Translations under genes and position numbers: made by a program | Part shown: positions 1 through 64,000 of the stretch, one piece after another | Numbering within the stretch: position 1 is the stretch's first letter | Layout: the number at the start of each line of letters is the position of its first letter | Origin: Fodinibius salicampi | GTDB taxonomy: Bacteria > Bacteroidota > Rhodothermia > Balneolales > Balneolaceae | Direction: 5' to 3' | Length of the DNA: 64,000 nt | NCBI RefSeq assembly: GCF_039545095.1 | Contig: NZ_BAABRS010000001.1 | Coordinates: 1,736,001-1,800,000 of the forward strand | The notes under the pieces: model-generated | What the model saw: the letters and a program-made list of their open reading frames with translations, nothing else | The model's database searches: none | What the model was told of the DNA's origin: nothing

Positions 1-1356
1 GATAGAATCTCCTTTAAACAGTGGAAGCAGGCTGACTCCTTCCATTGGATGTATAGACTCGCCTCGGTACTCCTTGGGATAGTCCGCTCCGCTTACCTCA
101 ACCAGCGTGGGCATGATGTCTATAAAATGAAGTAGGCTATGGTCTACCCGTCCCCCTTCTGGAATGACTTCCGGCCAGTGAACAATAAAGGGCGTAGCCG
201 TTCCACCTTCATGGGAATAGTTCTTATAGAAACGAAATGGAGTATTTGCTACATTGGCCCAGTCTTCTTTCAGCGATGCCCAACGGGTTATGGAGCCTAT
301 GGGTCCCTCCCCGATTTGCACAACTTCAGCTGAGGCGCCGTTATCTGAGGCAAACATTATAAGCGTGTTGTTCAGCTCATCTCTTTCCTCGAGGTAATCA
401 ATCAGCCGCCCGATATTCTGATCCATCCGGTCTACCATGGCGGCATAGACCTGCATCCGCCTTGCTTGGTCGACCTTCGTCGAGTCGTCAAGATCGGGCC
501 AGCTGCGATAAGTCGGCTCCGATCGCGGATAGCGCTCATCCAGCAGTCCCATTTGACGCTGACGCTCGTAGCGGCCTTCGGCTATTGCCTCATAACCAAC
601 CTCATAGACTCCATCATACTTTTCGATAACCTCTTCAGGAGCTTGCAGAGGATCGTGAGGAGCCTGATAGGAAAGATATAACAGAAACGGATTCTGTTCA
701 TCCTCATAACGCCCCAGCAACTCCAGCGCCCAATCGGTCCAGCTGTCGGTGCCATAGTAATTCTCCAGGGGCGTATAGGGAGCAGCCAATGAGTCATCAA
801 ACATAAATTTCCGTGGATATGCCCACTCTTTCTGAGCTGGTGCACCCGGATCGCCGGAACGCTGCTCGCCGGGGTTGAAGTAGTTGGCCGCCCCGTCGCG
901 CAGTCCCCAATAATGATCAAAACCCCATTCATAAGGATTGTCCGTACTGTGGTGCTTTCCTACAAAAATCGTAGTATATTCCGACCTGCTTAGCACTTCC
1001 CCGAACATTACTGCCTGCTCGAAGCCCCCTGGCGATTCTCCCATTCCCACTTGCTGGGCATACTGTCCGGTTAACAGCACGGCTCTTGAAGGAAAACATT
1101 TACTGGTATTGTGCATCTGGGTAAACCGTATACCGTTTCCCGCCAGTCGGTCCAGGTTCGGCGTTTCTATCTCAGATCCATACGCCCCAATATCCGAATA
1201 GCCCAGGTCATCGGCCAAGATAAACACAATATTGGGTCTAGGGGATTCATTAGGGTTGTCGGAATCCTGACCGCATCCACTGAGTAGTAATACTACAAGT
1301 AAAAAACATATAGAAATTGGAGATATACAGTATTTTAATATGGGTCTGATAGTCAT
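1..1356 (-). CDS. sulfatase lipoprotein, C-terminus beyond window
   Basis: Formylglycine-dependent sulfatase of the alkaline-phosphatase superfamily, hydrolysing sulfate esters; the substrate cannot be told from sequence. The first 452 codons are present and the reading frame is open to the window edge. The start is the ATG at 1354-1356. Residues 1-28 form a lipoprotein signal ending in Leu-Ser-Gly-Cys (Cys28), so the enzyme should be membrane-anchored outside the cytoplasm. Asp49-Asp50 begin the metal site, and Cys87-Phe-Pro-Ser-Arg91 is the C-x-P-S-R motif whose Cys becomes formylglycine. A later Phe-Ala-Ser-Asp-Asn-Gly motif supports the fold. It lies 133 bp downstream of the PhoD-like gene on the same strand. 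The maturase needed to make formylglycine is not in the window. Confidence 0.93.
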   Translation of the reverse strand, partial: MTIRPILKYCISPISICFLLVVLLLSGCGQDSDNPNESPRPNIVFILADDLGYSDIGAYGSEIETPNLDRLAGNGIRFTQMHNTSKCFPSRAVLLTGQYAQQVGMGESPGGFEQAVMFGEVLSRSEYTTIFVGKHHSTDNPYEWGFDHYWGLRDGAANYFNPGEQRSGDPGAPAQKEWAYPRKFMFDDSLAAPYTPLENYYGTDSWTDWALELLGRYEDEQNPFLLYLSYQAPHDPLQAPEEVIEKYDGVYEVGYEAIAEGRYERQRQMGLLDERYPRSEPTYRSWPDLDDSTKVDQARRMQVYAAMVDRMDQNIGRLIDYLEERDELNNTLIMFASDNGASAEVVQIGEGPIGSITRWASLKEDWANVANTPFRFYKNYSHEGGTATPFIVHWPEVIPEGGRVDHSLLHFIDIMPTLVEVSGADYPKEYRGESIHPMEGVSLLPLFKGDSI

Positions 1357-1489
1357 TTGATTAACAAATCATAGTGATTTTTTTACTGCTTTTTGAAAGA
1401 AAACACCTAAATACTGCTATCTCCGGAGTACCTTTTCATCATAACGAAGCATAGACTGCACAGGTAGTATAGCTCCATTTAAAAACCAT

Positions 1490-4123
1490 TTATTCAAATT
1501 TATAAACAATAGGCTCCGAATCTTCCCCCGGGGTTACCCCTTCAACTTCCTGCCATCGATCCTGATCAGGTTCTCCTACTCTAATGGTATATGTGGAATG
1601 GAGATCAAAGACCTTGGGTGTGAATCGATCTCCCTGTAAACGCAAAGCATATTCCAGCTGATCGCTCTCTTCTTGATAGAGCTGCAGGACAGGATTTTGC
1701 AGCCCTTGGACCCTAACTTCTGGCAGGTACCCTACGGCCTTGCGACCATAATTGGCTTGCTGGCTCACGACAATCGGCCAGCCATCGTACTGCCCCTCGG
1801 GATTAGCGAGTGGGTCCACGTATCGGGGCCAGCATTCGATCCGCATGCTGCGGTCCGTTTTATCGAAGGTGACTATTCCATAGCCGGTCACCCGGTCGTA
1901 GATCAGGCCCGGATCCCGGTTGGTCTGGACCGGGTTGGCTACCGCCAGGACCGTCATTTGGTTACCAAAAGCATCCTTAAAATTGCCTGTATATTTCGGG
2001 CGACCAACCAGCGGCTGATGATCCTCTTCCACGGTTGGCCACCACCGGCGGGGCCAGATATTATTCAGAGCCGGACCGGTAAATACAAAACCTGCATCAC
2101 GGTATTCATCCACCCCGTATTGGATGACACTCCCCAGATGTTGATCGCCGGCAATATGTAAAGCAAAACCCCGACGGATAAGATCCAGTGCCTCGTCGCG
2201 CCCTTTTTGTGGCCATCCGTTAGTATCCATATCCCGTGCAGGATAATCCCCTGATGGGTATTCTCCCCGGGGCGGAATCGGTTGTTGTGGTACATTCCGG
2301 TCATGTGTCGCTCCTTTTGACATGGTATGTGCCCCAGAAAACGGAGATTGGGAAAGCACTGCTTTCATCTTTGCTCCATGACTCCAGTCGGCGACCCACT
2401 GCTCCAAAAAGGCCTGTTGGCGGCCTCCCAAAAGATCAGCATCAATATCATAGTATTGGCTCAAATCGATATCCGGATCCTGCGGGAAACCGTTGACCAC
2501 CTCAAACGGGAGCACGTTACCCGGGGCGGACTTGAACTTACGGTCCTCAAGGATCGCAAGACTCACACCCCCGTAGGTCCAGTCGGTATAATAGACACCA
2601 ATATCCTGTTTTATCGGTGTGGGATCCCATGGGTCCGGCAGGTGGCTGGTGAGCGTCCGCTCCACCATTCGCACCCATTCAGGGGGATATTTATACCCAC
2701 CTTTGTCCTGAGCCTCATACCCCCACCCCTTATCGGTGGGAGCTTCCTTTCCTCCCTCCCCCCAAATATTGCCGTGAAATACGTCGTGGTCGTCGGGGAT
2801 GAATCCACCCGGTATGTGCCGGAAAATATCCCGATAGGACCATCCGAACATGTACCACTTTCGTAGGTAGTCCAGCGTAGCTCGTTCCACATCGTCGGTT
2901 CGCTCCGCGCCAAAGCCACCGTGCGACTCATATATTTGATCGCCCAGAAACATGGCTATATCGGGGTGGTGCTTTTTCACATTCTCAACCACTTCTGCGT
3001 TCGGAAAGCCGTGATGACTGTTACAGCTGAATACCGCCATCTTCACCCGGTCAGCCGACACCGGCTCCCCGGTAATGGTCCCTTCATAAAAATATTCTTT
3101 GTCGCCCGACTTCAACGGCAATTCCAGACGAATCCGGAAGGGAATATCCTCATCGTGCTGCCAATCTTCGATACGGAAATGGGCGGTACGCGCGAGCTGA
3201 TGGATATTGGTATCCTCCACGGTTTCCCACTGGCCGCCTGACCGAAGCTGCAGCTCTACTTTGTGACCATTTATCATTTCCACCGGCGCAAGCTGGGCGG
3301 TTATCTTGAGCACTCCCCGATCCAGGGTATATTGGGCAAAACAAATAGGCCCAAAAGTCTGACCCGGATTAGAACGCACTTTGCTGCCAGATATTCGCCA
3401 GTCGGAAAACCGTACCGAGGGAGCCATGGGCTCTTTTTCTTGTGAGGATAAATGGGACAACAATGCTACATTTCCCTTTAATTGCCCGGCCTCTATTCCT
3501 TCTGCCGTTAGGCTCCCCAGCAGTTTTCCGCTTGAAACGTCAATTGCCTTTAAACTCAAGGTGTACGGACCGCCGGCTTCGGTCGCATCCAACTCCAGAC
3601 GAACTGGCCCCTGCAGGGAAATCGATTCATCCCCGCGCTCCCCACCGATAAACAACCGACCGTTTGCATCCATACCGATTTGCAGTCCCTCCCCGTATAT
3701 CGCGTTACGCCGGTAGTCTTCAAATTGAACACGGACGGGCTGATCCCCTGCCCGGGCACCGATGCGAAATCCAACCCGATCCTGCCCGGAACCGGTGTTA
3801 TTGAGCAGTTCCAGTTCAACTGCTATTCTAAAATCACCGGCGCCCTCTCCCAGCTGGTGAGTCAGGCAATGCAGGGTTCGGTTGGAAGCGCTGATCAAGC
3901 ATTCAACCTGTCCGTCTGCTATACACCAGTCCTGCAGCCGGTTGCCCCAGAATTCAGGACCGACCCAGCGCATATCCGGCCATTCCGTCCACCGGCTGCG
4001 CATCGGGGTGGATGCTTCTTTTAGTGTATTCGGATTTTCTTTTGCCCCGCTTTTGCCCGGTTTGAGAAACGTCCACGAAGCCGTACCTAACAAAAGGGTT
4101 TTGATACTTTCCTTGCGATCCAT
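1490..4123 (-). CDS. PhoD-like alkaline phosphatase/phosphodiesterase
   Basis: 877-residue PhoD-family metallophosphoesterase, expected to cleave phosphate mono- or diesters outside the cytoplasm. Residues about 45-250 form a beta-rich N-terminal region that looks like a concanavalin-type sandwich. A linker domain follows, then the phosphatase core from about residue 360. Core motifs are Ser-Cys-Asn-Ser-His (366-370), Gly-Asp-Gln-Ile-Tyr-Glu-Ser (394-400) and Asp-Asp-His-Asp (near 447), the usual metal and substrate positions of PhoD. The first 25 residues look signal-like but lack a twin arginine, unlike classical Tat-exported PhoD. It begins 14 bp after the sulfatase at 4138-6204 and so is probably co-transcribed with it. 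Sulfatase and phosphatase side by side suggest stripping of anionic groups from a glycan or lipid; that link is inference. Confidence 0.87.
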   Translation of the reverse strand: MDRKESIKTLLLGTASWTFLKPGKSGAKENPNTLKEASTPMRSRWTEWPDMRWVGPEFWGNRLQDWCIADGQVECLISASNRTLHCLTHQLGEGAGDFRIAVELELLNNTGSGQDRVGFRIGARAGDQPVRVQFEDYRRNAIYGEGLQIGMDANGRLFIGGERGDESISLQGPVRLELDATEAGGPYTLSLKAIDVSSGKLLGSLTAEGIEAGQLKGNVALLSHLSSQEKEPMAPSVRFSDWRISGSKVRSNPGQTFGPICFAQYTLDRGVLKITAQLAPVEMINGHKVELQLRSGGQWETVEDTNIHQLARTAHFRIEDWQHDEDIPFRIRLELPLKSGDKEYFYEGTITGEPVSADRVKMAVFSCNSHHGFPNAEVVENVKKHHPDIAMFLGDQIYESHGGFGAERTDDVERATLDYLRKWYMFGWSYRDIFRHIPGGFIPDDHDVFHGNIWGEGGKEAPTDKGWGYEAQDKGGYKYPPEWVRMVERTLTSHLPDPWDPTPIKQDIGVYYTDWTYGGVSLAILEDRKFKSAPGNVLPFEVVNGFPQDPDIDLSQYYDIDADLLGGRQQAFLEQWVADWSHGAKMKAVLSQSPFSGAHTMSKGATHDRNVPQQPIPPRGEYPSGDYPARDMDTNGWPQKGRDEALDLIRRGFALHIAGDQHLGSVIQYGVDEYRDAGFVFTGPALNNIWPRRWWPTVEEDHQPLVGRPKYTGNFKDAFGNQMTVLAVANPVQTNRDPGLIYDRVTGYGIVTFDKTDRSMRIECWPRYVDPLANPEGQYDGWPIVVSQQANYGRKAVGYLPEVRVQGLQNPVLQLYQEESDQLEYALRLQGDRFTPKVFDLHSTYTIRVGEPDQDRWQEVEGVTPGEDSEPIVYKFE

Positions 4124-4137
4124 AACTGTAAAAAAAC

Positions 4138-6204
4138 TTAAATGTTATCAGGTTGGTGACTCAGCTCTTTCGATTCAATATCCTGCATGGATAGCCCAGG
4201 CCCACTCCACTGTAGCTGAAGAGAGGGAGTACCATCTTCTTCCGCCCGGGCATAAATAAGCTGAACGGGATGGTATCCTTCTTCCAACCTTATTTCAGAG
4301 GTGATAGCCGACCCCGAATCATATTCTTTGTCGGCATCAATGACCATTGCATCGTGGATGCGGAGCACAGCACCGCGGTCGGCCTGGAGGCTAAACGTAT
4401 ATACTCCTGTTTCGGGTACCTCCAACAAGCCGGCGTATTCCAATACAATATGCCTATCCCGGGTTCGCACCTCGAGATCAAATCTCTCTGTGATTCCGCT
4501 TTGCTCAGGGGCTTGTTCCAGCGTATGCACATCGGGGACCCAGGGAGTAATTACTTCATAGACCCAGTATCGAAGACCTGGCTGTATATTCCCCGGATCA
4601 ACCAATGCAGGCACCGGCATCTCATCGTAAGGCCGTTCTGCGGACAAATCAGGGCGGCGAATTTGCAGCACCCGGTTCTTCATCTGCTGTTGCAGGGTAT
4701 CAAAATTATTGCTGCTGGCGGCAAGATCATTCGTCTCTCCCGGATCTTGCCGGGTGTCATAGATCCGAAATTCATCATCTGCAGACTGAATGTTATAACG
4801 GATTCCTTTATATCCGCCCAGGTAGAGTACCTGCATCTGTCCACGCTGTTGTTCACGGTGGGATTCGTGAAATTCCTCGTATCCAGGTGTTTCTCCGCCC
4901 TGATTGTATTCAACATAGACTTCTCCGGAATGCTGATTGTTTTCACCGGTAAGTACAGGCAGCAGGGAAACACCGTCGGTCCGGGCGGGTGCCGGCAGTC
5001 CGGCCATTTCTACGAACGTGGGCAGCCAATCGTGGAATCCACTGGGTGAATCATTCATACTGCCTTCGGATACCCTGCCGGGCCACCATGCAATAGTGGG
5101 AACCCGAATACCTCCTTCCCAGGTATCACGTTTAATCCCATCCAAGGGCCCAAAACTGTCAAAAAAGGTGGGATCATATTCACCGTATCCATAAGATTCC
5201 CTGTGTGGACCATTATCCGAAGTAAATACTATCATGGTATTCTCATCAATATCCAGGTCCTTAAGCAACTGGATAATATCACCAACGCCGTTATCGATAC
5301 GACGCACCATACTGGCAAAGCGTTGCTGCGGCTCCGGCCAACCCTGATCGATATAATCTGGGTGGATATAGGTATCTATACTATCCCCGACCGTATTGAT
5401 GTAGTTGTCTACTTCACCAATCAACTGCACGCCTCCGTCAAGCCCTCCTCCTTCCGGATAGCGGGTGGAAGCCACTTCCAGCCCCGCATGCGGGGTATCA
5501 TAGGCCAGATACAGAAAAAAAGGCTGATCCTCCTGTTCTTGATCGATAATCCATTTTTTGGCGGCGCCTGTAAACAGGTCGGTGGTATACGCGCCCCTGA
5601 GCTGATCGGAGATCTCCTCATTGCCCGCGTACAGTTCTACCTTGGGTCGCTCTCTGACTTTATGGGCCGGGTAGTGATTATGACCATCCCGATGGCGAAC
5701 ATAGCCAAAAAAATGATCGAAGCCCCGTTTCGTCGGATAAGCCTGCCAGGTTTCCGGACTGTTCCCCTCTCTTCCCTGCAAACCATATTTCCCTACGAGA
5801 CCGGTGGTGTATCCAGCTTCTTTTAGCACCGAAGCCAATGTATGATTATCCGAGAGTGCTTTATCAAACTGATTGTCACGTATATTGGCATGTCCCTGGT
5901 GCACGCCCTGCAGCAAAGACGCCCGCGAGGGAGCACATACGGGCGCTCCCACATAATGGCGGGTCAACCGCATTCCTTCACTGGCCATCCGGTCCAGATT
6001 AGGCGTTTTATGATGAGGCTTTCCTTCTTCCCTTCGCTGGTTCTGGTAAAAGGCTCCTATATCCCCATATCCAAGATCATCGGTGAGAATAAAGATGATG
6101 TTGGGTGGCTTCTGGTTAATTTCTGGTTGTTGCATATCCGATTGGCATGCAGAGAGGATAATAAAGGATATAAAGAAGCTGAATAAATATGAATTTCTAT
6201 GCAT
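4138..6204 (-). CDS. sulfatase lipoprotein with C-terminal PA14-like domain
   Basis: Second formylglycine sulfatase, 688 residues and complete. Residues 1-20 are a lipoprotein signal ending Leu-Ser-Ala-Cys (Cys20). Thr-Asp-Asp-Leu-Gly-Tyr-Gly (41-47) starts the metal site and Cys90-Ala-Pro-Ser-Arg94 is the formylglycine motif. Thr-Ser-Asp-Asn-Gly-Pro-His gives the later metal-ligand motif. From about residue 545 to the end there is an extra beta domain resembling PA14 or chitobiase-C carbohydrate-binding modules (motifs Thr-Gly-Val-Tyr-Thr-Phe-Ser-Leu and Leu-Gln-Trp-Ser-Gly-Pro-Gly), which would tether the enzyme to a polysaccharide. It precedes the PhoD gene by 14 bp and follows the SGNH-cytochrome gene after a 192-bp gap. 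It is clearly different in sequence from the sulfatase at the left edge, so the two probably act on different sulfated positions. Confidence 0.92.
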   Translation of the reverse strand: MHRNSYLFSFFISFIILSACQSDMQQPEINQKPPNIIFILTDDLGYGDIGAFYQNQRREEGKPHHKTPNLDRMASEGMRLTRHYVGAPVCAPSRASLLQGVHQGHANIRDNQFDKALSDNHTLASVLKEAGYTTGLVGKYGLQGREGNSPETWQAYPTKRGFDHFFGYVRHRDGHNHYPAHKVRERPKVELYAGNEEISDQLRGAYTTDLFTGAAKKWIIDQEQEDQPFFLYLAYDTPHAGLEVASTRYPEGGGLDGGVQLIGEVDNYINTVGDSIDTYIHPDYIDQGWPEPQQRFASMVRRIDNGVGDIIQLLKDLDIDENTMIVFTSDNGPHRESYGYGEYDPTFFDSFGPLDGIKRDTWEGGIRVPTIAWWPGRVSEGSMNDSPSGFHDWLPTFVEMAGLPAPARTDGVSLLPVLTGENNQHSGEVYVEYNQGGETPGYEEFHESHREQQRGQMQVLYLGGYKGIRYNIQSADDEFRIYDTRQDPGETNDLAASSNNFDTLQQQMKNRVLQIRRPDLSAERPYDEMPVPALVDPGNIQPGLRYWVYEVITPWVPDVHTLEQAPEQSGITERFDLEVRTRDRHIVLEYAGLLEVPETGVYTFSLQADRGAVLRIHDAMVIDADKEYDSGSAITSEIRLEEGYHPVQLIYARAEEDGTPSLQLQWSGPGLSMQDIESKELSHQPDNI

Positions 6205-6396
6205 TAATTACCGTTTAGGCTACTGTATTAACTGATCCACTCTTAACTCTTAATACTTTTATTAAGGATTTGATAAGAAATAAACAAGCTGGAAATCTTC
6301 AGCCAGAGCTTTCAATCGGAATTACTGGCAACTTTTATCAAACAGCGATTCATTCATATGAAATTCTCTTTGTAATTCAGAAAACCGGTACAAACT

Positions 6397-9300
6397 TCAC
6401 TCCTCAAAAGGATGTTGTTCCAGCAACTCATCTGGCGAATAAAACCCATTTTTATCACGAGTAGCAGCCCGTATTTCTTCCACTTTCTCAGGAGTAATTG
6501 CCGATGCTTCATTTCCAAATGCATTTCTTACATAAGTCAGTACAGCGGCGACCTCTTCGTCATCGAGCATTCCTCTGAAGGGAGTCATGGGAGTATTCCC
6601 CGGATATGCCATCCCAAGTACTTCTATGGGACCAGACAAACCATTTAATGTTAATTTAATCAGTCGTTCTTCATTTCCGGTCACCCACTGGGTTCCCCTC
6701 AAAGGAGGAAAACCCGAAGCAGTTAATCCTTTGCCATCGGGCTGATGACAGGTACCACAATAGCCGTCCCTTGAATAGATCTCCCTGCCTTTCATGAAGA
6801 GGTTTCGTTCAGTTCCGGTAAGGCTAGTTTCTATTTCCTCAGCTGTTTCGTCCTGAACTGTTTCTCCAAGCAGGCGCGCAAGAGCTGTATCGTAGGATGG
6901 CCTCATCCAGTCATCGATGGGGTAGTTGGCGGCTTCGTTTAGAATGGATAAACCGTCGTCTTGGCTCAACCATGAGGCTGCTACAATTGCCTCCAGGCGA
7001 ACCCGTCCATGATCATCCGCGGCTGCCTGAACGAACAGATCTACCTGATCCTCCACCTGGTGGCCTGTATATCGAAGCACTCGTACCGCAGCAGCCCTGA
7101 CCCGGTGATCCTCCGCCTCAAGCAACCGGCGAAGCAGTTCATTGTGAACCTGATTCAATCCCCAGCTTACCCATAAAGCTTCTAACAAGTGGTGTTCGTA
7201 TCTTTCATTGTCTTCATCAAGGTTGGCAATCCAAGTATCTAAGTATGCCAAAACATCTGATGCATTGCGGCTCCGTAATTCCAGCCGGGTTCGTTCACGA
7301 GTTCTTAATTCGGGAAACTTCAGGTTTTCGAACAACTCTTCGATTGTTGCGCCTGCTACATTTGCGGGTTCAACCAGTGGCCGTTCAGGATAGGTAATTC
7401 GATAAATACGGCCGTGTACGTGATCCCTGAGTGGATCTCGTGCATTATGCTGCATATGGCCGATCAACACATTATGCCAGTCAACCAGGTAGAGTGAACC
7501 ATCCGGTGCAAATTCCATATCCACAGGACGAAAATTTCTATCTTCTGACTGCACCAAATCCATTCTGTGCCTGCTTTTATAACCCGTACCGTCATCCTCC
7601 AGTGTGTGCTGTTTGGTACCTAAAAACCCTATCGTATTATTTATCAAAAAATCTCCCTGAACTTCATCCGGAAAATGACGGCTCGACACAAATTCCAACC
7701 CTGAGGTTGGGCGAACCCGGTGGTCATCCTCTATCAGGTTTCTCGATTTGGGGGTGGCTGTGCCGTACCGGGGTTTAACCGTACCCGGCATCATCCAGAG
7801 AACATCCGGGCCGGAGGTTTCGGCAAAGAAATTCTGTCCCCACTCGTCAAATGCAATACCCCATGGATTAGGAATGGATAACTGAGCCGTTCTTTCCAGG
7901 CGCCGCCGCTGCGGATTGTATCGGTAAAACCCACCATTGGTTGCCCGAACCGGGCCATAAGAAGTCTCAACATTAGTATGCAAAAAAACCCCCTCCCCCA
8001 TGTAGATAGCGCCGGATGGATCCGCCGTATAAGCACTGTGTGCATGGTGAGTATCATGATCATCAAAGCCGCTTAACACGATTTCGCTGGTATCTACCCT
8101 GTCGTCACCATCAGTATCCCTATATAGCATCAAATTTGTACCCTGCGATACATAAACGCCTTCCGGTGCAAACTCAAAACCTACAGGAAGGTGTAATCCG
8201 TCAACAAATGTTGTTTGTTTATCAGCCCTACCGTCACCATCTGTATCTTCAAGAATAATAATCTTATCATCAGGTTTTTCATCGCCCGGCTTGTAGTGTG
8301 GATAGCTCGGCATGGTAGCCACCCAGAGGCGTCCTTTGGTATCAAATGAGAGTTGAACGGGATTTGCCAGATCGGAAAAATCCTCTTCAGATGCAAAAAG
8401 TTCAATTTCATAACCGGGAGCCATCTCAAATGTCTCGAGTGCTTCCTCGCCATACAAGTATTCGGGATTCCCGTGCTGATCGGGATCGAAATTAGTTTCC
8501 ACTTCCGGTAGTTGCCTGGTATTTTGATCCGCTGCTGCCACGTCCATCTGTTCACCATTTGCCGCACGCCAAATCGCTGTATCCCTGATAGCGGTCATTT
8601 GCCTGATTTTCTCAATCTCAGCCGGATAGTTGTCCGGCCCAAACGGATTGTATCTACGGCCATAGGCATGCACCCCATTTGGTATTTTGAAATCATTGTG
8701 CCACATCCAGTTTTTTTCAAGTACAGCCTCGTGAACCGATTCACGATATTCTTCAGCCTCCCTTCCCATCTCACCAAAAACCTGGTCAGCCAGTAGTTTT
8801 GCGAACTTCGAGTACCCTTCATCATTGAGCTGTGAACCATCAATGGTAAACGGACCTTCACCCGATTTAAACCACTCTTTGGATGGCGAAAAAGCATCAA
8901 TGAAAATTACCTCATGCTCTTCGACAACTTCCTCCATTGCATCCGTATAGAGGCTCAGATTTTCATTTTCCTTACTCCCGTCAGGCAGGTCATGCTCATC
9001 AGAAAGGTTCTCAAAAGCTATGGGAGAAACAATAGCAAGCTGCGGGGGTGTTTCTCCATTATATTTCTGAGCTAACGTATGCCGAATGAAAGCATCCAGT
9101 TCTGCTTTGTAATTTTCAAGCCCGCCTTCTCCTTCAAACGATTCATTATAGCCAAAAAATGCAATGATGATATCTGTTTCAAGCCGGGTAAGCCACTCGT
9201 CCGGCGTTTCAAAGTGGCCTTCACTTTCTGACTCTGCAGCTAATTCTGTTTCTGTGTAAAACTGTTCAGCGCCGGGGAATGCCCATGGCGAGTTACGGGA

Positions 9301-9570
9301 TGCATGTGGACGAAATCCGGGCGTATTTCCGGGATCGCTCATATTTCGGACAAAAAGTGAACTATCAGGATAGCGAACATGCATCTGGGTTTCAAAATGG
9401 CCGAAATTCATCATTCTTGACCCCAGATTATTCCCAATTAACGTAATATGAGCATCCTTGCTGATGTGTAGAGTATTATCTGTTCGGGAGCATTGAACAG
9501 TACTTAAAAAAATTGCAGCAATGGCTAAAAACGTCGGCAACTTTCTAAAATTCACTTTTGAGTTAATCAC
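6397..9570 (-). CDS. SGNH + PVC-type beta-propeller + HEAT + cytochrome c lipoprotein
   Basis: 1057-residue multidomain lipoprotein (Cys27 after Ser-Thr-Val-Gln). Domains in order: an SGNH/GDSL-like fold (about 40-280) that begins Gly-Asn-Asn-Leu-Gly (46-50) where a catalytic GDS would sit, so its nucleophile Ser is missing; a PVC-type six-bladed propeller of the membrane-bound dehydrogenase family (about 380-740), with repeated Asp-Thr-Asp-Gly-Asp motifs; HEAT repeats (about 760-900); and a cytochrome c domain with Cys-Gly-Thr-Cys-His at about 938-942. Proteins of this class are thought to oxidise sugars and pass electrons to the covalently bound haem; the substrate is unknown. A ThuA gene lies just upstream and a sulfatase downstream, both on the same strand. 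A GDS-less front domain starting Gly-Asn-x-Leu is, as I recall, common in planctomycete homologues. Confidence 0.87.
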   Translation of the reverse strand: MINSKVNFRKLPTFLAIAAIFLSTVQCSRTDNTLHISKDAHITLIGNNLGSRMMNFGHFETQMHVRYPDSSLFVRNMSDPGNTPGFRPHASRNSPWAFPGAEQFYTETELAAESESEGHFETPDEWLTRLETDIIIAFFGYNESFEGEGGLENYKAELDAFIRHTLAQKYNGETPPQLAIVSPIAFENLSDEHDLPDGSKENENLSLYTDAMEEVVEEHEVIFIDAFSPSKEWFKSGEGPFTIDGSQLNDEGYSKFAKLLADQVFGEMGREAEEYRESVHEAVLEKNWMWHNDFKIPNGVHAYGRRYNPFGPDNYPAEIEKIRQMTAIRDTAIWRAANGEQMDVAAADQNTRQLPEVETNFDPDQHGNPEYLYGEEALETFEMAPGYEIELFASEEDFSDLANPVQLSFDTKGRLWVATMPSYPHYKPGDEKPDDKIIILEDTDGDGRADKQTTFVDGLHLPVGFEFAPEGVYVSQGTNLMLYRDTDGDDRVDTSEIVLSGFDDHDTHHAHSAYTADPSGAIYMGEGVFLHTNVETSYGPVRATNGGFYRYNPQRRRLERTAQLSIPNPWGIAFDEWGQNFFAETSGPDVLWMMPGTVKPRYGTATPKSRNLIEDDHRVRPTSGLEFVSSRHFPDEVQGDFLINNTIGFLGTKQHTLEDDGTGYKSRHRMDLVQSEDRNFRPVDMEFAPDGSLYLVDWHNVLIGHMQHNARDPLRDHVHGRIYRITYPERPLVEPANVAGATIEELFENLKFPELRTRERTRLELRSRNASDVLAYLDTWIANLDEDNERYEHHLLEALWVSWGLNQVHNELLRRLLEAEDHRVRAAAVRVLRYTGHQVEDQVDLFVQAAADDHGRVRLEAIVAASWLSQDDGLSILNEAANYPIDDWMRPSYDTALARLLGETVQDETAEEIETSLTGTERNLFMKGREIYSRDGYCGTCHQPDGKGLTASGFPPLRGTQWVTGNEERLIKLTLNGLSGPIEVLGMAYPGNTPMTPFRGMLDDEEVAAVLTYVRNAFGNEASAITPEKVEEIRAATRDKNGFYSPDELLEQHPFEE

Positions 9571-9681
9571 TATCTATTGTTTTAAGATGTTGAATGTCCG
9601 ACTTACCCTAAAAAGTTCTGCTTTTTTATTCCCTCATTCGAAGGGGGACAATCCTCAACCAGCATTTATTTCAAATTCGCG

Positions 9682-10722
9682 TTATTTATAATCAATCGGT
9701 TTAAGCCCCTTGATAAATTCCCCAAAGCCAAATTTTGTTGGCGTATATTCTCCAATAATATCGACATTGGCTTTTTCGGGAATCTCTTCTTCCATTTCAA
9801 GTGCCCAGTAACAAGCATTGACCAAAAGCCTCCGGAAACCTTCACTTTCCAGGTCTTGTGATGAACCCATGGTTGTGGTGAAAACCTTTCCGGTATTTCC
9901 CTGTTCCGAAGTATACGTTTTTGTCCAGGCCACAGGCATTATTGATTTTTTCCAATTGAGAGGAGCCTCAGGGGTCATCCCGTTTGTTGATTGTCCCCAT
10001 ACAAGCACTTCCACATCACCTTCAAGTTCTCTGGTTCCATATACATCCGTAGGCCCCCAAATATCGGATACACCCCTTATAACCGGATGATCATTTCGCT
10101 CCTTAATCCCATCAATTAAGCCCCTGGTTCCCTCACTTCCATGCTCTCCGTGGTGATCTATCCAGGTTTCTCCGAGAATCTGTCTTCCAAATCCACCTTC
10201 CCAGCCGGGAATGTCACTATTATAGGAATACTTTGCATATTCACTTTCCGAGTCTTCTGAGTAGGCAAACGCATGCGTTGCCGTTCGCAACCCTATGATG
10301 GGTTTACCGGATTGCAGATACTCATCAATATATTTCATCTGTTCGTCCGGCAATTCACGGAAGCGGGTAAAAATCACCATAAGATCAGCAGATTCAAGAT
10401 TTTCCAAACCCGGAATATTGTTTTGATAATCTGGTTTGATTTCACCGCTTTCAGGCTCAATTGCAAAAAGAACGGTAGTTTTAAACCTTTGATGATCCGA
10501 TAAAATTTTGGCCAGCATGGGCAGGGCTTCTTCGGATCGATACTCATCATCCCCGCTTACCAGTACAATATGTTGACCGTTACTCTGGCCTGCGCTCGGT
10601 TCAAACGTAATCCACTGTTCGTTTTCCTGACCATACATATTCTGGATACCGAATAAAGCGGCAACAATCAGAATCACCATAGCCCTGAATATTTTTATAC
10701 TACCGTTTAGAAAAATTTCCAT
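9682..10722 (-). CDS. secreted ThuA domain protein
   Basis: 346-residue ThuA-like protein (a glutamine-amidotransferase-like fold). The family is named from the trehalose-utilisation protein ThuA of rhizobia, where it works with a Gfo/Idh-type dehydrogenase (ThuB) in a 3-keto-sugar route. Residues about 12-32 are a hydrophobic export signal ending Tyr-Gly-Gln. The core has the family's Val-Leu-Val-Ser-Gly-Asp-Asp-Glu-Tyr start and the Gly-Leu-Arg-Thr-Ala-Thr-His-Ala-Phe segment. A segment near residue 195 (His-His-Gly-Glu-His-Gly-Ser-Glu) resembles the His-rich loop of the family. It sits between the 2-hydroxyacid dehydrogenase and the SGNH-cytochrome gene on the same strand. ThuA beside Gfo/Idh, sugar isomerases and PVC cytochromes is a frequent association in Bacteroidota and planctomycetes. 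Confidence 0.85.
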   Translation of the reverse strand: MEIFLNGSIKIFRAMVILIVAALFGIQNMYGQENEQWITFEPSAGQSNGQHIVLVSGDDEYRSEEALPMLAKILSDHQRFKTTVLFAIEPESGEIKPDYQNNIPGLENLESADLMVIFTRFRELPDEQMKYIDEYLQSGKPIIGLRTATHAFAYSEDSESEYAKYSYNSDIPGWEGGFGRQILGETWIDHHGEHGSEGTRGLIDGIKERNDHPVIRGVSDIWGPTDVYGTRELEGDVEVLVWGQSTNGMTPEAPLNWKKSIMPVAWTKTYTSEQGNTGKVFTTTMGSSQDLESEGFRRLLVNACYWALEMEEEIPEKANVDIIGEYTPTKFGFGEFIKGLKPIDYK

Positions 10723-10803
10723 TCTTATTTTTTTAAATCAAGTTCAAATTTTAACTCGGGACAATTACATAGATCCATGAAATTTTAAACACTCCATGGA
10801 TCC

Positions 10804-11760
10804 CTATTTACTATTCAATTCATTTCTGTTAAAAACTGATTCCGGATCGGGTGTTGATCCATTGAGAACTGCAATCACATTTTGAACCGTGGAGACACAC
10901 ATATTCCGGTATGTGGTAGATGTAAGGCTCCCTGTATGCGGTGTAATCAGAGTTTTTGGATGATTCACAAGGGAGTGATTGCTATCCGGGGGCTCTACAG
11001 AAAGAACATCAGCAGCAAAACCTGAGATTTTTCCGCTGTCCAATGCCTTTAAAAGAGCCGTTTCATCGATAATGGGCCCCCTTGCCGTATTGATAAGCCA
11101 AGCATCCGGTTTCATCAGGTTGAGCTGTTTTTCCCCTACCATTTTTTTGGTCTCATCAAGAAGCGGTACATGAACGGTCACTACATCTGCCTGTTTGAAA
11201 ACACTTTCCATTGTGCAACTTTCATATTCCGATTGAACAGGAAATTTATCCCAGTACACCACTTTCATTCCAAAAGCATCTCCCAGTTTTGCCACCCGCC
11301 GGCCTATATTTCCCATTCCCAAAATACCGAGTGTTTTGTCCCTCAGTTCATCCCCGCTGTATTGATTCCGCCAGCTCCAGTCACCGTTTTTGACGCGCTC
11401 AACAGAATTCCATACATCCCGGATTCCCATCAACATAAGGGTTAAGGCATGTTCGGCTATAGTTGATGAGTTGGAGCCAGGTGCGTTAATAACTTTGATT
11501 CCCCGTCTTGTAGCTTCACCAACATCCACATTATCAAGACCAACACCACAGCGTGCCACAACCTCAAGTTCGGGGCAGGCATCCATTAACTCCCGGTTTA
11601 CCTGGCCTTTACCCCTTGTAACAACCGAATGAATGGTTGCATTTTTGGCAATTTCAACCGGATTCATACTCTGAAAAGCCTCATGTACAGTTGTGTTTTC
11701 GCGCAACAGCGTATCCGCCTCTGAGGCAATGGTTTCAAGTAGAAGCACGTTTTTTTTCAT
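10804..11760 (-). CDS. D-isomer 2-hydroxyacid dehydrogenase (SerA-like)
   Basis: 318-residue NAD-dependent D-2-hydroxyacid dehydrogenase, most like the catalytic part of phosphoglycerate dehydrogenase or the C-terminal-binding-protein group, without an ACT tail. The NAD loop reads Gly-Met-Gly-Asn-Ile-Gly. The catalytic trio is visible as Arg in Asn-Thr-Ala-Arg-Gly-Pro, Glu in Leu-Ser-Val-Glu-Pro-Pro and His in Thr-Pro-His-Thr-Gly-Ser. It lies among sugar-acid genes, so reduction or oxidation of a 2-keto or 2-hydroxy sugar acid is more likely than serine synthesis; that is inference from context. It is cytoplasmic, with no signal peptide. The ATG at 11758-11760 follows a 104-bp gap after the VOC gene. 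Confidence 0.86.
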   Translation of the reverse strand: MKKNVLLLETIASEADTLLRENTTVHEAFQSMNPVEIAKNATIHSVVTRGKGQVNRELMDACPELEVVARCGVGLDNVDVGEATRRGIKVINAPGSNSSTIAEHALTLMLMGIRDVWNSVERVKNGDWSWRNQYSGDELRDKTLGILGMGNIGRRVAKLGDAFGMKVVYWDKFPVQSEYESCTMESVFKQADVVTVHVPLLDETKKMVGEKQLNLMKPDAWLINTARGPIIDETALLKALDSGKISGFAADVLSVEPPDSNHSLVNHPKTLITPHTGSLTSTTYRNMCVSTVQNVIAVLNGSTPDPESVFNRNELNSK

Positions 11761-11864
11761 GGACTAAAATTTAAATTCAGTTAAGTATTACACAGTCGAT
11801 AAGTATCATTTCGCTTTGCCTCGTTATTGAACGCCTATAAAGATGAAACGGCAGATCAAATTGG

Positions 11865-12368
11865 CTATTTTTTCTTTTTTTTGCTGCCGTGATAAAGCGA
11901 TGCATCATCACTTTTATACCCCCGGTAATCCTCACGGTTGGATTTATAAAGTCCTTCTTCATAGAGTTCATCTTTTAAAATAGACTCATCAATCTCAGCA
12001 TCCGGATGGGAGGATAACTCTACGAGATTCCCTGCGGGATCACGTACAAACATCTGCATAGCACCATCGGGTAACTTTCTCACTTTGCCCCAAGGCTCGA
12101 TATCAATCGCCTCTAACTCTTTCATACGTTTAAACAAGGAATTAAAATCATTTACCTGCATGCATACGTGCCCCCGGAAAGAGGGAGTATCTTCCCACTC
12201 GGAAAGATGAAGCTGTTGTTCATCGTTGATATCAAAAAACAAAACCGGGTAATCAAAATTGAAAGCAGGCAGCGGATCGAGGCCCAGCTCATTTTCATAA
12301 AATTCACCTGCTTCTTCCAGGTTATCTACAATAAGTGTTACATGGTTGATTTTAACGGCGCGTGCCAT
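11865..12368 (-). CDS. VOC-family (glyoxalase/dioxygenase fold) protein
   Basis: 167-residue cytoplasmic member of the vicinal-oxygen-chelate superfamily. I place the start at the ATG at 12366-12368 (Met-Ala-Arg-Ala-Val-Lys-Ile); a TTG 24 bp further upstream would add eight residues but is less likely. Likely metal ligands are His in Ile-Asn-His-Val-Thr-Leu-Ile-Val, His in Leu-His-Leu-Ser-Glu, His in Arg-Gly-His-Val-Cys, and Glu in Asn-Leu-Val-Glu-Leu. The fold catalyses isomerisations, lyase or ring-opening reactions, and the exact reaction cannot be read here. The last residues are a Lys-rich tail ending in five lysines. It lies between the enolase-superfamily dehydratase and the hydroxyacid dehydrogenase, which suggests work on a sugar-acid intermediate. 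Confidence 0.82.
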   Translation of the reverse strand: MARAVKINHVTLIVDNLEEAGEFYENELGLDPLPAFNFDYPVLFFDINDEQQLHLSEWEDTPSFRGHVCMQVNDFNSLFKRMKELEAIDIEPWGKVRKLPDGAMQMFVRDPAGNLVELSSHPDAEIDESILKDELYEEGLYKSNREDYRGYKSDDASLYHGSKKKKK

Positions 12369-12496
12369 AATGGTCAGTTTTTCAGGGTTCAAGTTTCAAA
12401 GTATAGGTTGTCATAGTGAATAACCACTTTAACAGTGTTTCCCCTTCAAAAAGGAGAGAGTTCTTTTTGTTATTTTAAATTCAAACTCACTTTAAT

Positions 12497-13663
12497 TTAA
12501 ACTTTTTGTTTATAATCCTTAACAAAATCCCAGTTTGGTGTGACGCCCAAACCGGGTGCATCAGGAGCTTTTATCCATCCATTTTCAACTGGTATATTTT
12601 CGTTAATCAACTCATACATCATGGGATTGCCTCCCAGGGAAAATTCAATAACCGTAGCGGAAGGGCTTGCAAATGCAACCGTAGCACCCGCCATAAACGA
12701 AAAAGCAGAGCCCCAGCAGTGGGGTGCGAGTTCCAGCTGCCACGCCTGTGCAAGGTGTCCCACCCGCATCGCTTCAGAGATTCCACCGATGATCGCCGCA
12801 TCCGGCTGAACAACATCAATCGCACGATGATTAATCAGTCCGCGGACATCAAAGCAGGTGTACTCGCTTTCGCCGGCAGCAATGGGAATCGATGTTGATG
12901 AACGAACCTCAGCGGTACCCACGGGGTTATCCGGGCTTACCGGTTCTTCAAACCAGTATAAATCAGAATCTTCAACTCCCCGGCAAAACTGTTTGGCTTC
13001 GGGCACACTGTAGGTACCGTGTGCATCCGCCATAATCTTAGTATCAGGTCCCAGGGCCTCGCGTGCAGCTTTCACCCTGGCAATACTCTTTGCAACTGTA
13101 TCATCCATCACTCCAACCCGCATTTTCACCCCGTCAAACCCCTTGGAAACGTACCCGGAAAGTTGTTCGCCAATTCCATCAATATCCTCCCAGCCACCGC
13201 TTGCATATGCGGGCATTCGTTCCCGGCAGGATCCCCCGAGCAGCTCAACAACCGGCACATTCAGTTCCTTCCCCTTTAAATCCCAGAGGGCCATATCCAC
13301 ACCGCTGATCGCTGATATTGTGAGCCCCCTTCTCCCCAGTATTGGAAATTTCCGACCTCTCGCCAAAGCGTAGTGATCGCGCGTTCCGCTGTAAAGCTGT
13401 TCCCATATCCGCGTAATATTTCGCGCATCCTGTCCAACCAATGCAGGTTTCAGTTCATTTTCTATACAGCTCACAATGGAAGCGCACACCCCGGAGGAAC
13501 CGACAGCCGCTTTAGCCTCACCAAAACCCTGCATACCCTCTTCAGTGGTTACAACAACCAGAGTCATATCAAAGTGCGTGAGCAATCCATAGTCGGACCG
13601 GTGTTGTTTTGCTTGCTGAATCGGGCATCGAAGCCAAAAAGCTTCTACATTTTCTATAATCAT
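12497..13663 (-). CDS. enolase-superfamily acid-sugar dehydratase (mandelate racemase-like)
   Basis: 388-residue mandelate-racemase/muconate-lactonising-type enzyme, Mg-dependent, probably dehydrating an aldonic or uronic acid to a 2-keto-3-deoxy acid. The base motif is Lys180-Met-Arg182. Metal ligands are Asp213 (Ala-Asp-Ala-His-Gly), Glu239 (Trp-Phe-Glu-Glu-Pro) and Glu265 (Ala-Gly-Glu-Ser). The acid-side His is His315 in Ala-Pro-His-Cys-Trp-Gly. A K-x-R motif with a distal His places it among acid-sugar dehydratases rather than muconate cycloisomerases. Substrate specificity is not predictable by eye. It is flanked by a sugar isomerase upstream and a VOC protein and 2-hydroxyacid dehydrogenase downstream, which fits a sugar-acid pathway. 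Confidence 0.86.
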   Translation of the reverse strand: MIIENVEAFWLRCPIQQAKQHRSDYGLLTHFDMTLVVVTTEEGMQGFGEAKAAVGSSGVCASIVSCIENELKPALVGQDARNITRIWEQLYSGTRDHYALARGRKFPILGRRGLTISAISGVDMALWDLKGKELNVPVVELLGGSCRERMPAYASGGWEDIDGIGEQLSGYVSKGFDGVKMRVGVMDDTVAKSIARVKAAREALGPDTKIMADAHGTYSVPEAKQFCRGVEDSDLYWFEEPVSPDNPVGTAEVRSSTSIPIAAGESEYTCFDVRGLINHRAIDVVQPDAAIIGGISEAMRVGHLAQAWQLELAPHCWGSAFSFMAGATVAFASPSATVIEFSLGGNPMMYELINENIPVENGWIKAPDAPGLGVTPNWDFVKDYKQKV

Positions 13664-13899
13664 GAGTTATTTCGCGGTTGAATATTGAATATTTAGTTTT
13701 GTAGTTCCCCTCTTGAGAGGGGACAGATTACACAGCGTGTAGCGAATCTATCAAGTATGTTGAACTTGCCCTTTTTCGGCCAGTTGGTAAAAGGGGTTTT
13801 CCTTCACCTGACACTCCTTGCCTCACTATTCCCCTCCCCGAATAGTCGGGAAGCAAGCGCAAGGGGATGTTTTTTACCTTCTTAGTAAAGTTCACACAA

Positions 13900-14790
13900 C
13901 TATTCATTAATGAACGGCAAAAGCTTTTCAGCCGACCTGCGGGTCAGCTCCGTATAGAACTCTTCAGAAACAGATGTACTGCCATGATCTTCAATAAACT
14001 TTTTCTGTTCGGCACTCAGTCCATCAGGCTTCTCATCAATAGAGTTTATATACTGATTTGCGGGAGTGCGGTCAACCGGGGCGCAAAACTCAACGGAAAT
14101 AGCCCCGTTAAATCCGGCTTCTTTTACCGTATCCATAATCTTGGGCCAGTTTAATTTACCCATTCCCGGTGCCATACGGTTATTATCCGCAACATGAATA
14201 CCATTGATTCTTCCCTTTGCCCGGAGAATCGCGTCATAGATATTGTCTTCTTCAATATTCATGTGAAAAACATCCAGGCAAACACCGCAGTTGGGTCCCA
14301 CCTCTTTTGCAAGAGCAAGGGCTTGATCGCCCCTGTTGATAAAGTAGGTTTCAAACCGGTTAATGGGTTCAATGCCAATAAGAATTTCCTGTGTTTCTGC
14401 ATAATCATAAATTTCTTTCATGGATGTAACAGCCCATTCCCATTCCTCATCCGGGCGGCCATCCGGAACCAGCTTGCCAACCGTACCGGGTACAACAGAT
14501 ACCATGGTACCGTTCAGCTCTTTTACCATTTTAACAACATCCTTTACATACTGAATGGACATTGCACGCTGCTCTTCATCAGCAGCAAGCAAATTTCTCT
14601 CCTCCATCATCAGGGTGACCGATCCCCAGCAGCCTAAGCCGTGGTCTTTTATCAACTTGCTGATTTTTTGAGTGTCATACTTTTCCGGTTCACCGGAAAT
14701 TTCCAGTTTCTGATAGCCGAGACAGGCAATTCGTTCGATTGTGGTTTCAATCGGTTCGGCACGCATCCAGTTATGTATCGCAAGTTCCAT
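13900..14790 (-). CDS. TIM-barrel sugar isomerase/epimerase
   Basis: Xylose-isomerase-like TIM barrel of the hydroxypyruvate isomerase and D-tagatose/psicose 3-epimerase group. I choose the ATG at 14788-14790 (Met-Glu-Leu-Ala-Ile-His-Asn-Trp), giving 296 residues; a TTG at 14835 would add 15 residues with no family likeness. Expected metal ligands are Glu141 (Ile-Glu-Pro-Ile-Asn-Arg), Asp173 and His176 (Leu-Asp-Val-Phe-His-Met-Asn) and Glu234 (Ser-Val-Glu-Phe), with His199 near the active site. It has no signal peptide and is cytoplasmic. The downstream gap of 236 bp before the dehydratase gene holds short palindromes. Proteins of this type are regular partners of Gfo/Idh oxidoreductases in keto-sugar metabolism. 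Confidence 0.85.
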   Translation of the reverse strand: MELAIHNWMRAEPIETTIERIACLGYQKLEISGEPEKYDTQKISKLIKDHGLGCWGSVTLMMEERNLLAADEEQRAMSIQYVKDVVKMVKELNGTMVSVVPGTVGKLVPDGRPDEEWEWAVTSMKEIYDYAETQEILIGIEPINRFETYFINRGDQALALAKEVGPNCGVCLDVFHMNIEEDNIYDAILRAKGRINGIHVADNNRMAPGMGKLNWPKIMDTVKEAGFNGAISVEFCAPVDRTPANQYINSIDEKPDGLSAEQKKFIEDHGSTSVSEEFYTELTRRSAEKLLPFINE

Positions 14791-15050
14791 AAGTAAAGAA
14801 TTCTTTAAATATTTTGTATTCGGTTGGAGCTCCAAATCAGTAGCGAAACTGCTTTGATGAACAGTTCGCAGAAAAAGTGCAGAAATGCTACTGGTTTGTC
14901 AAAGTTTTTTTTCTATAAGCATCTATCATAACATGACTTCGATATTTTAATGTAATATTGAACGACTGTTTCGACCACTTTTGATCGTAATGGAGTCGAA
15001 ACTTATACTTCGACAGTAGATTAATCTACTCTTTGCTACCCCTGAAGTTA

Positions 15051-16379
15051 TCAAACTTCAGGCAGTTTCCAGGGTTTCCTGTATTCCGGTATGATATATT
15101 CATTGGCTTTTTCACTGTTTGTGAAGCGCATGTTTTCATCATCCCACTCCAACAGATGCTCACCCACTCTCCCAGAAATATTCGCAATATGAGCATGTAC
15201 GGCAGCCGCATAGCCCATTTCGGGGGTACAACGGGGGGGTTCTCTGCTTTGTATACAGTCCAGAAAATTTCTGACATGATGGTCATGGGCGTCACTAATA
15301 TTACTCAGACTCCTGGCTGCCGTTTTGTGGGATTCCGTATTGTTATCATATTCGGGATACAATTTATAACCCGCTCTGTCTGCAACCATTGTCCCCTTGT
15401 CACCTATAAAAGCCACTCCGTAAGGTTTCCCCCAAGGACCTTCCTGCACTCCGCCATTCATATCAAAATTAATGACATAATTCTTTTTCGGATATGTAAC
15501 ATTCATCGTGTCGAACGTATCACGCATGCCGGTTTGATTCGAATTATTGCCAGCATAGGTTATTACTCTCTCCGGTCCTCCCAACAGATCATCAGACCAT
15601 AACCCCATATCAATCAAATGCACGCCCCAGTCTGAAAAGAGTCCGCCGCCGTAATCCCAAAAGTGTCTCCACGAACCGTGAAAGCGTGCCCTGTTAAATG
15701 GTCGTTTGGGGGCGGGGCCCAACCAGAAATCATAATCCACACCTTCAGGGACTGAGCTGTCTTCGACAGGTGTGGCACCTATTCCATAATTGAAATTGGC
15801 CCATATATTTACTTTACGGAGTCGACCGATATCTCCGGATTTTATTATTTCCATGGTTTCATTGAACCCTTCGTTGCTTCGCTGCTGTTGACCAACCTGT
15901 ACCACCCGACTATAATGGTTGGCAGCCCGTACCATGATATCACACTCGCCGATCGTGTTGGCCAGTGGTTTTTCAACATAGATATCTTTACCGGCCTGAC
16001 ATGCATAGACAAATATCAGGCAATGCCAGTGGTCGGGAGTGCCAATTATTACAGCATCGATATCCTGCTGCTCGAGCAATTTTCTGAAATCGCGGTACAA
16101 TTTGGGATTTTGTCCGTAAGCCTCTTTAACATCTTTGGCACGTTCATGGAGCACGTTCTCATCCACATCACACAAAGCGACACAGTTTACCCCCTCATTG
16201 TTGAGATGATGCCTCAAAATATTAAACCCGTGATTCCGGCATCCAATCAGTGCAACATTTATTTGATCACTCGGTGCAATATTCGCTCCCCAAACGGAAG
16301 ATGGTAGTATGGAAAACATGCCAATTCCGCCGGCTGAAATAGCAGCATTCTTTATAAACTTTCTGCGATTCTGACTCAT
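15051..16379 (-). CDS. Tat-exported Gfo/Idh/MocA-family oxidoreductase
   Basis: 442-residue NAD(P)-binding oxidoreductase. The N-terminus Asn-Arg-Arg-Lys-Phe-Ile-Lys followed by a glycine-rich hydrophobic stretch is a twin-arginine signal, so it should be exported with its cofactor bound. The Rossmann start is Val-Ala-Leu-Ile-Gly-Cys-Arg-Asn-His-Gly. Glu-Lys-Pro-Leu-Ala carries the family's catalytic Lys, and Thr-Pro-Asp-His-Trp-His is typical of the exported subgroup in Bacteroidota. Family members oxidise or epimerise sugar hydroxyls, including C3 of glucosides, or use NAD catalytically in glycoside cleavage. Its upstream side is a 405-bp gap, so it may start its own transcript with the sugar isomerase and dehydratase genes downstream. 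Confidence 0.88.
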   Translation of the reverse strand: MSQNRRKFIKNAAISAGGIGMFSILPSSVWGANIAPSDQINVALIGCRNHGFNILRHHLNNEGVNCVALCDVDENVLHERAKDVKEAYGQNPKLYRDFRKLLEQQDIDAVIIGTPDHWHCLIFVYACQAGKDIYVEKPLANTIGECDIMVRAANHYSRVVQVGQQQRSNEGFNETMEIIKSGDIGRLRKVNIWANFNYGIGATPVEDSSVPEGVDYDFWLGPAPKRPFNRARFHGSWRHFWDYGGGLFSDWGVHLIDMGLWSDDLLGGPERVITYAGNNSNQTGMRDTFDTMNVTYPKKNYVINFDMNGGVQEGPWGKPYGVAFIGDKGTMVADRAGYKLYPEYDNNTESHKTAARSLSNISDAHDHHVRNFLDCIQSREPPRCTPEMGYAAAVHAHIANISGRVGEHLLEWDDENMRFTNSEKANEYIIPEYRKPWKLPEV

Positions 16380-16784
16380 TTTTTCCTGTTTTTAATGTTA
16401 TGGCAATGGTGTTTAACCTGTTGCTATTACTCCATTAGTAAAAAAGCTGTAAGGGTAGATATCAATGCTATTCCTATAGACATGTAAATATTTTTTTGGC
16501 CTTAAATCTCATTCATAACCCGTCATGCTGCTGGCTGTTGCCAGGGAACCAAGCCATAACAAACCCCATGATTATCTAAATTATCTGTAATTATCAGCAA
16601 TATAATACGTTAGGCTGGAGTAATTCCTTTCGCTATAAATCCGAACAAGCTTTATCCTGATATAAATACTCATTGAAAAAAATCCCTTATCAAAATCCAG
16701 GCATTACCATATTTAATAAATAATATGCGCGATTATTAAATCCAATAATTCTTTATCAGGTATACTTCGTAACTACAGCCGTCA
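16380..16784. other. 405-bp gene-free gap with ATTATC direct repeats
   Basis: No coding sequence, tRNA or clear terminator is visible. The stretch is AT-rich and contains three ATTATC copies at 16571-16576, 16580-16585 and 16590-16595, about one helical turn apart, with further TTATC words at about 16643, 16686 and 16752. It lies upstream of the Gfo/Idh gene on the minus strand and is the largest gap in the catabolic locus, so it probably holds that operon's control region. I could not identify a convincing -7/-33 pair. Confidence 0.4.
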
Positions 16785-18239
16785 TTACCATCCACCGTAG
16801 GGCCACCAGGGATTTTTGTAATAGGGTGATTCAACAATCACCTTCCGCTGTCCATTTTTATAGGTAATCCGGGCCCGGACCCAATGCTCTCCAGCCGGCA
16901 GTTCATAGCCAAATTCATCCAAACTGAAATCAAAGGGAGCTTCCACCGTGGTGATAACTTTATTATTAATAATAAGCTCAACTTTATCTATTGAGATATC
17001 AGAATATTTCTCCTCCTCAATATCTATATTTCCCTTCCCTACTTTTTGATCAAAGTTGATATGCACACGTGGGGTTCCCGGACTGTCTGTAATTCTAGCA
17101 AGCAGGTCGAAGAAATTACGTTTTCGTTCGGATGATATCTGCCAGTTCACCGGCACACTTTGATACCCTTCATTGAATTCATCCCTTTCCTGAGGACGGC
17201 GAAAATCGAAATATCCCCAGGAAGCGTAATTTTTTACACTAGCAACAAAATTATTTCCCTCCTCACCCCAGCCTTGTTCATCAACCCGCCAGGGCTGATC
17301 ATCTTCATTAAAAACTATAGGCATAGGGGAATATACTCCCATCTCCCGCACTTCCCGAATCATTTCAACGATACGCTCAGGATTCTCTACTCCGTTGCCG
17401 TGTAATAAGACATAGTCGGAAGCACCAACGATGTTGGGAGGCGGTACCGAACCTCCCCCCAGGGAAGTACTGACATACAATGAGTGACCATTATGTTCGA
17501 TATTCTTCGCTTGCTCAATGAGTTCATGTACCCGGTCGCACTGGAGAATGGGATGGTCATAACGTATATTACATTCATTATTGATTTCTACAATCACATT
17601 TCTATACCCTTTCTTAAGTATCCATTCAGTTGCATTTTCAACGGCATGTATAACGGCCTGCTCATCCTGCAGGTTTTCATCCTGACCAAAGTAAAAATAG
17701 CCGAGTATGGCGACCATCCCCAGCTCATCAGCCCGGTCGAGAATACGCTCAAGACGGTTCATATAGTCTTCTCTTAGGGATCCGTCGGGAACAAAAGCGG
17801 AATTATCCCACCGCTGCTCTCCACAGTATCCATACGGACAGCCTCCCTGGAGATTAACAGCAATTCCAAGTAACCCGTGTTTTTGCCAAGAAGCCATTGC
17901 ATCGACAAATTCCTGTGTATTTCGGTCCGGATCCCACTCTCTTGTATCAGGGTAAGCCCACTGGCCTCGCGTTTTTGAATTCACATCATCAAATGTTCCC
18001 TGAATTAGTCGGGCATTCATTAACAGTCCCTCGATGGGATACTCCTCTCCGTCGGAAGTAATCCATTTTTGCCCTTCATATGTTGGATTCCCGTTTATAT
18101 GGAATTGTTCGCTTTTAATGGTTACTTCGGTCTGGCGCTCCTGTCCCAGAGCTTGGTCAAAAGCGAAAAAAAGAAATAATACGGTAGTATAAATTAATCC
18201 CTTAGTTATATCCCTGAATCTGTGATTGGAAACATTCAT
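16785..18239 (-). CDS. putative secreted GH-A-like glycoside hydrolase with Ig-like tail
   Basis: 484 residues from the ATG at 18237-18239. An upstream ATG at 18311 would overlap the next gene and push the signal peptide inside the protein, so I reject it. Residues 11-33 form a signal ending Ala-Leu-Gly-Gln. The middle reads as a TIM barrel: Val-Glu-Ile-Asn-Asn-Glu222-Cys-Asn matches the Asn-Glu acid/base strand of clan GH-A, and Ile-Val-Phe-Asn-Glu312-Asp sits where the nucleophile is expected. The last roughly 90 residues look like an Ig-like beta domain ending Pro-Trp-Trp-Pro-Tyr-Gly-Gly-Trp. I do not recognise a named GH family. It is the only apparent glycosidase in the locus. Its start lies 61 bp downstream of the preceding isomerase stop. 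Confidence 0.65.
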   Translation of the reverse strand: MNVSNHRFRDITKGLIYTTVLFLFFAFDQALGQERQTEVTIKSEQFHINGNPTYEGQKWITSDGEEYPIEGLLMNARLIQGTFDDVNSKTRGQWAYPDTREWDPDRNTQEFVDAMASWQKHGLLGIAVNLQGGCPYGYCGEQRWDNSAFVPDGSLREDYMNRLERILDRADELGMVAILGYFYFGQDENLQDEQAVIHAVENATEWILKKGYRNVIVEINNECNIRYDHPILQCDRVHELIEQAKNIEHNGHSLYVSTSLGGGSVPPPNIVGASDYVLLHGNGVENPERIVEMIREVREMGVYSPMPIVFNEDDQPWRVDEQGWGEEGNNFVASVKNYASWGYFDFRRPQERDEFNEGYQSVPVNWQISSERKRNFFDLLARITDSPGTPRVHINFDQKVGKGNIDIEEEKYSDISIDKVELIINNKVITTVEAPFDFSLDEFGYELPAGEHWVRARITYKNGQRKVIVESPYYKNPWWPYGGW

Positions 18240-18300
18240 TATTATTAAACCAGCCTCTTTTTCAAGATTAAAACTATAATATTGTCCCGATTTTTTTGGT

Positions 18301-19179
18301 TTATACATCACATATTTCTACTCCCTTCTTTAAAGCATCAAGCTTGTCATCCCAAGTAGGTATAAATTCCTGTCCAATAAATCCAGTATAGCCGGTATCC
18401 ACGATGGCCTTTATGATAGCCGGATAATTTAATTCCTGGGTCTCGTCGATTTCATTTCGGCCGGGGACCCCTCCAGTATGATAATGCGCTATATATTGAT
18501 GATTATCCCGGATGGTACGGATCACATCCCCCTCCATAATCTGCATGTGATAGATATCGTAGAGCAGCTTGAAACGATCAGATCCTACTTTTTTGCACAA
18601 CTCACCCCCCCACTCCGTATGGTCACACATGTAATCGGGATGGTCGACTTTACTGTTCAGCAGCTCCATGCATACGGTTACATTATGCTTTTCTGCCGTG
18701 CTCATCAGTTGCTTTAATCCGTTAGCACAATTCTCTAGTCCCGTTTCCTCATCCATGCCGTTCCGATTGCCGGAAAAGCAGATAATTTTATCAAAGCCCG
18801 CCTCAGCGACCATGGGAATGACGCGCTCATAATCCTCGATCAATTCATCGTGCAGCTGTGGATTATTAAATCCTTCTTCTATGCCCTTGCCAGCTCCCCA
18901 GGGCATCGCACACGTCAGTCCATGCTTTTTCAACGTTGGCCATTCGTCGGGGCCGAGCAGCTCCACCGATTGAAGTCCTATTTCTTTAGCCGCCTGACAA
19001 AATTCATCCAAGGGGATATCACCGAAGGTCCATTTGCACACCGAATGATTGACGTTCCCGTTGAGTTCGCTTCCGAGAAGAGCCTCTAGGTTCTCCATGC
19101 TGCCCAACCATCCTGCCATTGTACCAGATCCGACAATGGCTCCAATCTTTTTTAAGGCATTACGTCTTGAAATATCCAT
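18301..19179 (-). CDS. exported TIM-barrel sugar isomerase (hydroxypyruvate isomerase-like)
   Basis: 292-residue xylose-isomerase-like TIM barrel. The N-terminus Ser-Arg-Arg-Asn-Ala-Leu-Lys-Lys followed by a glycine-rich hydrophobic run is a Tat-like signal, unlike the cytoplasmic isomerase at 13900-14790. Metal-site segments are Val-Cys-Met-Glu-Leu-Leu-Asn, Leu-Leu-Tyr-Asp-Ile-Tyr-His-Met-Gln, His-Tyr-His-Thr-Gly-Gly and Gly-Gln-Glu-Phe. The family isomerises or epimerises small keto-sugars; exported members are commonly paired with exported Gfo/Idh enzymes. It lies 28 bp from the cytochrome c gene upstream and so is probably in one operon with it. Confidence 0.83.
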   Translation of the reverse strand: MDISRRNALKKIGAIVGSGTMAGWLGSMENLEALLGSELNGNVNHSVCKWTFGDIPLDEFCQAAKEIGLQSVELLGPDEWPTLKKHGLTCAMPWGAGKGIEEGFNNPQLHDELIEDYERVIPMVAEAGFDKIICFSGNRNGMDEETGLENCANGLKQLMSTAEKHNVTVCMELLNSKVDHPDYMCDHTEWGGELCKKVGSDRFKLLYDIYHMQIMEGDVIRTIRDNHQYIAHYHTGGVPGRNEIDETQELNYPAIIKAIVDTGYTGFIGQEFIPTWDDKLDALKKGVEICDV

Positions 19180-19207
19180 AATATATCATCCCATTTATTA
19201 TAAATTA

Positions 19208-22200
19208 TTATTTAAGGGTCGACAGATACTCCACCAAGTCCACCAATTCCTGCTGACTCATCCCAACATGCAGGTTCTCCGGCATAAGCGACTGACCCAT
19301 CTGCTCTCTTGAACTGATCTCCGATTTAGCGTAAGTCGTCGTATATCCGCCCGGCGTAAGTAAAACAATCTCTGTTTCAGTCTCGCTTTGAATAATTCCG
19401 GCTACTTCGGTGCCGTCCTCCAGTGATAATATATATCCCTCATATCCAAAACTTATACCGTTATTAGGTTTGAGTATGGCGTCATACAACCCTTCCTTTG
19501 GCAACTTATCGCCAATTTCGGACAGTGCCGGCCCGAACTCCGTGCCCTGCCCGTTGACCTGGTGACAGATCTGACAGGATTGTTCGAAAATCTCTTTTCC
19601 TCTTTCCTGATTACCTTCTCTGGATACAAGATCTGATACTGGCGGAAGATCGATCTCTTCTCCTTGACCTTCGCCCCTCAATTTTTTCGCCAGCTGGCGG
19701 ATATCTCCCCGCCATGAATCTGCCAAGCCTTCTGCGGCGGCTTCATGGAGCGATTCCGGAATGATCCCACCATTAACCAGTTCCACCAAGCGCTGCTCTC
19801 CACCCCATGAGGCTCCAACAGCTTTTACCGCCTCCCGGCGCATTTCCAACTCATTGTTTTCATCCAGGAAATAGAACTCGAGCATTTCGATCGATTGCGG
19901 GGTTGAGGTATTTCCGAGTACCGTGATCACTTTCTTTTTCTCCTCCTCTTCATTACCATCTAAAACACGTTGGATGAATTCTCGTCCTCCAACATCCAGC
20001 GACAGTTGTGATGCGCGGATGCCCAGGCTGCTGTCCGGATAGGACTGCATCAGACTAAGGAGTTCATCGTTTTGGTTTTGCAGCTCAAATTTTTCTACCA
20101 GATCAAGATATTCGTGAGTGCCTTTGGCTGATGCCAATGCTTCATTCAAGGCTCTTTGAACAACTGATGAGCGTTCCAAAGCCGACGGGTCCAACTCCTT
20201 CAGCGCCATAAGATTCAGCTGCTCCTGCTCCGGAAGATATCCTTCCAGAACACCAATCAACTCTTCTTCTTTGTCAGAAGAATCGTGGAAATGGAACGCT
20301 CGGAAATACCTTGATTTTTCCTCCACATCAATGGAGGAGTCTTGGATTATTTGTGCCAGTTTGGGCACTGCGGCATCGGCCCTGGACCGCCAAACGATAT
20401 CCCGACCGGCCGGGGTGTTCCATTCCGAACCGACCTCCTCCAACCACGCCTCAAAGAAACGATCCCACTGTCCATAAGCCCCGATACCGAGAGCCTCAAG
20501 ATACCAACGGTCGCTGCCATTATGTTGCAATGCCAACTGAGCCCACAGCTCTGCTGCTTGCGGAGAAGAATTGCGATGTAAGGCGATGGCCGCTTCCCTG
20601 CGGACTTCCGGGGCGGGGTCCTCAACCAGTTTCTCGATATACGGAATAATATCGATATCCAGCTGACGGGCCGCGCGTAGGCCTGTAATACGAATATCTG
20701 GATTAGTATCTGCCAGTGCCTGTTCTATATAATCGACTCCATTCCCTTCCAGTTTGCTCAGCAGCCAGAGCGCCCGCGCCCGATATCGGTCATTTTCTGA
20801 CTCCCAGAGGTCCACAAGTGCCGGTTCCGCCTTTTTCCCCAATTCATGTAACTGTAGCCAGGCCCGTGCCCGCAAATTCATGTTCGGATTTTTAAGCGCT
20901 TCCACAGCTCCTTGGGGGGTACTCAGATCAAAGTCGGGTACCTCGTAATTACTGCCTTCCGGGGCAATGCGGAAAATACGTCCCCGCTGCTGGTCGCCCA
21001 TTTGATGCCCGCCTACCCCCGGATCATACCAGTCGGCTACAAAGATGGACCCATCCGGGGCAACGGTTACATCCGAGGGACGAAACCACTGGTCGTTATT
21101 TCCTTTCAAAATATTTTCAATAGATGCCGAGTAGCCTGCCCCCTCCTTTTCAACCGGATACGAACGAATAACATTGGGGCCGGCATCGGCGTGTATCATT
21201 TCATTATGAAAGACTTCCGGCAGTAATCCCCCCTCATAAACTACTATTCCCGTTGGGGATCCTGCACCGGTCTGCAGTAAATTCGGAATCGATCCGGGGT
21301 CGTTTTGATACCAGTGGCGAGTTGGTATATCTTCGGCCATGCCCGTACGGCGCGTGCGCCATCCGGCCCCCGTCAACTCATCCGTGTAGCCGTAATTACC
21401 GTATTCCATGACATAATTGATGCGGACGCCCTTATTGCCGTCATCGTCGTTATCGGACTGCCACAGGGTACCATAAGAATCGACTGCGACCTCGTAGTTA
21501 TTGCGAAAATTATGGGCCAACACCTCGACATTGCTCCCATCCCGGTCGCTGCGGAAAACCATCCCCTGCCAATACGGATTTCCATCCGCCCTCACCTGAT
21601 TGCCGAACTCGTCTGTAATTACGTCGCCCTCTGGATCCTTGAGCACCTTCCCTTCATTGCCAAAATTAAAATAGAGCTTGCCGTCCGGGCCAAAAACAAA
21701 GGCATGCATCCCATGGTCGTGCTGTTCGCCCTCAATACCGCTGAACATAATCTCCTTTTTGTCAGCCCGATCATCCCCATCGGTATCATAGAAAACAAAC
21801 ACATGAGGACTCCGGGAAACAATGACCCGGTCATCGAGCACCATGATACCCAGTGCGGCATTGATATCGTTCCCCTGGTAAAACACTTTACTGGTATCGG
21901 CCCGGCTATCTCCGTTAGTGTCCTCCAAAATGACAATCCGATCTCCTTCTGGTCTTGTTGGATTATCCGGATTTAAACTGGAGCGATAGTTGTACCCTTC
22001 GGTCACCCACACCCGGCCCCGGCCGTCAATATCCATATTTGTGGGATTAACCAACATATCTTCAGCAGCAAACAAGGTCGTTTCCAATCCCTCCCTGGTT
22101 TCAAGCCCTGCCAGGGCGTGCTCGGCACTTCGTTTTTCCTGATCGCTGAGCTGTTCATATTCTTGCTGCCCTGAACAACTCCCGACAACCAATAGAACTG

Positions 22201-22246
22201 TAATTAAAAATATCCACGATCTTAATCCCCGATTCCAAAAGTTCAT
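19208..22246 (-). CDS. PVC-type beta-propeller/HEAT/cytochrome c lipoprotein
   Basis: 1012-residue lipoprotein (Val-Gly-Ser-Cys signal) of the membrane-bound dehydrogenase class. Domains: a six-bladed propeller (about 40-425) with Glu-Asp-Thr-Asn-Gly-Asp and Tyr-Asp-Thr-Asp-Gly-Asp metal or substrate loops; a long HEAT-repeat solenoid (about 430-850); and a cytochrome c module with Cys-Gln-Ile-Cys-His at 891-895. The tail after the haem motif has the beta segment Leu-Ser-Leu-Glu-Asp-Gly-Thr-Glu-Val-Ala-Gly, typical of PVC haem-binding domains, which the protein at 6397-9570 lacks. Unlike that protein there is no SGNH domain. Presumed role: oxidation of a sugar-derived substrate at the cell surface or periplasm with electron transfer to the respiratory chain. 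Confidence 0.88.
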   Translation of the reverse strand: MNFWNRGLRSWIFLITVLLVVGSCSGQQEYEQLSDQEKRSAEHALAGLETREGLETTLFAAEDMLVNPTNMDIDGRGRVWVTEGYNYRSSLNPDNPTRPEGDRIVILEDTNGDSRADTSKVFYQGNDINAALGIMVLDDRVIVSRSPHVFVFYDTDGDDRADKKEIMFSGIEGEQHDHGMHAFVFGPDGKLYFNFGNEGKVLKDPEGDVITDEFGNQVRADGNPYWQGMVFRSDRDGSNVEVLAHNFRNNYEVAVDSYGTLWQSDNDDDGNKGVRINYVMEYGNYGYTDELTGAGWRTRRTGMAEDIPTRHWYQNDPGSIPNLLQTGAGSPTGIVVYEGGLLPEVFHNEMIHADAGPNVIRSYPVEKEGAGYSASIENILKGNNDQWFRPSDVTVAPDGSIFVADWYDPGVGGHQMGDQQRGRIFRIAPEGSNYEVPDFDLSTPQGAVEALKNPNMNLRARAWLQLHELGKKAEPALVDLWESENDRYRARALWLLSKLEGNGVDYIEQALADTNPDIRITGLRAARQLDIDIIPYIEKLVEDPAPEVRREAAIALHRNSSPQAAELWAQLALQHNGSDRWYLEALGIGAYGQWDRFFEAWLEEVGSEWNTPAGRDIVWRSRADAAVPKLAQIIQDSSIDVEEKSRYFRAFHFHDSSDKEEELIGVLEGYLPEQEQLNLMALKELDPSALERSSVVQRALNEALASAKGTHEYLDLVEKFELQNQNDELLSLMQSYPDSSLGIRASQLSLDVGGREFIQRVLDGNEEEEKKKVITVLGNTSTPQSIEMLEFYFLDENNELEMRREAVKAVGASWGGEQRLVELVNGGIIPESLHEAAAEGLADSWRGDIRQLAKKLRGEGQGEEIDLPPVSDLVSREGNQERGKEIFEQSCQICHQVNGQGTEFGPALSEIGDKLPKEGLYDAILKPNNGISFGYEGYILSLEDGTEVAGIIQSETETEIVLLTPGGYTTTYAKSEISSREQMGQSLMPENLHVGMSQQELVDLVEYLSTLK

Positions 22247-22353
22247 ATGTCCTTTATTTCAGCTAAAATTTTAAATAGGTACTTATCTTGCAAGGAGTTG
22301 TAAACCCTTCCTGAGAGTTTAATTTTGTCAATTATTTTTTACACACTCATACA

Positions 22354-22842
22354 TTAAAGACTCTCTGCTCTGCTATTGACTTCTATTGAATATCCGTCGG
22401 GATCCATAATGTAGACCTGTTTAATTCCATCAGGACGCGTAGTAACCTTACCCTTTTCGCCCGGCCAATCCGTAAATGTAATATTCCGTGCCCGTAGGTT
22501 ATTAACAAATTTATCAAAATTCGAAACGGTGATGGCCATGTGAATAGATTTATTCACTTTAACACCTTCCATTTCATCAGCCAGCAGATGGAGCTCGTGA
22601 TTCCCGCCCAATGAAAACCAGCGCCGTGTAGGCTTTCCGGTTTGATTTTCAATTTCTTTTAGTCCCACTACTTCCTTATAGAAGGTCGCGGAAGAATCCA
22701 GATCGCTCACCACAATAGCCTGGTGGTCAAAGGCAGGATTGAAATCCTGTGCAAAACTATTAGATATAGACAGAATAAAAATGATAAAAAAGACTAAAGA
22801 AAGTGAACCGTAAAAAGTCAGTGTATGCGAATAAGATTTCAT
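22354..22842 (-). CDS. secreted VOC-family protein
   Basis: 162-residue vicinal-oxygen-chelate protein. Residues about 10-31 are a signal peptide ending Ser-Phe-Ala-Gln. After it comes a single VOC module: Asp-His-Gln-Ala-Ile-Val-Val (first ligand His), His-Glu-Leu-His-Leu, Ile-His-Met-Ala-Ile and Ser-Ile-Glu-Val-Asn (last ligand Glu). Export distinguishes it from the cytoplasmic VOC gene at 11865-12368. It is the first gene of the one-strand catabolic locus as far as the window shows, about 107 bp before the cytochrome gene. The reaction is unknown. Confidence 0.82.
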   Translation of the reverse strand: MKSYSHTLTFYGSLSLVFFIIFILSISNSFAQDFNPAFDHQAIVVSDLDSSATFYKEVVGLKEIENQTGKPTRRWFSLGGNHELHLLADEMEGVKVNKSIHMAITVSNFDKFVNNLRARNITFTDWPGEKGKVTTRPDGIKQVYIMDPDGYSIEVNSRAESL

Positions 22843-23005
22843 TGAAAAATTGATTTACAGGTGAATAAAAATAATAAGTTTTAGTAAGGAAAATTTTATG
22901 ATATATACTATTAAAGCCTTACGGACGCAAGGAAATTGCAACTTTTATATCAGAAATATCACTCAAACATAAAATAAAAATTAATTTTCTATCCCAATTC
23001 TACAT

Positions 23006-23040
23006 AAAAAACCCCGACGATTTATTTCAATCGCCGGGGT
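23006..23040 (-). terminator. rho-independent terminator after fadE
   Basis: Inverted repeat CCCCGaCGATT / AATCGcCGGGG with a short TTATTTC-type loop. On the minus strand it is followed by a run of six T. It lies 28 bp past the fadE stop and closes the tetR-fadE transcript. Confidence 0.85.
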
Positions 23041-23067
23041 CTGGCTGATAATAATTAAGCAGTAATG

Positions 23068-25560
23068 CTACTTAGTTATTTCTTCTGGATGTGCGCTTTC
23101 TTCTATTTTAGGTGAAGAGGGCGTTTGATTCTGGTACTCCTCGAGAGTAAACTCATCGACCTGTACCATATCAACGCGAGCGTCTTCGGCTTTGCGTAGC
23201 AATTCCGCCTCTTCCTCGTTGATGATATTCTTCTCTAATGCCTGATCAATTACAAAACGTGCTTGTGTTTTTGGCAGTTCCTTTTTCTTAGTGGCTTTAT
23301 AAATTTTCTTGTACATTGGTGTTGCTTCCTCCGAAAGTCTAAACGCATATTCGTATCGACCCAATGCTTCCTCTTTATCTTCCGGCGTAAAGATACCGGA
23401 AGTCAGGCGGTTTCTCTGCTCGCCTCGTTTCTGCATGGCTTGGGCCACCTTGTGTCCAAGCATATCTGAGGGCATACTACCAATACGATTCATGCGCGAC
23501 CAAAGAGCAATGGGGCCACGGAACAGCCAGCTAAGCCCCGGCACTTTAATTTCACGGTAGATAGCATCAAAGGCTTCCTGGATTTGGGCAAAGGCGTAGT
23601 CCATAGACCACTCAAAAAATATTTGATCATCCTCTCTTTGACCTTCGGCATCATAGCGCCGCAAGGTGGCTGTAGCCAGATACATCCAGCTCAGAATATC
23701 GGCGAACCGACCGCTAATTTTTTCTTTAATTTTAAGTCCTCCCCCATAAGAGCCAAGAGCAATATCTGCCAGAAAGGCAAAAGAAGCTGAAGCCCAAGCA
23801 AGCTTTTTATAATACTTGGCTGCAGGACCACCAACCGGCGAGGAAGCAATCTTTCCGCGGGTAAGCGACATTAAAAATGCTCGTGCTTTATTGCGACCCA
23901 CATGTCCAATATGCTTCCAGAATACATCATCAAATGCTTTCACATCTCCCCGGGTTAGTGCATCTATTTCATCATAAGCATAGGGATGGCATCGAATAGC
24001 TCCCTGACCGAAGATCATGAGGCTGCGGGTCAAAATATTCGCCCCTTCTACGGTAATAGCAATAGGAGTGGCTGTATACGTATGAGCAAAAATATTGCGC
24101 GGGCCTCGCGAGATAGCTGCTCCACCCTGTATATCCATAGCGTCATTAATTATTTGACGTCCCAGCTCGGTAAAGTTGTACTTGGCTATAGCCGTAACAA
24201 CGGAAGGTTTCTCTCCTATATCGAGCCCGGCACAGGTATAACGTCGGGCGGCATCCATCAGATAAGTAAACCCTCCAATACGTGCCATTGGTTCTTCAAT
24301 TCCTTCGAATTTACCAATATTGATGCCAAACTGTTTACGAACAGACGTGTAGGCTCCCAACGCCCTGGTGGCTACTTTGGCGCCACCCATACTTTGCGCC
24401 GGCAATGAGATACCACGTCCCACACCAAGCGATTCCATGAGCATGCGCCAACCGTTGCCGGCTTGTTCTGGTCCACCAATAATTTGATCAACAGAGACCA
24501 CCGCATCTTCTCCATCAATAGGACAGTTATAAAACGGCACGCCCAACGGATCATGGCGACGCCCTAGTTTGATCCCCTCGGTATCACTGGGAATTAGAGC
24601 ACAAGTAATACCCAGGTACTCGCCCTTCCCAAGGTGATTCTCAGGATCCCGGAGCTTGAACGCCAATCCGATCAGTGTTGAAATAGCCGCAAGGGTGATA
24701 TATCGCTTGGTGAAGTTAAGACGAATATAAAGCTCGCCGTCTTCCCCCTTAAATACTACTCCTTCGGCGGTCATTGCTCCTGCATCGGAACCAGCAGTAG
24801 GTTCAGTGAGCGCAAAGCAGGGCATTTCTTGCCCCGTTGCCAGTTTAGGTAAATACCTGTCTTTCTGCTCTTTGGTCCCATAATGCATCAATAATTCTGC
24901 TGGCCCTAGTGAATTAGGAACCATAACCGTTGTTGCCAGAGGACCGCACCGAGATGTAAGCTTCGTAATAATAGCACTGTGAGCGGAAGCGGAAAACTCA
25001 AGTCCACCATATTCTTTGGGAATAATAAGCCCGAAAAATTTATTCTCGCGCATGTACTTCCAAACCTCATCCGTAAATCCTTTACGAACAAACACATCCC
25101 AATCGGAGACCATTGAACACAATTCTTCAACAGGCCCATCAAGAAATGCCTGCTCCTCTTCACTTAATTCAGGATACGATTCGTTTGCAAGTCGTTTCAA
25201 ATTTGGTTTACCAGAAAAAAGCTCGGCATCGACCCACACATTGCCAGCCTCAATTGCAGTGCGTTCAGTATCAGAAATTTGAGGCAAAAAGTTCATGGCA
25301 TCCAGCAACTTCATAAGAGGACCTGTAAGAAGCGTCCGTCGAATAGGTTTTATATTGAATACAACCACCAGCGCTGCAAAAACAACAAAAAGCCAGGTTG
25401 GAGCCGAAAATCCCCACAAGGCTAGAAATCCGGCTATGGCCCAAACCCAGAGCGGCGTACCCCAGAATGCAAAAAGCGTGGCGACAATCACCATGCTCAC
25501 AATTACAGCCCAGAGTGGATACTGTAATAAAAAACCTAAACTCTCAGTTAGAAAATCCAT
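23068..25560 (-). CDS. fadE: acyl-CoA dehydrogenase, FadE family
   Basis: 830-residue FadE-type acyl-CoA dehydrogenase, close to the 814 residues of the E. coli enzyme, for the first step of fatty-acid beta-oxidation. The first about 80 residues carry hydrophobic membrane segments, as in FadE. The core contains Leu-Thr-Glu-Pro-Thr-Ala-Gly-Ser-Asp (FAD and substrate loop) and Ile-Thr-Val-Glu-Gly-Ala-Asn-Ile-Leu-Thr-Arg, where the Glu is the expected catalytic base. A DUF1974-type C-terminal domain follows, with an acidic tail. It starts 15 bp after the TetR gene, so the regulator and enzyme probably share a transcript. Confidence 0.92.
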   Translation of the reverse strand: MDFLTESLGFLLQYPLWAVIVSMVIVATLFAFWGTPLWVWAIAGFLALWGFSAPTWLFVVFAALVVVFNIKPIRRTLLTGPLMKLLDAMNFLPQISDTERTAIEAGNVWVDAELFSGKPNLKRLANESYPELSEEEQAFLDGPVEELCSMVSDWDVFVRKGFTDEVWKYMRENKFFGLIIPKEYGGLEFSASAHSAIITKLTSRCGPLATTVMVPNSLGPAELLMHYGTKEQKDRYLPKLATGQEMPCFALTEPTAGSDAGAMTAEGVVFKGEDGELYIRLNFTKRYITLAAISTLIGLAFKLRDPENHLGKGEYLGITCALIPSDTEGIKLGRRHDPLGVPFYNCPIDGEDAVVSVDQIIGGPEQAGNGWRMLMESLGVGRGISLPAQSMGGAKVATRALGAYTSVRKQFGINIGKFEGIEEPMARIGGFTYLMDAARRYTCAGLDIGEKPSVVTAIAKYNFTELGRQIINDAMDIQGGAAISRGPRNIFAHTYTATPIAITVEGANILTRSLMIFGQGAIRCHPYAYDEIDALTRGDVKAFDDVFWKHIGHVGRNKARAFLMSLTRGKIASSPVGGPAAKYYKKLAWASASFAFLADIALGSYGGGLKIKEKISGRFADILSWMYLATATLRRYDAEGQREDDQIFFEWSMDYAFAQIQEAFDAIYREIKVPGLSWLFRGPIALWSRMNRIGSMPSDMLGHKVAQAMQKRGEQRNRLTSGIFTPEDKEEALGRYEYAFRLSEEATPMYKKIYKATKKKELPKTQARFVIDQALEKNIINEEEAELLRKAEDARVDMVQVDEFTLEEYQNQTPSSPKIEESAHPEEITK

Positions 25561-25575
25561 ATTTTTTTCTCCGGT

Positions 25576-26211
25576 TTAAATATTATTTTTCCTGCTAACT
25601 TCCTTCACATCAGATACGGTCTTTTGTTGATAAGCACTTATAATATGTTCAATGGCTTCTTCGATAAATTCGTTCTGATCAATACGTGTATCTAGCCGCC
25701 TTGACAAAACCACCGACATCACACCATGCAGCTGCGCCCAAAAAGTATAGGCTGCGATGCTCGGTTTTGGCTCTTCAATAGTCCCTGCTTCAACCCCCTC
25801 TTCCAGGACTTCAATTACAATTTGGTATCCTTGCCGGGCCTTTCGAAATTTTTCTCGGGGATATCGTGCCATCTGGTCTGAACTTACAAGATAAATGACT
25901 TGGTATTCGCGGGGATGATCAAGGGCAAATTGCACATAAGCCCAAGCCAAGTTTTCCAACATTTTTAAAGGAGACGACTCAGATTGCACACTCTCTTCTA
26001 GACGTTCGTTTAATCGTTCAATGGCCTCCTCAATAAGGGTATGAACAAGATGATCTTTATTTTCAAAGTGAAGGTAGATACTGGTAGCACTCACATCTAT
26101 TTTTCGTGCTATTTTCCGTAGCGAAAGATTGCGGTATCCTTCTGATAATAGCACTTCACGTGCTGCATCAACTATTCTACGCTTAAGATCCACCCTTTTG
26201 ATATCTTTCAT
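25576..26211 (-). CDS. TetR-family regulator of fadE
   Basis: 211-residue TetR/AcrR repressor. The N-terminal helix-turn-helix is evident (Arg-Asn-Leu-Ser-Leu-Arg-Lys-Ile-Ala, then Ser-Ala-Thr-Ser-Ile-Tyr-Leu-His-Phe). The C-terminal ligand domain carries a Trp-Ala-Gln-Leu-His-Gly motif of the WHG type. It stands immediately upstream of fadE, so an acyl-CoA-responsive repressor of beta-oxidation is the natural guess (inference). A tandem GTTAAC site lies just 11-25 bp upstream of its start and may be the autoregulatory operator. Confidence 0.87.
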   Translation of the reverse strand: MKDIKRVDLKRRIVDAAREVLLSEGYRNLSLRKIARKIDVSATSIYLHFENKDHLVHTLIEEAIERLNERLEESVQSESSPLKMLENLAWAYVQFALDHPREYQVIYLVSSDQMARYPREKFRKARQGYQIVIEVLEEGVEAGTIEEPKPSIAAYTFWAQLHGVMSVVLSRRLDTRIDQNEFIEEAIEHIISAYQQKTVSDVKEVSRKNNI

Positions 26212-26221
26212 ATAATCATTG

Positions 26222-26236
26222 GTTAACGGTGTTAAC
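26222..26236. promoter_or_regulatory. candidate TetR operator (tandem GTTAAC)
   Basis: Two copies of the 6-bp palindrome GTTAAC (26222-26227 and 26231-26236) separated by GGT, so that the 15-bp unit is also an inverted repeat. It lies 11 bp before the TetR start codon, the usual place for a TetR operator. Binding is inferred. Confidence 0.4.
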
Positions 26237-26373
26237 TAACAGTAATTAAACATTTATTAGGGGATAAAGCAATATTTCAAAAGAATTATTTATATCCCTT
26301 TTCCTATCTCCATAACCGAATATTCATCCTGCCAATCTCAAAATCCAAATATTTTTTTACTCCCGACCAGGCT

Positions 26374-27051
26374 TCAAAGGGGGCTTTCAGGAAGTAAAAA
26401 TTGCAGGTAGGATATTGCTCTGCCTTTCATCAGATGTTTTCTCTCAAAATAGGTTTTATGGGTAAGAAGTTCATCATCGGGGCACTCCTGATAAATATTC
26501 TCAACACTTTTGATAACCTCACAGTTGTTTCTTTCCAAAACCCGACAAGTATAGCTAAAAAGCTGGTTGTTATCCGTTTTCAGACGCACCGATCCACCAG
26601 GGCGAAGAAACTGTTGATATATCTTCAAAAATTTAGGAGAAGTTAGCCGTTTATTTCGGTCACTTCCCTTTAGATAAGGATCTGGAAATGTAATCCAGAT
26701 ATCATCGACTTCATCAGTACCAAAATATTCGTCCAAATGATCGATATATATTCGAAGAAAATGAACATTGGAACGTTGTTCCTGTAGTGCCTGCCGTGCT
26801 CCCTTCCAGATACGGGCACCCTTAATATCTACACCCACAACGTTTATTTCCGGGAACTGCTTACTTAAAAAGAGTGTATACTCCCCTTTCCCGCAGGCCA
26901 ATTCCAAAGTAATAGGCTTCTCATTTTTAAATACCTCCTGCTTCCATCGGCCCTTCGGTTTTTCAGATGATGAGTCCTGATAATCCGTATATTCAAAAAC
27001 ATTTTTAAAGCGCTCGATATCACTAAAGCGTTCAAGTTTACTTCTACCCAT
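26374..27051 (-). CDS. trmB: tRNA (guanine-N7-)-methyltransferase
   Basis: 225-residue SAM-dependent enzyme making m7G46 in tRNA. The SAM site is Leu-Glu-Leu-Ala-Cys-Gly-Lys-Gly-Glu-Tyr, followed by Gly-Val-Asp-Ile-Lys-Gly-Ala-Arg. The catalytic loop Thr-Phe-Pro-Asp-Pro-Tyr-Leu-Lys with Asn-Lys-Arg-Leu replaces the proteobacterial Phe-Pro-Asp-Pro-Trp-Pro-Lys, as in Bacteroidota homologues. The C-terminal Leu-Lys-Thr-Asp-Asn motif is present. It lies 19 bp after pdxH. Confidence 0.92.
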   Translation of the reverse strand: MGRSKLERFSDIERFKNVFEYTDYQDSSSEKPKGRWKQEVFKNEKPITLELACGKGEYTLFLSKQFPEINVVGVDIKGARIWKGARQALQEQRSNVHFLRIYIDHLDEYFGTDEVDDIWITFPDPYLKGSDRNKRLTSPKFLKIYQQFLRPGGSVRLKTDNNQLFSYTCRVLERNNCEVIKSVENIYQECPDDELLTHKTYFERKHLMKGRAISYLQFLLPESPL

Positions 27052-27070
27052 ATTCTTATTTCCTGCTTAG

Positions 27071-27730
27071 CTAGGGAGATAAACGGAAGACTTCCCAACC
27101 ATCATTTTTTCTTTCATAACAAATACGATCGTGAAGTCGTCCCCGGCGTCCCTGCCAAAACTCTATACGATCAGGAATGAGTCGATATCCTCCCCAAAAA
27201 TCGGGTAAAGGAACTTCTTCTCCTTCAAACTGCTTTTTTACTTCCTTAAACTGAGTCTCAAGCTTCTCCCGGGATTCCACTTTACTACTTTGCTGCGAAG
27301 CCCAAGCCCCCAACTGACTTAAACGCGGACGTTTATGAAAATAGATCTCTGACTGATCCCGATTCATCTTTTGAACCTTGCCTTCGATTCGCACCTGCCT
27401 TTCCAAAGGTGCCCAATAAAAACACAGCGCAGCATGGGGATTTTCAGCCAGTTCTGTCCCTTTCCGGCTTTTATAATTTGTATAAAAACGGAACCCTTGT
27501 TCGTCCACACCTTTAAGCAACACAATACGGGAAGATGGAATGCCCCTTTTACTGACAGTCGATAAAGTCATAGCATTGGCATCGAGCAGATCAGAAGAGA
27601 GAGCTTGGTCAAACCAAACAGAAAATTGCTGAATAGGGTTACCTTCGATAGTTGATTCGCTCAGCTCTTCTTTTGCAAAATCGCGCCGGATCTGCTCAAT
27701 GTCCTGTCGCTCCGATGAGCTATCCACCAT
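27071..27730 (-). CDS. pdxH: pyridoxamine 5'-phosphate oxidase
   Basis: 219-residue FMN flavoprotein making pyridoxal 5'-phosphate from PNP or PMP; the length is normal for PdxH. Recognisable segments are Ser-Ser-Arg-Ile-Val-Leu-Leu-Lys-Gly, Phe-Tyr-Thr-Asn-Tyr-Lys-Ser-Arg-Lys-Gly, Ser-Gln-Leu-Gly-Ala-Trp-Ala-Ser-Gln-Gln-Ser, and the C-terminal Phe-Trp-Gln-Gly-Arg-Arg-Gly-Arg-Leu-His-Asp-Arg. Its first 11 bp overlap the end of the redoxin gene, so the two are translationally linked. Confidence 0.95.
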   Translation of the reverse strand: MVDSSSERQDIEQIRRDFAKEELSESTIEGNPIQQFSVWFDQALSSDLLDANAMTLSTVSKRGIPSSRIVLLKGVDEQGFRFYTNYKSRKGTELAENPHAALCFYWAPLERQVRIEGKVQKMNRDQSEIYFHKRPRLSQLGAWASQQSSKVESREKLETQFKEVKKQFEGEEVPLPDFWGGYRLIPDRIEFWQGRRGRLHDRICYERKNDGWEVFRLSP

Positions 27731-28301
27731 AATATTCGGGAGCGTTCCCCTTTTTCCACTTAATATTACAACCTAAACTTGGCTTTTGATCTTCTTTCAC
27801 TTTTCCATCCAGTAGTAATTCAACAGCTTCCCGAAGATCTTTACCATTTACCGGCTTATCATTTCCAGGACGACTGTCATCAAACTGCCCCCGATAGACC
27901 AGTTCGTCATTTTCATCAAAGAGAAAGAAGTCGGGCGTACAGGCTGCTTTATAGGCTTTAGCTACTTCCTGTGTGCCATCATACAGATACGGAAAAGAGA
28001 ATTGTTTTTCCCGAGCAAGAGCAGCCATTTTCACGGGACTATCATCGGGATAGTTAGCTACATCATTTGAACTGATAGTAACAACCCCTATTCCCTTCTG
28101 CTGCAAATCACGCGCAGCAACTACAAATTCATCTAAAATATGCTGTACAAATGGACAGTGATTGCACATAAATACAACTAAAAGTCCTTTTGCATTGGCA
28201 AAGTCCTGCAGAGATACCAACTGATTATTAACCGTATCAAATAATTTAAAGTCCGGAGCCTTGTTGCCCAGCTCCATCATAGTAGAAGGCGTGTCAGACA
28301 T
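27720..28301 (-). CDS. thioredoxin-fold redoxin (AhpC/TSA-like)
   Basis: 193-residue thioredoxin-like protein with a Cys-Asn-His-Cys active site in Val-Val-Phe-Met-Cys-Asn-His-Cys-Pro-Phe, a form seen in a redoxin group common in Bacteroidota and cyanobacteria. There is no signal peptide, so it is cytoplasmic. Probable thiol:disulfide reductase or peroxiredoxin-like activity. Its stop overlaps the start of pdxH by 11 bp. Confidence 0.87.
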   Translation of the reverse strand: MSDTPSTMMELGNKAPDFKLFDTVNNQLVSLQDFANAKGLLVVFMCNHCPFVQHILDEFVVAARDLQQKGIGVVTISSNDVANYPDDSPVKMAALAREKQFSFPYLYDGTQEVAKAYKAACTPDFFLFDENDELVYRGQFDDSRPGNDKPVNGKDLREAVELLLDGKVKEDQKPSLGCNIKWKKGNAPEYYGG

Positions 28302-28394
28302 AAATAAAATCTTTTTTGAATTCAGATGTTAATTAATGCTACAAAAAAAATCGTACCGTTCCGTTCCCTGAATATATAAAACAAGGAACGAGAT

Positions 28395-28469
28395 ATGAAT
28401 AAAAAATTAGGAAATCTCAAACGTGCACAAGGGGCCTTTTTAGAAGCGATAAATCTCAACCACTTCTGA
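28395..28469 (+). CDS. possible 24-residue small ORF
   Basis: An ATG preceded by AAGGAACGAG opens a 24-codon frame on the plus strand in the 200-bp gap between two minus-strand genes. The peptide is basic and weakly amphipathic. The purine-rich stretch also forms an inverted repeat with CGTTCC upstream (CGTTCC/GGAACG), so it may equally be an RNA hairpin. No homology is recognised. Confidence 0.15.
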   Translation: MNKKLGNLKRAQGAFLEAINLNHF

Positions 28470-28504
28470 CCTTATTATAATTTCAGGAAATTTACGATGA
28501 GGAT

Positions 28505-29422
28505 TTACTGAAGATCAGACTGTTCAGCTATATTTAGTAGCTGCTCATACTCTTTAATGAGTGTCTCGCGGATCGGCTTTGCCTTTTCAAAAATTTTCTT
28601 CTGTTCTTTTACATACTGTGCCCGCCCTTCCTCGGTCTCAATCTTAATAGGTTCAAGTCCCCGGTGGCGCAAGTCATATGGACTTGCTTTCATATCTATG
28701 ACCCGTGTCTCTACAGCTAGTTTAAAAGCCCTGCGCAGAGTATCTCCTGAAATCCACGGATACATTTTAAAAGCCCACTTATATAAATCCATGTTTGTAT
28801 GCAGGCATCCCGGCTGTTCCATCTCCGAGAACTTATCGCGATTAAGCTCAAACTTGTTTTGTGGTTTGGCATCCTCGGTAAAAAACCGGAAGGCATCAAA
28901 ATGAGTACATACCAGTGGACGTGATTCTACAAATTCTGCCAGCTCATCCATCTCTATTCTCAATGAGAGATAGTCATGACGGATATTATTAGTTTTATAC
29001 ACCATGGCCCATTCATGCATCCCGAAACAACCAAAGGATGGTTTCCGATCCGATGACTTTTTTATAACATCAAGAATCCATTTTAATGAAGAAATACGAT
29101 CAGCCGAAAAATGAGTGATATCTAAGAAACAATCTTCCCCAATAGAAGTCATCTCATTAAAAGACCAGTCTACCTGTTTCCCATTTATCAAAAGCATACC
29201 AACACCCGGGGACCACTTTCGCAGATGTGAAGGACGAAAAGCATAATATTCAAACAGAAAATCCATCACAGGATCTTTCTGCTGGCGACTACGCTTCTCC
29301 AGATAATCATCAATCAAACGGGAAACCACTTGCCGGTGCTCCAACCGTTTTTCCTTCCATTGATCCGGGGAAAGTCGGTATTGAATATAAGCTGGAACAG
29401 AATCTTTTTTCGTAGCGATCAT
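28505..29422 (-). CDS. conserved protein of unknown function
   Basis: 305 residues from the ATG at 29420-29422; a TTG 18 bp upstream is possible. I recognise the family only by pattern: the segment Asp-Phe-Leu-Phe-Glu-Tyr-Tyr-x-Phe-Arg-Pro-Ser-x-Leu-Arg-x-Trp-x-Pro-Gly occurs in actinobacterial and Bacteroidota proteins often auto-named 3-methyladenine DNA glycosylase. No glycosylase helix-hairpin-helix or Asp motif is obvious, so that name is not supported here. Notable features are Cys-Phe-Gly-Met-His-Glu-Trp-Ala-Met-Val-Tyr and Gln-Pro-Gly-Cys-Leu-His-Thr-Asn-Met-Asp-Leu-Tyr-Lys-Trp, both His-containing, and a charged C-terminal helix. Cytoplasmic. It is divergent from the UbiA gene. Confidence 0.75.
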   Translation of the reverse strand: MIATKKDSVPAYIQYRLSPDQWKEKRLEHRQVVSRLIDDYLEKRSRQQKDPVMDFLFEYYAFRPSHLRKWSPGVGMLLINGKQVDWSFNEMTSIGEDCFLDITHFSADRISSLKWILDVIKKSSDRKPSFGCFGMHEWAMVYKTNNIRHDYLSLRIEMDELAEFVESRPLVCTHFDAFRFFTEDAKPQNKFELNRDKFSEMEQPGCLHTNMDLYKWAFKMYPWISGDTLRRAFKLAVETRVIDMKASPYDLRHRGLEPIKIETEEGRAQYVKEQKKIFEKAKPIRETLIKEYEQLLNIAEQSDLQ

Positions 29423-29505
29423 AGTTTTAAAAGATAGCAATCTTTCAGTGGATTGATAAATTCAAAAATGGTATGCTGTATTAAAATATCAAATAACAGT
29501 TGTGG

Positions 29506-30447
29506 ATGCCTGCATTAAAAGGAGATAAAACCAGCCGGAGGACTCAGATTTGGCACTTTTTGTTACATCTCCGACTCCATTATCAGCTGTTTATTCTATC
29601 AGGACCTTTTTTATTAGGTGCTCTTTTAAGTGAAAATTTTAATACCGGATGGTTTCTGGTCCAGTTTTTCAATATACACGTGCTTTTATTTGGAGGGGCC
29701 ACAGCCTATAACTCGTTCTGGGATCGTGACAAGGGACCCATTGGTGGTTTGACCAATCCACCAGAAATGACTCAGTGGATGTGGTTTGCCTCTTTGCTGA
29801 TCCAGATGATCGGGCTATTGATTGCGCTCCCGGTGGGAACCTTTTTTGTCGGAATTTATGTCTTAAGCATATTACTCTTTTGGCTCTATTCCTCTCCCTG
29901 GACCCGATGGAAAGGACACCCGCATAAAAGTCTTTTTGCTATTGGAATCAGTACAGGCTTTAATTCCGTACTGATGGGATATTATGCTACAGGTTTTGGT
30001 CCCCTGTATCCTTCTGTTTGGATTGCCGGCGTCGGTGCTACTCTCATTTTACTAAGCCTGTATCCCATATCCCAACTATACCAGCAGGAAGAGGATCGTG
30101 ACCGTGGAGACCGAACATTTGCCATTTCCTATGGCAGGCATATCGTTATACGTTTTTTTGAATCTACATTTATACTGGGATTACTTTTAACCGCATTAGC
30201 TATCACCTTGCGCCATCTGAGGCTGGGCCTGGTATTCGGTGTCGCTGGAATTATTATCGGATTGTTGATCCATAGGGAGCTCAAAAAAGTATTAGTCCAA
30301 AACAAAGAAACGGATGAATATAAAAGTGTCATGCAGATAAAATATCGTACTTCTCTGGCATTTGTTTCTTTCCTAATATTGGCACTGCTGGCTAAGCATT
30401 ATGACTTCTTGCATTCCCTCCCCCTTGTTGAATGGTTTATGCAGTAA
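29506..30447 (+). CDS. UbiA-family prenyltransferase-like membrane protein
   Basis: 313 residues from the ATG at 29506 (a TTG lies 6 bp upstream). About eight membrane helices. The first Asp-rich prenyl-diphosphate motif is Asn-Ser-Phe-Trp-Asp-Arg-Asp-Lys-Gly-Pro, and the second is Gln-Gln-Glu-Glu-Asp-Arg-Asp-Arg-Gly-Asp-Arg. Both fit the UbiA superfamily, which attaches isoprenoid chains to aromatic or tetrapyrrole acceptors. The acceptor is not predictable; sequence spacing resembles the small subgroup near MenA or chlorophyll synthase. The thioredoxin-fold gene begins 56 bp after its stop. Confidence 0.83.
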   Translation: MPALKGDKTSRRTQIWHFLLHLRLHYQLFILSGPFLLGALLSENFNTGWFLVQFFNIHVLLFGGATAYNSFWDRDKGPIGGLTNPPEMTQWMWFASLLIQMIGLLIALPVGTFFVGIYVLSILLFWLYSSPWTRWKGHPHKSLFAIGISTGFNSVLMGYYATGFGPLYPSVWIAGVGATLILLSLYPISQLYQQEEDRDRGDRTFAISYGRHIVIRFFESTFILGLLLTALAITLRHLRLGLVFGVAGIIIGLLIHRELKKVLVQNKETDEYKSVMQIKYRTSLAFVSFLILALLAKHYDFLHSLPLVEWFMQ

Positions 30448-30503
30448 AACCGTTGTTCCTGTCTCAAAACAAAAAAATCAAAAAAATAGTACAAAATAGA
30501 TTT

Positions 30504-31121
30504 ATGAGTGAAACAGCAGAACAGCTAATTACCCCAACCATTATAGAACAGGCGATGAGTTATGAAGAATATCGAACCATGATCGACAACCTCCTGAACG
30601 AGAATAAAACCACCGGTTCAAATCATTCGGAGGGAATGGTGAAATATACTAAAATGAATGTCCACCGTATGAACCGCCTCGACAAACAGACCTTACTGAA
30701 AGCTGAACTTGGGGAAGCGTTAGAGTCGGTGGAGCAGCAATGGATCTGGCTGGTTCTTACCGAAGCTTGGTGCGGCGATGCGGCCCAAAACATTCCGGTA
30801 ATTGCGAAAATGGCCGATCAAACCGACAATATTGAACTCAAGCTAATTCTCCGGGATGAACACCTGGATATTATGGATCAATACCTTACGAACGGTGGGC
30901 GCTCTATTCCAAAGCTAATCTGTCTCGATGCGGAAACACTGGAAGAAATCGGCAGCTGGGGACCTCGACCCAAGGAAGCCCAGGAAAAAGCGATGAAATG
31001 GAAAAATGATTCGGAAATCAGCAACAAAGAATGGGGTGAAAAACTGCACAAATGGTATGCCGATAACAGGACCGAAGATATTCAGGAAGAGTTCGTCCAG
31101 CTTATTAAAGAATGGATATAA
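30504..31121 (+). CDS. thioredoxin-fold protein with single-Cys WCGDA site
   Basis: 205 residues from the ATG at 30504. An earlier frame opening at 30432 would overlap the prenyltransferase and adds a poor Lys-rich leader, so I reject it. The fold is shown by Leu-Val-Leu-Thr-Glu-Ala-Trp-Cys-Gly-Asp-Ala and the cis-proline segment Arg-Ser-Ile-Pro-Lys-Leu-Ile. The usual CxxC has become Cys-Gly-Asp-Ala, so only one active-site Cys remains and dithiol chemistry is unlikely. This family is widespread in Bacteroidota and is usually annotated simply as a thioredoxin family protein. Confidence 0.83.
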   Translation: MSETAEQLITPTIIEQAMSYEEYRTMIDNLLNENKTTGSNHSEGMVKYTKMNVHRMNRLDKQTLLKAELGEALESVEQQWIWLVLTEAWCGDAAQNIPVIAKMADQTDNIELKLILRDEHLDIMDQYLTNGGRSIPKLICLDAETLEEIGSWGPRPKEAQEKAMKWKNDSEISNKEWGEKLHKWYADNRTEDIQEEFVQLIKEWI

Positions 31122-31127
31122 TTCAGG

Positions 31128-31234
31128 AAAACCTGACAGCATCCGCGGCCAGCGGATCTGTCAGCGTTGTTTCTTGCTATAGCTTCCAACCAAACGCTGT
31201 CAGGTCTCGTAAAGCCGAGACGCTGACAGGTTTT
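31128..31234. repeat. double-hairpin element, bidirectional terminator
   Basis: Two matched hairpins between convergent genes. Hairpin 1 (31133-31164): CTGACAG, bulged C, ATCCGC, 5-nt loop, GCGGAT, CTGTCAG. Hairpin 2 (31197-31229): CTGTCAG, GTCTCG, 6-nt loop, CGAGAC, bulged G, CTGACAG. They are in opposite orientation with the same 7+6-bp stem and single-base bulge. AAAAC on the left and GTTTT on the right give a T tract to each strand. The layout is like a BIME made of two REP-type units and should stop transcription from both sides. Confidence 0.8.
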
Positions 31235-31240
31235 AATTTC

Positions 31241-34200
31241 TTATTTGATCAAGGTCATTTTCATTGACTTCATCTGTGTTTGGTTTCCAGATTGGGCGAC
31301 CAATCGATAGATATAAATACCACTTGCCAGCCCGGACAGATCGATCTGCTCGTCATACGAACCCGCATTAAAGCTTTCCTGCCAAATGGGCTCCTTGACC
31401 TTCCGGCCGTTGATCGAGTAAACCTCAAGCGTCACCTCGCTATCACCGGATACATCAAAAGGAATATGAGTTGATCCCCGGAAAGGATTCGGATAGTTCT
31501 GATATAAGGCAAAGCTGCCTGGTGGTATAATAGTAAAAGTAACGGCAGCCGGCTCTGTATCACCGGATGTTACCTTAAGCTGGACCTCCTGATCTTCAGC
31601 ATCAGGCAAGGTTGCATCCCTTGGAACTTCAATAGTAAGGGACGAATTATTTTCTGATACGCTGATGACTTCAGCTTGGGTCTCTTTAGTTTCATCGTTA
31701 TGAATATCCCTTAAGGTCACTTCATTCTCGGATAATGTAGAACTGAACTCAAAGTTAACCGCATTGATAACCAGTTCTTCCCCAACCTGTTTTTCGGCCA
31801 CATCCAGATTGATAGAAGGGAAATCGCCGGCTATCGTGCCTCCAAAATCTCCAAAAAGCATCCCTCGTCCGTGCGTGCCGGCAGCCACATCCCCATCAGA
31901 AATTCGAGCGGCGATATGTTCCGTAACCACATGCCCAATGACACTTTCGGCTTCCTGACCCCATTCAGTATTCGAGCCGTTTAGATTTTGGGTTGAATAA
32001 AGTCCCGTACTGGTACCCAAGAGGTAAACGGTTCCGCCTTCCGCCGGAATAATGGAAGCAGAGCGAAGCGAGGGACCCAGATTGTTATTATTACCCGTAA
32101 GATTCCCTTCAACCGCCGTCCAATTCTGTCCCCCATCGGTACTGTGATACAGACCGGTAATGTTGTAATTGGAAAGTACCGCCATTACCTCATTGGCATT
32201 GGCAGGATTAATGGCAATGTCTTTGATGTATGCTCCATTTAGCTCAGAATTACTGGGCAAGGATACATCCGTTGCTCCATCTGTAGCAGTATGGGCATTC
32301 TCAAAACGCTGAATGACTGGCTGCCCACTAGAAGAATAACCTCCCAAATATAGCACATTGGCCGGAATTGTTGAGACTTCCAAAGCAGAAATAGAATAGA
32401 CTCCTCCAACAGAAACATCTGTTAGCTCTTCCCATCCTTCGGTTGTCCCATCACTGGAGTTAGCATTGGGAATATCATCCACACTTGTATTGCGCCAGAT
32501 ATGATTTCCTTCCGGGTAATACATGATATTCTCATCATTCGGATCAATCTCATACGGATGAATAAATAATTGGTCCGTTGCCGAAGAAGGGTAAACATAG
32601 GCGAAACCACTAAAATCTCTTTCCCACCGAATAACCGCTCCATTTTGCTGGGAAACATAGAGATAGTTTTCCGTAAAGTAAGAATACCCTCCATCACCGG
32701 AAGAAATATCCTGAGTAGATTGACTAACCGTTCCCGCCATGGGGAAATAAGGCGTTCCGTTATCCTGGGTGCCCCCTGCAAGCACTTCATCATCAGATGA
32801 TTTAGGTAAAGTAGAAGAATAAAACTGTGTTGTGACATACCCCTCATTGCGTTCTTCCCAGCTTACCGATGAAGCTGTTACATCACTGGTATAGCTTAAA
32901 CCCCCGTCGTGTCCCGCCCACATTAAGTTGGGATTAGTCTCAGGCTGTGGAAAAATAAACCGATGCTGATCCGGGTGCTGACCCGGATAGGAAGCAAAAC
33001 CATTGTTTTTATTATATCCCCCAATCCAATATTCGTCCTTTTGGTCTTCATTATCTTCATCGTATCCTCCAGAGGGAGAGGTCGCAAAACCATCGGTCGA
33101 TCGAAAAAGATTAGTTGCTCCTACAAACACATAATCTTCATCATCCGGCTTAACGGCCAGTTCCATATTGTATCCTCCCTGCAGTTCTACATAGCCCGAT
33201 CCCTCTCCGCTGTTATCACGAAAATCCGGAAGATTTCCTGCCCGGTCTTCCGGCTGATCACCGGTCGCCAGATTTATCTTAAAAAAACTAACTCCCTGGT
33301 TATCAGTATTATTTGCCCCTTTAAGGGTAAACACATACAGAACATCGGGATTATTTGGGGCAAAGGTTAGTACGCTCCGGCGATAGGTATCAGGAAAAGC
33401 ATCTGGCGTTACACTTGTCCAGCTATTGCCGTCATCCGTAGAAATAAATATGCCAGGATTGTGGCTATGAGAAGGGTCCGTTGACTGCTGATCATCGAAA
33501 TCAGCTTCAGAAATAACAGCCGCCAGTGTTCCGTCTGATGCGACCGTAATATCGGTATAAAGCTGCTCCCCGGATTCACCCAGCACAGGGCCTGAAAACG
33601 TTTCTCCATCTGTAGAGCGATAGATACCGAATCCCGTGCTGGCGATGAATACCGAACTGGTAGCCGGATTTACCACAACACGGCTCACCGTATTAAAAGG
33701 ATCGACCAATCCCTTTGTATTAGAGCTGGCTTGGGGCAGAAGACTCCATGAATTTCCATTATCTGTCGATTTGTAAACGCCTTCACCATAATAGGCAGCT
33801 CCAGTAGCATTTGCCGAATTACCAATTACTTCACCCGAAGTATAGTACCAGGTATCCGGATTATTAGGATCCTGGGCTACCGAGGTTACACTTAAATTGG
33901 CTAGGTCCGGCGTCATCAGGTTCCAGCTGTTTCCTCCATCCGTAGATTTCCACATGCCTCCGGAAACGCCGCCGGCCAATACTATATTTGGATCGCGCTG
34001 ATCAACGGCCAGGGCCCGGGTACGTCCCCCCACATCAAAGGGGCCCGCCTGCTCCCAACTATAGTCCACGGCCTGGAATGTAGGATCTTTAGCCTTCATC
34101 CGACTTTGAACCTGTTCTATGCTGGGGAGGGTACGCGCAAAGTCGAGCTCTCGGTTTCGAATATTAGGAGGAATAGAATTGGTTGCCGGATCGCGCATCA

Positions 34201-34396
34201 ATTTAAAAAAGTATTCGGAACGGGCGACTTTCTTCTCGGCCCGATCCATTTTACCCAGCTGTTCTTCAATCTGGTCAGCCAGCTCCGTTTCTTTATCCGA
34301 CGGGACAGAAGCAGAATAATAATAGAGTGTTCCTGCCAGAAGCAACAACATCACTCCTGAAATATAAATTATGCGTCTGGTAACGGTATTCCTCAT
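31241..34396 (-). CDS. BNR/VPS10-type repeat protein with type IX secretion signal
   Basis: 1051-residue exported protein. A membrane-type signal (about 8-28) is followed by a long beta-propeller region rich in Ser-Thr-Asp-Gly-Gly-x-Ser-Trp BNR/Asp-box motifs, seen at least seven times, as in sialidase and sortilin-like propellers. An Ig-like domain follows (about 880-960). The last about 85 residues are a T9SS type-A sorting domain starting Leu-Tyr-Gln-Asn-Tyr-Pro-Asn-Pro-Phe and containing Gly-Ile-Tyr-Ile-Tyr-Arg-Leu. So it is probably delivered to the cell surface or medium by the type IX system. No catalytic sialidase Arg triad can be claimed. A small lipoprotein gene is 14 bp upstream on the same strand. 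Confidence 0.87.
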   Translation of the reverse strand: MRNTVTRRIIYISGVMLLLLAGTLYYYSASVPSDKETELADQIEEQLGKMDRAEKKVARSEYFFKLMRDPATNSIPPNIRNRELDFARTLPSIEQVQSRMKAKDPTFQAVDYSWEQAGPFDVGGRTRALAVDQRDPNIVLAGGVSGGMWKSTDGGNSWNLMTPDLANLSVTSVAQDPNNPDTWYYTSGEVIGNSANATGAAYYGEGVYKSTDNGNSWSLLPQASSNTKGLVDPFNTVSRVVVNPATSSVFIASTGFGIYRSTDGETFSGPVLGESGEQLYTDITVASDGTLAAVISEADFDDQQSTDPSHSHNPGIFISTDDGNSWTSVTPDAFPDTYRRSVLTFAPNNPDVLYVFTLKGANNTDNQGVSFFKINLATGDQPEDRAGNLPDFRDNSGEGSGYVELQGGYNMELAVKPDDEDYVFVGATNLFRSTDGFATSPSGGYDEDNEDQKDEYWIGGYNKNNGFASYPGQHPDQHRFIFPQPETNPNLMWAGHDGGLSYTSDVTASSVSWEERNEGYVTTQFYSSTLPKSSDDEVLAGGTQDNGTPYFPMAGTVSQSTQDISSGDGGYSYFTENYLYVSQQNGAVIRWERDFSGFAYVYPSSATDQLFIHPYEIDPNDENIMYYPEGNHIWRNTSVDDIPNANSSDGTTEGWEELTDVSVGGVYSISALEVSTIPANVLYLGGYSSSGQPVIQRFENAHTATDGATDVSLPSNSELNGAYIKDIAINPANANEVMAVLSNYNITGLYHSTDGGQNWTAVEGNLTGNNNNLGPSLRSASIIPAEGGTVYLLGTSTGLYSTQNLNGSNTEWGQEAESVIGHVVTEHIAARISDGDVAAGTHGRGMLFGDFGGTIAGDFPSINLDVAEKQVGEELVINAVNFEFSSTLSENEVTLRDIHNDETKETQAEVISVSENNSSLTIEVPRDATLPDAEDQEVQLKVTSGDTEPAAVTFTIIPPGSFALYQNYPNPFRGSTHIPFDVSGDSEVTLEVYSINGRKVKEPIWQESFNAGSYDEQIDLSGLASGIYIYRLVAQSGNQTQMKSMKMTLIK

Positions 34397-34410
34397 GTGA
34401 TTCTAGTTTA

Positions 34411-34863
34411 TTAATTTTTAACCTTTACTAACGACCAGGCAGATATAGGTTTGCTTTCTGCAGACATAATATTCTGCTGAAGTATGATGGTAATTTGTTG
34501 ACCGGTCTTTAAATTATATTCTTCCTTCCGGAACGGAACAGTGAGGGTATCATTTGCTGCTATCTGCGATGTAGATCGACCGTATTCAAGAATCTCTTGT
34601 ATTTGTAACCGGATCAGTTTTTTATCGTTCTCTCTCTCCTCTATAATCTCCAGGATCTCTCCTTTTACCTCAGCCTGTCCCGGTGGCAGTCCGGGTCCGG
34701 GCGGTTCCGGAGTTGGGATGGTATCGGCTTTGGCATCGGACATATTTTCTGTTTTTTCAATGGAATCAGCAGTACTGCGGTGTTGATTCTTTTTACTCTC
34801 TTCCGAACTACCACAGCTGCTGATTAATAATACAGATGTTATGACAATAGCTATATAACTCAT
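34411..34863 (-). CDS. small proline-rich lipoprotein of unknown function
   Basis: 150 residues from the ATG at 34861-34863. A lipobox Leu-Ile-Ser-Ser-Cys near residue 17 predicts outer-membrane anchoring. A Ser/Lys/Asp-rich linker is followed by a Pro-Gly-rich stretch (Pro-Glu-Pro-Pro-Gly-Pro-Gly-Leu-Pro-Pro-Gly) and then a compact beta-rich domain of about 85 residues. I recognise no family; the domain looks OB-like by strand pattern (weak). It lies 14 bp before the T9SS-exported BNR gene and may be its partner. Confidence 0.7.
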   Translation of the reverse strand: MSYIAIVITSVLLISSCGSSEESKKNQHRSTADSIEKTENMSDAKADTIPTPEPPGPGLPPGQAEVKGEILEIIEERENDKKLIRLQIQEILEYGRSTSQIAANDTLTVPFRKEEYNLKTGQQITIILQQNIMSAESKPISAWSLVKVKN

Positions 34864-34937
34864 CAAGACCTATAAATTCATCTTCTCTGCTTTAGCTCAA
34901 ATTTAAGATTCAGTATTTTTGCAATACTTATGGCAAC

Positions 34938-35768
34938 CTATCCATCCAGCGGCAATACTTCAATTTTACGGAACTGGGTTGGGTGACTTTCAGCCTGTAT
35001 GGATATGGTTCCGCTGTCGATTAATAGGTTATCTCCCTCAATCAGCGGCTGGGCCGTGCCATCTCGCTCGTCATATTGGGGCTCTGTATAATCCATTACC
35101 TGCTCCCCGTTCACAAAATGCTTTACAACCTCACTTCCCCGGACTTCCACTTCTACAGTTACCCACTGATCGCCATGATAGGTTTCAGAATCGGAAGATG
35201 TACAGTGCGGAGTAAAAAGCTCGCCATCCATAACCACATTGGTGCCCGGAGTACAGAGGTTGGCCGTGGTACGCGGATCTTCACCATTGCCGCCCAGCAA
35301 CTGGACTTCAATAGAAACCGGGAACTCCTGGTCTTTTGCCATCGTTGCGGGATCCTGACCGTGCAGCATCAATCCATTATTGCGGATAGCCCATCCTTCG
35401 CCTCCTTTAACCTGCTCACCAACAAACCGGTATTCTGCACGAATTTTATAATTAGAAAAAGAATCTTTGTAAAACAGATGTCCGAACTCTCCCTGGAACT
35501 CATCCCAGTCCTCATAAGATACGGTCAGGAGTCCATCTTCTACCCGGAAAGTATTATTATAATTGACCCCCAGATCGTAGCCGGTAAACTTTGGAGTCCA
35601 GCCTTCCAGGTTTTCTCCATTAAAAAGCGTAATCCACTCTTCCTCTGATTGTGAGGAAGATTCTTCATTATTAAATACAAATGCAGTTGCGGAAAGACCA
35701 AAAAGAACGGCTAGTACGCCAATAAATATATTTTTCAAAGTCGAATATCTGAGTTTATCTTTCATCAT
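34938..35768 (-). CDS. DUF1080 (3-keto-disaccharide hydrolase-like) exported protein
   Basis: 276 residues from the ATG at 35766-35768. A signal or membrane segment (about 14-33) precedes a single DUF1080 concanavalin-like domain, opening Trp-Ile-Thr-Leu-Phe-Asn-Gly-Glu-Asn-Leu-Glu-Gly-Trp and containing Ser-Ile-Glu-Val-Gln-Leu-Leu-Gly-Gly. DUF1080 proteins are linked to cleavage of 3-keto-glycosides made by Gfo/Idh dehydrogenases, the same chemistry proposed for the 1-22.8 kb locus about 12 kb away. The gene is on the same strand as the small lipoprotein but not obviously in its operon. Confidence 0.87.
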   Translation of the reverse strand: MMKDKLRYSTLKNIFIGVLAVLFGLSATAFVFNNEESSSQSEEEWITLFNGENLEGWTPKFTGYDLGVNYNNTFRVEDGLLTVSYEDWDEFQGEFGHLFYKDSFSNYKIRAEYRFVGEQVKGGEGWAIRNNGLMLHGQDPATMAKDQEFPVSIEVQLLGGNGEDPRTTANLCTPGTNVVMDGELFTPHCTSSDSETYHGDQWVTVEVEVRGSEVVKHFVNGEQVMDYTEPQYDERDGTAQPLIEGDNLLIDSGTISIQAESHPTQFRKIEVLPLDG

Positions 35769-35855
35769 TAGGAGGCTCAACGCATTTAAAAATTAAGGTT
35801 TTAACAAACCGTATTATACCCATTACCATTAATCATTAAAAACATTTCTCTGCTT

Positions 35856-37049
35856 GTGGATCAAAAATCTGCTTTTTATCAACACGTAGCTCAAACCAGC
35901 GACGCCCCGATGGGATTGGAAGTAGAACGCGCTGAAGGATGTTATATTACTACGACCGATGGACGTCAATATGTCGATTTTATCTCCGGCATAGCGGTAA
36001 GCAGCCTGGGGCACCGCCATCCCGCAGTCGTCCAGGCAGTAAAGCAACAGGTTGATCGTCACCTGCACGTGATGGTCTATGGGGAATATATCCAGAAACC
36101 GCAGTCTGACTATGCCCATCTGCTGACCTCCCAGCTGCCCGATAGTCTGGATCGCGTCTATTTTGTCAACAGCGGTACCGAAGCCAATGAAGGTGCCCTC
36201 AAACTCGCTAAAAAGTATACCGGCCGCCACAAGCTAATCGGCTTCCATCACGGATATCACGGAGATACACACGGATCGCTAAGCGTTACCGGACGTGACG
36301 TTTACCGGGATCCCTACCTACCCTTGCTACCCAACGTTCATTTTTTAGAATTCAACTCCCACACCAACCTGGATACCATTGATGAAGACACTGCTGCAGT
36401 CATTATGGAACCCATTCAGGGTGAAGGCGGTATTATCCCCGCTGATAAAAAGTGGCTAAAATCCGTACGACGGCGATGTAATGAAACGGGTACGCTGCTT
36501 ATTTTTGATGAAATCCAAACGGGTTTCTACCGCACGGGATCTCTTTTTTCATTTCAACAGTACGAGGTCGTTCCCGATATCCTTTGCCTGGCAAAAGCGA
36601 TGGCCGGGGGTATGCCTATGGGAGCTTTTGTATCCTCTTCGGATATTTTCAAATCCTTTATGTACAACCCTCCGCTGAATCACGTAACCACCTTCGGCGG
36701 ACATCCGGTTTCTTCAGCCGCCGCCCATGCTACCCTTCGGGAACTGTTAGACGGCAACTACGGGGATAAGGCTCGTCAGATAGAACGAATAACCCGGGAA
36801 ACACTCACGGCCAATGCTATTACTGAAGTCCGGGGACAGGGAGCTATGCTGGGTATGGAACTACAGGATCGGGATTTGACCAAAAAAGTGGTGGAAACGT
36901 GCTTTGAAAAAGGCATCATCTTAGGGTGGACCCTCCATTCTGATACGCTGGTACGGTTGGCCCCTCCACTCATTATTGAACACGAGCTTCTGCTATCTTG
37001 CCTGCAAACCATCAATAATACCGTTGACCATTTCAGCAGTCAGATATAG
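35856..37049 (+). CDS. class III aminotransferase (acetylornithine/ornithine-type)
   Basis: 397-residue PLP enzyme starting at a GTG (35856). Motifs: Asn-Ser-Gly-Thr-Glu-Ala-Asn-Glu-Gly-Ala (phosphate-binding), Phe-Asp-Glu-Ile-Gln-Thr-Gly (Asp that contacts the pyridine N), Leu-Ala-Lys-Ala-Met (PLP Lys) and Thr-Thr-Phe-Gly-Gly-His-Pro. Acetylornithine, ornithine, 4-aminobutyrate or putrescine could be the amino donor; sequence alone does not decide. A succinate-semialdehyde dehydrogenase 4.4 kb away would fit GABA degradation but is not in the same operon. It is divergent from the DUF1080 gene across about 87 bp. Confidence 0.88.
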   Translation: MDQKSAFYQHVAQTSDAPMGLEVERAEGCYITTTDGRQYVDFISGIAVSSLGHRHPAVVQAVKQQVDRHLHVMVYGEYIQKPQSDYAHLLTSQLPDSLDRVYFVNSGTEANEGALKLAKKYTGRHKLIGFHHGYHGDTHGSLSVTGRDVYRDPYLPLLPNVHFLEFNSHTNLDTIDEDTAAVIMEPIQGEGGIIPADKKWLKSVRRRCNETGTLLIFDEIQTGFYRTGSLFSFQQYEVVPDILCLAKAMAGGMPMGAFVSSSDIFKSFMYNPPLNHVTTFGGHPVSSAAAHATLRELLDGNYGDKARQIERITRETLTANAITEVRGQGAMLGMELQDRDLTKKVVETCFEKGIILGWTLHSDTLVRLAPPLIIEHELLLSCLQTINNTVDHFSSQI

Positions 37050-37116
37050 CTGGGTAGAGAACATTTTTCCGTAAAGTTGGTATACAACAATAAAAAGGAA
37101 CCCAACTGATATACCG

Positions 37117-37920
37117 ATGATTAAACGACTACTATTACTTTCGACCATTAGCTGCCTCCTGTTGATCTCCTGCTCTGATGATCCTTCTTCTTTTACCGAT
37201 GAACCCCCGGAACTTCCGCCGGCGGCTTCAATAGATATCGACATGTCTACCCTTACAGAAAGCCCACAGTCTAAGAGCAGCATAACAACCGATGATACCG
37301 ATTATTTTGTACAGGCGGTATTTCGGGCTGGTTTTATGAAAAAAATTATAGAAGCACATCTTCTCATTCCCAAAAACCTGCTGGAAGCAGCTGAAGATAC
37401 CGTTGCCCAGCTTAATGAAGAGCAGCAGTGGGAATGGAGTTATCAATATTCTTCAAATACCAATGGTTTTGATGTACGCCTTATAGCGGAACGCATTTCC
37501 TCTTCCGCTGTTAACTGGTCCTTCCTTGTAACCGCAGACCACTTGAACCTTGAAGAACACCTGGTGTTTGGCGGTACAACCCAGAATATGGGAGCACAGG
37601 GCGTATGGACCTATTATGGGTTGAAGGATTCCGAAGATGATCAGAAACTCTCCGAAATCGACTGGGATATTCAGGGTGATAGTACCCAGATAAGATTAGA
37701 AGTCCTTTCTGACCTGTCGGTAGCATCTGGCAGTTACATCGATTATGACTTTGACGGTGTATTCAAGACAATAGAATTTTACAATGCAGAAGCTGATGAA
37801 ACCACCATCATACAGTGGAATGTAGATACCAAGGCCGGATATATTATTGCTCCGGATGTCAACAACGGGGAAAAAGCCTGCTGGGATGAAGATCAGGAAA
37901 ATGTCCCCTGCAGTGAATAA
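37117..37920 (+). CDS. lipoprotein with C-terminal CWDE-VPC signature (paralogue A)
   Basis: 267 residues. Signal ends Leu-Leu-Ile-Ser-Cys (Cys19). After a Pro-rich, Ser-rich linker comes a beta-rich domain holding Trp-Glu-Trp-Ser-Tyr-x-Tyr and, near the end, Trp-Asn-Val-Asp-Thr-Lys-Ala-Gly-Tyr-Ile. Apart from the lipid Cys, the only mature cysteines are Cys255 and Cys265 in Cys-Trp-Asp-Glu-x4-Asn-Val-Pro-Cys, ten residues apart at the C-terminus, probably disulfide-bonded. The gene at 42941-43756 has the same features at the same spacing. I do not recognise a named family. It lies 67 bp after the aminotransferase on the same strand. Confidence 0.78.
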   Translation: MIKRLLLLSTISCLLLISCSDDPSSFTDEPPELPPAASIDIDMSTLTESPQSKSSITTDDTDYFVQAVFRAGFMKKIIEAHLLIPKNLLEAAEDTVAQLNEEQQWEWSYQYSSNTNGFDVRLIAERISSSAVNWSFLVTADHLNLEEHLVFGGTTQNMGAQGVWTYYGLKDSEDDQKLSEIDWDIQGDSTQIRLEVLSDLSVASGSYIDYDFDGVFKTIEFYNAEADETTIIQWNVDTKAGYIIAPDVNNGEKACWDEDQENVPCSE

Positions 37921-38016
37921 TCGTAGTATTCCCGAAACAAAATAATACAATCATATCTACTTGTATCCGCCTACTCACCGGAGCAGCCCCTGAGTTACCT
38001 TAATAAGACAGTAAGA

Positions 38017-38046
38017 GTCATTATAATGACCTTCATAAAGTCATTA
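38017..38046. repeat. GTCATTA palindrome plus repeat
   Basis: Perfect 14-bp palindrome GTCATTATAATGAC (38017-38030) with another GTCATTA copy at 38040-38046. It lies in the 290-bp gap between convergent genes, which otherwise holds no gene that I can see. The role is unknown; the shape suggests an operator or small hairpin. Confidence 0.4.
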
Positions 38047-38213
38047 CAATAACATTTTTATGTAGCAGTCAGATGTCAGGGGTAGGAGAAATAAATGCAT
38101 AAGGTCTAGTTATTAAGGCAACGCTGGAACCATTTCATTTTATCCAATCACATTTCTGGTTATAGGATATTATTTAAAGGAGTCTGTTTTCTGCTTTTAT
38201 TTTTTACGGTGTC

Positions 38214-39650
38214 TCAGACTTCTTTATTTTTCCATCTGCCCCTGGAGAAAACCCACATCCCGAGTACTCCGAATATGGATTCGGCAACTACGATGGACCA
38301 AAACACACCGTCTTCCTGCATATCAAGACTCATTGCCAAGAACCATCCCAATGGAATTTCGATCATCCAGAAACAAATGAAGTTAAGCCATGTAGGAGTT
38401 ACCGTATCACCGGCCCCATTAAATGCCTGAGCCATAACCATACCCATCCCATAAAAAAGGTATCCAACAGCAATAATTTTCAGACACCGCGCTCCAATAT
38501 CAATCACATGAATATCCGGGGTAAATAACCGGATCAGGTTTTCGGAAAACAGGAAAAAGGAGATTCCGATCAAGACCAAAAAGGCTGTATTTACAAATCC
38601 ACAGATCCAAGCCGATCGTTCTGCCCGTGCCGGTTTTCCCGCACCAAGATTCTGTCCCACCAGCGTAGCGGCTGCATTACTCATCCCCCAGGAAGGCAAT
38701 AAAGAGAACATCACAATACGTATGGCGATCGTATAACCTGCCAAGGCCGTACTTCCGAACTCCGCTATAATTCGTACCATACCTATCCAGCTTGCCGTGG
38801 ATATTAAAAACTGGCCAATACCTCCTAAAGATACTTTTACCAGTCGATTCATTACGTCCAAATTTAGCTTCCAGTCGCGACGTCTAATCCTAATTCGACT
38901 ACTTCTTCCCGCCAACATCCAAAACTGGTAAACGACCGCAAGTCCTCGTGCGAATGTAGTTGCTATAGCCGCTCCGGTGATACCCATCGCAGGAATAGGT
39001 CCCCATCCAAAAATTAAAATCGGATCTAGAACAATATTGAGAAGGTTTGCGAACCAGAGCACCCGCATAGAAATGGCCGCATCACCCGCACCTCGAAATA
39101 CCGCATTTACAATAAAGAGAAGCATAATAACCATATTTCCTCCCAGCATAATCATTGTATAGGGATACATCTCGCCGATAATCGTTTCAGATGCTCCCAT
39201 CAGACCGAGCAGCTCATGCGAAAGAAAAAGGCCGGCCGCCGAGACCGGTAACGACACGGCTAAACCAATCAAGACTGACTGAACAGCCGCAACAGAGGCA
39301 CTCTTCTTATTTTGCTCTCCGATCCGTCTGGAGATGATGGCCGTGGTGCCCATACTCAATCCCATCGCAATGGCGTATAAAACCGTCATAAGCGATTCGG
39401 TAATACCGACTGTTGCAACCGCCTCGGGACCCAATTTTGAGACGAAAAATATATCTGCTACAGCAAATACTGATTCCATCATCATCTCTAATACCATAGG
39501 AATGGAAAGCAGTAATATGGCCCGCCCTGTGCTGCCAGAGGTAAAGTCATACTCCATTCCCTTTACAGAGCCTACAATATCCTTCCAAAGACTTTGCTGG
39601 TTAGGGGGGCTAAGATTTTCAGAAAATGATTCATCCAATTTATTGTTCAT
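38214..39650 (-). CDS. MATE-family efflux transporter
   Basis: 478 residues from the ATG at 39648-39650 (Met-Asn-Asn-Lys-Leu); the frame stays open 60 bp further up but would enter the divergent promoter. About 12 membrane helices in two halves, with MATE markers such as Ala-Asp-Ile-Phe-Phe-Val-Ser-Lys-Leu-Gly, Phe-Arg-Gly-Ala-Gly-Asp in the first half and Ala-Phe-Asn-Gly-Ala-Gly-Asp-Thr-Val-Thr-Pro in the second. Exports cationic compounds using Na+ or H+. It stands alone, with convergent and divergent neighbours. Confidence 0.92.
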   Translation of the reverse strand: MNNKLDESFSENLSPPNQQSLWKDIVGSVKGMEYDFTSGSTGRAILLLSIPMVLEMMMESVFAVADIFFVSKLGPEAVATVGITESLMTVLYAIAMGLSMGTTAIISRRIGEQNKKSASVAAVQSVLIGLAVSLPVSAAGLFLSHELLGLMGASETIIGEMYPYTMIMLGGNMVIMLLFIVNAVFRGAGDAAISMRVLWFANLLNIVLDPILIFGWGPIPAMGITGAAIATTFARGLAVVYQFWMLAGRSSRIRIRRRDWKLNLDVMNRLVKVSLGGIGQFLISTASWIGMVRIIAEFGSTALAGYTIAIRIVMFSLLPSWGMSNAAATLVGQNLGAGKPARAERSAWICGFVNTAFLVLIGISFFLFSENLIRLFTPDIHVIDIGARCLKIIAVGYLFYGMGMVMAQAFNGAGDTVTPTWLNFICFWMIEIPLGWFLAMSLDMQEDGVFWSIVVAESIFGVLGMWVFSRGRWKNKEV

Positions 39651-39696
39651 ACCATTACTCAAACTTTTAATAGGTAATAACAGCAGGAGAGAAAAG

Positions 39697-39783
39697 ATGT
39701 CTTGGAACAAGCACAGGGCGGCCTTAAAAGAAAGGCTAAAATCTATAAATATTGACTCCTTTATAGTTTCGGATCAATACTGA
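39697..39783 (+). pseudogene. possible remnant of a creatinase-fold (Xaa-Pro) peptidase
   Basis: 28 codons with an AGGAGAG ribosome site 5 bp before ATG, then TGA TAG. The peptide ends Leu-Lys-x5-Ile-Asp-Ser-Phe-Ile-Val-Ser-Asp-Gln-Tyr, resembling the N-terminal strand of aminopeptidase P/creatinase proteins just before the conserved Asn-(Ile/Val)-Arg-Tyr-Leu-Thr-Gly-Phe. The rest of the gene is absent, and I could not find the continuation in another frame. Could be chance or a short leader ORF. Confidence 0.3.
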
Positions 39784-40077
39784 TAGAAGATATGAGGCTG
39801 AGGGTGGTTTTCATGTTCTCAATAATTTATTCAGAAAATAATATGCGACTATTTTTATTTTGAGTCAATCTGTTTATAAGAAGGATTTCTTCTTTATAAA
39901 CAAATAATTTCGTGATGTATATATAATTAAAACTATCAAAGTAGATTAACAACTTGTTAAATATAGTTTTGAAGAAGAAGGGATATTAGGAAATTGAGGG
40001 AATTATTTTCATTTTCTGTTTATGCTGATTTTGCAAAATAACGCAAATCCCCGAATTCAGGACTAAAAAATAGTACC
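39784..40077. other. AT-rich gene-free gap with a 32-bp palindrome
   Basis: No gene seen. It contains the near-perfect palindrome TGTTTATAAGAAG / CTTCTTTATAAACA at 39871-39902 and a TAnnTTTG word (TAGTTTTG, 39964-39971). It separates the divergent MATE gene and the sugar dehydrogenase and is probably a control region. Confidence 0.45.
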
Positions 40078-40085
40078 TATTTTTG
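40078..40085 (+). promoter_or_regulatory. candidate -7 box of the sugar dehydrogenase gene
   Basis: TATTTTTG matches the Bacteroidota-type TAnnTTTG -7 consensus exactly and lies 30 bp before the ATG at 40116. No good TTG was found at the -33 position, so the call is tentative. Confidence 0.35.
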
Positions 40086-40115
40086 CTAATTATCATTTAG
40101 TCATAACATTGACCT

Positions 40116-41294
40116 ATGAAATCCTCCGTAGATATGTATTCGATATTTCTTGCCCTGCTTTTATTCACAACTGGTTGTATGGATAATTCCCCCAATGATG
40201 AAGAACCCCCGGCTGATACTTCCTATACCATCGAAGCAGCTTTTCCGGAACTGGAATTTACCCGTCCGGTAGACCTTCAGCATCCCGGAGATGGCAGCGA
40301 TCGGCTTTTTGTAGTTGAGCAGCGGGGTATCATATCCGTTTTTCCTAATGACCCTTCTATCCAAAATGCAACAACCTTTTTGGATATTGAAGACCAGGTA
40401 GACGATTCCGGAAATGAGGAAGGATTGCTCGGTTTGGCCTTCCACCCCAATTACGAGAATAACGGTTATTTCTATGTCAATTATACCACGCCGGATTCTA
40501 CGACCCATATTTCACGGTTCCAGGTATCTTCCGGCGATGCAAACCAGGCGGAAGTATCGAGCGAAGAGGTGCTGCTCTCTTTCGATCAGCCGTTTGGTAA
40601 TCATAATGGCGGACAGGTTTCTTTCGGACCTGATGGCTACCTGTACATTGCGGTTGGAGATGGTGGCTCTGGGGGAGATCCAGAGGGGAATGGCCAAGAC
40701 CGGACGACGCTGCTTGGTACCATCCTTCGCATAGATGTAGACAGCCAGGAAAACGGCCAAAACTATGGCATCCCTGATGATAATCCTTTCGCTGGTAACG
40801 AAGAGGGATACCGGGAAGAGATCTATGCCTATGGTCTGCGTAATGTATGGCGATTTAGTTTTGATCCGGCGACCGATCAGTTGTGGGCGGGCGATGTAGG
40901 ACAGGTTAGTTATGAAGAGATTGATATTGTAGAGAACGGTGGTAATTACGGCTGGAATATCATGGAAGGCATGCACTGTTTTAGTCCCGAAACTGGTTGC
41001 GATCAATCGGGTTTAGAACTTCCCATCTGGGAATATGGTCGGAATCAGGGTGTATCGGTAACCGGCGGCTTTGTTTACCGCGGACCTTCTCTGCCTGGCC
41101 TGGAGGGGACATATATTTATGCAGATTATGCCTCTGGCCTTATCTGGTCGCTCGATTTTTCTGACATGGAAAATCCTGAGAATACTGAACTTATTGATAC
41201 AGATGTTAATATCTCTTCTTTTGGTGTAGATGCCGATAATGAACTGTACATCTGCGCTTTTGATGGCAAAATCTATCGGATTGCAGCGGAATAG
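40116..41294 (+). CDS. PQQ-dependent-type sugar dehydrogenase lipoprotein
   Basis: 392 residues, lipoprotein signal ending Phe-Thr-Thr-Gly-Cys. A six-bladed propeller of the soluble glucose/sorbosone dehydrogenase family, with hallmark segments Gly-Leu-Leu-Gly-Leu-Ala-Phe-His-Pro, Asn-His-Asn-Gly-Gly-Gln-Val-Ser-Phe-Gly-Pro-Asp-Gly, Val-Gly-Asp-Gly-Gly, Gly-Leu-Arg-Asn-Val-Trp-Arg-Phe and Gly-Asp-Val-Gly-Gln. Such proteins may bind PQQ and Ca2+ and oxidise aldoses, but many homologues have unknown substrates. It is a single-gene unit with a candidate promoter upstream and a hairpin downstream. An internal ATG at codon 7 is an alternative start. Confidence 0.9.
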   Translation: MKSSVDMYSIFLALLLFTTGCMDNSPNDEEPPADTSYTIEAAFPELEFTRPVDLQHPGDGSDRLFVVEQRGIISVFPNDPSIQNATTFLDIEDQVDDSGNEEGLLGLAFHPNYENNGYFYVNYTTPDSTTHISRFQVSSGDANQAEVSSEEVLLSFDQPFGNHNGGQVSFGPDGYLYIAVGDGGSGGDPEGNGQDRTTLLGTILRIDVDSQENGQNYGIPDDNPFAGNEEGYREEIYAYGLRNVWRFSFDPATDQLWAGDVGQVSYEEIDIVENGGNYGWNIMEGMHCFSPETGCDQSGLELPIWEYGRNQGVSVTGGFVYRGPSLPGLEGTYIYADYASGLIWSLDFSDMENPENTELIDTDVNISSFGVDADNELYICAFDGKIYRIAAE

Positions 41295-41325
41295 GAAGAA
41301 TGCTTGAGAGATATCAAGTTATCTA

Positions 41326-41351
41326 TAGCGCGAAACATAATTCCCGCGCTA
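41326..41351. terminator. GC-rich hairpin after the sugar dehydrogenase
   Basis: TAGCGCG / CGCGCTA, a 7-bp stem with a 12-nt loop, 31 bp past the stop codon. It lacks a following T run; a second, weaker AAAAGGA / TCCTTTT stem with a T tail follows at 41379-41403. Together they may end the transcript. Confidence 0.5.
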
Positions 41352-41446
41352 GTTAATATTACTCTCATCAAACTTATCAAAAGGAATGTGGCTCTCCTTT
41401 TTTAGGTTATGATACCTCAAGTAAATTCGGAGAAAAGAGATATATT

Positions 41447-42808
41447 ATGAAATCTATAAATCCTGCCACAGGCGAGATTATTGCCTCATATGCTAATATG
41501 AATAGTCCGGAAATTGCAACTATTGCACAACAAGCCAATGAGGCGCAACAAAAGTGGCGCAAGCGTAGTTTTGATGAACGTGCTACCCTTTTGCGAAAAG
41601 TAGCCGACCTTTTGGAATCCAATAAAGAAGAGTATGCCGAGCTCATGGCGTATGAAATGGGTAAGCCCCTGTCCCAAGGGATATCCGAAAGTGAAAAGTG
41701 TGCCTGGGTGTGTAACTATTACGCCAATCATGCTGCAACATTTCTCGAAAATGAACTCATTGAATCCGATGCCGATAAAAGCTATATCACATACAATCCA
41801 TTGGGTACAGTTTTAGCTATTATGCCCTGGAACTTCCCGTTTTGGCAGCTGTTTCGCTTCGCTGCTCCGGCACTGATGGCGGGGAATGCGGCTATTTTAA
41901 AACACGCTTCGAATGTTAGCGGCTGCGCCCTTGCCATTGAAGAACTTCTGCATGATGCGGGCATTCCGGAATCGCTTTTCCGGACGATTCTTGCGGATCG
42001 GGACCAGGTAAAGTCGCTCATCCAAACTGAACACATTTCGGCCGTTACGCTTACGGGAAGTACAAGAGCCGGTATGTCGGTAGCATCCACTGCCGGAAAC
42101 AAAATCAAAAAAACGGTATTGGAGCTGGGCGGCAGTGATCCCTACCTGGTTTTGGCCGATGCCGATATCGAAAAAACTGCTGAAACCTGTGTTACTTCCC
42201 GGCTAATCAACAGTGGACAGAGTTGCATTGCCGCCAAACGGTTTATTGTCGTTGAGGATAACTATGATCCTTTTTTAGAGAAGATCACCGAACTGATGAA
42301 AGAGAAGCGCATCGGCGATCCATTTGAAGAAGGTACGGATGTCGGTCCCATGGCCCGCGAAGACCTCAGGGATGAACTCCATGATCAGGTTAAGAAAAGC
42401 ATAGAAGCCGGGGCAAAGTGTGTTTTAGGGGGAGAAATACCCGCTCGCAAGGGTTCCTATTATCCACCAACAATACTGACAGAAGTAACAGAGGACATGC
42501 CGGCCTACGAGGAAGAGCTTTTTGGTCCGGTAGCTTCCGTCATCAAGGTAAAAGATGAGGAAGAAGCCATCCGGATAGCCAACGATTCCGACTTTGGACT
42601 TGGAGCCGCCGTTTTTTCCCGGGATGCAGATCGAGCTGAACGAATAGCTGCAGAAGAACTCGAGGCGGGTTGCTGTTTCGTCAATGCATTCGTAAAGTCT
42701 GATCCCCGCCTGCCCTTTGGGGGTATCAAACAATCCGGATATGGCAGAGAGCTTTCGCACCTGGGCATCAAAGAGTTCGTAAATATCAAAACGGTTTACC
42801 GGGCATGA
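41447..42808 (+). CDS. NAD(P)-dependent succinate-semialdehyde dehydrogenase-like enzyme
   Basis: 453-residue aldehyde dehydrogenase. Markers: Ile-Met-Pro-Trp-Asn-Phe-Pro-Phe-Trp-Gln, Thr-Gly-Ser-Thr-Arg-Ala-Gly (cofactor), Leu-Glu-Leu-Gly-Gly-Ser-Asp-Pro (catalytic Glu) and Asn-Ser-Gly-Gln-Ser-Cys-Ile-Ala-Ala-Lys-Arg (catalytic Cys), ending Glu-Phe-Val-Asn-Ile-Lys-Thr. This group of about 455 residues is usually called GabD/Sad-like and oxidises succinic semialdehyde to succinate. A monocistronic layout is likely. The class III aminotransferase upstream could supply the aldehyde if it acts on GABA. Confidence 0.9.
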   Translation: MKSINPATGEIIASYANMNSPEIATIAQQANEAQQKWRKRSFDERATLLRKVADLLESNKEEYAELMAYEMGKPLSQGISESEKCAWVCNYYANHAATFLENELIESDADKSYITYNPLGTVLAIMPWNFPFWQLFRFAAPALMAGNAAILKHASNVSGCALAIEELLHDAGIPESLFRTILADRDQVKSLIQTEHISAVTLTGSTRAGMSVASTAGNKIKKTVLELGGSDPYLVLADADIEKTAETCVTSRLINSGQSCIAAKRFIVVEDNYDPFLEKITELMKEKRIGDPFEEGTDVGPMAREDLRDELHDQVKKSIEAGAKCVLGGEIPARKGSYYPPTILTEVTEDMPAYEEELFGPVASVIKVKDEEEAIRIANDSDFGLGAAVFSRDADRAERIAAEELEAGCCFVNAFVKSDPRLPFGGIKQSGYGRELSHLGIKEFVNIKTVYRA

Positions 42809-42940
42809 AAATAATTTGTAAGGATCTCCTCTTAAAAGGTACTTACTATTAGTTAAATATTTTTTGAGCTGATTTATCAGGCGAGTACGTATTACCTAAT
42901 AGAACAACCTTTTAAATAAATCCTAAATTGAGGAGATGTT

Positions 42941-43756
42941 ATGAAAAAAATAAGCTATGCATTATTAATTGCCGTCCTGTTTGTCGGATTAACGGGATGT
43001 GGAGACGACAGTACCGGTCCGGATGTGAATGAAGATCCACCACAAATGCCCAATATAGAAAAGGGTCAACCTGATGTTTCCTTTTTCCAGGAAAATAATC
43101 CTCAAAAAGCAGCCACAGATGAACTGAACGAGACAAATAACTATAATCAAGCCCAAATGACCGTCCTTTGGAATACTGTATTCTTTAGTTTTGGTCAGAG
43201 TTATGGGACACTTTTTTCTCAGGCGAATCAGGAAGAGGCTGACTTTAACAACGGAGTTTGGGAATGGTCTTATACCTATAACTTCGAAGGAATGAGCGCA
43301 AGTTACCGCACAACCGCTGAAGAACTCGGAAACTCTATTAAATGGGCAACATACTGGAGCTACGATGACGGCCAGGGTGATAGTATTGATAATTATAAAA
43401 TTTTTGAAGGAACGGTCGCCAATGATGAGTCAACGGGTGACTGGACTTTTAATGCTATGGATTCCGACCTTCAGCAGGAAGTCCCTTTCATTACCTCTAC
43501 CTGGAATTTCACCAGCGATACCGAAAAAGAAATCAATCTGACCATGTATGGCGATGCTATCGATGATGAAAGTGCTAATGAAACTGCCACCATTGATTTT
43601 GAACAAAATGGTACCGATTTCAGCATGGACTTAAACTTCGCTGATGGTGAGACCCATTTAGTCACCTGGAATACCGATACCAATGTTGGTTCTATCACTT
43701 CCAATGGAGAAACAGTATGCTGGGATGAAAATTTCCAGGATGTTCCTTGTGAGTAA
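42941..43756 (+). CDS. lipoprotein with C-terminal CWDE-VPC signature (paralogue B)
   Basis: 271 residues. Signal ends Gly-Leu-Thr-Gly-Cys (Cys20), followed by a short acidic linker. The domain has Trp-Glu-Trp-Ser-Tyr-Thr-Tyr, then Trp-Asn-Thr-Asp-Thr-Asn-Val-Gly-Ser-Ile and the terminal Cys260-Trp-Asp-Glu-x4-Asp-Val-Pro-Cys270. As in paralogue A (37117-37920), the two terminal cysteines are the only ones besides the lipid Cys and are ten residues apart. The ATG follows AGGAGATGTT, a good ribosome site. The gene is closed by a strong terminator and appears to be its own unit. Function unknown; structure of two beta-rich lipoproteins of the same fold is inferred. Confidence 0.78.
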   Translation: MKKISYALLIAVLFVGLTGCGDDSTGPDVNEDPPQMPNIEKGQPDVSFFQENNPQKAATDELNETNNYNQAQMTVLWNTVFFSFGQSYGTLFSQANQEEADFNNGVWEWSYTYNFEGMSASYRTTAEELGNSIKWATYWSYDDGQGDSIDNYKIFEGTVANDESTGDWTFNAMDSDLQQEVPFITSTWNFTSDTEKEINLTMYGDAIDDESANETATIDFEQNGTDFSMDLNFADGETHLVTWNTDTNVGSITSNGETVCWDENFQDVPCE

Positions 43757-43796
43757 TTTATAATTCATTGAGTTAGTTACAATTGAGAGAGGGTTG

Positions 43797-43825
43797 GCCC
43801 CGGATTTGTAGTCCGGGGCTTTTTT
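43797..43825 (+). terminator. rho-independent terminator after paralogue B lipoprotein
   Basis: GCCCCGGA (43797-43804), 7-nt loop, TCCGGGGC (43812-43819), then six T. A textbook intrinsic terminator 40 bp past the stop. Confidence 0.92.
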
Positions 43826-43949
43826 ATTGGACCTTTTTAAAGTCAATACAGCTCCTAACTAATTTTTGATTAAAAATACCAGTTTGGATGACACTATGCT
43901 GTCAGTATCCTTGTTATATTAATTAGGTAACCAAACAAGGATAAAAGCA

Positions 43950-45020
43950 ATGATTATCATGGAGGAGAAAAATAAAAAACCCATTCGCGGTCGGGGAGCT
44001 TCCGACAACCCGGCCAATAGATTTGAGGATAAGTATCTCGACTATGATTTAGATGGAGAAACAGGAGAAAAGCCATCACAAAAAACCAAACTTATACGCG
44101 ACGATACAAAAGAGATTCTTTCTAAAAATGACAGTCCGGATATTCCCTTTACGTATGGCCTGAATCCCTACCGGGGATGTGAACATGGCTGTATTTATTG
44201 CTATGCACGCCCTACTCACGAATACCTTGGCTTTTCTGCGGGACTCGATTTTGAATCCCGCATTATGGTGAAATACGATGCTGCCAAAAAATTACGAAAG
44301 AAGTTCACTTCAAAAAACTGGAAGCCGGAGCCGGTGATTATGAGTGGTGTTACTGATCCTTTCCAGCCGATTGAACGCGAATTAGAAATCACCCGGAGTT
44401 GTCTGAAAGTTTTTGCTGAGGCCAGAAATCCGGTTAGTATTATTACAAAGAACTACTTAGTAACGCGCGATATTAATTTCCTGAGTACGCTGGCAGAATA
44501 TAATGCAGCCCATGTTACTCTTTCTATTACGACCCTGGATCGAGATCTGGCCCGTGTTATGGAGCCCAGAACCTCCCAACCCTACAGGCGCCTGCAGGCG
44601 ATCGAGAAGTTATCTGCCGCCGGAATATCGGTTGGTGTTAATGTGGCTCCTATCATTCCGGGACTTACCGATCACGAATGTCCCAAGATACTAGAGGCAG
44701 CAAAGGAGGCCGGAGCCACCCAGGCTGGCTTTACGATTGTTCGCCTTCCTTATGGCGTTAAGGATCTGTTTGAGGAATGGCTGGAACATCACTTCCCCGA
44801 TAGAAAAGATAAGGTACTCAATAGAATTAGAGATATGAGAGACGGACAACTGAACAAAAGTGAATTTGGAGACAGGTTCCGGGGCCAAGGAGCCTTTTCC
44901 GATCAGATTGAGGAAATGTTTAAGATTAACACTAAAAAAATGGGACTGAACAAAGGCATCCGCCCCCTCTCTACAGCTCATTTCAGGCGGCCCGAAGCCG
45001 GACAGCTTCACCTGTTTTAA
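43950..45020 (+). CDS. PA0069-family radical SAM protein
   Basis: 356-residue radical SAM protein of the spore-photoproduct-lyase-like group (PA0069 family). The cluster motif is in Gly-Leu-Asn-Pro-Tyr-Arg-Gly-Cys-Glu-His-Gly-Cys-Ile-Tyr-Cys-Tyr-Ala-Arg, i.e. CxxxCxxC. The N-terminus Arg-Gly-Arg-Gly-Ala-Ser-Asp-Asn-Pro-Ala-Asn-Arg-Phe is typical of the family. Its physiological role is unknown; it is not a sulfatase maturase, which would have extra Cys clusters. The first ATG is at 43950, and a second at 43959 follows GATTATC. It is convergent with anmK across 7 bp. Confidence 0.88.
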   Translation: MIIMEEKNKKPIRGRGASDNPANRFEDKYLDYDLDGETGEKPSQKTKLIRDDTKEILSKNDSPDIPFTYGLNPYRGCEHGCIYCYARPTHEYLGFSAGLDFESRIMVKYDAAKKLRKKFTSKNWKPEPVIMSGVTDPFQPIERELEITRSCLKVFAEARNPVSIITKNYLVTRDINFLSTLAEYNAAHVTLSITTLDRDLARVMEPRTSQPYRRLQAIEKLSAAGISVGVNVAPIIPGLTDHECPKILEAAKEAGATQAGFTIVRLPYGVKDLFEEWLEHHFPDRKDKVLNRIRDMRDGQLNKSEFGDRFRGQGAFSDQIEEMFKINTKKMGLNKGIRPLSTAHFRRPEAGQLHLF

Positions 45021-45027
45021 TGCTCCT

Positions 45028-46233
45028 TTATCCGGGAAGTGATATTTTACCAAAATTGATTTTACCTTTACTTTTTGTGTGATCTATGGCTGATATTGGG
45101 AACCCTTCTCCAGCCAGCAACTCATTAGCCAATACCGCAAAACAGACGGCTTCCTTGGCATCAGCATTAAAAAAATATTCTTCGAATGATTTAAAAGCCG
45201 TATTGCCTAACTCATTCTGGAGACTTTCCATGAGGAACGTATTATGCACTCCTCCTCCACTCACTAGTACTTCCAGAGTTTTCGATTCCGGATGAATCTT
45301 TTTAACGGCATCTGTGATCGTCTGGATGGTAAACTGTGTTAGGGTAGCCAATAAGTCGGGAGCAGATAAATCTTCTGCATTGGAAACCATTCTTGCCCGT
45401 TTTGCATAGGACCAATTAAAATGTTCCAATCCCGTTGTCTTGGGTGGATCTAATTCGAAATATGGATCGTCTTTCAAGGCTTCAAGCAGATCTTGGTTTA
45501 TCTCCCCCTTACGCGCCGTTCTCCCTCCTTTGTCAAATGGCTGGTCAAGCATTCGTTGCGAAGCGGCATCCAGCAGCGTATTGCCTGGACCGGAATCCGC
45601 AGTTGTAAATGATCTTGATGACCCAGCAGCCGGGAGGTAACTGAAATTCGCAATACCTCCGATATTTAGCAGTAATCGATTTTTATCCGGATCATCAAAT
45701 AGCATCCGATCAATTAAGGATGCCATCGGGGCTCCTTCCCCTCCTGCAGCCGTATGTTTTTGTCGAAAATCGCTGATTGTAATAATTCTTGTCTGTCGGG
45801 CTATATGATCTCCATCTCCCATCTGCAGGGTTGCATTTGGCAATCCACTTCGCTTATGCCTGGATTTTGGAGCATGATAAATCGTCTGTCCGTGGCTGGC
45901 AATACAATCAATAGATGAAGGTTCCACTTCCCATTTATCCAATGCTTCCAAAATCAGGTCGGCAGTAAACTCTCCTAAATAGGTATTAAAAATACACAAC
46001 TCTTCCAGACTGCATTTCGGCACCGAAACAACTTCTTTCAGGATCTGTTGGATCTCATCCGGATAGGATAAAGTCGTAAATTCCTCCAGCATTATTTCCG
46101 TTTGTGTTCCGCTGCCACTCATCTTACAAAGGGCCAGATCCAGCCCATCCATCGAAGTCCCCGACATAAGTCCAATAATCATTCGTTCTTCCTTGGCTGA
46201 AATATGCGCGAGGTGTTGGATAGCATTGTTCAT
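45028..46233 (-). CDS. anmK: anhydro-N-acetylmuramic acid kinase
   Basis: 401-residue kinase phosphorylating and opening 1,6-anhydro-MurNAc in cell-wall recycling. The signature Ile-Gly-Leu-Met-Ser-Gly-Thr-Ser-Met-Asp-Gly-Leu-Asp follows a 17-residue extension; an ATG at 46182 would give a start nearer the usual length of about 370. Other segments are Ser-His-Gly-Gln-Thr-Ile-Tyr-His-Ala-Pro, Asn-Ile-Gly-Gly-Ile-Ala-Asn, Thr-Ala-Asp-Ser-Gly-Pro-Gly-Asn and Val-Ser-Gly-Gly-Gly-Val-His-Asn. It would work with murein amidase activity such as the gene at 59604-60980, though the two are not linked. Confidence 0.94.
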   Translation of the reverse strand: MNNAIQHLAHISAKEERMIIGLMSGTSMDGLDLALCKMSGSGTQTEIMLEEFTTLSYPDEIQQILKEVVSVPKCSLEELCIFNTYLGEFTADLILEALDKWEVEPSSIDCIASHGQTIYHAPKSRHKRSGLPNATLQMGDGDHIARQTRIITISDFRQKHTAAGGEGAPMASLIDRMLFDDPDKNRLLLNIGGIANFSYLPAAGSSRSFTTADSGPGNTLLDAASQRMLDQPFDKGGRTARKGEINQDLLEALKDDPYFELDPPKTTGLEHFNWSYAKRARMVSNAEDLSAPDLLATLTQFTIQTITDAVKKIHPESKTLEVLVSGGGVHNTFLMESLQNELGNTAFKSFEEYFFNADAKEAVCFAVLANELLAGEGFPISAIDHTKSKGKINFGKISLPG

Positions 46234-46329
46234 AAATATATTACCCGGATCTTATTGCGTATTAGGCACGTCATTTCTATGTTCAGACTTAAAATGATGA
46301 TGTAACATGCAATCCGCAATAGATAATTT

Positions 46330-46581
46330 ATGTCTGACCTAACTGATACCGATTACGATGCATACGAGCAGGATATAGAACTGCTCGTAGATACTCTTCG
46401 AAAATGTTTTAATGCCGAAAAGGCCCGTTATAATGTAGTGGGGCATCAAAATACGCTCTTTATTGAAATTCAGGGACTCGATGATTTAACCCCTGAAGAA
46501 ATATCCGAAGTAGCAGAACCGGTTCTCGACGAACTTGATATGGATTTTGATGAAATTTCACTACTCCCTCTCAAAAAATAG
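46330..46581 (+). CDS. small acidic protein of unknown function
   Basis: 83 residues, acidic, with two predicted helices around a beta hairpin (Asn-Val-Val-Gly-His-Gln-Asn-Thr-Leu-Phe-Ile-Glu-Ile). It has no signal peptide or Cys pair. It lies divergent from anmK and 84 bp before the threonine-synthase-like gene. I recognise no family; codon use and length are consistent with a real gene. Confidence 0.65.
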   Translation: MSDLTDTDYDAYEQDIELLVDTLRKCFNAEKARYNVVGHQNTLFIEIQGLDDLTPEEISEVAEPVLDELDMDFDEISLLPLKK

Positions 46582-46665
46582 TATCATTCATCTGCTGAAT
46601 GAACTATCTTTTATTCTTATAAGAAAGAAATAACAGCCAATATAAAAGAACGGATTAATTCAGCT

Positions 46666-48360
46666 ATGCCTAATGCTACCACTGACTACCAGCTAAAGTG
46701 TGTCGCAAACGGCCATTTAAACTCTGAAGAGAAGACGACTACCTATTGCTCTGAATGCGATAGCGTACTGAGAGTGGTGTACAATAGCCCATCCGGGGAT
46801 CTGAAATATCCACTACAACAGCTTGTTCCCGACCCGTTAAAAACACATCCAACGGCCCTAAAAAAACTTGATAGACTTTCAGATACATACAATGCAGATT
46901 TAAGTGCAAAACTGGAGTTTCAGCATCCTACCGGCTGTTTTAAGGACCGCGGCAGTTATATTGAAGTTCAAAAAGCACTGGAACTAAATGCGGATGCCAT
47001 CTGCCTGGCCTCGACCGGCAATATGGCGGCTTCAGTGGCGGCCTATGCCTGTTACTTTAATATTCCGTGTTTTGTGTTTGTACCCGAAAAAACAACAGAA
47101 GCCAAGCTCGCACAGGCTACCATCTTTGACGCAAATATAATTCGCATCAAAGGCTCGTTCAGTACCTGTGAGCAGCTATGCCGGCAATTTGCAAAGTCAG
47201 GGAACTACTATCTGGCCGGGGATTTCGTGTTTCGTGAGGAAGGCCAAAAATCTTTCTCCTACGAACTCTTTGAGCAAGGAGGTACCGACGTAGAATATAT
47301 TCTGATTCCTATCGGATGCGGGACGAATTTTAGCGCTATCTTCAAGGGATTCCAGGAGATGAAGGAAGGCGGACTTATTGACCAAATTCCAAAATTTGTA
47401 GCCATACAACCGGATCAAAGTTCTCCGGTGGTAGAGGGGATTTTCAAAAAAGAGAAAATCGTGAAAGATCAGGTACAGACGATGGCAAGTTCTGTGGCCG
47501 TTCCCGATCCCGTGGATTTCTATAAAGTATTGGAAGCCATTGATCAAACAGACGGGATGGCTGTTACTGTAACTGAAGATGAAATACTTGATGCCCTGAA
47601 GGAGCTGGCCGTTGTGGAAGGACATTTTGTGGAACCGGCTGGTGCTCTTCCGTTAGCCGCTTTGAAGAAACATAAAGATACTTTTAAAAATAAAAAATGT
47701 TTATTGGTAACGACTGGATCGGGTTTCAAAGATACCAAGGTCGTAACCAAACATTCCTTAACCTCTCCGGTTCTCTCTCCGGATCTTAACAAAGTTATCA
47801 AATACATCAATTCCGGTTTCATTGGAATGCAGAAGGAATCGTGGGGTAAATCACGCGATACCTTCATGGCCAATCTTAAAATGGATGAAGAACACGAGAA
47901 GCTGTACAACCAATATATGTCCAAAATAAATAAGAAGGGTAAAACACTCAGCAATAATGAAATTGAAGCGCTGCAATCTCTTATTTTTGATGAAGATGCT
48001 GATCTCGATTATCCGGTAGAGGTATTGGATTATAAACTGACAATGCGTAAACATGGATTAGTACATGCAGAGGTCAAGCTTGACCAACAAGGCCAAGAAA
48101 TAATCTCCGAGGCCAAAGGAGTCGGCCCCATAGATGCAATCCTATCAGCCATTCGTTCCCATACAGATAATGTGTTTCCTCTTGAAGTGGATAACCACGA
48201 AGTCGATATACTCAGTCCCGATACCGATTCGCTGGTAATGGTAACACTGACGCTATCCAACAGCGAACAGCAGTGGATATCTAAAGCGGCATCCCCTGAT
48301 ACCCTGGAAGCCGTAATTCAAGCATTTACCAAGGGACTTGCCATAGCAATGAAATCGTAG
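46666..48360 (+). CDS. threonine-synthase-like PLP enzyme with LeuA-type C-terminal regulatory domain
   Basis: 564 residues. The front (about 1-380) is a plant/archaeal-type threonine synthase: a zinc-ribbon-like start (Cys12, Cys28, Cys31 in Tyr-Cys-Ser-Glu-Cys), PLP Lys93 in His-Pro-Thr-Gly-Cys-Phe-Lys-Asp-Arg-Gly, the Ser-Thr-Gly-Asn segment, and Gly-Cys-Gly-Thr-Asn. A helical linker (about 385-450) leads to residues 451-564, which resemble the regulatory dimer domain of 2-isopropylmalate/citramalate synthases: Ala-Lys-Gly-Val-Gly-Pro-Ile-Asp-Ala (483-491) and a final helix Ala-Ser-Pro-Asp-Thr-Leu-Glu-Ala-Val. That domain normally binds leucine or isoleucine. Its stop lies 14 bp from the convergent thrC stop. 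It is probably a second, feedback-regulated threonine synthase (inference). Confidence 0.83.
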   Translation: MPNATTDYQLKCVANGHLNSEEKTTTYCSECDSVLRVVYNSPSGDLKYPLQQLVPDPLKTHPTALKKLDRLSDTYNADLSAKLEFQHPTGCFKDRGSYIEVQKALELNADAICLASTGNMAASVAAYACYFNIPCFVFVPEKTTEAKLAQATIFDANIIRIKGSFSTCEQLCRQFAKSGNYYLAGDFVFREEGQKSFSYELFEQGGTDVEYILIPIGCGTNFSAIFKGFQEMKEGGLIDQIPKFVAIQPDQSSPVVEGIFKKEKIVKDQVQTMASSVAVPDPVDFYKVLEAIDQTDGMAVTVTEDEILDALKELAVVEGHFVEPAGALPLAALKKHKDTFKNKKCLLVTTGSGFKDTKVVTKHSLTSPVLSPDLNKVIKYINSGFIGMQKESWGKSRDTFMANLKMDEEHEKLYNQYMSKINKKGKTLSNNEIEALQSLIFDEDADLDYPVEVLDYKLTMRKHGLVHAEVKLDQQGQEIISEAKGVGPIDAILSAIRSHTDNVFPLEVDNHEVDILSPDTDSLVMVTLTLSNSEQQWISKAASPDTLEAVIQAFTKGLAIAMKS

Positions 48361-48374
48361 ATCTGTTTTAGCTG

Positions 48375-49688
48375 TTAGGAATACTGTTCCCGCAAGAATG
48401 ATTTAAATTTTGGATAAGAAGCATACATCCGCACGCTTTTCTTCTCCTTTTCCATACTTTCTTTTAAGGCACCAGGAAGCGGTATTTCCGTGTCAATCAG
48501 GGGTTCTACAATATCGGAAAATTTAGCGGGATGTGCCGTTCCCAGGATGATAACCGGTTGATCACTCTCCTGCTCTTTCCTGTAACTGTTTGCCGCCAAA
48601 TATCCTACGGCAGTGTGAGGATCTAGAATGTAATCATACGATTGATAAACTTCTTCAATGACTGTCCGACAAGCGTCATCATTGAAAGAAGCGGCCCATA
48701 GATGCTGTCGAAGTTCAACTACATCGGGATAGAAGGATCTGATTCTTTCCAAATTACTGGGATTACCCACATCCATGGCACTGGAAATGGTTTTCTGGGA
48801 GGCACGGGGACTAAAGTTCCCGCTTTCCAAAAATTCTGGTACCACATCATTGACGTTGGTCCCGGCAATAAACTGTCCGACGGACATGCCCGTTTGCGCC
48901 GCCATCATTCCGGCCGTAAGGTTTCCGAAGTTCCCGCTTGGCACACAAAAATGAACAGAATCTGATTCTTCCAGCTGTGCAAGCCCCCTTCCATAATAGA
49001 ACATCTGTGGCAGCAACCGGGCAATATTGATTGAATTTGCCGAACTCAAAATAAGCTCATCTCGTAATTTTGAATCTGAAAAAGCATCTTTCACTAATTT
49101 CTGGCAGTCATCAAAAGTCCCCTCTACTTCAAGGGCTGTTACATTCCCACCGATCGTAGTCAGCTGCTGCTCCTGCAAAGGACTTACTTTTCCGCTGGGA
49201 TATAGTAAACAGACATCGACATTATCAACTCCTTCAAAAGCACGTCCAACGGCACTCCCGGTATCCCCGGAAGTGGCCACTAAAATGACCATTCGCTGGG
49301 ACGCCTGCTCTGCCCTGTAGCTCATCATTCGGGCCATAAATCGGGCTCCATAATCTTTGAAAGCAAGGGTTGGTCCGTGAAAAAGCTCCAGCACATAGAG
49401 ATCATCGTGCAAATGTACCAGGGGCGCATCAAAAGAAATAGCATCCTCTACCAACGATTCCAGTCGATCGGCAGGAATTTCCGGAACAAAGGTCTGTGCA
49501 AGGGCAGAACCTATGTCGGTTATTGACATACTCTCAATATGATTCCACAATTTATCTGAAAGATCTGGCCACCGATCGGGAATAAAAAGGCCACCATCCC
49601 GGGCCAATCCCTGTTCCATTGCCCCACTGAAATTCTTAGACTCATTCCCATTTCGAGTACTGATATAGCTAATCTCATTCTTTGACAT
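48375..49688 (-). CDS. thrC: threonine synthase
   Basis: 437 residues from the ATG at 49686-49688 (Met-Ser-Lys-Asn-Glu), which overlaps the end of thrB by 14 bp; the frame continues 63 bp upstream but within thrB. Converts O-phosphohomoserine to threonine with PLP. Features of the bacterial/yeast-type enzyme: N-terminal Tyr-Ile-Ser-Thr-Arg, His-Gly-Pro-Thr-Leu-Ala-Phe-Lys-Asp-Tyr-Gly with the PLP Lys, Ala-Thr-Ser-Gly-Asp-Thr-Gly-Ser-Ala, Val-Pro-Ser-Gly-Asn-Phe-Gly-Asn, and Gly-Thr-Ala-His-Pro-Ala-Lys-Phe. Last gene of the dap-thr operon. It differs strongly from the plus-strand threonine-synthase-like gene next to it. Confidence 0.94.
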   Translation of the reverse strand: MSKNEISYISTRNGNESKNFSGAMEQGLARDGGLFIPDRWPDLSDKLWNHIESMSITDIGSALAQTFVPEIPADRLESLVEDAISFDAPLVHLHDDLYVLELFHGPTLAFKDYGARFMARMMSYRAEQASQRMVILVATSGDTGSAVGRAFEGVDNVDVCLLYPSGKVSPLQEQQLTTIGGNVTALEVEGTFDDCQKLVKDAFSDSKLRDELILSSANSINIARLLPQMFYYGRGLAQLEESDSVHFCVPSGNFGNLTAGMMAAQTGMSVGQFIAGTNVNDVVPEFLESGNFSPRASQKTISSAMDVGNPSNLERIRSFYPDVVELRQHLWAASFNDDACRTVIEEVYQSYDYILDPHTAVGYLAANSYRKEQESDQPVIILGTAHPAKFSDIVEPLIDTEIPLPGALKESMEKEKKSVRMYASYPKFKSFLREQYS

Positions 49689-50631
49689 CAATAACCTCTG
49701 CGCCTTTAGTATTAATAGCCGAAAGATACTCATCGGAAGGAAGCCCAACATTATCCAATGCCGACTTCATCGCCTTCAAAACGGCTTCGGCTGTATCTCT
49801 GTCCGCCGTCAATGCAAATATAGAAGGTCCTGATCCGGCGATACCCGCTCCGACAGCGCCTGCATTGAGGGCCGCTTCCTTTACGGAATCATAGCCCGGA
49901 ATCAGCACCGATCGCACCGGCTCAATAATGACATCCTTCATTGAACGGGAAATCAAATCCAAATCTTTGTTCATAAATCCTGCGACCAGTCCCCCAACGT
50001 TTCCCCATTGGATGACAGCCTGCTCCAGTGAGATATCTTTTCTTAAAATCTTGCGGGTATCTTCGGTCTTAATCTCAATTTGAGGATGTACTACAGCAGC
50101 ATGGAGTTTTTCAGGAAAAGGAAGATTAAAAATATCCGCGGGATCAGAACTCCGGATAAAAACGAACCCTCCCAATAAAGAGGGACCAACATTATCATAG
50201 TGGGCCGTACCACATGCTACGCGCTCCCCTTCAGCTGCAAATGGGAGCAGCTCGTTTCGACTTAAGGGACTGCCTAACATATGATTTGCTGCTAAAACAG
50301 CGCCGGCCGAACTGGCAGCACTCGATCCCAATCCACTTCCCAAGGGCATTTGCTTATGCACTTCAATTTCAATTCCGGCATCAATATTCAAATGATCCAG
50401 CAGAGCCCGGACTGCAACGCTTGCAGTATTCTTCTCAGCTTTGGCAGGCAATACGCCTTCATCACCGGTAATGGCTGCAATAGTTACATCCTTAGAGTCA
50501 GTAGAACGTACCACAATCTCATCTCCAGGAGCACCCAAGGCAAAGCCCATTACATCAAATCCACAGCTAACATTTGCAACAGAGGCAGGAGCAAATACTC
50601 GAACTTCACTATACTTAAAAGAAGAGTCCAT
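49675..50631 (-). CDS. thrB: homoserine kinase
   Basis: 318-residue GHMP kinase phosphorylating homoserine. The P-loop is Met-Pro-Leu-Gly-Ser-Gly-Leu-Gly-Ser-Ser-Ala-Ala-Ser, preceded by the Pro-Ala-Ser-Val-Ala-Asn-Val-Ser-Cys-Gly-Phe-Asp segment and followed by C-terminal Gly-Ser-Gly-Pro-Ser-Ile-Phe-Ala-Leu. It starts 2 bp after the thrA stop and overlaps thrC, showing tight translational coupling. Confidence 0.95.
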   Translation of the reverse strand: MDSSFKYSEVRVFAPASVANVSCGFDVMGFALGAPGDEIVVRSTDSKDVTIAAITGDEGVLPAKAEKNTASVAVRALLDHLNIDAGIEIEVHKQMPLGSGLGSSAASSAGAVLAANHMLGSPLSRNELLPFAAEGERVACGTAHYDNVGPSLLGGFVFIRSSDPADIFNLPFPEKLHAAVVHPQIEIKTEDTRKILRKDISLEQAVIQWGNVGGLVAGFMNKDLDLISRSMKDVIIEPVRSVLIPGYDSVKEAALNAGAVGAGIAGSGPSIFALTADRDTAEAVLKAMKSALDNVGLPSDEYLSAINTKGAEVIDVKE

Positions 50632-50633
50632 AA

Positions 50634-53105
50634 CTATACAACCTCGTTGCTAAATGCAGGAACATTACTGATCCTTAAAATATCAGCTAATATACCTCCT
50701 GCGGTAACCTCAGCTCCTGCCCCCGGCCCTTTGACGACTAGCGGAGTATCCCGGTAATGTTGTGTATGAAATGCTATAATATTATCACTTCCGGATAATC
50801 CACTGAACGGATGCTCATCATCAATTTCTTCCAGACTCACGGTTGCTTCGCCATCTTCATAACTCGCGATATAGCATAGGCGATGACCATTTGAAGCAGC
50901 TTTATCGTATCGCTTTTTAAATTCGTCATCAAAATCAGATAACTTTTCAAAAAAATCTTCAACGCTATCCGCTTCGCGGGCCGATTCCGGTACTAAGTTT
51001 TCAACCGTCAGGTCGCTCATTTCGACTTCTATGCCAGCTTCACGACACAAAATAAGCAGTTTCCGTGCCACATCCCTTCCATTGAGGTCTTCTCGGGGAT
51101 CAGGTTCAGTGAATCCTTTTTCCAGAGCAGTCCGCACTACTTCACTAAAGGGAGTCTCGCCATCATACGTATTAAATATATAGCTAAGGGTTCCTGAGAG
51201 TACTCCCTCAATTTTAGTAATTTTATCGCCTGCAAGCACCTGTTCCTTAAGAGTTTTAACGACCGGCAGACCGGCCCCAACATTGGTTTCGTACAGGTAC
51301 ATTACATTGTGTTTCAAGGCCAACTCCTGCAGGGCCTGGTAGTGATGCAATGTCCCCGAATTGGCTTTCTTATTAGCCGTAACCACCGAAAAATTAGCCC
51401 TCATTACCTCCGGATAAAAATCGGCTACCTCACTGCTTGCCGTGCAGTCAATAAACAGACTATTTGGCAAGTTTAGCTCTCCGGCCTCATCCAAAAAGGT
51501 TTGTAGATCCATTGGCTTCCCGTCTTCCTCTAATCGCTCCGGCCAGCCAGTAAAAGGCATGCCTTTTTGCTCAATTTTGTAATAGCGGGAATTAGCTATC
51601 CCACATAAATTAAAGGCAATGTTATGTTCTTTGAATAGTAATTCCGCTTGTTTCTCAAACAGTTCGAGCACTTTATTCCCAATCAGTCCCACTCCAACCA
51701 AAAAGAGATTCACAGATTTAATCTTACTAAGGAAAAAGGCGTCGTGAATGGTGTTAAGCGTTTTAGACAAATCCTTCTTCTTAACTACCACCGAAATGTT
51801 CCGCTCGGAAGATCCCTGTGCAATAGCCCGAACATTAATACCGTTTCTCCCCAATGCTCTGAATAACCGTCCTGAAATACCAGGTGTATGCTTCATTCCT
51901 TCTCCTACTGCAGCAACAATGGAACAGTTGGATTCTTCTTTAATCTCATCAATCATACCTTCCTTCAGCTCAAAACTGAAGTTGGTCTTAAGTGACTGTA
52001 TAGCCTGAGGAGCCTGCCGGGGCATTACGGCAAAACATACGGTATGCTCTGATGATGCCTGAGTAATCATAATAATGTTTACTCCGGCATCAGCCAAAAC
52101 ACTAAAAATACGCGCCGCAAACCCACTCACGCCAATCATTCCACTCCCTTTTAATGTGATCAGCGTAACCTCATCAATAGATGATATGCCTTTCACATTT
52201 GTGCTGATATCTGCCGGCTCCCGGTTAATAACCGTACCCGGCGATTCCGGCTTAAAAGTATTCTTAATATAGATTGGTATAGACGCAGACATAGCCGGAT
52301 AGACCGTGGGAGGATAGATAACCTCGGCCCCAAAGTGAGAAAGTTCCATGGCTTCCTCGTAAGAAAGTTTCTGTATAGGTAAATGACGTTCCACCTTACG
52401 GGGGTCTGCCGTCATAATCCCCTCAACATCGGTCCATATCTCAATAGCATCTGCATCCAGAGCAGCACCAATTAATGAAGCGGTATAGTCCGACCCACCC
52501 CGACCAAGTGTTGTAGTTTCGCCTGTTTCCGTTGATGCGATAAAGCCGGTAACCACACCTACGGTATCACGGTTCTCGAAATACTCCCGGATATTTTGGG
52601 TCGTCTCGGTAGTAAGCACCCGGGCATTCCCAAAGTCCGCATTGGTCTTAATAATAGATCTTGCATCTACATATTCGGCATCTATGCCCTGCTCCTGCAA
52701 CGCAGCGCTGAGTACAAATGCTGAAAGACGTTCTCCAAACCCCAAAACAAAATCGTGGGTCCGTCCCGTAAGCTCGTGAGTTAGTGAAACCCCGTGGAGC
52801 ACATCTTCCAGCTCATTAAATAACACTTTGAGTTCTGTAAGAACGCTGCTTTGCCCCTGAACCCCAATAAGAGTTCGAACCATATCTACATGGCGTTGCT
52901 CTACCTTTTTTAACTGTTTGCGGTATTCATCCCTTCCTGCGGAAGCGTCTGAAACCATTTCTTCGAGGGTATTCGTCACCCCTCCAAAAGCAGAAACAAC
53001 GACCTGGATACGATCTTCTTTCTGTTTCTCTGTAATTAATTTTAGGACTTGTCGAATGGCGGATTCTGATCCCACAGAAGTGCCGCCGAATTTTAAAATA
53101 CGCAT
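50634..53105 (-). CDS. thrA: bifunctional aspartate kinase / homoserine dehydrogenase
   Basis: 823 residues from the ATG at 53103-53105 (Met-Arg-Ile-Leu-Lys-Phe-Gly-Gly-Thr-Ser-Val-Gly); the frame extends 36 bp more but without the family start. The kinase occupies about 1-290, ACT-type regulatory repeats follow (about 300-455, including Gly-Val-Ser-Gly-Phe-Ala-Ala-Arg-Ile and Gly-Ile-Ser-Gly-Arg-Leu-Phe), and the dehydrogenase starts near 463 with Leu-Phe-Leu-Val-Gly-Val-Gly-Leu-Ile-Gly. A later Glu-Thr-Asn-Val-Gly-Ala-Gly-Leu-Pro segment is the active-site region. ThrA-type enzymes are inhibited by threonine. It supplies aspartate semialdehyde and homoserine to both the lysine and the threonine branches encoded beside it. 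Confidence 0.94.
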   Translation of the reverse strand: MRILKFGGTSVGSESAIRQVLKLITEKQKEDRIQVVVSAFGGVTNTLEEMVSDASAGRDEYRKQLKKVEQRHVDMVRTLIGVQGQSSVLTELKVLFNELEDVLHGVSLTHELTGRTHDFVLGFGERLSAFVLSAALQEQGIDAEYVDARSIIKTNADFGNARVLTTETTQNIREYFENRDTVGVVTGFIASTETGETTTLGRGGSDYTASLIGAALDADAIEIWTDVEGIMTADPRKVERHLPIQKLSYEEAMELSHFGAEVIYPPTVYPAMSASIPIYIKNTFKPESPGTVINREPADISTNVKGISSIDEVTLITLKGSGMIGVSGFAARIFSVLADAGVNIIMITQASSEHTVCFAVMPRQAPQAIQSLKTNFSFELKEGMIDEIKEESNCSIVAAVGEGMKHTPGISGRLFRALGRNGINVRAIAQGSSERNISVVVKKKDLSKTLNTIHDAFFLSKIKSVNLFLVGVGLIGNKVLELFEKQAELLFKEHNIAFNLCGIANSRYYKIEQKGMPFTGWPERLEEDGKPMDLQTFLDEAGELNLPNSLFIDCTASSEVADFYPEVMRANFSVVTANKKANSGTLHHYQALQELALKHNVMYLYETNVGAGLPVVKTLKEQVLAGDKITKIEGVLSGTLSYIFNTYDGETPFSEVVRTALEKGFTEPDPREDLNGRDVARKLLILCREAGIEVEMSDLTVENLVPESAREADSVEDFFEKLSDFDDEFKKRYDKAASNGHRLCYIASYEDGEATVSLEEIDDEHPFSGLSGSDNIIAFHTQHYRDTPLVVKGPGAGAEVTAGGILADILRISNVPAFSNEVV

Positions 53106-53167
53106 TTCAAATACTGTTTTTGGGATTTCGTCCCATACCATCTAAAAGTAAAAAGTAGTAGACGTAA

Positions 53168-53923
53168 TTATCGTAATGCATCTTCGAGTTCAAGTGAAGC
53201 ATCGCTCTGTGCATCCCGATACTTTACAATTAATGGACATGACATATTAAGACCTTGTTCTTCTGCCCACGAACCTGACATTGGACGCGTACCAGGGATT
53301 ACAACTGCCCGTTCGGGAATGGCCGCCCCTTTTTCCAGCACTTTCTCATTCACACAATCATAAACCGGAATAGATTTGGAAAGAGTCACGCCCGGTGCAA
53401 TCACGGCTCCCTCTTTAACCAAAATGCCTTCCACAATAACCGATCCTGCTCCTATAAAACAATCATCTTCAATAACAACAGGCGATAGTCCTACCGGCTC
53501 AAGAACCCCGCCAAGCTGAACTCCAGCAGACAGATGCACATTTTTCCCTACTTGAGCACAGGATCCAACCAAGGCATGGCTATCAACCATGGCTCCTTCA
53601 TCTACATAAGCACCCACATTCACATAAGCAGGCGGCATGATTATAACTCCTGATGCTACATAAGCACCCCGGCGTACAGAAGAGCCTCCGGGTACCAAAC
53701 GCACATTTTCATCCGCTGAAAATCGTCGCGGCGGAAGATTATGTTTATCTACAAAACCATCATAAATACCGGAATATTCGGTATTTTCTCCCGCGCTAAA
53801 AGATTCTAAAATAGCTTCTTTGACTTCAATATTTGCTTCCCAGCCATCCCCTTTGGGTTCGGCAGCCCGCACTTCACCGTTTTCCAGTTGTTCTAAAATT
53901 TCTTCCCAGTGTTCTTTACTCAT
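53168..53923 (-). CDS. dapD: 2,3,4,5-tetrahydropyridine-2,6-dicarboxylate N-succinyltransferase
   Basis: 251-residue left-handed beta-helix acyltransferase in the succinylase route to lysine and diaminopimelate. The middle is a clear hexapeptide-repeat series (Gly-Ala-Tyr-Val-Ala-Ser, Gly-Ala-Tyr-Val-Asp-Glu, Val-Gly-Lys-Asn-Val-His, and others). An N-terminal helical domain precedes it and the C-terminal part has Val-Val-Ile-Pro-Gly-Thr-Arg-Pro. The acetyl-transferring form has a different start, so succinyl transfer is favoured. Between dapA and thrA on the same strand. Confidence 0.92.
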   Translation of the reverse strand: MSKEHWEEILEQLENGEVRAAEPKGDGWEANIEVKEAILESFSAGENTEYSGIYDGFVDKHNLPPRRFSADENVRLVPGGSSVRRGAYVASGVIIMPPAYVNVGAYVDEGAMVDSHALVGSCAQVGKNVHLSAGVQLGGVLEPVGLSPVVIEDDCFIGAGSVIVEGILVKEGAVIAPGVTLSKSIPVYDCVNEKVLEKGAAIPERAVVIPGTRPMSGSWAEEQGLNMSCPLIVKYRDAQSDASLELEDALR

Positions 53924-53949
53924 TTTTATAACTGTCTATTTTTAAAAGC

Positions 53950-54843
53950 TTATTTATTTAAAATATTTTCGTTATACCAGTTTTCAATCAAATTATCTGC
54001 ATTTTTTAATAGGCTCAGATCTTCAACCTCATCACCAGTCAGCGGTGGACGCAGGGTTGCTGCAGATATCCAGCCCTTTTCCTTTAGCAAGACTTTAGCC
54101 GGAATAGGGTTCGGAGATGAAAAAAGCACATCCGAACACTCCTGCCACAAAGGCAAAAGCTCGGGACCCCTGCCATCCAAGCACCATTCGACGTAGCGAT
54201 GTGTAGCCTGGGGCCATACATTGGAGACCACCGAAACCAACCCCTCACATCCAGCCATTGCAAAGAAAGGCAACATACCGTCATCCCCGCTAAAAAATGC
54301 AATATCCTTGGCGCTTTTGCGGTAATTCTGATAATCTTCAACACTCCCGCTGGCTTCTTTCACAGCCACAAAGTTTGGATGGTCGGCTAATTCTTTAAGT
54401 ACCAGCGGTTCCATTTTTACCCCCGTTCGGGAGGGCACATTATAGAGCATGCATGGTTTATCGGAAGCTTCTAATAGCGTTTTAAACCACTCTACCTGTC
54501 CTTTTGGCCCAGGTTTGGCATAAAGTGGCGTAACAAGCAGAAAAGCATCCACATCGTATTGCTGGCAAAATTCAATCCATTCAACTTGCTTCTGGTGATT
54601 GAATCCCCCCACCCCAACCATAATTGGTGTTTCCGTATCTAATTCGGAGACAGCCTGAACCACCTGCTTTTTATCTTCAAGTCCCATCGCCAAGCCTTCA
54701 CCAGTACTTCCTAAAACCAGCACACCATTCCCGGCTTCCTCCTGTTTACGAACCAAGGATCTGAGATCATCAAGATGCAAATCTCCGTTTTCCTGCAGGG
54801 GCGTTACTAACGCTGTCCAAAGTTTTGTGTCAATTATACTCAT
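53950..54843 (-). CDS. dapA: 4-hydroxy-tetrahydrodipicolinate synthase
   Basis: 297-residue aldolase-fold enzyme condensing aspartate semialdehyde and pyruvate. Schiff-base Lys is in Val-Ala-Val-Lys-Glu-Ala-Ser-Gly, and the Tyr in Met-Leu-Tyr-Asn-Val-Pro-Ser-Arg-Thr-Gly is the proton relay. The Gly-Ser-Thr-Gly-Glu segment near residue 45 is typical. 26 bp upstream of dapD and 8 bp after dapB. Confidence 0.95.
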   Translation of the reverse strand: MSIIDTKLWTALVTPLQENGDLHLDDLRSLVRKQEEAGNGVLVLGSTGEGLAMGLEDKKQVVQAVSELDTETPIMVGVGGFNHQKQVEWIEFCQQYDVDAFLLVTPLYAKPGPKGQVEWFKTLLEASDKPCMLYNVPSRTGVKMEPLVLKELADHPNFVAVKEASGSVEDYQNYRKSAKDIAFFSGDDGMLPFFAMAGCEGLVSVVSNVWPQATHRYVEWCLDGRGPELLPLWQECSDVLFSSPNPIPAKVLLKEKGWISAATLRPPLTGDEVEDLSLLKNADNLIENWYNENILNK

Positions 54844-54851
54844 AGCTACTG

Positions 54852-55520
54852 TTACATTACTTTATCAAAAATAGTTGAAAAATCATGAAATCCGGCTTCA
54901 ATATCCGACTTCACCAGTTGTTCGGCACCCCAAATTGCCCCTTCGGCAAAAATCTTTCGGTCATGGGCGCGGTGTTTTAACGAGATTGACTCTGTTTCCG
55001 TTTGCAATTCGAGTTCATGGATACCTTTAATATCTCCTTTACGTTCCGATGTGATTTCTGCTTTCTGTCCCAGCCAATTCTCCCATGAAAGGGCAGTACC
55101 GCTGGGGGCATCCTGTTTGTGAACATGATGTACCTCATATATATGGAACGAAGGATTCTTCAAAACAGAAGAACTTTGGCCAATTACATTCAGACAGCGT
55201 CGCACAATGTTCATCCCCAAACTGAAGTTCGAAGCCTGCAGCCATTTAATTCCTTTCTGTTGCAATTTTGTATCCAGATCATCCGGCCAGTCATAGCCCG
55301 TGGTTCCCCATGCGGCCGGTAGGCCAGCAGCTATCAGGGGTTCCAGTAAATCTTCTACTGCAGAGCCGGGCACAAAAATAATCGCAGCATCTGCATCCTG
55401 CAAAGCCTTTTTTGTCGGTTTATTAGAGGAGTTGAATGGACCAACAAGCTGTTGATCATCAAGACTTTCTACAACCTTGCTCCCCGTTTTACCGGTTCCA
55501 ATTACAGCAAATTTCAGCAT
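54852..55520 (-). CDS. dapB: 4-hydroxy-tetrahydrodipicolinate reductase
   Basis: 222-residue NAD(P)H reductase, shorter than E. coli DapB (273) as in Bacteroidota. Nucleotide site Val-Ile-Gly-Thr-Gly-Lys-Thr-Gly; catalytic segment His-His-Val-His-Lys-Gln-Asp-Ala-Pro-Ser-Gly-Thr-Ala. First gene of the dapB-dapA-dapD-thrA-thrB-thrC operon; the transcript should start in the 128-bp gap shared with the divergent DUF819 gene. I saw no lysine riboswitch there; the gap is too short for one. Confidence 0.95.
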   Translation of the reverse strand: MLKFAVIGTGKTGSKVVESLDDQQLVGPFNSSNKPTKKALQDADAAIIFVPGSAVEDLLEPLIAAGLPAAWGTTGYDWPDDLDTKLQQKGIKWLQASNFSLGMNIVRRCLNVIGQSSSVLKNPSFHIYEVHHVHKQDAPSGTALSWENWLGQKAEITSERKGDIKGIHELELQTETESISLKHRAHDRKIFAEGAIWGAEQLVKSDIEAGFHDFSTIFDKVM

Positions 55521-55648
55521 TCTTTATCATCTTAAAGTTCAAAATGGAAGGGTAAGTATAACCTTTTCAAACGCGATTTTCATACGATTTGCGGATTACC
55601 CCTAATATAATGTAGATTCAGCCTTGATCAACTCAAAAAATCGATTCT

Positions 55649-56911
55649 ATGTTTACACTTTTTGCCGCGCCTGTTTTTACGAATGATGCTGTGGTCCTGG
55701 GAATTCTGTTGCTTGTATTGGCACTTATTTTTATCACCTCAAGCAGCGAGAACCCTTTCTGGCAGAAATTTTATACCTTTATTCCCTCACTGCTGCTCTG
55801 CTATTTTATCCCTTCAATCCTGAATTCCGCGGGACTCATTTCCGGAGAAGAATCGAACCTATACTTTGTCGCCTCCCGCTATTTACTGCCGGCAAGTTTA
55901 GTACTGCTTACCCTGAGCATCGACTTTAAAGGAATTATTGGGCTGGGACCAAAAGCCATTATTATGTTTCTGGCGGGTACACTAGGTATAGTTATCGGCG
56001 GGCCGCTGGCCGTTATTACAGCCGGATATTTCTCTCCAGAGCTTGTAGGTGGTGCAGGACCCGATGCTCTCTGGCGCGGACTTTCGACCGTAGCGGGCAG
56101 CTGGATTGGCGGCGGTGCCAACCAAACGGCCATGTATGAAGTCTTTAATCCCAGTAATGAACTTTTCTCAGCTATGGTTACCGTTGATATCATTGTCGCA
56201 AATATTTGGCTAGGCTTTTTACTTTATGGGGCGGGCATTTCAGAACGTATTGACAGCTGGTTTAAGGCAGATGCCACCCCCATCACCAGACTCCGCAAAA
56301 AGATTGAAAACTACCAGAAAAATATCGCTCGCATCCCAAGCCTGGCTGACATTACCAGTATTGTTGCCGTGGGATTTGTCATTACTGCTATTGGGCATTT
56401 AGGAGCGGATGGTATTGCTCCATGGATTGCTGAAAATGCACCGCAACTTAGCCAACTTAGCCTCGACTCCCGCTTTTTCTGGATTATTGTTATTGCTACA
56501 ACGGGAGGACTCCTTCTCTCTTTCACACAAGCACGTGAACTGGAGGGGGCCGGTGCTTCGAAAATAGGCAGTCTTTTCCTCTATATTTTAGTTGCTACTA
56601 TCGGAATGAAAATGAACGTACTGGCCATTTTTGAAAGTCCGGGGTTCTTCCTTATCGGCTTAATGTGGATAATCATTCATGTCATTATTCTCTTCATAGT
56701 CGCAAAAATTATCAATGCGCCTTTCTTTTTTATCGCGGTAGGCAGCCAGGCAAATATAGGAGGCGCTGCATCGGCCCCTATTGTGGCCTCGGCTTTCCAT
56801 CCGGCTCTTGCACCGGTAGGAGTACTTCTGGCCGTATTGGGCTATGCATTGGGAACATACGCCGCCTACTTCTGTGCCATCCTAATGCAATACGCTAGTC
56901 AGTTGTCCTAA
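55649..56911 (+). CDS. DUF819-family membrane protein
   Basis: 420 residues, about ten to eleven membrane helices. DUF819 family (Gly-Gly-Gly-Ala-Asn-Gln-Thr-Ala-Met segment in the first half, Gly-Ser-Gln-Ala-Asn-Ile-Gly-Gly-Ala-Ala-Ser-Ala-Pro near the end), believed to be related to sodium-dependent transporters. Substrate unknown. A cytosolic charged loop lies near residues 210-230. Confidence 0.9.
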   Translation: MFTLFAAPVFTNDAVVLGILLLVLALIFITSSSENPFWQKFYTFIPSLLLCYFIPSILNSAGLISGEESNLYFVASRYLLPASLVLLTLSIDFKGIIGLGPKAIIMFLAGTLGIVIGGPLAVITAGYFSPELVGGAGPDALWRGLSTVAGSWIGGGANQTAMYEVFNPSNELFSAMVTVDIIVANIWLGFLLYGAGISERIDSWFKADATPITRLRKKIENYQKNIARIPSLADITSIVAVGFVITAIGHLGADGIAPWIAENAPQLSQLSLDSRFFWIIVIATTGGLLLSFTQARELEGAGASKIGSLFLYILVATIGMKMNVLAIFESPGFFLIGLMWIIIHVIILFIVAKIINAPFFFIAVGSQANIGGAASAPIVASAFHPALAPVGVLLAVLGYALGTYAAYFCAILMQYASQLS

Positions 56912-56941
56912 TTCATTACTGATTTAGGGGAACAAAGTCCG

Positions 56942-56949
56942 TATATTTG
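56942..56949 (+). promoter_or_regulatory. candidate -7 box before the beta-lactamase-fold gene
   Basis: TATATTTG matches TAnnTTTG exactly and lies 22 bp before the ATG at 56972. No -33 match is clear. A second, internal ATG would lie 15 bp further. Confidence 0.3.
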
Positions 56950-56971
56950 GCTCCTTGTGATTTAATCTTGA

Positions 56972-58186
56972 ATGACTTTTATCCACATGCGGATTCTAAA
57001 ATTTATAGGAGTAGCTATTGGCTCTCTTGTCCTCGTTTTTTTCCTGGTATTTGGCTTCAATCTGGACGCACTTAATACTCTTTTCAAAAACAGTGGAGAT
57101 CTTCAGGAGGGACAGGAGTGGGTTTCAAAAACGACTTCCCTAAAAGACCTGACCGAATATATTGCAGCTAATCCCCGGAACGTATCCGTCGTATCACAAT
57201 CCTCGATAAATCCAGATACAACCATAAACTTCCGGGGTGACGAGTCGCGTACAATGGGTACGCTTTCAAACTTCTTTCTTATTACCACCTATGCCCGGCT
57301 GGTGGAAGCCGACTCCCTCAATCCCAAAGAGCTGATATCTATTAAGGATACCGATGTCTACCAGGTTCCATTTATCGATGCTTCCAATCATGACGATGCG
57401 ATAAATTTTCTCGAAAATAAAGGAGCTATCACCTCTGACAATGAAACTTCCCTTCATGAACTCGTAAAAGCAGCTATTATCTTTAACGATTTAGCAATCT
57501 CAGATTATCTTTACTTCCGATTGGGTCAGAATGCTATTTTAAATACCATGGATAAACTTGAGTTATCCGATACCGACGTACCCCTGCCCTTTTCGGGACT
57601 TTATATCACACTGAATCCGGCTATAACGGAGAAAGATTTTTTAACTCATTTTGAGCAACTCCAGACATTATCTCGTCAATCTTTTGAGGATACGGTTCTT
57701 GCCAAGGCACATCAATTTCAGACTGATTCCCTATACCGCCAGCGGGTTCTTAGAACGTTTGAAACCAATGATGGACTGAAAATACAATTCAGCGAGCGCC
57801 GCGATATGCTTGATCTCTTTCCAGCAACTACGGCACAGGAGTTATCTGAGCTAATGGTTCAGTTGGAAAATAACGAATTGCTGTCACAGCCCATATCCCG
57901 ACGGGTCAAAGAGATTATGGATTGGCCATTTGAGCAGCAAAGCCTCAATAGCGATTTTAACCACTATGGAGCTATATATGACAGCAGATTAGGCTTGCTC
58001 AATGGCATTGATTACGGGGCTTCCACCTATTCGGGGGAACCCTTTGGACAGGCCGTCTTTTTTGATTCCCTGCAAGTAGCATTCTGGTTTCACATGAGCA
58101 GTAATTTAATGCATCAGGATTATCAACAGCGACTCATGTGGGACCCAGCCCTAAGGGAAACAACTCTTCAACAAATCAATAATTAG
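56972..58186 (+). CDS. degenerate class A beta-lactamase-fold protein
   Basis: 404 residues with an N-terminal membrane anchor (about 8-29). The pattern follows the serine hydrolase/class A beta-lactamase fold, best in residues 65-220 (Ser-Leu-Asn-Pro-Lys-Glu-Leu, Leu-His-Glu-Leu-Val-Lys, Asp-Tyr-Leu). The catalytic motifs are missing: where S-x-x-K is expected the sequence is Gly-Thr-Leu-Ser-Asn (96-100), the SDN loop reads Phe-Asn-Asp-Leu-Ala-Ile-Ser-Asp (171-178), and no K-T-G is seen. So it is probably a non-catalytic, membrane-tethered binding protein. It lies 61 bp after the DUF819 gene. An alternative start is the ATG at 56987. Confidence 0.75.
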   Translation: MTFIHMRILKFIGVAIGSLVLVFFLVFGFNLDALNTLFKNSGDLQEGQEWVSKTTSLKDLTEYIAANPRNVSVVSQSSINPDTTINFRGDESRTMGTLSNFFLITTYARLVEADSLNPKELISIKDTDVYQVPFIDASNHDDAINFLENKGAITSDNETSLHELVKAAIIFNDLAISDYLYFRLGQNAILNTMDKLELSDTDVPLPFSGLYITLNPAITEKDFLTHFEQLQTLSRQSFEDTVLAKAHQFQTDSLYRQRVLRTFETNDGLKIQFSERRDMLDLFPATTAQELSELMVQLENNELLSQPISRRVKEIMDWPFEQQSLNSDFNHYGAIYDSRLGLLNGIDYGASTYSGEPFGQAVFFDSLQVAFWFHMSSNLMHQDYQQRLMWDPALRETTLQQINN

Positions 58187-58300
58187 CTTATTTTATTTTT
58201 GAGAATATTTCTATTTCTCATACTTAATACCTCGTAAATTAAAACTCCTTCCATCTTATAACTGAATCTATCTTCCACAGACCTTAATAAGAATAACCTA

Positions 58301-58783
58301 ATGAATTCCTATAAGTACTTATACCTTTTCTGGCTTGTTCCCACCGCTTTTCTTTTTCTGGCTTTACACCAAGTGTCTGTCTACTACAGCCTGACAGACA
58401 CCTATGAAAATGGAGAAAGCTATACTGCAGAAGTTCTTGATTTTGAATTAAAGCAGATCGCTGCCCAGACCAATGGTTTTATTGTTCTGCAGTTTAATGA
58501 TGAAGAAGGGAACCAAATCCAAAGAAAACTCTCTTTACCCGTAGAAGTTGCGGGACAATTACAGCAGATGCGGGTGATCCCCGTTCGCTATCAGCAAAAA
58601 GCTTCCCAGGAAATAGTGATCATGCCGACTTACGAAACACATAAAAACCTGGTTTGGACCAATATAGCTATGGCTGCTATTGCGCTGTTAATTCTGGTAA
58701 TTATTGCCATTTTTGTACACCGCTATACGAACAAGAAACTCCGGAGCAAAGACAAGAAAATAGTTTTTGAAAGAATTGATTAA
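58301..58783 (+). CDS. two-helix membrane protein, DUF3592-like
   Basis: 160 residues with one membrane helix at about 5-25 and another at about 118-140, and a beta-rich exported region between them (Tyr-Thr-Ala-Glu-Val-Leu-Asp-Phe, Gln-Phe-Asn-Asp-Glu-Glu-Gly). The layout resembles DUF3592 proteins, which have a small domain between two helices. Lys-rich C-terminal tail. Upstream of the RsmI-like gene by 12 bp. Confidence 0.7.
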   Translation: MNSYKYLYLFWLVPTAFLFLALHQVSVYYSLTDTYENGESYTAEVLDFELKQIAAQTNGFIVLQFNDEEGNQIQRKLSLPVEVAGQLQQMRVIPVRYQQKASQEIVIMPTYETHKNLVWTNIAMAAIALLILVIIAIFVHRYTNKKLRSKDKKIVFERID

Positions 58784-58794
58784 ATGATATTGAT

Positions 58795-59523
58795 ATGACA
58801 TCTCATTCATCCTCCAAAACCGGGACGCTTTATCTGGTCCCTAATACACTTGGAAAAACGTCCGAAAACAATACCATCCCCGACTATGTTTTAAATATAA
58901 TTCGCAAGCTGGATGTCTTGATAGTCGAAAATATCCAAACGGCTACCCGGTATCTTCAGTGGGTAGGTGACACTGTGCCCGATTATGAAATTGACTTCCT
59001 GCTTCTGAATAAAAATACTCCCGATGAAGAGATTGTTTCTTTTTTATCTCCTCTTAAAAACGGACGCGATGTAGGGTTACTGTCTGAAGCGGGCTGTCCC
59101 GTAGTTGCCGATCCGGGTTCTACGCTCATTAAAATGGCTCATGGACGCGATATAACGGTTCGTCCCCTGGTGGGCCCCTCTTCAATTTTACTCGCGCTAA
59201 TGGGGTCAGGATTTAACGGCCAGGAATTCGCTTTTCACGGCTATTTGCCAATTGATGAAAATAAAAGAAAGCAAGCCATCCTGAATTTAGAGCAAAAAGC
59301 CTGGAGAATTGACCAAACCCAGATATTTATGGAAGCACCACATCGAAACGATAACATTGTAAAAACGGTAATAAAATACTGCAAGGACGATACGAGGTTT
59401 TGCACGGCTACCAACCTCACTTTGCCCTATGAGCGCATCATCTCCAAAACAGTAGAAAAATGGAAACAGGAGTCGTTACCCTCTATTCATAAAGAGCCGA
59501 CTATCTTTTTACTGTCAAGCTGA
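58795..59523 (+). CDS. RsmI-like SAM methyltransferase (tetrapyrrole methylase fold)
   Basis: 242 residues. The tetrapyrrole-methylase fold is shown by Leu-Tyr-Leu-Val-Pro-Asn-Thr-Leu-Gly near the N-terminus, Val-Gly-Leu-Leu-Ser-Glu-Ala-Gly-Cys-Pro, Val-Ala-Asp-Pro-Gly, and Val-Gly-Pro-Ser-Ser. It is a Bacteroidota paralogue of RsmI (16S rRNA C1402 2'-O-methylation) but shorter and with a different start, so the rRNA target is not certain. Starts 12 bp after the membrane-protein gene. Confidence 0.87.
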   Translation: MTSHSSSKTGTLYLVPNTLGKTSENNTIPDYVLNIIRKLDVLIVENIQTATRYLQWVGDTVPDYEIDFLLLNKNTPDEEIVSFLSPLKNGRDVGLLSEAGCPVVADPGSTLIKMAHGRDITVRPLVGPSSILLALMGSGFNGQEFAFHGYLPIDENKRKQAILNLEQKAWRIDQTQIFMEAPHRNDNIVKTVIKYCKDDTRFCTATNLTLPYERIISKTVEKWKQESLPSIHKEPTIFLLSS

Positions 59524-59603
59524 GAATTTAACTAAAAGAAATTAGTATTGGTGCTCAAGCATCTTTTGAAAGGGATAAAAGGATATACATATGCTTTTTA
59601 TTC

Positions 59604-60980
59604 TTGCAGAAATATTACTTAAATTCGAATATAAATTATCTTAGTACGGAACTAATTAAACCTAAGGTGACTCACACATCTGTCAGAGCTAATAATCTTC
59701 CTTACCTTTACAGCGACTTGGTCGTTGTTGTTTTGCTAAGCCTTCTTTTTTTAGCGGGCTGTAATACCATGTCTCAAGCTCAGGAAGCGACTGATAATTC
59801 CCTTACTCATATTACCACTGCCGAACGAAGTGATGGGAAAGGATACGTTATTAGACTGCATTTACGGCAGGAAGCCGATTCTTTTCGAGTATATCAGCCC
59901 TCTTCCGATCATATCCAGTTCGCACTTTTTGATTCAGGAGTTCGTACTGAAAATATTGCTGTTCCTACGCACTCCCCTGTCATTAATGAGGCCCAGTTTT
60001 CACGAATACCTAATGGTATTGGTATTGATATTCAGCTTAAGCAAAAGGATTTTTTTGAGGTAGACGCCTATCCCGATGGACAAACTAATGACCTCTTATT
60101 GGGATTGACTAGGATTGATGAAGATGTAATCGTTCAGCGGACTCAAAAAGTAGGTCCGGTTGAATGGTCTTCCAATGCTCTTCCTCCCAGGGAACTGCCG
60201 GAAACTCCTGAAGGAGAAACCGAAGATAATGTTCCTGAAAATGGGGACTATGATCGTGTTAAGAGTAAAATGAAGTTTGATCGCGTTGTGCTTGATCCGG
60301 GGCACGGCGGACACGATACGGGGGCAATAGGATATAATAATATTCGAGAAAAGAATATTGTACTAAGCATAGCAAAAAAGGTAGGGGGATATATCAACGA
60401 AAACTTACCGGATGTTGAAGTTATTTATACCCGCGAAGATGACCGTTTCATTGCACTTGAAGAACGAGGAAGTATTGCCAATCGTCATGAAGGAGATTTA
60501 TTTATCTCCATTCACTGTAATGCCCATAGCTCACGAAGACCCTATGGATCAGAAGTTTATTTTTTAGGACTCGAACGCACTCAATCTGCGCTTGAAGTTA
60601 TGAAGCGTGAAAATACCGTAGTTCGGGCGGACAATGATACTGAACAAAAAGAACTCAGCCAGGAAGAACTACTGATTTATGAATTAGCGAACAGCGGATA
60701 TCTTTCTACCAGCGAACGCATTGCGGGCATGCTAGAACATCAGTTTGATGAACGAGCACAGCGGCACTCACGCGGCGTTAAGCAAGCTCGATTCGTGGTA
60801 CTCTATCACGCCTCTATGCCAGCTGTACTTGTAGAAACCGGATTTATAAGCAATCCCAATGAGGCCAACTATCTCACCTCGGAGTATGGACAAAATATTA
60901 TTGCATCAGCTATTTTTCGGGCTATTCGCAATTACAAAGAACAATCGGAAGCAAATGATAACCATCCTTTAACCAAATAG
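59604..60980 (+). CDS. N-acetylmuramoyl-L-alanine amidase lipoprotein
   Basis: 458 residues if translation begins at the TTG at 59604; the signal may equally start at a GTG near 59667, because the hydrophobic stretch ending Leu-Phe-Leu-Ala-Gly-Cys lies at about residue 53. An AMIN-like beta domain (about 65-170) precedes the zinc amidase_3 domain. Zinc ligands are His in Leu-Asp-Pro-Gly-His-Gly-Gly, Glu in Ile-Arg-Glu-Lys-Asn and His in Ser-Ile-His-Cys-Asn-Ala; the catalytic Glu is in Val-Glu-Thr-Gly-Phe. It cleaves peptidoglycan stem peptides. The uridine kinase gene follows after 9 bp. Confidence 0.93.
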   Translation: MQKYYLNSNINYLSTELIKPKVTHTSVRANNLPYLYSDLVVVVLLSLLFLAGCNTMSQAQEATDNSLTHITTAERSDGKGYVIRLHLRQEADSFRVYQPSSDHIQFALFDSGVRTENIAVPTHSPVINEAQFSRIPNGIGIDIQLKQKDFFEVDAYPDGQTNDLLLGLTRIDEDVIVQRTQKVGPVEWSSNALPPRELPETPEGETEDNVPENGDYDRVKSKMKFDRVVLDPGHGGHDTGAIGYNNIREKNIVLSIAKKVGGYINENLPDVEVIYTREDDRFIALEERGSIANRHEGDLFISIHCNAHSSRRPYGSEVYFLGLERTQSALEVMKRENTVVRADNDTEQKELSQEELLIYELANSGYLSTSERIAGMLEHQFDERAQRHSRGVKQARFVVLYHASMPAVLVETGFISNPNEANYLTSEYGQNIIASAIFRAIRNYKEQSEANDNHPLTK

Positions 60981-60989
60981 CAGCTTCTT

Positions 60990-61607
60990 TTGGAACCACT
61001 GATTATTGGCGTAGCGGGAGGAAGTGGGTCGGGCAAAACAACCGTTGTCCGGCACATTATAGATAGCATTGGTGAAGAAAATATCCTTCTTTTACAACAC
61101 GATTCATATTACAGGGACCTCAAACATCTTTCCTTTGAAGAACGGACCAAACAGAATTTTGATCACCCTTCTTCTTTGGAAACGGAGCTAATGATCCGCC
61201 ACATCAAGGCGCTCAAAAACGGTTACCAGGTTGAGGTTCCAATCTATGACTTTACCCGACATATCCGGAAAGAAGAAACCCGACAGGTTAATGCCAAAAA
61301 AATCATTCTCATTGATGGCATCCTAATTTTTAATGAAAAAGAGCTCCGCGAGCAGATGAACATCAAGCTGTATGTTGATACCGATGATGATATCCGTCTC
61401 TTACGTCGCATTAAACGAGATATTATAGATCGTGATCGAGAGCTGGATGATGTTCTCAATCAATATCAAAAGTTTGTCAGGCCCATGCATCTCGAGTTTG
61501 TGGAACCCAGCAAGCGCTATGCCGATATAATTATCCCTCGCGGGGGTGAAAATAAAATAGCGCTGGATATGGTTAATGCCCTTATACAGGAACATCTATC
61601 GGAATGA
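60990..61607 (+). CDS. udk: uridine kinase
   Basis: 205-residue pyrimidine-salvage kinase. Walker A is Gly-Val-Ala-Gly-Gly-Ser-Gly-Ser-Gly-Lys-Thr-Thr; Gln-Asp/His-Asp-Ser-Tyr-Tyr and Pro-Ile-Tyr-Asp-Phe segments follow. The C-terminal Asp-Ile-Ile-Ile-Pro-Arg-Gly-Gly is typical. The likely start is the TTG at 60990 because no ATG precedes the P-loop closely. 9 bp after the amidase stop. Confidence 0.94.
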   Translation: MEPLIIGVAGGSGSGKTTVVRHIIDSIGEENILLLQHDSYYRDLKHLSFEERTKQNFDHPSSLETELMIRHIKALKNGYQVEVPIYDFTRHIRKEETRQVNAKKIILIDGILIFNEKELREQMNIKLYVDTDDDIRLLRRIKRDIIDRDRELDDVLNQYQKFVRPMHLEFVEPSKRYADIIIPRGGENKIALDMVNALIQEHLSE

Positions 61608-61667
61608 TTTCCATCCCGATACTGCTTGAGTAATAGCCTAAATAAAAATATTAAAAGAATTAATTAT

Positions 61668-62387
61668 ATGGAAATCGCATCAAAAACAGCTATCGTTACC
61701 GGCGCAAGTAGTGGAATTGGAGCTTCGTTCAGTAAAGCTCTAATTAACAAAGGGGCTAAGGTCTATGGACTGGCCCGGAGTACCGATAAGCTTAATCAGC
61801 TTAAAGAACATCTGGGCGATTCGTTCATTGGCGTCAAAATGGATATCACGGACCACGATAACATACAACAGTGGATCGGCACAACCTTTAATACTGACCA
61901 CCGTCCTGAAATCCTGATTAATAATGCCGGACTTGGTCGATTCGGGGATGTCGACAAGCTTCCGCTTGATGATTGGGAAACCATGATTAAAACCAACCTA
62001 TCAGGTGTATTTTATATGTGTCGACAAATTGTACCCTTGATGAAAGAAAATAAGAACCATTGCCATATTGTTAACATCGCTTCTATTGCCGGTAAAATTG
62101 GTAATCCGCAACTAAGCGGATATAATGCTTCAAAATTTGGAGTCCGTGGATTCAGCGAATCACTTTTTAAAGAAGTACGCTATGATGGTATCAAGGTTAC
62201 CTGCTTTTATCCCGGTTCTATCCAGACCAAATTTTTCAGCGATGCAGACACCGAGTCACATTCCAATATGATGCAGCCAGAGGATGTTGCGGAAGTACTT
62301 ATCAATATTCTGGAAACACCGGATAACTTCCTGATCAACGACATAACTATGAGGCCTCTTAATCCCAAACATCCGGACGAGCAATAA
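61668..62387 (+). CDS. short-chain dehydrogenase/reductase (SDR)
   Basis: 239 residues from the ATG at 61668 (Met-Glu-Ile-Ala-Ser-Lys); a TTG at 61626 is less convincing. Classical SDR with Thr-Gly-Ala-Ser-Ser-Gly-Ile-Gly, Asn-Asn-Ala-Gly, a catalytic Ser in Asn-Ile-Ala-Ser-Ile-Ala, and Tyr-Asn-Ala-Ser-Lys. NADP preference is suggested by basic Arg after the second strand. Substrate unknown. Lies in a tight cluster with the DUF4296 gene starting 2 bp after it. Confidence 0.9.
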   Translation: MEIASKTAIVTGASSGIGASFSKALINKGAKVYGLARSTDKLNQLKEHLGDSFIGVKMDITDHDNIQQWIGTTFNTDHRPEILINNAGLGRFGDVDKLPLDDWETMIKTNLSGVFYMCRQIVPLMKENKNHCHIVNIASIAGKIGNPQLSGYNASKFGVRGFSESLFKEVRYDGIKVTCFYPGSIQTKFFSDADTESHSNMMQPEDVAEVLINILETPDNFLINDITMRPLNPKHPDEQ

Positions 62388-62388
62388 G

Positions 62389-62748
62389 ATGAACAGGAAG
62401 CATTTCACGGGAGCGATTCTTTTTTTAGTATTTACAATGTCTTGTGAAGATTCTCCACAACGGCCGGATCAACTTGTTCCGGAAGACAAATATGTTTCGC
62501 TCCTTGTTGAAATGCAGTTAGTTCGGTCTTATGAAGACACCGGACACATCGATAGCTTATATGCCGATTCGCTGAGGGATAAAGTCTTCGAAGAGTATGG
62601 AATCTCCGCTAATACCTTTTGGGACAGCCATATCTACTACCAGAAATTTCCCAAAGAACAAAAAAAGCGTATTGATGAAGCCATTGAGCAGCTGCAAATG
62701 GACCAGGTAGAAGACACTGCACGAACAAGCAGGCCCAGATATCCTTAA
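62389..62748 (+). CDS. DUF4296 lipoprotein
   Basis: 119 residues. Lipobox Phe-Thr-Met-Ser-Cys near residue 19, then a helical DUF4296 domain with Leu-Val-Pro-Glu-Asp-Lys-Tyr-Val-Ser-Leu-Leu and Phe-Trp-Asp-Ser-His-Ile-Tyr-Tyr. This family is restricted to Bacteroidota-type organisms and supports the taxonomic placement. Function unknown. Its stop shares the bases TTAA with the opposed recQ stop. Confidence 0.9.
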   Translation: MNRKHFTGAILFLVFTMSCEDSPQRPDQLVPEDKYVSLLVEMQLVRSYEDTGHIDSLYADSLRDKVFEEYGISANTFWDSHIYYQKFPKEQKKRIDEAIEQLQMDQVEDTARTSRPRYP

Positions 62749-64000
62749 TTCTCTGTGCTATTTGCCCAAATATATTTTTCTTCATTAACCTTTACTTTTT
62801 CCTCTCTGATCAGATAGCTCAGGGATTTTTTTACCCGTGAACGACTCCATCCGAACTGCCGACAAAGATGTGGAATGGTTTTGCCCCCTTTGCTCAGCGC
62901 CTGTTTAATACTCAACAGATCAGAGTCCATAAACTGGACTTCTCCTTTTTTTTCGCTGAGACAATTATCGCAGTGTCCGCAGGGCCTCACCTGACTTTCC
63001 CCAAAATATTGACGGATATAAACCTCACGACAACCCTCTGTTTCGATATATCCCTGCATATACTCCAGTTTTTTTAGCAGCGTGTTTCGATGCTGCTCCA
63101 ACTCCTTTTTGCTTAAGCGAAGAACAGATTGTCGCTCTTCCAATAGTTTAACAAGAGGAAGATCGCCCCTAGAGTGGAATTGTAATATCTGGTCATGATC
63201 CTGTAATACCTGCAATCCTTTTTTTACAGCATTCGGTGAAACATTTAATTTCTCTCTCACATAATCAAAATCGAGGTATTTCATCTCGGCAAAAGCTTCT
63301 CCCCCGAATTGTCGAAGGAGCGTATCCAGGAATAATCTCTTGCGTTCATTCTCAGACTTACTGATCAATTCACGTATATAATCCCTATTAGCTATAAAGT
63401 GCACTCCTATCCTGGGAGTGATATATTCTATCAACTCAATAATTCCCAAGTGGTTGAGCACATTAAGTGCCGATCGGGTAATGCGCTTTGAAAATCCCGC
63501 TCGCTTAGACAGCAAATCAATAGATAATTCTTCAGCGGTCTCCATCTCTGAACCTACTGCCAGATCCAAACTATCGCAAAGGGCATCATAAACACGCTGC
63601 AGTTGTTCTCGCTCGGGATAAGAATCTTTTATCCGTTTCTCTGCAATTCTTAAATCTGAGGGCTTAAAAAGAAGCAACGGGAAACTCTCCTCCCCGTCTC
63701 TACCTGCACGTCCTGCCTGTTGATAATAGGCTTCGAGAGAATAAGGCATTTCGTAATGAATAACGTAACGACAATCTGCCTTGTCTATTCCCATTCCAAA
63801 AGCATTTGTAGCTACTACTAACGGGAGGTTTCCTTCGACCCAACGCTGTTGAATTTGTTCCCGGTCTCCTGGTTCTTTTCCCGCATGATACGACTCCGTT
63901 TCAATGCCTAATTGCTTTTGTATCTTCGATGAAAGCTCTTCACAATTTCTTCGGGTGCCTGCATATATCAGTCCAACCCCTGTATTCGAAGCTCTTCGAA
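62745..64000 (-). CDS. recQ: ATP-dependent DNA helicase RecQ, N-terminus beyond window
   Basis: The last 418 codons of RecQ; the reading frame is open to the right window edge (in frame from 63998). It carries the second helicase lobe (Asn-Ala-Phe-Gly-Met-Gly-Ile-Asp-Lys, Tyr-Tyr-Gln-Gln-Ala-Gly-Arg-Ala-Gly-Arg-Asp-Gly, motif VI), a Zn-binding segment (Cys-Arg-x3-x9-Cys-Gly-His-Cys-Asp-Asn-Cys), and a winged-helix end. No HRDC domain is seen; the C-terminus is instead a short helical part (Arg-Gln-Phe-Gly-Trp-Ser-Arg-Ser-Arg). The motor lobe 1 lies outside the window. Unwinds DNA in recombination and repair. Confidence 0.92.
   Translation of the reverse strand, partial: RRASNTGVGLIYAGTRRNCEELSSKIQKQLGIETESYHAGKEPGDREQIQQRWVEGNLPLVVATNAFGMGIDKADCRYVIHYEMPYSLEAYYQQAGRAGRDGEESFPLLLFKPSDLRIAEKRIKDSYPEREQLQRVYDALCDSLDLAVGSEMETAEELSIDLLSKRAGFSKRITRSALNVLNHLGIIELIEYITPRIGVHFIANRDYIRELISKSENERKRLFLDTLLRQFGGEAFAEMKYLDFDYVREKLNVSPNAVKKGLQVLQDHDQILQFHSRGDLPLVKLLEERQSVLRLSKKELEQHRNTLLKKLEYMQGYIETEGCREVYIRQYFGESQVRPCGHCDNCLSEKKGEVQFMDSDLLSIKQALSKGGKTIPHLCRQFGWSRSRVKKSLSYLIREEKVKVNEEKYIWANSTEN

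Follow-up and report, generated by a model that had tools for sequence, protein, structure and literature searches.

What does a protein that resembles threonine synthase do when its C-terminus is the regulatory domain of 2-isopropylmalate synthase (LeuA)? The question is posed by a gene of Fodinibius salicampi, at positions 46666..48360 (+) of the 64 000 nt stretch of DNA that we analysed (the window, to which all coordinates refer unless another locus is named). The original prediction for this gene was a threonine synthase that senses a branched-chain amino acid and thereby links the supply of threonine to that of isoleucine. We have followed up this prediction with domain profiles, structure models, trees and a survey of related genomes, and we discuss here what the fused gene is, how widely it is conserved, and which reaction and which form of control are consistent with the evidence.

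Architecture of the fused gene

The open reading frame is intact and encodes 564 aa, in which domain profiles and orthologues delimit a class II threonine-synthase-like PLP enzyme, a LeuA linker and a LeuA_dimer regulatory domain. The catalytic PALP domain (PF00291; E 3.9e-62, 210.7 bits) covers residues 61-351 (46846..47718 (+)), and the PLP lysine, K93, lies within the motif PTGCFKDRG and is invariant in all 46 fusions aligned. A Pfam search placed the LeuA_dimer domain (PF08502) at residues 434-558 (47965..48339 (+)) with E 2.4e-17 and 63.5 bits against a gathering cut-off of 24.9, and the C-terminal 124 aa by themselves retrieved the same family (E 1.6e-17). The predicted union of a threonine-synthase-like core, with its Lys93, and a LeuA/CimA-type regulatory domain in one protein is therefore confirmed, and the two motifs on which the prediction drew, the GVGPIDA turn (residues 485-491) and the closing Ala-Ser-x-Asp-x-Leu helix (ASPDTLEA, residues 542-549), are present and nearly invariant among the 46 fusions.

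The regulatory region had been set at residues 451-564. The domain is indeed found there, but homology begins earlier, LeuA profiles aligning to the fusion from about residue 407 onwards, so that the LeuA linker appears to have been captured along with the sensor. When the fused C-termini were compared with other families as profiles, they matched LeuA over 148 columns, linker included (98.3% probability, E 1.2e-14), and CimA over 108 columns without the linker (96.5%, E 9e-10). This linker, at residues about 405-441 (47878..47988 (+)), resembles subdomain II of LeuA in the LeuA profiles, in the profile comparison and in an AlphaFold2 model of the fusion (15 sequences, mean pLDDT 72), which has helices at residues 408-423 and 430-441 followed by two beta-beta-beta-alpha units at 451-500 and 507-563. 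With the modest confidence that such a model allows, this order of secondary-structure elements is that expected of a LeuA regulatory domain. At the other end of the protein, a Cys motif (46699..46758 (+)) may represent a partly degraded zinc ribbon and so may bind zinc; C12, C28 and C31 are invariant, and the fourth Cys (position 15) is found in 29/46 fusions and is replaced by Asn in the F. salicampi copy.

The putative effector site, as recognized by its sequence motifs, is kept across the fusions (GxGP in 46/46, D490 in 45/46 and D545 in 46/46). A C-terminal domain that had lost ligand binding and now served merely as a dimerisation module would account for V486 in the GxG loop, where LeuA and CimA carry N or D, and for retention of the fusion in genomes without leucine synthesis. 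However, near-invariance of the GxGPxDA and ASxD motifs and purifying selection, which is strong in this domain (dN/dS about 0.01-0.06 in the three unsaturated pairs), argue against such a loss, which we consider improbable.

Phylogenetic distribution

A search with the C-terminal part as query found the fusion in 48 of 92 Balneolaceae, with one copy per genome; Fodinibius roseus and F. salsisoli are the named relatives at 83-85% identity, and full-length profile matches extend to further Balneolales families (G103-G105, G108, G123 and G124). Since several families share the architecture in an uninterrupted reading frame, it is not the product of chance: the fusion of a PLP enzyme with a LeuA-type sensor is real and old, and it is vertically inherited in Balneolales. 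The two-part protein was not found outside Balneolales among 245 sampled genomes of the class and 394 of the phylum, and in the latter set the only matches outside Balneolales were PALP-only proteins (E about 1e-61). Likewise, the best plasmid and phage matches listed were PALP-only relatives, none of which covers 80% of the fusion.

In trees, 20 fusions are united by their PALP domains in one clade (support 100/100), which lies on a long stem (2.68) outside nine canonical synthases. The regulatory domains likewise form one clade (98/98), grouped with LeuA sequences and separate from the CimA of the host, in a tree where several rows are long-branched. As catalytic and sensor domains each form a single clade, one old fusion event is the simplest reading. 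The original prediction knew of no characterised example, and we found none in open-access papers either: searches of open-licence PMC papers for PF08502/LeuA_dimer and for Balneolaceae threonine synthase returned no papers, and we did not find the pairing of PALP with LeuA_dimer described in the open-access literature; domain databases may list it uncommented.

Genomic neighbourhood and a conserved small ORF

The ordinary thrC that was predicted to adjoin the fused gene convergently is indeed a class I thrC (48375..49751 (-); TIGR00260 288 bits, Thr_synth_N and THR4_C), the true start of which is probably the ATG at about 49688. Beyond it on the same strand lie a thrB-type homoserine kinase (49675..50631 (-)), which provided the query for the phyletic test described below, a thrA-type aspartokinase/homoserine dehydrogenase (50634..53141 (-)) and dapD- and dapA-like genes (53168..54843 (-)), while an anmK-like gene (45028..46233 (-)) lies on the other side of the fused gene and is divergent from it. 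The thrB, dapD, dapA and anmK names were assigned from sequence, that of thrB also from operon position. Elsewhere, a second aspartokinase/homoserine dehydrogenase fusion, besides the thrA of the window, is located next to metX/metY-like genes (L145:6209-8617 (-)). The fused gene is usually near anmK-like and dapA/dapD-like genes, which persist as its neighbours in many relatives, but as these genes are divergent or convergent with it, the arrangement constitutes synteny and not proof of a shared pathway.

Overlooked in the first reading of the window is a small acidic ORF of 83 aa (46330..46581 (+)), which lies 84 nt upstream of the fused gene and is its probable operon partner. A homologue occupies the same position at 25/26 loci from three families, L136 alone being without it, and in L097 and L098 it overlaps the start of the fused gene. 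Nine columns are invariant over 21 copies and dN/dS is about 0.05 (eight unsaturated pairs), and the small protein is probably co-expressed with the fused enzyme. It has no Pfam match over cut-off and no NCBIfam match, and its best match among PDB sequences is a designed repeat (E 0.0085) and is unusable. The predicted structure (alpha-beta-beta-alpha-beta, pLDDT 82) likewise gave no usable match, with a best Foldseek E of 0.007 and a best VIA Z of 8.0 across unrelated folds. Around the fused gene, no riboswitch or leader RNA scored above the gathering score, and promoter and terminator scans at this gene were uninformative.

The catalytic core and its substrate site

If the fusion were a true threonine synthase isozyme, acting on O-phosphohomoserine under allosteric control by a branched-chain amino acid, several features of its catalytic core and surroundings would be explained. 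It scores above the cut-off of the thrC profile TIGR00260, albeit narrowly (172.5 vs 167.1 bits), and its best structural and PDB matches are class II threonine synthases (PDB 6cgq, 2d1f and 1uim; about 28-32% identity). The PLP lysine in FKDRG and the STGN carboxylate loop are kept in 46/46 fusions, K147 and R190 of the substrate site are kept also, and in Fodinibius the fused gene lies beside thrABC. There is precedent, moreover, for a C-terminal sensor on threonine synthase in PRK05638, which we take to be a longer class II family with a C-terminal ACT domain; its profile (NF004170) is the best NCBIfam match of the catalytic part, at 188.8 bits against a cut-off of 421. Ammonia-lyase profiles score below the threonine-synthase profiles on the fusion, that of the threonine ammonia-lyase IlvA (TIGR01127) giving 102.3 against a cut-off of 378.75 bits.

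Against an isozyme stands the substrate site itself. Residues T88, N154, S155 and N188 (Thermus numbering), which we take to be substrate contacts in the Thermus complex 1v7c, are found in 9/9 canonical class II synthases, whereas M120, A184, G185 and C/A218 are found instead in 46/46 fusions. N154 and S155 are the N-S of the VNSVNPxR motif of canonical synthases; MAFFT shifts the A-G-D of the fusion against this N-S by one, and neither register keeps N or S.

Class II paralogues of other kinds were encountered in the course of these searches. Two threonine-synthase-like proteins of other Bacteroidota, encoded beside xanthine-dehydrogenase-like genes (L185:5037-6320 (-) and L186:4893-6119 (-)), have NRNSGTNP in place of VNSVNP and are probably not threonine synthases either, and haloarchaeal plasmid genes annotated thrC, situated beside peptidase or amidohydrolase genes (L177 and L180), group with them and likewise depart from the canonical substrate site. 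As such paralogues are also without some of the substrate-site residues, the synthase role may have been left more than once in the superfamily.

Retention of K147 and R190 means that an anionic group may still be bound, as would be expected of an enzyme acting on another activated substrate, for example O-phosphoserine (in the manner of cysteate synthase) or O-acetylhomoserine, with the effector domain gating the branch. CapA2 of Alistipes is also among the structural matches (Z 29.5, rmsd 3.8, 369 aligned). However, the cysteate synthase profile TIGR03844 gave only 44.5 against a cut-off of 324.9 bits, and a different gene of the genome is far better on the cysteate/cysteine synthase profile.

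Co-occurrence with threonine and branched-chain amino acid biosynthesis

In its phyletic pattern, the fusion appears independent of ThrB, ThrC and LeuA. We compiled a presence table by hand from search outputs for 57 genomes at least 95% complete, 39 of which have the fusion, and found no significant association with ThrB and ThrC (30 with and 9 without among genomes that have the fusion, vs 17 and 1 among the others; Fisher p 0.15) or with LeuA (p 0.19). In nine of the 39 genomes with the fusion, ThrB and class I ThrC were both undetected, and eight of these nine (G008, G012, G018, G019, G026, G030, G034 and G037) are also without LeuA, which G025 keeps; absences of this sort depend on assembly completeness. 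The alternative homoserine kinase TIGR02535 was absent in 89/89 genomes. Some homoserine kinases, as in Desulfovibrio (PMC5764234), are unrelated to ThrB and fall outside TIGR02535, and ThrB-less genomes with the fusion may use a different kinase of this sort, our search having covered ThrB homologues and TIGR02535.

Most of the ThrB-less genomes with the fusion retain homoserine dehydrogenase, which in G019, the one genome looked at, adjoins metX/metY-like genes, and this would suit a substrate such as O-acetylhomoserine. Nevertheless, the fusion is present in G089 and G090, reduced genomes (about 90% complete) that are without homoserine dehydrogenase, ThrB, ThrC and LeuA, which speaks against any homoserine-derived substrate. 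Taking this together with the profile scores, we hold use of another activated substrate to be quite improbable.

The LeuA of F. salicampi itself (L056:15884-17074 (-), G000:C2) has 396 aa and is without LeuA_dimer. Indeed, LeuA throughout Balneolaceae is about 380-400 aa long and is without the leucine-sensing domain, so that control of leucine synthesis may take another form. It is conceivable that the fusion supplies the missing domain in trans to this truncated LeuA, but among genomes at least 95% complete, eleven carry the fusion and no LeuA, while sixteen carry truncated LeuA and no fusion, and on this phyletic pattern we reject the idea as exceedingly improbable; presence of the fusion does not track leucine synthesis. 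Directly before LeuA, in the order ilvC-cimA-leuA-leuC-leuD-leuB-ilvE-like, F. salicampi encodes a CimA that does have the regulatory domain (L056:17213-18805 (-); TIGR00977 767 bits), and the sampled LeuA-bearing genera other than Fodinibius mostly have an IlvA-like enzyme of 420-460 aa with a C-terminal extension, or CimA (g11). Isoleucine precursor supply thus appears to be covered by CimA in Fodinibius or by the extended IlvA-like enzyme in other genera, and seems not to need the fusion. We also considered the fusion as a replacement for IlvA and rejected this as a general role, as it coexists with CimA, with an IlvA-like enzyme or with neither.

Given the replaced substrate-site residues, the persistence of the fusion in genomes without ThrB, ThrC and LeuA and the apparent cover of isoleucine precursor supply, the fusion probably does not serve as the threonine synthase of the pathway. 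The predicted threonine synthase that couples threonine to isoleucine supply is weakened accordingly, and we now regard an isozyme acting on O-phosphohomoserine as unlikely.

A working model

Fold-type II PLP enzymes that bear sensor domains are already known, and allostery in this fold type is well established. We favour, with a probability of roughly 0.4, a PLP enzyme under allosteric control that descends from threonine synthase, has left the synthase role and probably catalyses a threonine/serine-type elimination. Our current working model is that a fold-type II PLP enzyme of this descent acquired, in a single event, both linker and regulatory domain from an enzyme of the LeuA type, at the latest in the ancestor of the Balneolales copies. 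K93 would carry PLP, and two subunits would associate through their C-terminal domains, which would bind a small hydrophobic amino acid (of the Leu, Ile or Val class) at the GxGPxDA/ASxD site; as in LeuA and CimA, the linker would relay binding to the active site with its PLP. The most likely reaction would be a beta-elimination of the ammonia-lyase type, with threonine, serine or a closely related compound as substrate. This guess draws on two points, namely that the residues presumed to lie on the phosphate side have been lost and that deaminase activity has been reported for ThrC enzymes: threonine deamination is described as a side activity of canonical ThrC in Thermus and Bacillus, and also of a divergent ThrC in cyanobacteria (PMC12172450). 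Control of a threonine synthase by a small molecule is seen in plants, where the enzyme is SAM-activated (PMC9081730). The upstream small protein may be a subunit or modulator. We tentatively propose, then, a two-gene operon through much of Balneolales, in which a PLP lineage with a new, non-synthase activity has its flux set by a LeuA-type sensor and is accompanied by an 80-residue partner.

If this model is correct, the sensor of LeuA and CimA resembles ACT domains in being a portable module, transferable to a catalytic fold unrelated to its original partner. The model would also correct a likely misannotation, that of a 'threonine synthase' kept by bacteria seemingly unable to make its substrate, in which automated pathway prediction would wrongly call threonine synthesis. 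Control of the fused enzyme should be readily approachable through the conserved small ORF.

Comparison with known systems

The fusion shares with class II threonine synthase the fold-type II PLP core, the FKDRG lysine motif, the STGN loop and the K and R of the substrate site, but it differs in its additional linker and LeuA domain, in forming a separate clade, in occurring without ThrB and in the replacement of the T88, N154, S155 and N188 equivalents in every copy. PRK05638 has a C-terminal regulatory extension on the same core; the fusion, however, falls far below the cut-off of that family (NF004170) and carries LeuA_dimer where PRK05638 has ACT. IlvA with its ACT-like domain is analogous in layout, being a fold-type II PLP enzyme with a C-terminal amino-acid sensor, yet the sensor of the fusion belongs to a different family and its catalytic part reaches 102 bits against an IlvA cut-off of 379. 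The divergent cyanobacterial ThrC represents a second non-canonical ThrC lineage, reported to be bifunctional with threonine deaminase activity, and, when compared by description, differs from the fusion in that no LeuA domain is reported for it (PMC12172450). Finally, the regulatory domain of LeuA and CimA (PF08502) has the same linker helices, the same two beta-beta-beta-alpha units and the same GxGPxDA and ASxD motifs, but in the fusion this sensor forms a clade of its own and is borne by a PLP enzyme and not by a condensing enzyme of the TIM-barrel fold.
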